Source: Brachyhypopomus gauderio (lineage: Eukaryota; Chordata; Actinopteri; Gymnotiformes; Hypopomidae). From it: a DNA stretch of 64,000 nt. Made by a program: the position numbers and the translations under genes. Within the stretch, counting starts at the first letter, position 1. Each line of letters starts with the position of its first letter. The notes below the pieces were generated by a model, which saw nothing but the letters and a program-made list of their open reading frames with translations, did no database searches and was not told the DNA's origin. Below are positions 1 through 64,000 of the stretch, in pieces. The DNA is taken from NCBI RefSeq assembly GCF_052324685.1, contig NC_135226.1:18549973-18613972 (forward strand). The letters run 5' to 3'.

Positions 1-3000
1 CGCTCGTGGAGCTGGCGGTGGTGGTGGTGATGGTGGTGGTGGTGGTGGAGGTGGAGGGCGTGGTTATGTGGTCAGCTTTCACATCGCTCAGGAGCGTCAA
101 TGTGAAGTTGAGCTCTGTGGCTTTGCCAGCAGTCACCTGCACGCCATCCACCCTCATGGGAGAGTATCTTAAAACACATACAAGAAGAGAAAAAGGCTCC
201 ATCACCACAAAAATGTCAATTTGTAGACTTGATAATGTGTCGAATTCCTCATTTACACCTAGACAAATGGCCTGTGCCCATGTTTAAGCAGCTAAGCCAA
301 GCTCACTTTAAATGACTGGTGGTGTGATTCATCTTGTGGCAACCTTAATCTCGGCAATCCAGGAAGCTGCAAATGTTTAAGGGGCTGTGATTGGTGTGCA
401 GCGTAGACACTCACCCGGGGGTCACGGCTGTGATGTTGTATGTACCCGGCAGCAGCAGTCGGTAATAGTCACCAAAGCGCCCAGATTTCACGTTGTGGTT
501 AACACCTTCTACCGTGATATCCGCATCAGAAAGCGGAGTCCCGGTCTCTGCGTTTCTGACAAAACCTCGGACGCCAATGTGAACCTGATACAGGAAGGTC
601 AACCTGATTATTAATGGCAATATCAACATTCCAGGCCCAGCCAGACAAAGACGTTGTGAGGTTAAAGTTACACATACACAGTCAGTAAAACATGGGCTAT
701 AAATCAATATTCAGTCAGCTACACCTTCTCCATGTACGCGAGCAGAGACTCCAGGTTGTTGTTCCATTCCTCTTGCAGCTGGGACGCAGGAGGGTACTTG
801 CAGCAACTCAACTCCATGGTAATTTCCAAGCAGCTTCCTTGCAAGTAATTGAAGTCCTGCATCCCTCCTGGAGGGAGGGAGAGAGAGAGAGAGAGGGGGG
901 GGGAGAGAGGGAGAGGGAGAACAACCATGCATCACTAGTGCAGCTGGCCGAAAGCAGACGGAAGGCGAGCAGGTTTGAACAGGCAGGCGGACCAGTCACT
1001 GGTGTGTGGGCTCAGTCGCCAGGCACGGTGGCGATCAGATGCATGAGCTGTAGCGCCACTGTTGTTCCCGCCCGACAACAAGAACGGTGCACGGTCAACA
1101 CGTGGCACTGAGTGAGCCCTCATACACACTCACCTCCTCAGCATGGTTGCCATGGCCAATGGTTAACCCTGAACAAACAAAGACAGCTCGCTGTCCTGCT
1201 GACTCACGCATGCAAGTCATAACAAATAATACAGCACTACTCCAAACTTGGTCTCTACTTCCACTGAACTGGCAACGATGTGAGGCCTTCAAGAGCGATC
1301 ACACATTAAGCAACATCAAACCAAGCACATTATCAGCATAGACCAGCTTTAATCTACATGGCTAAAGTCAACGTACCACTTCCTCAGAAAAAACTGGAAA
1401 TAAGATGCTCAAGCCATAAACAGATGTTAATCAGGCGTGGCACAGGAAATCCGACATCAAAGGGTTGACTGTGTTTCGACACAGCAGTGTGATTGAATTT
1501 CCTTAAGGCCTATTTTGTCTGCGTTTGCAAGAACATAAGCACACATGTAGGCACATCACACTCACTTCCTATGTGATGAAGGCATCAAGCTTTATGAAAC
1601 TGTGTCAGTTATACCAGCGCCCAGCCACTCCACCATGTCCCCAGGTGAGGCTGTGCTGTATCCTCCTGTTGACACTCAGCTGACTCTAAACAACAGATTG
1701 ATGCAGGTCCTACACTCATAACACACATGCCCTGTAATACTACCGAATTTGAGGTGTTTAACAGCTTTCCGTGTGCCGTGGTTGAACCTGACTCTTTTTC
1801 TTAAGGCTAAAATGCATAAACAAATGTAGAATATTTCTGGGACTCTACATTGAAACCACTGCCAACAGAACAGAGGTTATATCATGTGCTTTTCTTTGCA
1901 TTACCCGTTCAATTCCAGCGCCATTTCACATTCCTCTAAAATTAGTTACAGCATTAGCAGTCCTGGAATATTTTAACGTTAACTCAAGTATATGTGGTAT
2001 CTGTAGGTCATAAGCCAGTTAAATATAAACTAAATGATGTTACGCCTCATTAGACAAGCAGAAGTCTTAGCTTAATTCTGCAGCTCCTACATAAACGTCA
2101 CTGAGAACCTCAGTCCTTTAGCTAGCATGTGGCAGGCTAACGTGCTAACCTCTTCAGGACTGATGGACAGGTGGCAAGCTGGAGGACTATTCAGAACAAT
2201 CTAAAATACAAGATTTGAAGATTTATTCATTATTGTGACGTCTTTTTATCCTATTAATAGGTTAAAAACAAATCCTAGGTGTGTGCCAACCTTTTGACTT
2301 ATACCACATGCGATCTTATATAGTTCAACAAACTACGTCAATACACATACTCTAGAACAAACATCTCATGGGTCTTGATATTTGCATAGTGACCGCACAA
2401 AATTTTTTGTATAATATTGTATGTACAACTGCAAACTGAGCTTTTATATTTTCTAGCCTTAAAAGATGTGATTTTTGTGAACAACAGAACAGGATTAATT
2501 TGTTATGTCTCTCCATGGTCAGACATGACTTGTTTCATAAAAGTTCATTCTCAGTGAAGACAAGTGTGCTTGCTTAGGTATCGATATATTCCTGACACTG
2601 GCAGTTTAATTGTTAATTATAACACATATAACACTCCCATAAAAGTGTCTGGCAATCTGGCTAAATCACGTTTCAAAACAATAATACCCCTCAGGTGTAG
2701 CAAGGAGGGATCACAGCTTGTGTCTCAGCAGAGCCAACGTTCAAATGTGGCTTATATGTTCTTCCACATTATTATGAACCAGTATCACCCTACGTCATCT
2801 GCAGTAATCCTAGTCCCAACATCCCGGGATTAGCTACACAGCACGGTCTGAAACAGCACACCTGGGATCCTGTCTGCATCTCATTATCTTCAAACTACAC
2901 ACGCTAACTACATAGATTGCTGGATTCAAACAAAAATGACGAAAATGGTGATCCTTTCATTGTCTGTTCTGCTGGGTCAGATTTCAGAAGTGTCTCGTTA

Positions 3001-4557
3001 AATCAAACGCATCAGACCTGCAAATTTGTGGGCACAATGAAGATCAGGTTCCCGTCATCCGACCACGACGGCTCAAGCCTGCCAGCACAGGTTGTGAGAG
3101 GACAGTATGGATTTGAGTTGATATAACAATGGATCATAAAGTGAAGGAATCAGAGATCCGCAGAGTTCCACAAGGAAGTAGGACGTACAAGCATTCGGGT
3201 TTTACATTACCAGCTACCAGTCTTTTTGTTCTGCAGAAACAAATATTTTCTCATGAACAGCTAAGAAAACGGCACTGTTCACATTACATGCCCTTGTAAT
3301 GGTTAGAACCAATTTGTTCTTATCTGTTCTTGGAGTGGGGGTGAATGTTTAAAAGAGAAAGGAACAAAAAGGAGCCACCCAGATTAAGATTACGTCTACA
3401 CTACGAAGAATTTCCAGGGGTCAATCATCACTGCAGTTTAGCCCACAACAACTGTACAAAGATACGTCTTATACCTCCATAGCGGAACATAACATTGTTT
3501 AAAGTTCCTAGTTAACATATCAGGTTTTATATGCATTTTTATTGGCAATTTGGGTGATGGCGATTACCTGGCACGTCATACCACTGTGCTCCATTTGTGA
3601 TGCCATCCTTGAAGGTCTCACCAGGGTCTCCCTCACATTTGGGCTCTCCTGTCCTCATGACGGGGTTGTTCTCCGCATAAACCCGAGCCAAGTACCTGAA
3701 GAGCTCGTCGTCGGGGGAGCGACTGTACACGCCGTACCGGACGTGGGAGGCAGAGTCGTCGAAGGGGTAGCTGGCCACCACGGTGCCACCGTGCAGATTC
3801 CCCGAGAGGACAAACCTGCGGGGACGGGATAAGAGAGGGAAGACCCAGGTTAAAGAAGCTGTCCTGCGGTTACAGTGTGAATAATTAAGTGTTTGTTACG
3901 ATGGACCACGTACTTGTTTTCAACGATCCACTTCATCACAGCCGTCCGCTCGGGCACGTCGCGCTCGTCCACGTCCACGTTACCGAACTGGTCGGGGAAA
4001 CTCCGGTTCAGGTCCACGTTTCGGGCGTTGTTCCTCCCGCCCGCGCTGCCACCGCAGTCGCCCTCCTCCGACCTCTCGAACCCGTCCGGGTTCATGCTGG
4101 GCATGATGTAGATATCCGTGTTGTTGACCAGCTCCGACACTCGCCGGTCGTGCCCGTATCTGCCCAGCAGGTACTCCACCAGGTAGACCAGCACCTGCCG
4201 CGACACGGTCTCGTCTCCGTGCATGTTGCCCACGTATTTAAATTTGGGTTTGGGGGGTCCGTCGGCACCGGCGTGCTCGGTGATCCGCATCACCCACAAC
4301 TCTCTCCCCTCCACGGAGCGCCCGACGCTGCTTAAACTGGCAATGTGCGGGTATCTCCGGGCAAGAGCCTCCAAACGTCGGGTCAGTTCCACGAAATTGT
4401 AGTATTTATCGTAACTCTCCGCCTCGTATGTGGCGGGACCGACCGGGTCCTTCGCCTCTCCGACACCGCTCGGTTCGGCGGCGCCGAGGAAAACAACAAC
4501 AACAACAACGAAAATAACGCCGAGCGGACGCGGTTCTGCTCCTGTACGGCGCGACAT
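1..4557 (-). CDS. cpd: carboxypeptidase D, 5' part (first catalytic domain), gene continues past left edge
   Basis: M14 N/E-subfamily metallocarboxypeptidase that removes C-terminal Arg/Lys from peptides in the trans-Golgi/secretory pathway. Five exons join in frame: 4557-3914, 3815-3568, 867-725, 584-415 and 167 to the edge, about 457 residues. Residues 11-26 form a hydrophobic signal peptide. The zinc site is visible as the HGDE motif (H112, E115) and H222 in NLHGG. NPDGFE, DLNRSFPDQF and the catalytic Glu (about E316, in MELSCCKYPP) follow. Residues 346-415 are the transthyretin-like domain (HIGVRGFV, GRFGDYYRLLLPGTY). The last exon enters a Ser/Thr-rich linker encoded by ACC triplets, where family members pass into the second carboxypeptidase domain. 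The wording VVASYPFDDS, SDDE, ETFKDGITNGA fits CPD domain 1 better than CPE, CPN or CPM. The start is the first Met before the signal peptide. Later domains and the membrane anchor lie outside the window; cpda versus cpdb cannot be decided. Confidence 0.9.
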
Positions 4558-7187
4558 GTCGATGAAACCTTCTTTATGTGGTCATTAAACCCGACACAAA
4601 CACGCCCGTCCCATACCAGTACCGTCCAGCACCTCAACCCGACGTGTATCTGGACGTTAAACGCCAGGAACTTCCTGCAGCCCTCGGGGAGGAGGGCTTA
4701 GTGCGGGGTGTGAAGGCAGCTACCACGGCCTACACAGCAGGCCATTTACACCCGATAATAAAACACATTTAAAAATACAGAAAATTAATGGGCTGTGTAA
4801 CCCATAACGTGGCCTGGCCGGTTGAATGATCAAGAATCACCTTTGTGGGTTTAACCCTGAAACCTGCATCACACCCAGACGGTCTCACGTGGTTCCTTAC
4901 CTGTCGGAACTTTACGAAGCTGTCTTGCGTCCAACGCATTTAAAAACAATAAATCTATTGTCACAATCACTAAATAGACCCAGACAACACACAAAATAAA
5001 CCCAGAAACTGTTCAAATGTGCAAGAAATTGGATATATGTGCAATTATCTCTGTACCCTATGTAACATACTTTTACCCCGGGCAATACTTCCGTTCTAGA
5101 CTACAATTGGACTAGAATTTTATACTGTCCTTTTAAAAAAATAAGTTTACATTTTCAAGTGTTTTATATTACTGTCCTTAGATTTTTATATTTTCTGTAT
5201 ACTGCTGCAACACTATTTTACTACTTGACCATATCCTGCATTATTTGTCTATTCATTGTACATTGTTTACATCGTTGCAATATTACACTGATAATTTTTT
5301 CTGTTGTAATTCTCAGATACCATCATACTGCACTATCTGCATGGCTGGCATCAGTCAGCTTCACAATTTGCACAGCCACTTAGTAGCCAACCGCACTACC
5401 TCCTTACACAGGCACACTAAAAGTCTATTATTTTATTATTTAACTATTTTATACTTACTGTATATTTCTTTCCTTTATAATCCTGTGTGCTCTGTCTGTC
5501 TGCTACTGGAAGTCAAGAATTTCCCTCTGGTATCTTTCGATCTATCTCTATCTACACTGCAACTTCCCCATGTGGGATAATAAAAGACAATTTTATCTTA
5601 TCTTAATGTTTAAAAACTAATCGTCATGAAAAGAATGTAGAACAGTTTTTGTTTTAAATCTTGGCATGTTTTAGTTTGGACATTTTTCATTATTTTATAT
5701 TTCAGTACAAACCCCTCATGAGTGTCTTGTATTACATGCCTAGTTTTTAATTTATTCAGTGCATTTATTTTATACATCAAAAAGACTCCCCACAACTCAT
5801 TGTAGTAACAAACCAAGAACCAAGTTACTTAACTGAGGGTCATTATCTAATCAACTTAAGGACCTACATTTCTATGAGAGATGATTCACCTCTGAATATC
5901 TGTAGTCGAACAGAATAAAGCCAAATACTTTAAGTAGGTCTATTAAACATTAATACACATATGCACATTTTAAAGAATATTTTTTTAAGCCCAAAAGCCA
6001 TTTTAATCGCTCAATATTACAAATAACTTCTTTCCTGCGACATCACAGAGCAGTGAATTATTAGCAGCAGATAATATTTCATTGTGTATAAATTCTAGCA
6101 TTTCTGTAATCGAATGAGAAATATCTGGAAAAATATATATAAAATATACAAAAATAATTACTGCACAAAAGGACCAAGTTTTATTTGAGGCAGTTTTATT
6201 TTTTAACTTCAATGTTAATTCCATGCTGTTTCTCTGTAAGACCAATACAGATTCTATGTCTGTGTCTCCGGTCAAATTTCCAGTAGTATAAATTAGCTTC
6301 AAGTTAAATAAGAACAAAGAACAGAAGAAATTGTGGGCAATATATAAATTTGGGGGATGAAGAGAAATAGATTATTTCGTATACTTGTATGGGCTTAAAA
6401 TCAACTTTATTAGTGCTTTTTCTTTTCAAACAGCCATTGGAGTTGTAAAAGCAACAAGGCTCCTTCTGTTTCTTTGAGCTGCAGCCGTCCAACCCCCACC
6501 ATCATGTGCATAATACAGTATTTTAGCACAAATTACAGTCCGGACCACTGCCAAGTATCACTATGTAACTTCTACTTTGTGATATTAAGCATTTTTCTCC
6601 ACATGGATGTCAAAACTTACTCTGAAAATCTAAATTAACAAAAAAAAAAAGAGCACTTTTAATTTGACTTGCCCTTTCCAGGATTTTAATCATTTTAACT
6701 GCATTTGATAATTGCACTAACACAGAAATATTACAGCTCCAACAACTAATAGCCTAATAGTAGACACATCAGTAATAGTAATAAAAGTTAATTTTGTAAT
6801 TACATTAAGAAAAACTCAATATATCCAGCAACTGATAATGTTGAGGAATAAAGCAAATAAACATAAAAAAAGAACATTGTACCAGGACAGGAAAAATAAA
6901 AAAACACCCTAAATTCAGCCCATTAGAGATAATTCAATTAAGTGGTTTTTTCTTCTTCTTTATATTTAAAGGGCTAATAAAAATAATATTAAAAATGACA
7001 AAGGGAGGGGGAAAAAGACAACAAAAACAAAAACAAACAAACAAAAAAAAAAACACAAAAACAAACACACCCGGAGGCATTAAGCTGTTGAGTGTCACTC
7101 TTGAGGTTGGGCTTGGTGGCTACCTTTGCGAGTGGGGGTTGGGATGGGGCGGAGTGGGGGGCGGAGTCTCATATTGGCCGTGACGTC
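4558..7187. other. intergenic: cpd 5' flank and ywhae 3' UTR/downstream
   Basis: 4558 to about 4720 is GC-rich and is the likely 5' UTR/promoter side of cpd. About 5900-7187 is AT-rich and lies directly downstream of the ywhae stop, so it is the likely ywhae 3' UTR. AATAAA on the - strand occurs near 6406 and 6187 (TTTATT on +); either could serve. Poly-A/AAAC tracts lie at 7012-7058. I see no further coding exon. Confidence 0.5.
5160..5605 (+). repeat. probable 3' fragment of a non-LTR retroelement
   Basis: A T-rich stretch ends in a CTTCCCCATGTGGGATAATAAAAG-like tail followed by short TTATC repeats (5560-5605). This resembles the 3' end of fish RTE/Rex-type LINEs or the SINEs that share such tails. 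No reverse transcriptase is present. Family assignment is tentative and from memory of the tail pattern. Confidence 0.4.
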
Positions 7188-11015
<3,828 letters not shown>

Positions 11016-12034
11016 ATCGGAAAATTGTGCGGCACGTCTACTTCAGCAATGGATTTTTTTTGTTTTAAAAGGAACTGGGTTTGAACTGAACCGGCAGGCC
11101 GTCGTACGAGCAACAGCTGCAGCTTGAATGGTGTTGATGCCCCAACGTCCGCCGGCGCCGCTGGAGTCGAAAAATGGCGACCGGTTTCATCCGGGAACCT
11201 TTTTTTACAAGCAGACCGCGACCAACCACGGAGCTCCACTTTGTCTCTGAGCCTTTTGAGCACCGAGGAGACCGGAGACACCGAAGCTGCGCTGGCCTCC
11301 GACTGACGTCGTGATTTATAATAAACTTGATGAGCATATTTAGATATTTTTTTTGTTTTTTGCTTACTTTGATGTTTTGCTATTATTATGGAGTCTTGTT
11401 TATTCGCACTAAAGTTACTGTGTAATGTCTATTATCTGGATGACGTTTGTGTCTGATCAAAATGTGACGGAACAATTTTAATGCGTTGAGGAATCAAATA
11501 ACCCAAGTGCCTAATATATCAGCACTCAATGCAACAACAAATCATTTTAGGCCTTCATAACATTACCTTCCACACCTGACATTTACCTTAAACCTCCATA
11601 CTTAGCTTCTTCTCAGGCCAACAGTTTTTGACTGAAGCGTCAAAACATCTTTACAACCTATGATGCTGGAGACCACCTTTTCTTTTTCTCACAAATTTAC
11701 CATTATTTAAAGGGTGCCCCTGAATAATGGAATCAGATTTGTACCAGTGCACCACATCGTTGTAAAATAAATTATAACTAAATTGACACAAATAAAAAAG
11801 ACAATAAATGCCTACCGTTCTGGAGTATTCTTCATGCAAATTAAGGCTAGTAGGTGAATTGTACTGTTACTCTGACTAACATACATTTCTGCCACTTGAC
11901 TCTATCTTTGAAAATATTATAAACATTAATGCATTTTGGAATTTAGCCTGTCTCTACCATGTGAACTACAGAAGATGACACCCCCCCCCCCATACACTAT
12001 TAGTTGAAATGTACTGTGACTGAATCACTATATA
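11016..12034. other. ywhae upstream flank
   Basis: 11016-11320 is the likely ywhae 5' UTR/promoter. 11320-12034 is AT-rich with a short poly-C run near 11981-11991. No exon or recognisable element is visible. Confidence 0.4.
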
Positions 12035-13243
12035 CAGTGTGGAAAATAAGTATTTGAACACCCTGCAACTTTGCACATTCTCCCACTTAGAAATCATGAA
12101 GGGATCTGAAATTTTCATCTTAGGAGCATCTCCACTGTGAGAGACATAGTATAAAAAAATGCAGAAATCACAATGTTTGAATACAAATAATTTGTGTGTT
12201 ACTGCTGCAAATAAGTATTTGAACACCTGTGAATATCAATGTTAATATTTGGTACAGTAGCCTTTGTTTGCAATTACAGAGGGTTTCCTGTAGTTTTTCA
12301 CCAGGTTTGCACACACTGCAGCAGGGATTTTGGCCCATTCCTCCACACAGATCAGGCAGGTTTCTGGGCTGTCGCTGAGAAACACAGAGTTTGAGTTCCC
12401 TTCAAAAATGTTCTATAGGGTTTAGGTCTGGAGACTGGCTAGGCCACTCCAGAACCTTGATATACTTCTTACGGGGCCTCTCCTTGGTTATCCTGGCTAT
12501 GTGCTTTGGGTCATTGTCATGTTGAAAGACCCAGCCACGACCCATCTTCAATGCTCTAACTGAGGGAAGGAGGTTGTTCCCCAAAACCTCGCAATACATG
12601 ACCCCGGTCATCCTCTCCTTAATACAGTGCAGTCGTCCTGTCCCATGTGCAGAAAAACCCTCCCAAAGCATGATGCTTCCACCCCCATGCTTCACAGTAG
12701 GGATGGTACTCATCCTTCTTTGTCCTCCAAACACGGCCTCATCTGACCACAGAACTTTCTCCCATGACTCTGAATCATCCAAATGGTCATGGTCGAACTT
12801 AAGACGGGCCTGGACGTGTGCCTAATTAAGCCTAATTAACCTTCCGTACCATGCATTACTTTTGAACTATAGTCTCTTAATGCATTACCCACAGTAACAT
12901 TGGAAACAGTGATGCCAGCTCCTCCCAGTTTTAGGCTGATCATTGCTACGCCACAAGTTGAGATCTTGCTTGGAGCCCCAGCCAGAGGGAGACCGACAGT
13001 CATGTTTAGTTCCTTCTATTTTCTAATAATTGTTTCAGTAGTTGATCTTTTTCACCAAGCTGCTTGGCAATTGCTCCGTAGCTCTTTCCAGCCTTGTGGA
13101 GGTCTACAATTTTGTCTCTGGTGTCTTTGGACAGCTCTTTGGTCTTAGCCATGTTAGGACATGCATCGAAGATAAAAATTTCAGACCCCTCCATGATTTC
13201 TAAGTGAGACATCTTGCAAAGTCACATGAATAAATACTCACTG
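12035..13243 (-). mobile_element. Tc1/mariner-like DNA transposon, inactive copy
   Basis: The element starts CAGTGTGGAAAATAAG at 12035 and ends in CACTG at 13243, flanked by TA on both sides, the usual Tc1 target duplication. The left about 85 bp and right about 73 bp are inverted copies; both contain the TTTCAGAYCCCTYCATGATTT block. AAATAAGTATTTGAACACC occurs twice at the left end (about 12045 and 12208), the IR/DR arrangement where Tc1 transposases bind. The inside is a broken transposase on the - strand. Size, about 1.2 kb, is normal for the family. Confidence 0.9.
12402..13152 (-). pseudogene. Tc1-like transposase pseudogene
   Basis: The - strand from 13152 starts [20 protein letters not shown], the paired-like helix-turn-helix DNA-binding domain of Tc1 transposases. 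Frameshifts and stops follow between about 13006 and 12782. From 12782 the DDE catalytic region resumes: [30 protein letters not shown] and [12 protein letters not shown] at the end. The intact-looking D and E motifs are in a different frame from the N-terminus, so no full transposase can be made. Confidence 0.88.
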
Positions 13244-15468
13244 TATATACTGATTTGTGAGGGTTGTGATGTGAAAAACCCCTAAATACTAACAATACTT
13301 GGAAATATGTACTAAATTACATGCACATCTATCATCAACAATTCACAAAATCATTGACAAAATCAAAGAAAAGGGGTTTAAAATGGTTTACTTCTGAGGT
13401 TATCTTCATCTGATGCACAGGCTGATCAAAAAATATCCATATTAAAGGTGATCTGTGAAGGGCTTAAACATATAAATTAACATCACAATATGACGTTACA
13501 TTTTCTGTTGTAGACATACATAACACTTCAGGTACAAATCAAATGTAAGGGGACACTCACTTCTTAGTCATCTCAGCCAAAGGTTAAAAAAAGATTTTTT
13601 GAGGTGCATTAGTAAGACCTTTGGCTTATGAGAAACAGGACACTTCAGAATGGCAGCTGTAAAATTATGTTCAACTCTAGTGTAACAAATATTGACAAGA
13701 AAAAAAAAACAAACACCAAATGTGCTCCCAGTAGTGAAAGCAGGTGTCATGAACCTATATGGATCATGTTTCAACAGTTTGTTTAGCTGTAGGTAACTGT
13801 CTATGGCGTACACAAGGAAATCAAACTCTTCATGCTCCGTTGATCTGGAAAACCCTCCAGTTATGTCTTTTTTTCATGTTTCCTGCTGGTTGGTGAACCT
13901 TTTCACTGTTACAGTCTGATAAGCATATTTTGTTGTATGGCCTTTTTGAAACATTTATTAAACTGGGTTCAACTTTTATACAGACTGCTGAAACAAGGTC
14001 CCTACTGAATTAAAATGTTTGCTCCATAATGCAAATAATTTGCACATGGTTCTCAAAAGTCCTGGGATTTGTGTGTAAAGTGTCTCTGCTGTATGATCCA
14101 TTGTAAGGATACATATTACATCTCTTTGAAACTTAAAATTTCTCTGGTGATTGTCCCCATCTACATGATTGAACATGGTTAATTAAAGGCATTTTAAGAA
14201 CCGCACAAATGAATGCTTAGTGTTTTCTGAAAGCCCTTCTATTAGTGACAGTCTATGTATGTGTTGATTAACTGAAACTTCATTGACTTCATAAAAAAAG
14301 TTAAGCAGCTAGTCAGTGAAATACAATGTTTAAATACCAATTAAAAGAGGGGTTTGTCTCAGATCTCACGTGAACATACTAGTGTGCTATACCTCAAAGT
14401 TTCAGCTTAGTGTTTAGGCTAGACCCAAGACATTATTTGATGCAGTTGTCGACTGAGGTGCAGGGAAGTCAAAAAGCTCATTTAAAGAATCATCTGTGTT
14501 ATAGTGATAACAGATAACCTCTCGGGTGAAGAAGCAGATCAGTATGATAGCAAATAATGTGGAAAAATAATACTGATCCTGCTGGAGCAGATACATAATC
14601 ATAAGTGAAGGCTATTATGTGTAAGACAGTTTAAGGGAGGGACAAGTTTGAGGCATTGGGTTCACACTACACACGGTGACAATCTCACAGTACACATCGA
14701 AGTGGGTTGTTTGTGTGGTGACATTCTAGTGGAGCATTTCAGAGAATTGGTACATGTATAATAAGTCCAAGAAAAGTCACCTCTGTCAGGCACACATGTT
14801 TTAAGACAAGTAGTAAAGATGTGTGCTTGTTTATCAAAAGTAACTTGTGCCTTCAGAACCAAGGCTTCATTGTTCAGAACTGATCAACAGGAAATGAAGG
14901 GGACACTTCATCTAACAAAACTCAAATGAAATACTATGTGCACAAACATTGGTTAAAGGTATACAAATTGAGCATGTAATGGTAAACAATAATATATGAT
15001 CAGTATTTCGTCTTCAGACACCACGTAATGACATGGCAGATTACTTGTAGTGTGATGAGGGCTAAAAAAATCAATCCTCCTCAAAGCAGTCATGTTTTAC
15101 CAAGTAGTGTATGATACTCAAACGTAGAGAACAGTCCCTTACAGCGCCACCGTGCCACATAAGCTGAGTCCAAACAGACATCTCCTCTTTCAATCTCACG
15201 AGACACACTCCAATATTCTACATATGGTAATTTACAGAGGTGTCCATAGTGTTTAGTGTGTAACTTCACTGCATATGCACAAACAGGGGAATATTACTGC
15301 TGATGATGTATATATTGGCATGAATGACATGATGGCACAGAACAGTGTCGGGACAGACAGGAAGGAACTAGTAGAAGAGGCTACTGGGCGCGTGAGTTAT
15401 TAGGAGGTGTGAGGAGAGGGGGCGTGTGTGTCTAAGGGCTGTGGAGAGGGTGGCGGGGGGGTCTGCTC
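13244..15468 (-). other. probable crk 3' UTR and downstream flank
   Basis: No coding exon is visible. The stretch next to the crk stop is AT-rich. On the - strand an AATAAA hexamer lies at 13959-13954, which would give a 3' UTR of about 1.5 kb, in line with the long 3' UTRs known for CRK. The exact end is not determinable here. Confidence 0.45.
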
Positions 15469-17600
<2,132 letters not shown>

Positions 17601-19748
17601 GTCAAGGCGTGTGTTGTAAACAAGGGGCATAAATATGTGGCGTTAAAGGGAAAAACAAACGTATGAAACTCCCGTAATAAATATAATACAATAAGCATAC
17701 GATAAAAAGTGCAAACCTATTTATTTAACCTATCCAAACATATCTGATTTTTAAATTGTTTTGATTATCTTGAATGTCGTTTATTCAATAAAAAAATGTT
17801 TTTGGTATCTCGTTGCTCTTTTCTAGTGAGCATTCTTACATTTTAGACAAATGATGTGTCTGAATGCCTGTCTATCTATCTATGTTCAAATTACTTATAT
17901 ATATAATTAAAGAGGTTTGCAATGGCGCGACTGGCCACTGAATGTCGCCATCGACTGCGGATGAAAATTCTCGGACGCTTCCAGTATCAAGGAGTAGGCC
18001 TACTTAAGGTCATGACATTTTTGTCTCATTTAGATAATGTTCCAAAAATGACTAAGCAAATTCTCAAGAGTCAAACGTCATATATCATTAAATGTTTATT
18101 TAGTCTATTGGCAATTACATGTTTTCTTCTTTACAACGTTTGTTTTCCACACATTTATTGTAGCGACTTACAAATGTTGCAACCTTGTTTACTGACCATC
18201 ACATAAGTTGAGACCATATTTTATTCGTCCTGAGTTTTCTGCTTATTTAGTAATTTTGATCAATAAACTACAAAGTGACTTGTTTAATTATGTGCATTCT
18301 AAAGGGTCTTGTAGATATTTTATATGTAGCAAACTAGTTTCTAGTTATATGCATATGTACTGTAAATGTATTCATGTACACTAGTGTTTCTTTAATCTTG
18401 TGAAGATACCGTATTTTAACCTACACAAAACTTTGGACAAATGAACCCAGTTGTAAGGCCTATAAATCCTCCCCCTCCTTAAAGTGGAGAAATATGGCTT
18501 GAGAGTTCACAAGAACAAAACCCACAGACTACACCTATAGCCTATTGTGAATATGTAACATATGACAAAAATGCTCCGTGATGGCCAGAAAATGCTAGAA
18601 AAGGTTACGGTAAGACAACAAGAACAAACAACGTAATTTACATCCCTGCAAAATGAGAGAATATTTATTACATAAATTCTGTAAGGAAGCAGCATGGTGT
18701 GGAAAGACCAGCATATTCACAACAGATGATCATTGTACTAAACGCGTAGCAGGTTTGCTAGTATATTTGAATGAAAAAAAAGTCCTATTGAGGAAATCCA
18801 GTTTATAGAACTGTATTAATATTTAATCCCCAAATAGATATTCCAAATGATTAAATGCAATGAACTTCAGATTACAAGGGTTGGATGATAATAAAATATG
18901 ACAAATAAATAGCTATTATACAGCAACTAAATCTGAGAGGTTAGAATGTTTATATAAATGGAAGAGCAAACCTTTGATAAACCTTTGACTATTCAAAATA
19001 CTGCAACAATCATTATGTTTGATATAAGCTACTCTCCTGCTATATTTCTGTCTTTGGCGCCATTCCTTTATAAAGCACTCAGTTTTTTGGGGGCATCTCT
19101 GTGAAATATTTGGCTTTCTTTCTCTTTTTTACAGCAGAACCTTGAGCTCATGTGCACTGTGACATGGGGGAGACATGCATTTTGAATGCATACTGAACTG
19201 CTGGGCATGGGACTTACAAATATATGCATAGAGGGAAAGAGTCTGACATAAGCCCAAGTTTAACAATTAATCTCTGGCTGGTGAGTTCTTTCATTGGTCA
19301 CCTCTCGGTCTCAGTCACTGTGCGCACACATGCACACATTCTCATTCAGACTACCACACATGCACCTCACATGTTTACACAGGCTCATCTCCGACAAACA
19401 GGGCAAACAGGCACATAGGTAAAGGTCCATGGTTTGGATTGTATAACTAAGGGGCAATACCTGAAAGAGAAGCATTTAAACTGCACAGGATATTGTACTG
19501 TACATGACTTCTGTACCTGGTATGCATCTCCATTTTATGCATTATACAACATATTCATTTACCACAGTGTCCCGTTGATTTAAGGAGTCATCGTCAGTGC
19601 CTACAGATGTGTTCACTCACTAGCTGGACACCCTTCGCTCTCCATCGAATAACTGATCGTAAGAGTGCCAAGTTGGGCTCTCTTTTTCTCCTTTTCCCTT
19701 TGGACAAGACAGGTAGCTGGATACAATTTCTAGGTGAAGTATTTTTAC
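17601..19748. other. intergenic: crk upstream and lrrc75a 3' side
   Basis: AT-rich, with no conserved coding sequence. The right part is probably lrrc75a 3' UTR. A - strand AATAAA lies at about 18669-18664. Confidence 0.4.
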
Positions 19749-38106
<18,358 letters not shown>

Positions 38107-41100
38107 GTTTGATTATTAAACTTGGCACTAAAGAAACGAGCCGCCCGCCCAAAAAACTAATTCAAGATGTATTCACGCCAAATGTCATCACTACATTTGC
38201 AGAATCGTTTGAAGATCCAGATCTGTGTGTGTACGTGTGCAAATACCATCCAGGATAGTGAACCTTACTGACCCAGTGAAGACTGACCCAATAATGATAC
38301 GATAGCGTTCAGAGCCAAGTTGGGTCTCACGTCACTGTTTACCTTTCTCACCAGGCACGTTTCTCACAGTTTCTCCTGGAGAAATAGATCGAACATGCAT
38401 TCACCTTCATGCCCAAAATAAAAAAAAACCCTAAAATATGTTTATAAGAAAACGATGTTATGTATTCCGATTTTCATAGAAATCAAAATGACCAAACTCA
38501 CATTATGCGCGGACAACGATCTCGTTGCACGATTGAGCGTCTGGTTCGTTTCTCGTGAGAGAGACATTGTGAGACATTGTGTCGCCAAACTTAGACAGTC
38601 CTGTCACCTTCACACAGAAGCTTCTTATTAGTGCTCATGAAACTAACGGTCTAAAATGTTACGGACAGGTGCAGCCCGATCCAGCAAAATGCCTCGTGCA
38701 TGAAACAATCGCAGCAATTGGATCGAAACCAGGAGGACGGGCGGGATATGCACCAAGTGGACTTCAGCGCCCCTTAAGTAGGGAACAGTTCCGATGATAA
38801 ACCCTGCAGCATGACCGCAGACGAGACAAATGTCTTGCAGACCTCAAACTCCGAGCGTGCATGTGCAGGACGAGGCGTCGCTTCAGGTGACACCCCAGTG
38901 CGCGGACACCATTTCCACACGCCCCACACCTACTCCGCGTCGTCCGTACTTGTTTTTCTCTTTGCACGAGTCCTCCTAGCGCTTCCCAGCCCGACGCATC
39001 GGCACCGACTCCGCGAGACGTCTCACCTCCGATTCGTCTCGAGCTCTTTCTGTCTTTGGACGCGTCCTCGCGCACCTGTGTCCTCTCTCGGGCGCGAGCG
39101 TGGACCGGGTCGTGTCCCTCTCCGAGACGACCGCAGGCTCCGTCTGATGAAGCTGGGGCGTGCAGGGAGGGGTTGAACGGCCAGCTACATCTCCGGTTCC
39201 GAGTGGCCCAGCTGGCGAGGTTCGGTCCCAACACAGGCCACTTACCTCAATTAAACGGACGAGGTCCTTCCAATTAGATAATGAAACCAGTCTAACGCAT
39301 GGTCATTGGATGAAAGCAGGCAAATCGTATATATTAAATACCTTTCGTATATAATAGACTTTTAAACGTATATATGAATCAAATGAACACATGAGTGTAA
39401 TTAGAGAGTTGCCGTTTGCAGTAGGCCGGGATGTTCACTGCGGCAGTGAAAGATAACCCGTCTAATGCAGACGAGTCTCATCAACGGACCACCAGTGACT
39501 TTACCCTGCTCGGTGCTGCTGCGTGTTACTCCATACTGACACCTGGTGTACAGAAGACATTAATGAGAGAAATATTACATTTTTTTTACACTTGGAAAAT
39601 TGAAAACCATACTTAATTAGAAATCATAACATTAAATTTAATTTAAAATTTTATTTTCGAATATTTGACTTAGCGATACTACTTTTAACTTCAATGCATT
39701 TACCTTGCAAGTCCATAAAATGTATAATCTTTAGTTTTGAACGAACATATAGAAGCCAGCATATATTAAATTCTACATTTTAATGAGATCAAATTAAATG
39801 CAGTAGTGATAGACAAAACACCTCACAGATCTCACTGTGAGACTGCAGTACTGACAGGACACCTCACAGATCTCAGTGTGACATGCAAACTCACCAACAA
39901 ACCTGAGGAAACACCACTTAGGTTGTGTATAGATTCTACTTTTACTTGATACCAGGATCACTTTTAGTGCAAAGCCTGTACTAATTTCTTTCAAGGTCAT
40001 TTTTAATGCTTGTTTTTCATGTTTAACAGACGATTATTTTACCATTATTAAATTTTAGCCAAGTTAAGGATGTGTGTACTTCCCCCAAACACAAAATATA
40101 AAAGTTAATAAAAATGATTTTAACGAATTAAAATCTGCAACACATAGCTGGGTCTGGAATGTAAGTGTGTGTAGGATTTAAAGTGAAGCAGAAACAGAAC
40201 AGAACACCTACGACGTCTCGTCAGGTAACACCAAGACACAAAGCACCTACTTTACAGTGTGCATTTATTTATGCTTTTCACATATTACTTACATCACATT
40301 GTTAACCATGTCAAAGTACTCAAACCGTCTACAAGATGCTCACATTCTCAAGCCATAAAGGTTGATTCTGGCAAAACACCAACAAGTGTTAACCTTTGCT
40401 AAGCAATCAGAATTACAAGAGGCATCTTGTCTACAATGTTATACCCTTTATAACCCTTTCATCATGAACCCACCCAGAAGACATTTCATTCCTGATCAGT
40501 CTTCCACTCTCCAAATGAATGTAAGCACAAAACCCATTAAACACAACCGAGTACGATTAACCGCTTCAGACTTGACCGTTAGCGTAGCGACGTTTCACAT
40601 ATAAATACCCTTATCCTTCCAGGAGATATGAATCTCAGGGCTTGGGAAACACCCTCTCTCATTCTGTACTCTGAAAATAATTTCACATACAGGAATCCCT
40701 TTAAACCATGAGCTACAGTGGTTTTTGCTCCCTTGCGTGCTGAAAAACACCAGTGAATTTTGCTGTTTTGAGATTACAATATTGCAGTGTGTGTTTGTTT
40801 GATTCCACATTACGGCTCCAGCAGCATTTCCCATTCCTGATGCTGAAGTGCATGTGAACTGCAAACTTTACCATGTACCTTGTTCCCAGCAACCAGATTT
40901 ATCAGCAATGAGTAATTCCTTCAGCACGTGAGTGTGTGTGTGTGTGTGTGTGTGCCTGTTTGAAATGGATGCGTCAGAGCAGGGAACACACTAAAATGTG
41001 CAGTGCACGGGGTATTTTAGGAGCAGGATTGGGAAATGCAGTGCTTAAGCATAGTTGCATAGAGCAGCATAATGAAGCAGGATTTGATAGGCTGCGTGTT

Positions 41101-41110
41101 GTGGGGTGTG
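38107..41110. other. intergenic: lrrc75a promoter side and poldip2 3' side
   Basis: 38780-39260 is GC- and CpG-rich and may be the lrrc75a promoter island or a non-coding first exon. 39270-41110 is AT-rich and includes the probable poldip2 3' UTR, with a - strand AATAAA at about 40269-40264. A (GT)n tract lies at 40931-40953. No coding exon was recognised. Confidence 0.45.
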
Positions 41111-41562
41111 TTATAGTGTATAGCCAGCAGGGGGAGCTTTGTCATCCTTGTTGCTCTCCAGTGAGAAAGGTGGAATGCGTACGTCGAAGTGGGAGCCGTC
41201 CGTCCTCTCAATGCGAAATGTCCCCCTGTACAAAAAGCACATTTGAACACACTGTATGTCACTCATGTAAAATAAGATTAAACAAAAACAAAGAGTATAA
41301 TATCTTAGCTGAATTGTAATTGCTTTTGCCAACACCAACTATCTACAATTAAATTGTAATTGTGATTTTTGTTAATATACTTATTGTACACCAGACTGCT
41401 TTGTTTATTTGCTGTACAAAACAAAGTTGGGGAGACCACTGAACTCACCACATATGGCCACTAGGGGCCTGCAAAGACACATGGCTGCTGTACTGAAACG
41501 CGGGTTGCTCCTTTGACAACACTGGCTCCTGATTGGACAACACAGAATCACGGTTGTTGATG

Positions 41563-41593
<31 letters not shown>

Positions 41594-44177
41594 TACCAAA
41601 TCCTCCTCACTCTCTTCAGGCCCATGTTTGGATCAAATGTCCCAGGTTAACCCTGAACTCTTTCCGAGTTGCGCCTGCTCACCCTGCCAACGACGCCTCT
41701 GCCACGTACTGTCTCCAGAGTGCCCGACAGGCTGAAGATTCTCCAGTGACGTTCTCGGAGCTGAACGACTTCGGCGCCCAGGTTCTCCAAGCGGATAGAG
41801 TATCGCCACTGAGACATAGAAGCACAAGTCCTCGTCCCTGGAGCTGTCCCCATAAAGTGAACGATGCGTCTGAAGTGACTCCTGTTAATCCGGTGACTCT
41901 ACTTACCCAGTACACATATGAATTCTGTGCTTCCTATACGAGACAATAACACAATTAATAAAACAGATACACAGAGACTTCAGTCCAAATGGTCGGGTTC
42001 CCTCTGCGATTGCCTTCACCCACCCTCATGCCCATGTAGAAGGGGATGACGGTGACGCGGATATTCTCTGTGGTCTCCCTGTGTACGTCAGACAGCTCCA
42101 GCCATGGATGGTTCTTCTCCTGCCAGGCCTGAAGTGTGTCTCTCTGGGTAAAAGAGGGCGCTGTGTAGAACAGCACAGACACAGTCCCATCACCGGGGGT
42201 CAGAGACAGGATGAATTTTGAGTGATCGAGTGAGAAACGCATAGTTACTTTTGGCTGGATTAAATATGAGAAAGCGTTCAAACAGCTCATGCTGGATAGG
42301 AACTTGTTCAGTCGAGCTGTACGGCAGGATATCTTCATGGCTCACGTAATCCAGACCTGAAAGACGGAAGTTTAAGGGGACTGCAGCTTGAAATGGAGTC
42401 CAACACGCAGAGACAAAATTAGTGAACTTGGTGCAGACACTGCTTGAAGTCCCAGACCTGGTATGGCGTACAAGGCTCTGCTGTCGTCATGATTGGCCAG
42501 AAACGTAACCGCCTCCGTTTGAGACCTCTGAGACTGAAACAACACACCTGAGATGAATTTATGTGTAAACATGCGCACAATATTACGAACAGAGCAAAGT
42601 GGAGAAAAAATATTGTATATAATCTATAGAAAATGGTTGAACTCACTATATGGGGGCAGTCACGGGTGTCTATGAGGACCTGGTAGTATGTGTGTGTTTT
42701 TCCTTTTACTTCTTTTGACTCGTAGCCTATAGATTCTGGCTTACTGTAATGAAATAAAACAGAGAATGTTAAGCCAAAATGATCAAATGTGTAGTAAAAG
42801 CAGAATCCTGCAGGGCATGTTGGCGTCCATACGCCAGCAAGTGCTTATTTACTGCTCCTCACTGCTGTGTTTTTAGCTGACCCGTCCCTATAACCACTGA
42901 AAAGTCAGAACGTGGCACCTTTTTAAAAGGTCCATGAATTAATGGGCTACCTGTCTGACGGGGTGGGACTGACATCTCGATCGTAGAGCCGAGCTTGCCA
43001 GGGGAAGAGCACTATCCCTCTGTAGCCGAACACACTGTGGAGGAAAAGCTGAAAAGACACCATCAAAACCACTTCCGTCGCTCAGTGGAGCGGGTGGGTG
43101 ACACGATCGATACGTCTGGCAGATATTGACTGAAATCCAGGTAAGACGCACCTGGCCCGTCTCGTACTTTCCGTGCTGCTTTGGTGCCTCAAACACCCCA
43201 ACGGTCTCCAGCACTTTGTCATCAGGCCTGTTTCTGCAAAAACGGGCCAGAAATGACCAAAAAGGCGATGACCTAGCAGTCCTGGCAGCAGACACACATG
43301 CTCAGCACTCGGAAAAATCGCTGCATAATTCCCAGTGCATTTAATAAAGTGCTTTCGTGTCATGCACAGCAACAGGAAATGTAAGCCTGAATGTTACACA
43401 AGCGATGTGGATTCCTGGACACGGGCCAGTATGCTCTGAATCTGCGTGCCCTAGATAGCTCCTCTCTCAGATGAAAGGACTACCAGAAAGGTCTGTCTGG
43501 TGGTCTCCATTCCCTGATATCCAGTCTGGGTCAATCCATTGGCCCTGGGTTAGCCATTACCACAGGTACTCTGATTTGGCAAAATCATAATGATATCCAT
43601 TTCAAGTTTGAATTGCTCACATACACTATGTCCATTAAAGTTATAATTTCAGGTTCTGCTGGAAGCATTTGCAAAATACATCCATAGAATTCTTTAGGGT
43701 GGGCATTTGGGCCCTGTGACCAAGCTTAACCTATCATATTATATGCCACCAAGCTAAAAATACCTGGGCTATAATTTGCACCTTAGAGCATATTTTTAAA
43801 TCCTTTCTGTGACGTTCACTACGTGATAACAGGTTATAAAAGGAAACAGTAATACCTATATATATATAAGCCATCGACTTGGCTTCATTTCATGATGCAA
43901 AAGGGAAGTGAAGATTATTAGACTCTATTATACAATTAATTACAGACACAAGTCAAAGGAAGGCGCGCGAGCACGGGCGCGCGCAGACGTCTTACCGCGA
44001 CGACATGAATCTGGTTTGCCGAAAACTGGACAGGACGCACACTAAACACGACGGCCGAGCTCTGGTCCAGTCCGGTCCACACTTATAGTCCGGACCTCTC
44101 AGTACTCTGTGGGGACATTTCTTGTTGCATTTACTGACTGTCAACAACAAACCCCGACGTATTGCGCGCGCAGCCAT
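41111..44177 (-). CDS. poldip2: polymerase delta-interacting protein 2
   Basis: Protein known to bind the p50 subunit of DNA polymerase delta and PCNA and to act in mitochondria and redox signalling. Eleven exons join in frame: 44177-43996, 43233-43152, 43048-42951, 42743-42647, 42533-42458, 42356-42249, 42160-42024, 41933-41907, 41808-41683, 41528-41449 and 41225-41111. The product is 375 aa (human 368). An Arg-rich, acid-free N-terminus (MAARAIRRGLLL) fits a mitochondrial presequence. The YccV-like domain has KVLETVGVFEAPKQHGKYET and FGYRGIVLFPWQARLYDRD. The ApaG-like domain has NIRVTVIPFYMGMR, RLENLGAEVVQLRERHWRIF and TLETVRGRGVVGR. The C-terminus is DGSHFDVRIPPFSLESNKDD. Exon 8 is a 27-nt microexon (EAQNSYVYW) that restores the block expected from the family. 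An upstream in-frame Met (44204) is possible, but the chosen Met matches relatives. It is head-to-head with tmem199, as in human. Confidence 0.97.
41563..41589. repeat. poly-T tract in poldip2 intron 9
   Basis: 27 T on the + strand (poly-A on the transcript strand), 35 bases upstream of the exon 10 acceptor. It may be the tail of a processed insertion, but no attached element is seen. Confidence 0.85.
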
Positions 44178-44404
44178 CTTTAACACGCACGCTGGAGTGT
44201 ACAAAACGCGTTAGAAAATGAACAGAAAGCGCCCGTAAACCTACTCCCTGTTACTCTGGAGGGGTATTTACTAACTACACACATGCATCAACTTCTAAAG
44301 CACCTGAACTGCGGACATTTGCACACTTTAGGACTACTTTGGCAGCTCCATATATTCCCATAATGCACCGCGCCCCTACACACTAGCCTATTTTAAAAGT
44401 ACAG

Positions 44405-44640
44405 CACACATATTATAACTACACAAATAAAACCATAATCCACACATATTATAACTACACAAATAAAACCATAATCCACACATATTATAACTACACAAAT
44501 AAAAACATAATCCACACATATTATAACTACACAAATAAAAACATAATCCACACATACTATAACTACACAAATAAAACCATAATATACACATATTTTAACT
44601 ACACAAACATAAAACATAACATACACACATTTTATCAGTG
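44405..44640. repeat. 36-bp tandem array, about six copies
   Basis: The unit is CACATATTATAACTACACAA then ATAAAACCATAATCCA. Copies differ by AAACC/AAAAC and ATATT/ATACT changes. It lies about 230 bases upstream of poldip2. Confidence 0.92.
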
Positions 44641-45281
44641 TTTTGTGTCAAAAGATAGCTGAGAAATGGAAAGCGTTGTGTCGAACGTGTTAAGTTCACG
44701 TTAACTCGTGATTAGTCTGTTCTGGCTGTTCACGAATATTGACTGATCGGTCCAATTATGTAAAACATTTTGAAATGTACACATAATGTACTAATAGTTG
44801 ACAGTATTAGGAATTAACACGGGCCCCTATAGCCAATCGTAAGGTCTCTCTGCATCATAACAGAATGGGCACGTTATGTAGCGTAAGTAGGGGACATAAA
44901 CTGTACTAAAGCAGTATTATCGGAACCAGGTGAAACGTTTTATCAGAACTTTAGACAACAGGGAAATCACAGCGTCCAACGCGGCGTGGGCCTACGTCAT
45001 CTTTATGCGCCGAGTTCCACGCCATCATGTCGCGCCGAGTCAGCTGATGGGGTCGCTGGTAACAGTAACAACTGACTTGTTTCAGGTTTGACATGTAGAG
45101 TTTTTGAAACGTGATGTAGCCAAATTATTTAACATCCCGGCATATGTTTCCATCGACAGTCTCCAAGGTGAGGTTTAACTAGTGTTTGGCGGAAATAACT
45201 TCATTTCCTACCATTGTCTTAGGTAGTTAGCATGTGGCTAGCATTTGTTAACAGTGTGTTGGTGGGATTAGTGGGCAGCAG

Positions 45282-45757
45282 GATGATCGATGATATGATG
45301 GTTATATATTCACTGATGTATTAGTTATTATTAGGATAACCACTCTGATCAATACACAGGTGTACACAGACCTCTATAGATCGGTAATATGATGGTTATA
45401 TATTCACTGATGTATTAGTTATTATTAGGATATCCACTCTGATCAATACACAGGTGTCCACAGACCTCTATCGGTCGGTGATATGATGGTTATATATTCA
45501 CTAATGTATTAGTTATTATTAGGAATACCACTCTGATCAATACACAGGTGATCAATATACAGGTGTCCACAGACCTCTATCGGTCGATGATAATGGTTAT
45601 ATATTCACTGATGTATTAGTTATTATTAGTATAACCAATCTGATCAATACACAGGTGTACACAGACCTCTATTGATGGGTGATATGGTGGTTATATATTC
45701 ACTGATGTATTAGGATAACCACTCTGATCAATACACAGGTGTCCACAGACCTCTATC
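45282..45757. repeat. 94-bp tandem array, five copies, ending at the tmem199 start codon
   Basis: The anchor GGTTATATATTCACTRATGT recurs at about 45300, 45394, 45488, 45595 and 45689 (period 94; one unit is 107 because of a local duplication of the GATCAATACACAGGTG part; the last is shortened). Each unit contains CAGGTGTMCACAGACCTCTA, which resembles a splice acceptor. The last copy ends 10-12 bases before the ATG. Confidence 0.93.
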
Positions 45758-45767
45758 GGATTGTGCC

Positions 45768-48373
45768 ATGGCGTCTTCATTCACACTCGGCAAGAAGTTT
45801 CGTGAAAAAGTCAACGAGTTATTGGAGAACGAGTCCTGCATCACACAGAGTCTAATCGAGCAATTGCGAGCTCTCAAAGAACAACCACATATTTCATTTA
45901 AAACGGCCAGAAAACTGCAGAACTCTCTAAAGGAAAATGGTAAGAATTACAGTTGGAACTTGTTCTCCTAAATATAGGAGTTAGTTTGTATTTAGTGAAG
46001 TATTTGGCAAAGGGTACAATGCCCTGATAAACATTTTGGTCAGGAACATCTAATATAAAGTAGGATCATTTGGATAGTTTTAAGTATTTCTCCTTGTGAT
46101 GGGGTTGATGATGCAGTTCTTCTGTGTGTAAAGGATATCCAGTCTTTCTTCATGAGCTGCTGGAAGACAGCTCACTTAATCTGCCCAGGGTCGAACTGCC
46201 TCCAAGAGTAAGTGAAGTTATACTCCTCAATCTGTACACCTTTTATAGCGTTTAAATGTAATCCAGTGTCTTAATGTATTTCCACTGTTAATCTGTACAC
46301 CTTTTATAGTGTTTAAATGTAATCCAGTGTCTTAATGTATTTCCACTGTTAATCTGTACACCTTTTATAGTGTTTAAATGTAATCCAGTGTCTTAATGTA
46401 TTTCCACTGTTAATCTGTACACCTTTTATAGTGTTTAAATGTAATCCAGTGTCTTAATGTATTTCCACTGTTAATCTGTACACTATGAACAGAACCCTCA
46501 GCTGGTAGCTCGCCTAGAAAAGATTAAGGCAAAACTAGCCAACGAAGAATATAAGAGAATCACACGGAACGTAAACCCACAGGTTGGTGCTTGTCCTGCG
46601 TTCACATCTCAGGGACAGTGTTACCATTAGCATGCTGTGTTATTCATCGTCATTCTACACTGAGAGGATCTTCTACATATGACAAACATCTGCATGATGG
46701 TTTTTGCATGTTTTTCTACCGACAGGAAGTAAATCATGGAAGCTTAGCAGACTTGGGAAGTCAAGGTCATTGTTATTTTTTAAAATTTATTTTCTCTCTT
46801 CTGTTGCCATAAACATTATTGCAGAATTCTCATGATCACGCTCATATTTTTGTCCTGCAGTGCGCTCCGTCAAAGCTGTTGTTGTTACCGTATTCAACTT
46901 CCTGGTAACAGTGATTGCAGCCTTTGCTTGCGCCTACATTGGCAGTCAGTACATCTTCACGGAGACGGCAGCGGTAAGAGCAGCTTCTGTGTGTGCGTGT
47001 GTGTTCAGCAAGTCCCGTGTGTGCGTGTGTGTTCAGCAGCTCCCGTGTGTGCGTGTGTGTTCAGCAGGTCCCGTGTGTGCGTGTGTGTTCAGCAGCTCCA
47101 GTGTGTGCGTGTGTGTTCAGCAGCTCCAGTGTGTGCGTGTGTGTTCAGCAGCTCCAGTGTGTGCGTGTGTGTTCAGCGGGTCCCGTGTGTGCGTGTGTGT
47201 TCAGCGGGTACCGTGTGTGCGTGTGTGTTCAGCAGGTCCCGTGTGTGCGTGTGTGTTCAGCAGCTCCAGTGTGTGCGTGTGTGTTCAGCGGGTCCCGTGT
47301 GTGCGTGTGTGTTCAGCGGGTCCCGTGTGTGCGTGTGTGTTCAGCGGGTCCCGTGTGTGCGTGTGTGTTCAGCGGGTCCCGTGTGTGCGTGTGTGTTCAG
47401 CGGGTCCCGTGTGTGCGTGTGTGTTCAGCAGGTCCCGTGTGTGCGTGTGTGTTCAGCAGGTCCCGTGTGTGCGTGTGTGTTCAGCAGGTCCCGTGTGTGC
47501 GTGTGTGTTCAGCAGGTCCCGTGTGTGCGTGTGTGTTCAGCAGGTCCCGTGTGTGCGTGTGTGTTCAGCAGGTCCCGTGTGTGCGTGTGTGTTCAGCAGG
47601 TCCCGTGTGTGCGTGTGTGTTCAGCAAGTCCCGTGTGTGTTCAGCAGGTCCCGTGTGTGCGTGTGTGTTCAGCAGGTCCCGTGTGTGCGTGTGTGTTCAG
47701 CAGGTCCCGTGTGTGCGTGTGTGTTCAGCAGCTCCAGTGTGTGCGTGTGTGTTCAGCAGGTCCCGTGTGTGCGTGTGTTCAGCAGGTCCCGTGTGTGCGT
47801 GTGTTCAGCAGGTCCCGTGTGTGCGTGTGTTCAGCAGGTCCCGTGTGTGCGTGTGTGTTCAGCAGCTCCAGTGTGTGCGTGTGTGTTCAGCGGGTCCCGT
47901 GTGTGCGTGTGTGTTCAGCGGGTCCCGTGTGTGCGTGTGTGTTCAGCGGGTCCCGTGTGTGCGTGTGTGTTCAGCGGGTCCCGTGTGTGCGTGTGTGTTC
48001 AGCAGCTCCAGTGTCTGTGTTCGGCAGGAATATTCAAACTGCAAAATGGATGTTGAAAAAACTCTAGATGATAACATGCATAATTAATCCCCCCATGTTT
48101 CTTTTTCAAACATAATAGTTTCCTACTTTTTAAGTGCTGGAATTTTCTGGGCACTTTATGAAACAGAAAAATATTCTGTGTGAAATCAACCCTGTAATCA
48201 TGCACTATGGGTTTGTTAACTTTGTTTATTCATGACATGTAATGCTGTAGTAATTATGAGGTTCTCCTTGTTTGCAGAGAGTCATTACCGCAGTGATCGC
48301 TGCATCTGTAGTTGGTCTAGCAGAGCTTTACGTTCTGGTCCGAACTGTGGAGGGAGACTTGGGAGAGCCATGA
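45768..48373 (+). CDS. tmem199: transmembrane protein 199 (Vma12-like V-ATPase assembly factor)
   Basis: ER/ER-Golgi membrane protein homologous to yeast Vma12, needed for assembly of the V-ATPase V0 sector and Golgi homeostasis. Six exons join in frame: 45768-45939, 46134-46207, 46493-46582, 46726-46765, 46861-46973 and 48278-48373, 194 aa (human 208). The cytosolic N-terminal part has [20 protein letters not shown] and the signature [26 protein letters not shown]. Two membrane helices follow: [20 protein letters not shown] (about 134-153) and [19 protein letters not shown] (about 166-184). The end is EGDLGEP, close to human GELGEL. The start is the Met matching human MASSL. Introns 2 and 5 and the stretch before the ATG hold tandem arrays; exon 6 is separated from exon 5 by a 1-kb minisatellite. 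It converges on smtnl2. Confidence 0.94.
46229..46487. repeat. 61-bp tandem array, four copies plus a partial, in tmem199 intron 2
   Basis: The unit starts AATCTGTACACCTTTTATAG and ends ATTTCCACTGTT, with copies at 46229, 46290, 46351 and 46412 that are nearly identical. The partial fifth copy at 46473 (AATCTGTACAC) runs straight into the real exon 3 acceptor at 46492. Each unit thus carries a pyrimidine tract plus AG that resembles the real acceptor region. Confidence 0.95.
46989..48028. repeat. 28-bp minisatellite, about 37 copies, in tmem199 intron 5
   Basis: The unit is GTGTGTGCGTGTGTGTTCAG followed by CAGGTCCC; variants end CAGCTCCA, CGGGTCCC or CAAGTCCC. A few units are shortened by two to ten bases. 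Because the period is 28, all three + frames translate to the same 28-residue cycle and stay open for about 400 codons; this is not a protein gene. The array begins 15 bases after the exon 5 donor. Confidence 0.97.
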
Positions 48374-49693
48374 CCCCCGGCAACACCTAAATGACTCGTG
48401 CACTGATCAGATGTTCCTGTTCCATGGATGTTATCAGGGACCATTCCTTTAGTAATCCAGTAAGATCCAGATGGAGTTCATTATTGGGCTGAATTAAATC
48501 ATAAAAAGTAGTTATTGGCATAAATGTAATCTTCAAAATTAAGGACACCGCGACCCCTCAAGGATTGTCTGGGATTCTAAACACAAATCCAGTTAGCAGC
48601 GATATGTAAATGAAACGAGTTCTAGAATAATCGTTAATTCATTATGAATGTGATTGGGTAGATCAGATTGTACTGATGTGACTGTGAAATGTGCAGTTCG
48701 GTTCATATTTAGTTGATGTAAAGCTGGATGGAGTGAATTAGGAAGTACTCACACTATCTTGTTTTTTAAACAGGCATGCAATCTGGCATAGTAATCATTT
48801 TGTTCTGGTTACCCACACAAGATCACCCTTCTGCAGCTGGAAGGTTTTTGAAAACCACTTCTATAAATAGTTTTAGGCTAAAACTGTGGACTGGACTGGA
48901 ACTGGTTATTTCATTGGTTGCATTAGCGAGAGAACCCATGCTGGAAGTCACCAGCTCATCTGTTTGTCTCCTTTATTAAAGTGTTTTAATTGTGTTTGTG
49001 TTATTCATAAAATGTATTAGAACAAAGTCAGAGTGGGTTATGACATTGACATATGCAGAGAGAAAAAATGTTCCACTTCTCACCTACCATGCAGTATTAA
49101 CTGCAATTAAGCCTGTTTATTCACACCAGATTTACAGCTTAACCACACTGTCGGCCGTGTGGTATTTACAGTTAGATGCCAAACAAACTTGGCTGTGTGT
49201 AGAGGTGTAAGAGGTGAGCTTTAGCAAGGCTGTGGTGTTGCAGAAATGCAATAGGACAAACCTGTACTTGAAACTGAAAAACAAATGGAAAAAAAAGAAT
49301 TTAAAAAAAGTAATCAAGTCTAATAATATACGGTACCTTTTCTGTACATGTCTTAAGCAATTTAGGATTTTCATGATCGGAAGGTTTTTTGCACTCTACA
49401 TATTGGCATTTCACTTTAGATAAAATCCTTTTCCTTCCTTTTTTACACTATAAAAAACATCAGCTTACTGTAATCAAATAGCACAGTTATGCAAAAGGGA
49501 AATAAATAGATGCCTTTTTTTGATAAAAGTACAGTCCTAAAAGCTCAGGCTTTCTAACGAGAGCAAATCAGACCTGCGTGTCTCCTCATTTTTTTCTGTG
49601 ATCATATTCTGAACAGAACTCCTGTTTATTCCAGCAGAGGGCAGTGTTGCACCGTCAGCAGCAGTTGCTGGACCGGTACCGCGGGGAGACAGT
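48374..49693. other. convergent intergenic region: tmem199 and smtnl2 3' ends
   Basis: No coding exon. On the + strand an ATTAAA at about 48975 could end tmem199. On the - strand AATAAA at 49630-49625, 64 bases after the smtnl2 stop, is a good polyadenylation signal for smtnl2. Confidence 0.5.
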
Positions 49694-62732
<13,039 letters not shown>

Positions 62733-63793
62733 CTCGCCCGGTCCGACGATCTGCTGTCCTGTCTCACGCGGTCGCCCAACGTCTCGGGCTGCTAACTTGA
62801 CTGCACTCACTCCGAGTTCCAGCACTCTCCACTTCTCTCTGGCTCTAGACGGTTTAAAATCCTGAGCAAGTCCACAGCGACCTCCACAGAGCCAGACGGA
62901 CGTCCTGCTGGGGCAAAACACACTGAAAATGAATCTCCACACAATCTTTCAGTCAGCTGAAGCAACTCTCCTGTTAAAAAACCCCACTCCAGTAAACCCT
63001 TCCAGAAATACGAGGACATACTTGCTCAGAGTGCAAGATTTAAAAATCATTTCTGTTTTATTGCACATATGTTCACAAACCTGTGCTGCAGATGTGTCTC
63101 CTTAGTTCAGTGTAGGTTCTGCCCAGTTAGCTGTGTGTGTGTGTGTGTGAGATCTCTGGCCGCTGCACTGTTTAAAAGTGCAGCTCCTCACAGTCAGGTT
63201 AATCTCCCAGCCCTCAGCTCGGGGGCGGGATCTGAGACGGAGGGAGGGGAAGTGGGAGGAGGGGCGGAGTCACATTCTCCCCTGGCCTACTGCGGGCTGT
63301 TGGAAATAGTGCCCTTTTGTTTTGGTTGTCTGTTACTCTCCCCATTACCAGTGTATTTCTGTCATTCTCCACTTTCACAACACAAAAGCTCACTCTGCTA
63401 CTCTCTCTCTCTCTCTCTCCCTCCCTCTCTTCCTCCCTTCTTTCTCTCTTTCTCTCCCTCTGCTGTGTTCTGGAGTCTGTAGTGGCTCTCTCTCTCCCTG
63501 AGTGTAGTCACATGACAGGACAGAATATGCTTTTGTTTGAATTGTCTCCCTTTTACAAGAGAGACACAGGGGTCAAGATTCCACTCCAGAGAGCCCAGAC
63601 GTGCCTTGACCATTTAAATACAGTAGGCAAAAAAGTCCAAAATGATGTGTGTCCAGTGTGCCCTTTAACCTCCCACACACGTGACCTCACTTCACTATAC
63701 AGTGCTGTGACATTTCTGCCTCCAAAAACAGCCTGATTACAATAGACTGGAGTGTGCTGTGAAATCTGGCACATGAGATGATTATGGGATGTT

Positions 63794-63828
<35 letters not shown>

Positions 63829-64000
63829 GTTCGGTGGGGTGAATTGCAGTGCTGATGGTCTAAAGCTGCCTCCCCAGTGAAGGCAGCCTGAAACAACTTC
63901 ACATTCCAGCCCTGTGTTTACTGTAAACACTAGAGACTGAGGGACAGCAGAGGTGATTTATAGCACCGTGCTGTCAGCGTGGACACAGACTCCCTCCAAA
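62733..64000. other. smtnl2 5' flank
   Basis: 62733-62900 is the likely smtnl2 5' UTR. Further right are a short GT tract (about 63133-63148), a TC-rich block (63402-63460) and a GT tract (63792-63830). No other gene is recognised before the window ends. Confidence 0.45.

Follow-up and report, generated by a model that had tools for sequence, protein, structure and literature searches.

Three tandem arrays lie in or at the small gene tmem199, and each had been described as repeating a segment that resembles a splice acceptor. This raised the question of whether acceptor regions had been copied here in some special way, or whether the arrays are what any stretch of such a genome may hold. We addressed it in the window, the whole 64-kb stretch of DNA that was analysed, and the answer is very probably the second: ordinary minisatellites in a fish genome rich in such repeats, with decoy acceptors in intron 2 that may be used at a low level. 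Six coding exons on the plus strand (45768..45939, 46134..46207, 46493..46582, 46726..46765, 46861..46973 and, with the stop codon, 48278..48373) were assembled into a 194-aa CDS with no stop codon inside it. The assembled protein matched Pfam Vma12 (E 2.7e-24), and we take the gene to be tmem199, as the vertebrate member of that family; in the PDB the protein had a single chance match (E 0.66). The minus-strand exons upstream presumably belong to poldip2, whose start was placed from the ORF at 43995-44210 (minus strand), so that the two genes diverge. A literature search on tmem199 introns in zebrafish returned nothing about these repeats, judged by titles.

The presence of three arrays was borne out by TRF. 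A 94-bp unit is repeated 5.0 times (45285..45758, 81% matches) directly 5′ of the ATG, a 61-bp unit 4.2 times (46229..46483, 99% matches) in intron 2, and a GT-rich 28-bp unit 37.1 times (46989..48014, 94% matches) in intron 5. The latter two are intronic on the assembled gene model, and all three arrays consist of head-to-tail units of 10-100 bp in at least three copies. TRF also revealed a fourth array, absent from the earlier note, of 36 bp × 6.3 (44405..44635) just upstream, between the divergent poldip2 (minus) and tmem199 (plus). The arrays had been called mutually unrelated, and in blastn each unit indeed matched its own array, the sole exception being 16 bases at 55582-55597 that match the 28-bp unit, its lone outside match in the window. 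No match of the 94-, 61- or 36-bp unit was found in 28 sampled genome loci; the 28-bp unit matched four of these 28, besides that one window site, over 16-19 bases only, and we read its short outside matches as GT tracts. A 13-mer of the 94-bp array, CAGGTGTCCACAG, had 42 genome hits compared with 48 for its reversed control, and hence is not a dispersed motif. That the arrays descend from a dispersed element was rejected, with the 13-mer at chance level and the units matching only short tracts in the 28 loci.

To judge how unusual the three arrays are, the assembly (796.5 Mb, 840 contigs) was sampled for background, counting arrays with a period of 14 or longer, at least three copies and a TRF score of 150 or more. 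The background consisted of 10-kb stretches at random places within parts of 15 large contigs. Of 60 such places drawn, the first 20 were used, and 17 of these entered the density count after one that was wholly satellite and two with at least half unreadable letters were left out. This small sample, about 0.02% of the genome, held 24 arrays of this kind over 164,033 bases, or some 1.5 per 10 kb, which occupied 7.0% of bases, whereas the window contained 7 arrays occupying 5.7%. Eight further loci of 3 kb were kept outside the density count; together with these, and with the three stretches left out of it, all 28 loci held 38 arrays in 207,069 bases. The stretch left out as satellite was filled by a 293-bp repeat in about 34 copies, and within the window an array of 33 bp × 30.3 at 24982-25980 contained several long open frames on both strands.

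The clustering of the three arrays was found to be mild. When 7 arrays were placed randomly in 64 kb, three fell within 2.7 kb in 14.7% of trials (P 0.147), and the three-array cluster was rejected as significant in itself at this P of about 0.15. Four arrays within 3.6 kb gave P 0.019, a figure chosen post hoc, after the fourth array had been seen. Against the ordinary reading, three arrays per 2.7 kb are uncommon for any one stretch, with a Poisson chance of 0.8% for three or more; scaled to the genome, and extrapolating from a small sample, this figure would correspond to some two thousand such stretches. Among 2482 overlapping sampled stretches, 0.6% touched three or more arrays, and none held three whole. 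The statement that three such arrays are unlikely to be ordinary background did not stand up to the sampled density, 24 arrays in 164 kb against 7 in the 64-kb window. We propose that the three arrays arose independently, by slippage or unequal exchange as the presumed mechanism, and that selection would tolerate them where they are, within two introns and in the leader or 5′ flank.

The acceptor-likeness of the units was examined by scoring AG sites with one vertebrate acceptor matrix, on which all the acceptor scores given here depend. As a yardstick we used nine poldip2 exons picked by eye, whose acceptors scored 1.3 to 7.4, values that are biased high because, wherever more than one AG was possible, the best-scoring one was chosen. 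Of the five tmem199 acceptors, three scored 5.5 to 6.5, while those of exon 2 (−1.38) and exon 3 (−3.28) were lower, the latter being the weakest of the gene. The best repeated AGs scored −0.7 to −0.9 in the 94-bp array, 0.1 to 0.9 in the 61-bp array and 2.6 in the 28-bp array, in its CAG/G form. Scoring with this splice-site model did not single the units out: they were equalled by 65% (94 bp), 40% (61 bp) and 8% (28 bp) of random segments of the same length (3000 draws each, from the window outside the arrays), and by 53%, 28% and 5%, respectively, of dinucleotide shuffles (1000 per unit). Fisher's method, applied by hand to the three segment figures, gave P about 0.26. Acceptor-like units also occurred at similar rates among the 38 other arrays, which again goes against the exclusion of ordinary background. 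On either strand, 21 of these reached the level of the 94-bp unit, 18 that of the 61-bp unit and 7 that of the 28-bp unit; the corresponding counts were 11, 7 and 3 on the listed strand alone and 14, 13 and 5 on the opposite strand. The acceptor-likeness of the units is thus not clearly beyond chance, and the 28-bp unit alone leans acceptor-like, not strongly (8% of segments, 5% of shuffles). In the ordinary reading, the resemblance of the units to acceptors would be due mainly to how common an AG in AT-, pyrimidine- or GT-rich DNA is. In a fish genome this rich in minisatellites, splice-like units in tandem arrays are to be expected anyway, so that the presence of three arrays does not by itself point to a mechanism.

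Intron 2 is the place where the special reading has most to draw on. The 61-bp array fills 255 of its 285 bases and, as had been claimed, leads straight into the exon 3 acceptor: it ends at 46483, 9 bases before the start of exon 3, and the acceptor AG is at 46491-46492. The real acceptor ends in 9 bases, TATGAACAG, that differ from the repeated CTTTTATAG. Four decoy AGs precede 46249, 46310, 46371 and 46432, with scores of 0.88, 0.12, 0.12 and 0.12. Of the sequence leading up to the real exon 3 acceptor, 52 bases recur identically and in register in the units before 46371 and 46432, and 51, likewise in register, in the unit before 46310. These three in-register decoys outscored the real acceptor (0.12 versus −3.28), and the decoys have a better pyrimidine content near the AG. 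The claim that duplication copied acceptor regions finds support only in intron 2, in three units over 51-52 bases.

The exact register of decoy and real AG, together with the weaker real acceptor, exceeds what the ordinary reading needs. Without three of its units, however, intron 2 would measure about 102 bp, suggesting a short ancestral intron of which the 61-bp unit was the greater part. The unit would then carry the pyrimidine region and putative branch region of the exon 3 acceptor because it is most of that intron, and for the same reason no special mechanism is required to account for a copy of the acceptor context. A duplication that included exon 3 itself was rejected, the bases past the decoy AG being unlike exon 3 by eye. 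Use of the first decoy, before 46249, would leave an intron of 41 bases, which is too short for a vertebrate intron. Splicing to any of the four decoy AGs is predicted to produce a stop at codon 101 or 111, and transcripts with such premature stops are expected to undergo decay. Low-level decoy splicing in intron 2 is possible from the sequence, and the three remaining copies, acting as weak decoys, may divert a minor fraction of the transcripts into nonsense-mediated decay. The intron would offer a clean natural test of how the spliceosome selects one acceptor from several nearly identical contexts, in a case where the correct acceptor is the one that matches the consensus worst.

The broader proposal of the earlier note, that acceptor regions were repeatedly duplicated and that about 46 functional decoys regulate or burden tmem199, can be weighed at this point. 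It draws on the decoys of intron 2, which score 0.12 to 0.88 compared with −3.28 for the real acceptor and of which three repeat its upstream 51-52 bases, and on the CAG/G sites of the 28-bp array, which at 2.63 fall within the range of the poldip2 acceptors. It has to contend with the random segments that match the unit scores (65%, 40% and 8%), with the restriction of CAGGT to just 16 of the 28-bp units and with the 41-base intron left by the first 61-bp decoy. We regard this proposal as improbable.

The 94-bp array raises a separate possibility concerning the leader. Its copies are spaced by 94, 94, 107 and 94 bases, and the 13-mer CAGGTGTCCACAG that was said to recur in it is exact in three of the five copies, while the other two read CAGGTGTACACAG. 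The best AGs of these units (−0.7 to −0.9) lie below all nine poldip2 acceptors (1.3 to 7.4). Upstream of the array lies a possible donor for a non-coding leader exon, CCAAG/GTGAGGTTT (45168..45176, plus strand), in which the junction CCAAG/GTGAGG at 45167/45168 scored 6.70, within the top 0.14% of GT sites of the window. A non-coding first exon of tmem199 might end at 45167, with the 94-bp array in a leader intron and its last unit supplying the real acceptor. Such an arrangement would remove all 18 ATGs that lie 3′ of the candidate donor and ahead of the coding ATG. Of these, 17 fall within the array or next to it (45283 to 45705), and past the last-unit acceptors, before 45739 or 45749, there is no upstream ATG. 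It is also consistent with CpG content, as the bins at 44900 and 45000 are the richest two of fifteen 100-base bins between 44300 and 45799. However, both acceptors available in the last unit score poorly (−0.9 and −1.5), no upstream ORF among the 18 reaches into the coding start, six further ATGs precede the donor (44981-45167), and the transcription start might lie 3′ of the array. We consider a leader intron possible, though less likely than not. It would be compatible with the ordinary origin of the arrays, and the array would then alter leader splicing rather than protein splicing. A stronger version, in which the working acceptors of the leader intron and exon 3 are provided by, or lie next to, the last units of two arrays, the other units compete with these and array length sets how much mRNA is productive and how much is destroyed, appears highly improbable. 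If it were true, V-ATPase assembly capacity would depend on minisatellite length.

The 28-bp array occupies a different position: it begins 15 bases past the donor of exon 5, and 263 bases separate its end from exon 6. It was said to repeat an acceptor-like segment followed by CAGGT; TTCAG was present in 37 units, and the continuation to CAGGT was found in 16 only, the others reading CAGCT (8), CGGGT (11) and CAAGT (2). The CAG/GTCCC units scored 2.63, in the top 4.9% of AGs and inside the poldip2 range. Real donors of tmem199 scored 0.03 to 4.7, the lowest being the weak exon 4 donor TCAAG/GTCATT at 46766 (0.03). Inside intron 5 the best donor reached 0.06, and consequently no strong cryptic exon is expected there. 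The unit is mainly alternating GT, with GTGTGTGCGTGTGTGT before the AG in its consensus, and GT/CA tracts are frequent elsewhere in the window. The array looks like a (GT)n-derived minisatellite that grew near the donor rather than the acceptor. All three plus-strand frames are open across it (46784-48087), and retention of intron 5 would extend the exon 5 frame to a stop at codon 524.

The alternation of GT brings to mind another role, in which the array would bind a UG-binding repressor of the TDP-43 type, silence the CAG acceptors and act as a sink. There is a precedent in mouse, where TDP-43 silences cryptic exons beside UG repeats, and those repeats are described as its binding sites (PMC5289002). 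Intron 5 has the UG tract, as GTGTGTGCGTGTGTGT before the AG, and the acceptor. Its donors, however, are weak (best 0.06), and GT/CA tracts are, as noted above, frequent elsewhere in the window; we hold this role, with its putative repressor binding, to be very unlikely.

The ordinary reading can also be set beside other systems in which tandem arrays meet splicing. Zhuo et al. are said to have described, in 2007, introns born from tandem arrays. The 28-bp array resembles that situation in having AG and GT adjacent in tandem copies (CAGGT, 16 units), and differs in that the tmem199 arrays seem to have expanded inside pre-existing introns and in that array donors are weak: the 28-bp acceptors score 2.63, while the best donor of intron 5 (0.06) is close to the weakest real donor of the gene (0.03). 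The 25-bp VNTR in intron 18 of human ABCA7 lies beside a donor and is described as altering splicing, with frameshift products among the changes near it (PMC5954066). Like the array in intron 5, for which it is a precedent, it is a short-unit, many-copy intronic array near a donor. As described there, the ABCA7 VNTR is polymorphic and contains the donor itself, and its effects on splicing were measured, whereas the tmem199 array starts 15 bases past its donor and is known from one assembly. Minisatellites within genes, with units averaging about 30 bp, have also been reported to alter gene structure in human segmental duplications, where the repeats sometimes activate cryptic splice sites (PMC2812944). 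The likeness lies in such units within genes; those cases, as that source presents them, are recent paralogs with transcript comparison, whereas tmem199 is a single gene read from sequence. High tandem repeat content throughout the genome is likewise described for Nothobranchius furzeri, a minisatellite-rich fish whose most abundant families are centromeric (PMC2688266), whereas the arrays sampled here are scattered and mostly short.

Two further features of the window were recorded. On the minus strand, an open frame of 592 aa at 33593-35371 contained an RVT_1 reverse transcriptase domain (E 1.9e-37) and probably belongs to a LINE-like element. Beyond tmem199, a minus-strand frame at 50392-50655 has what we take to be the appearance of a calponin-homology domain exon.
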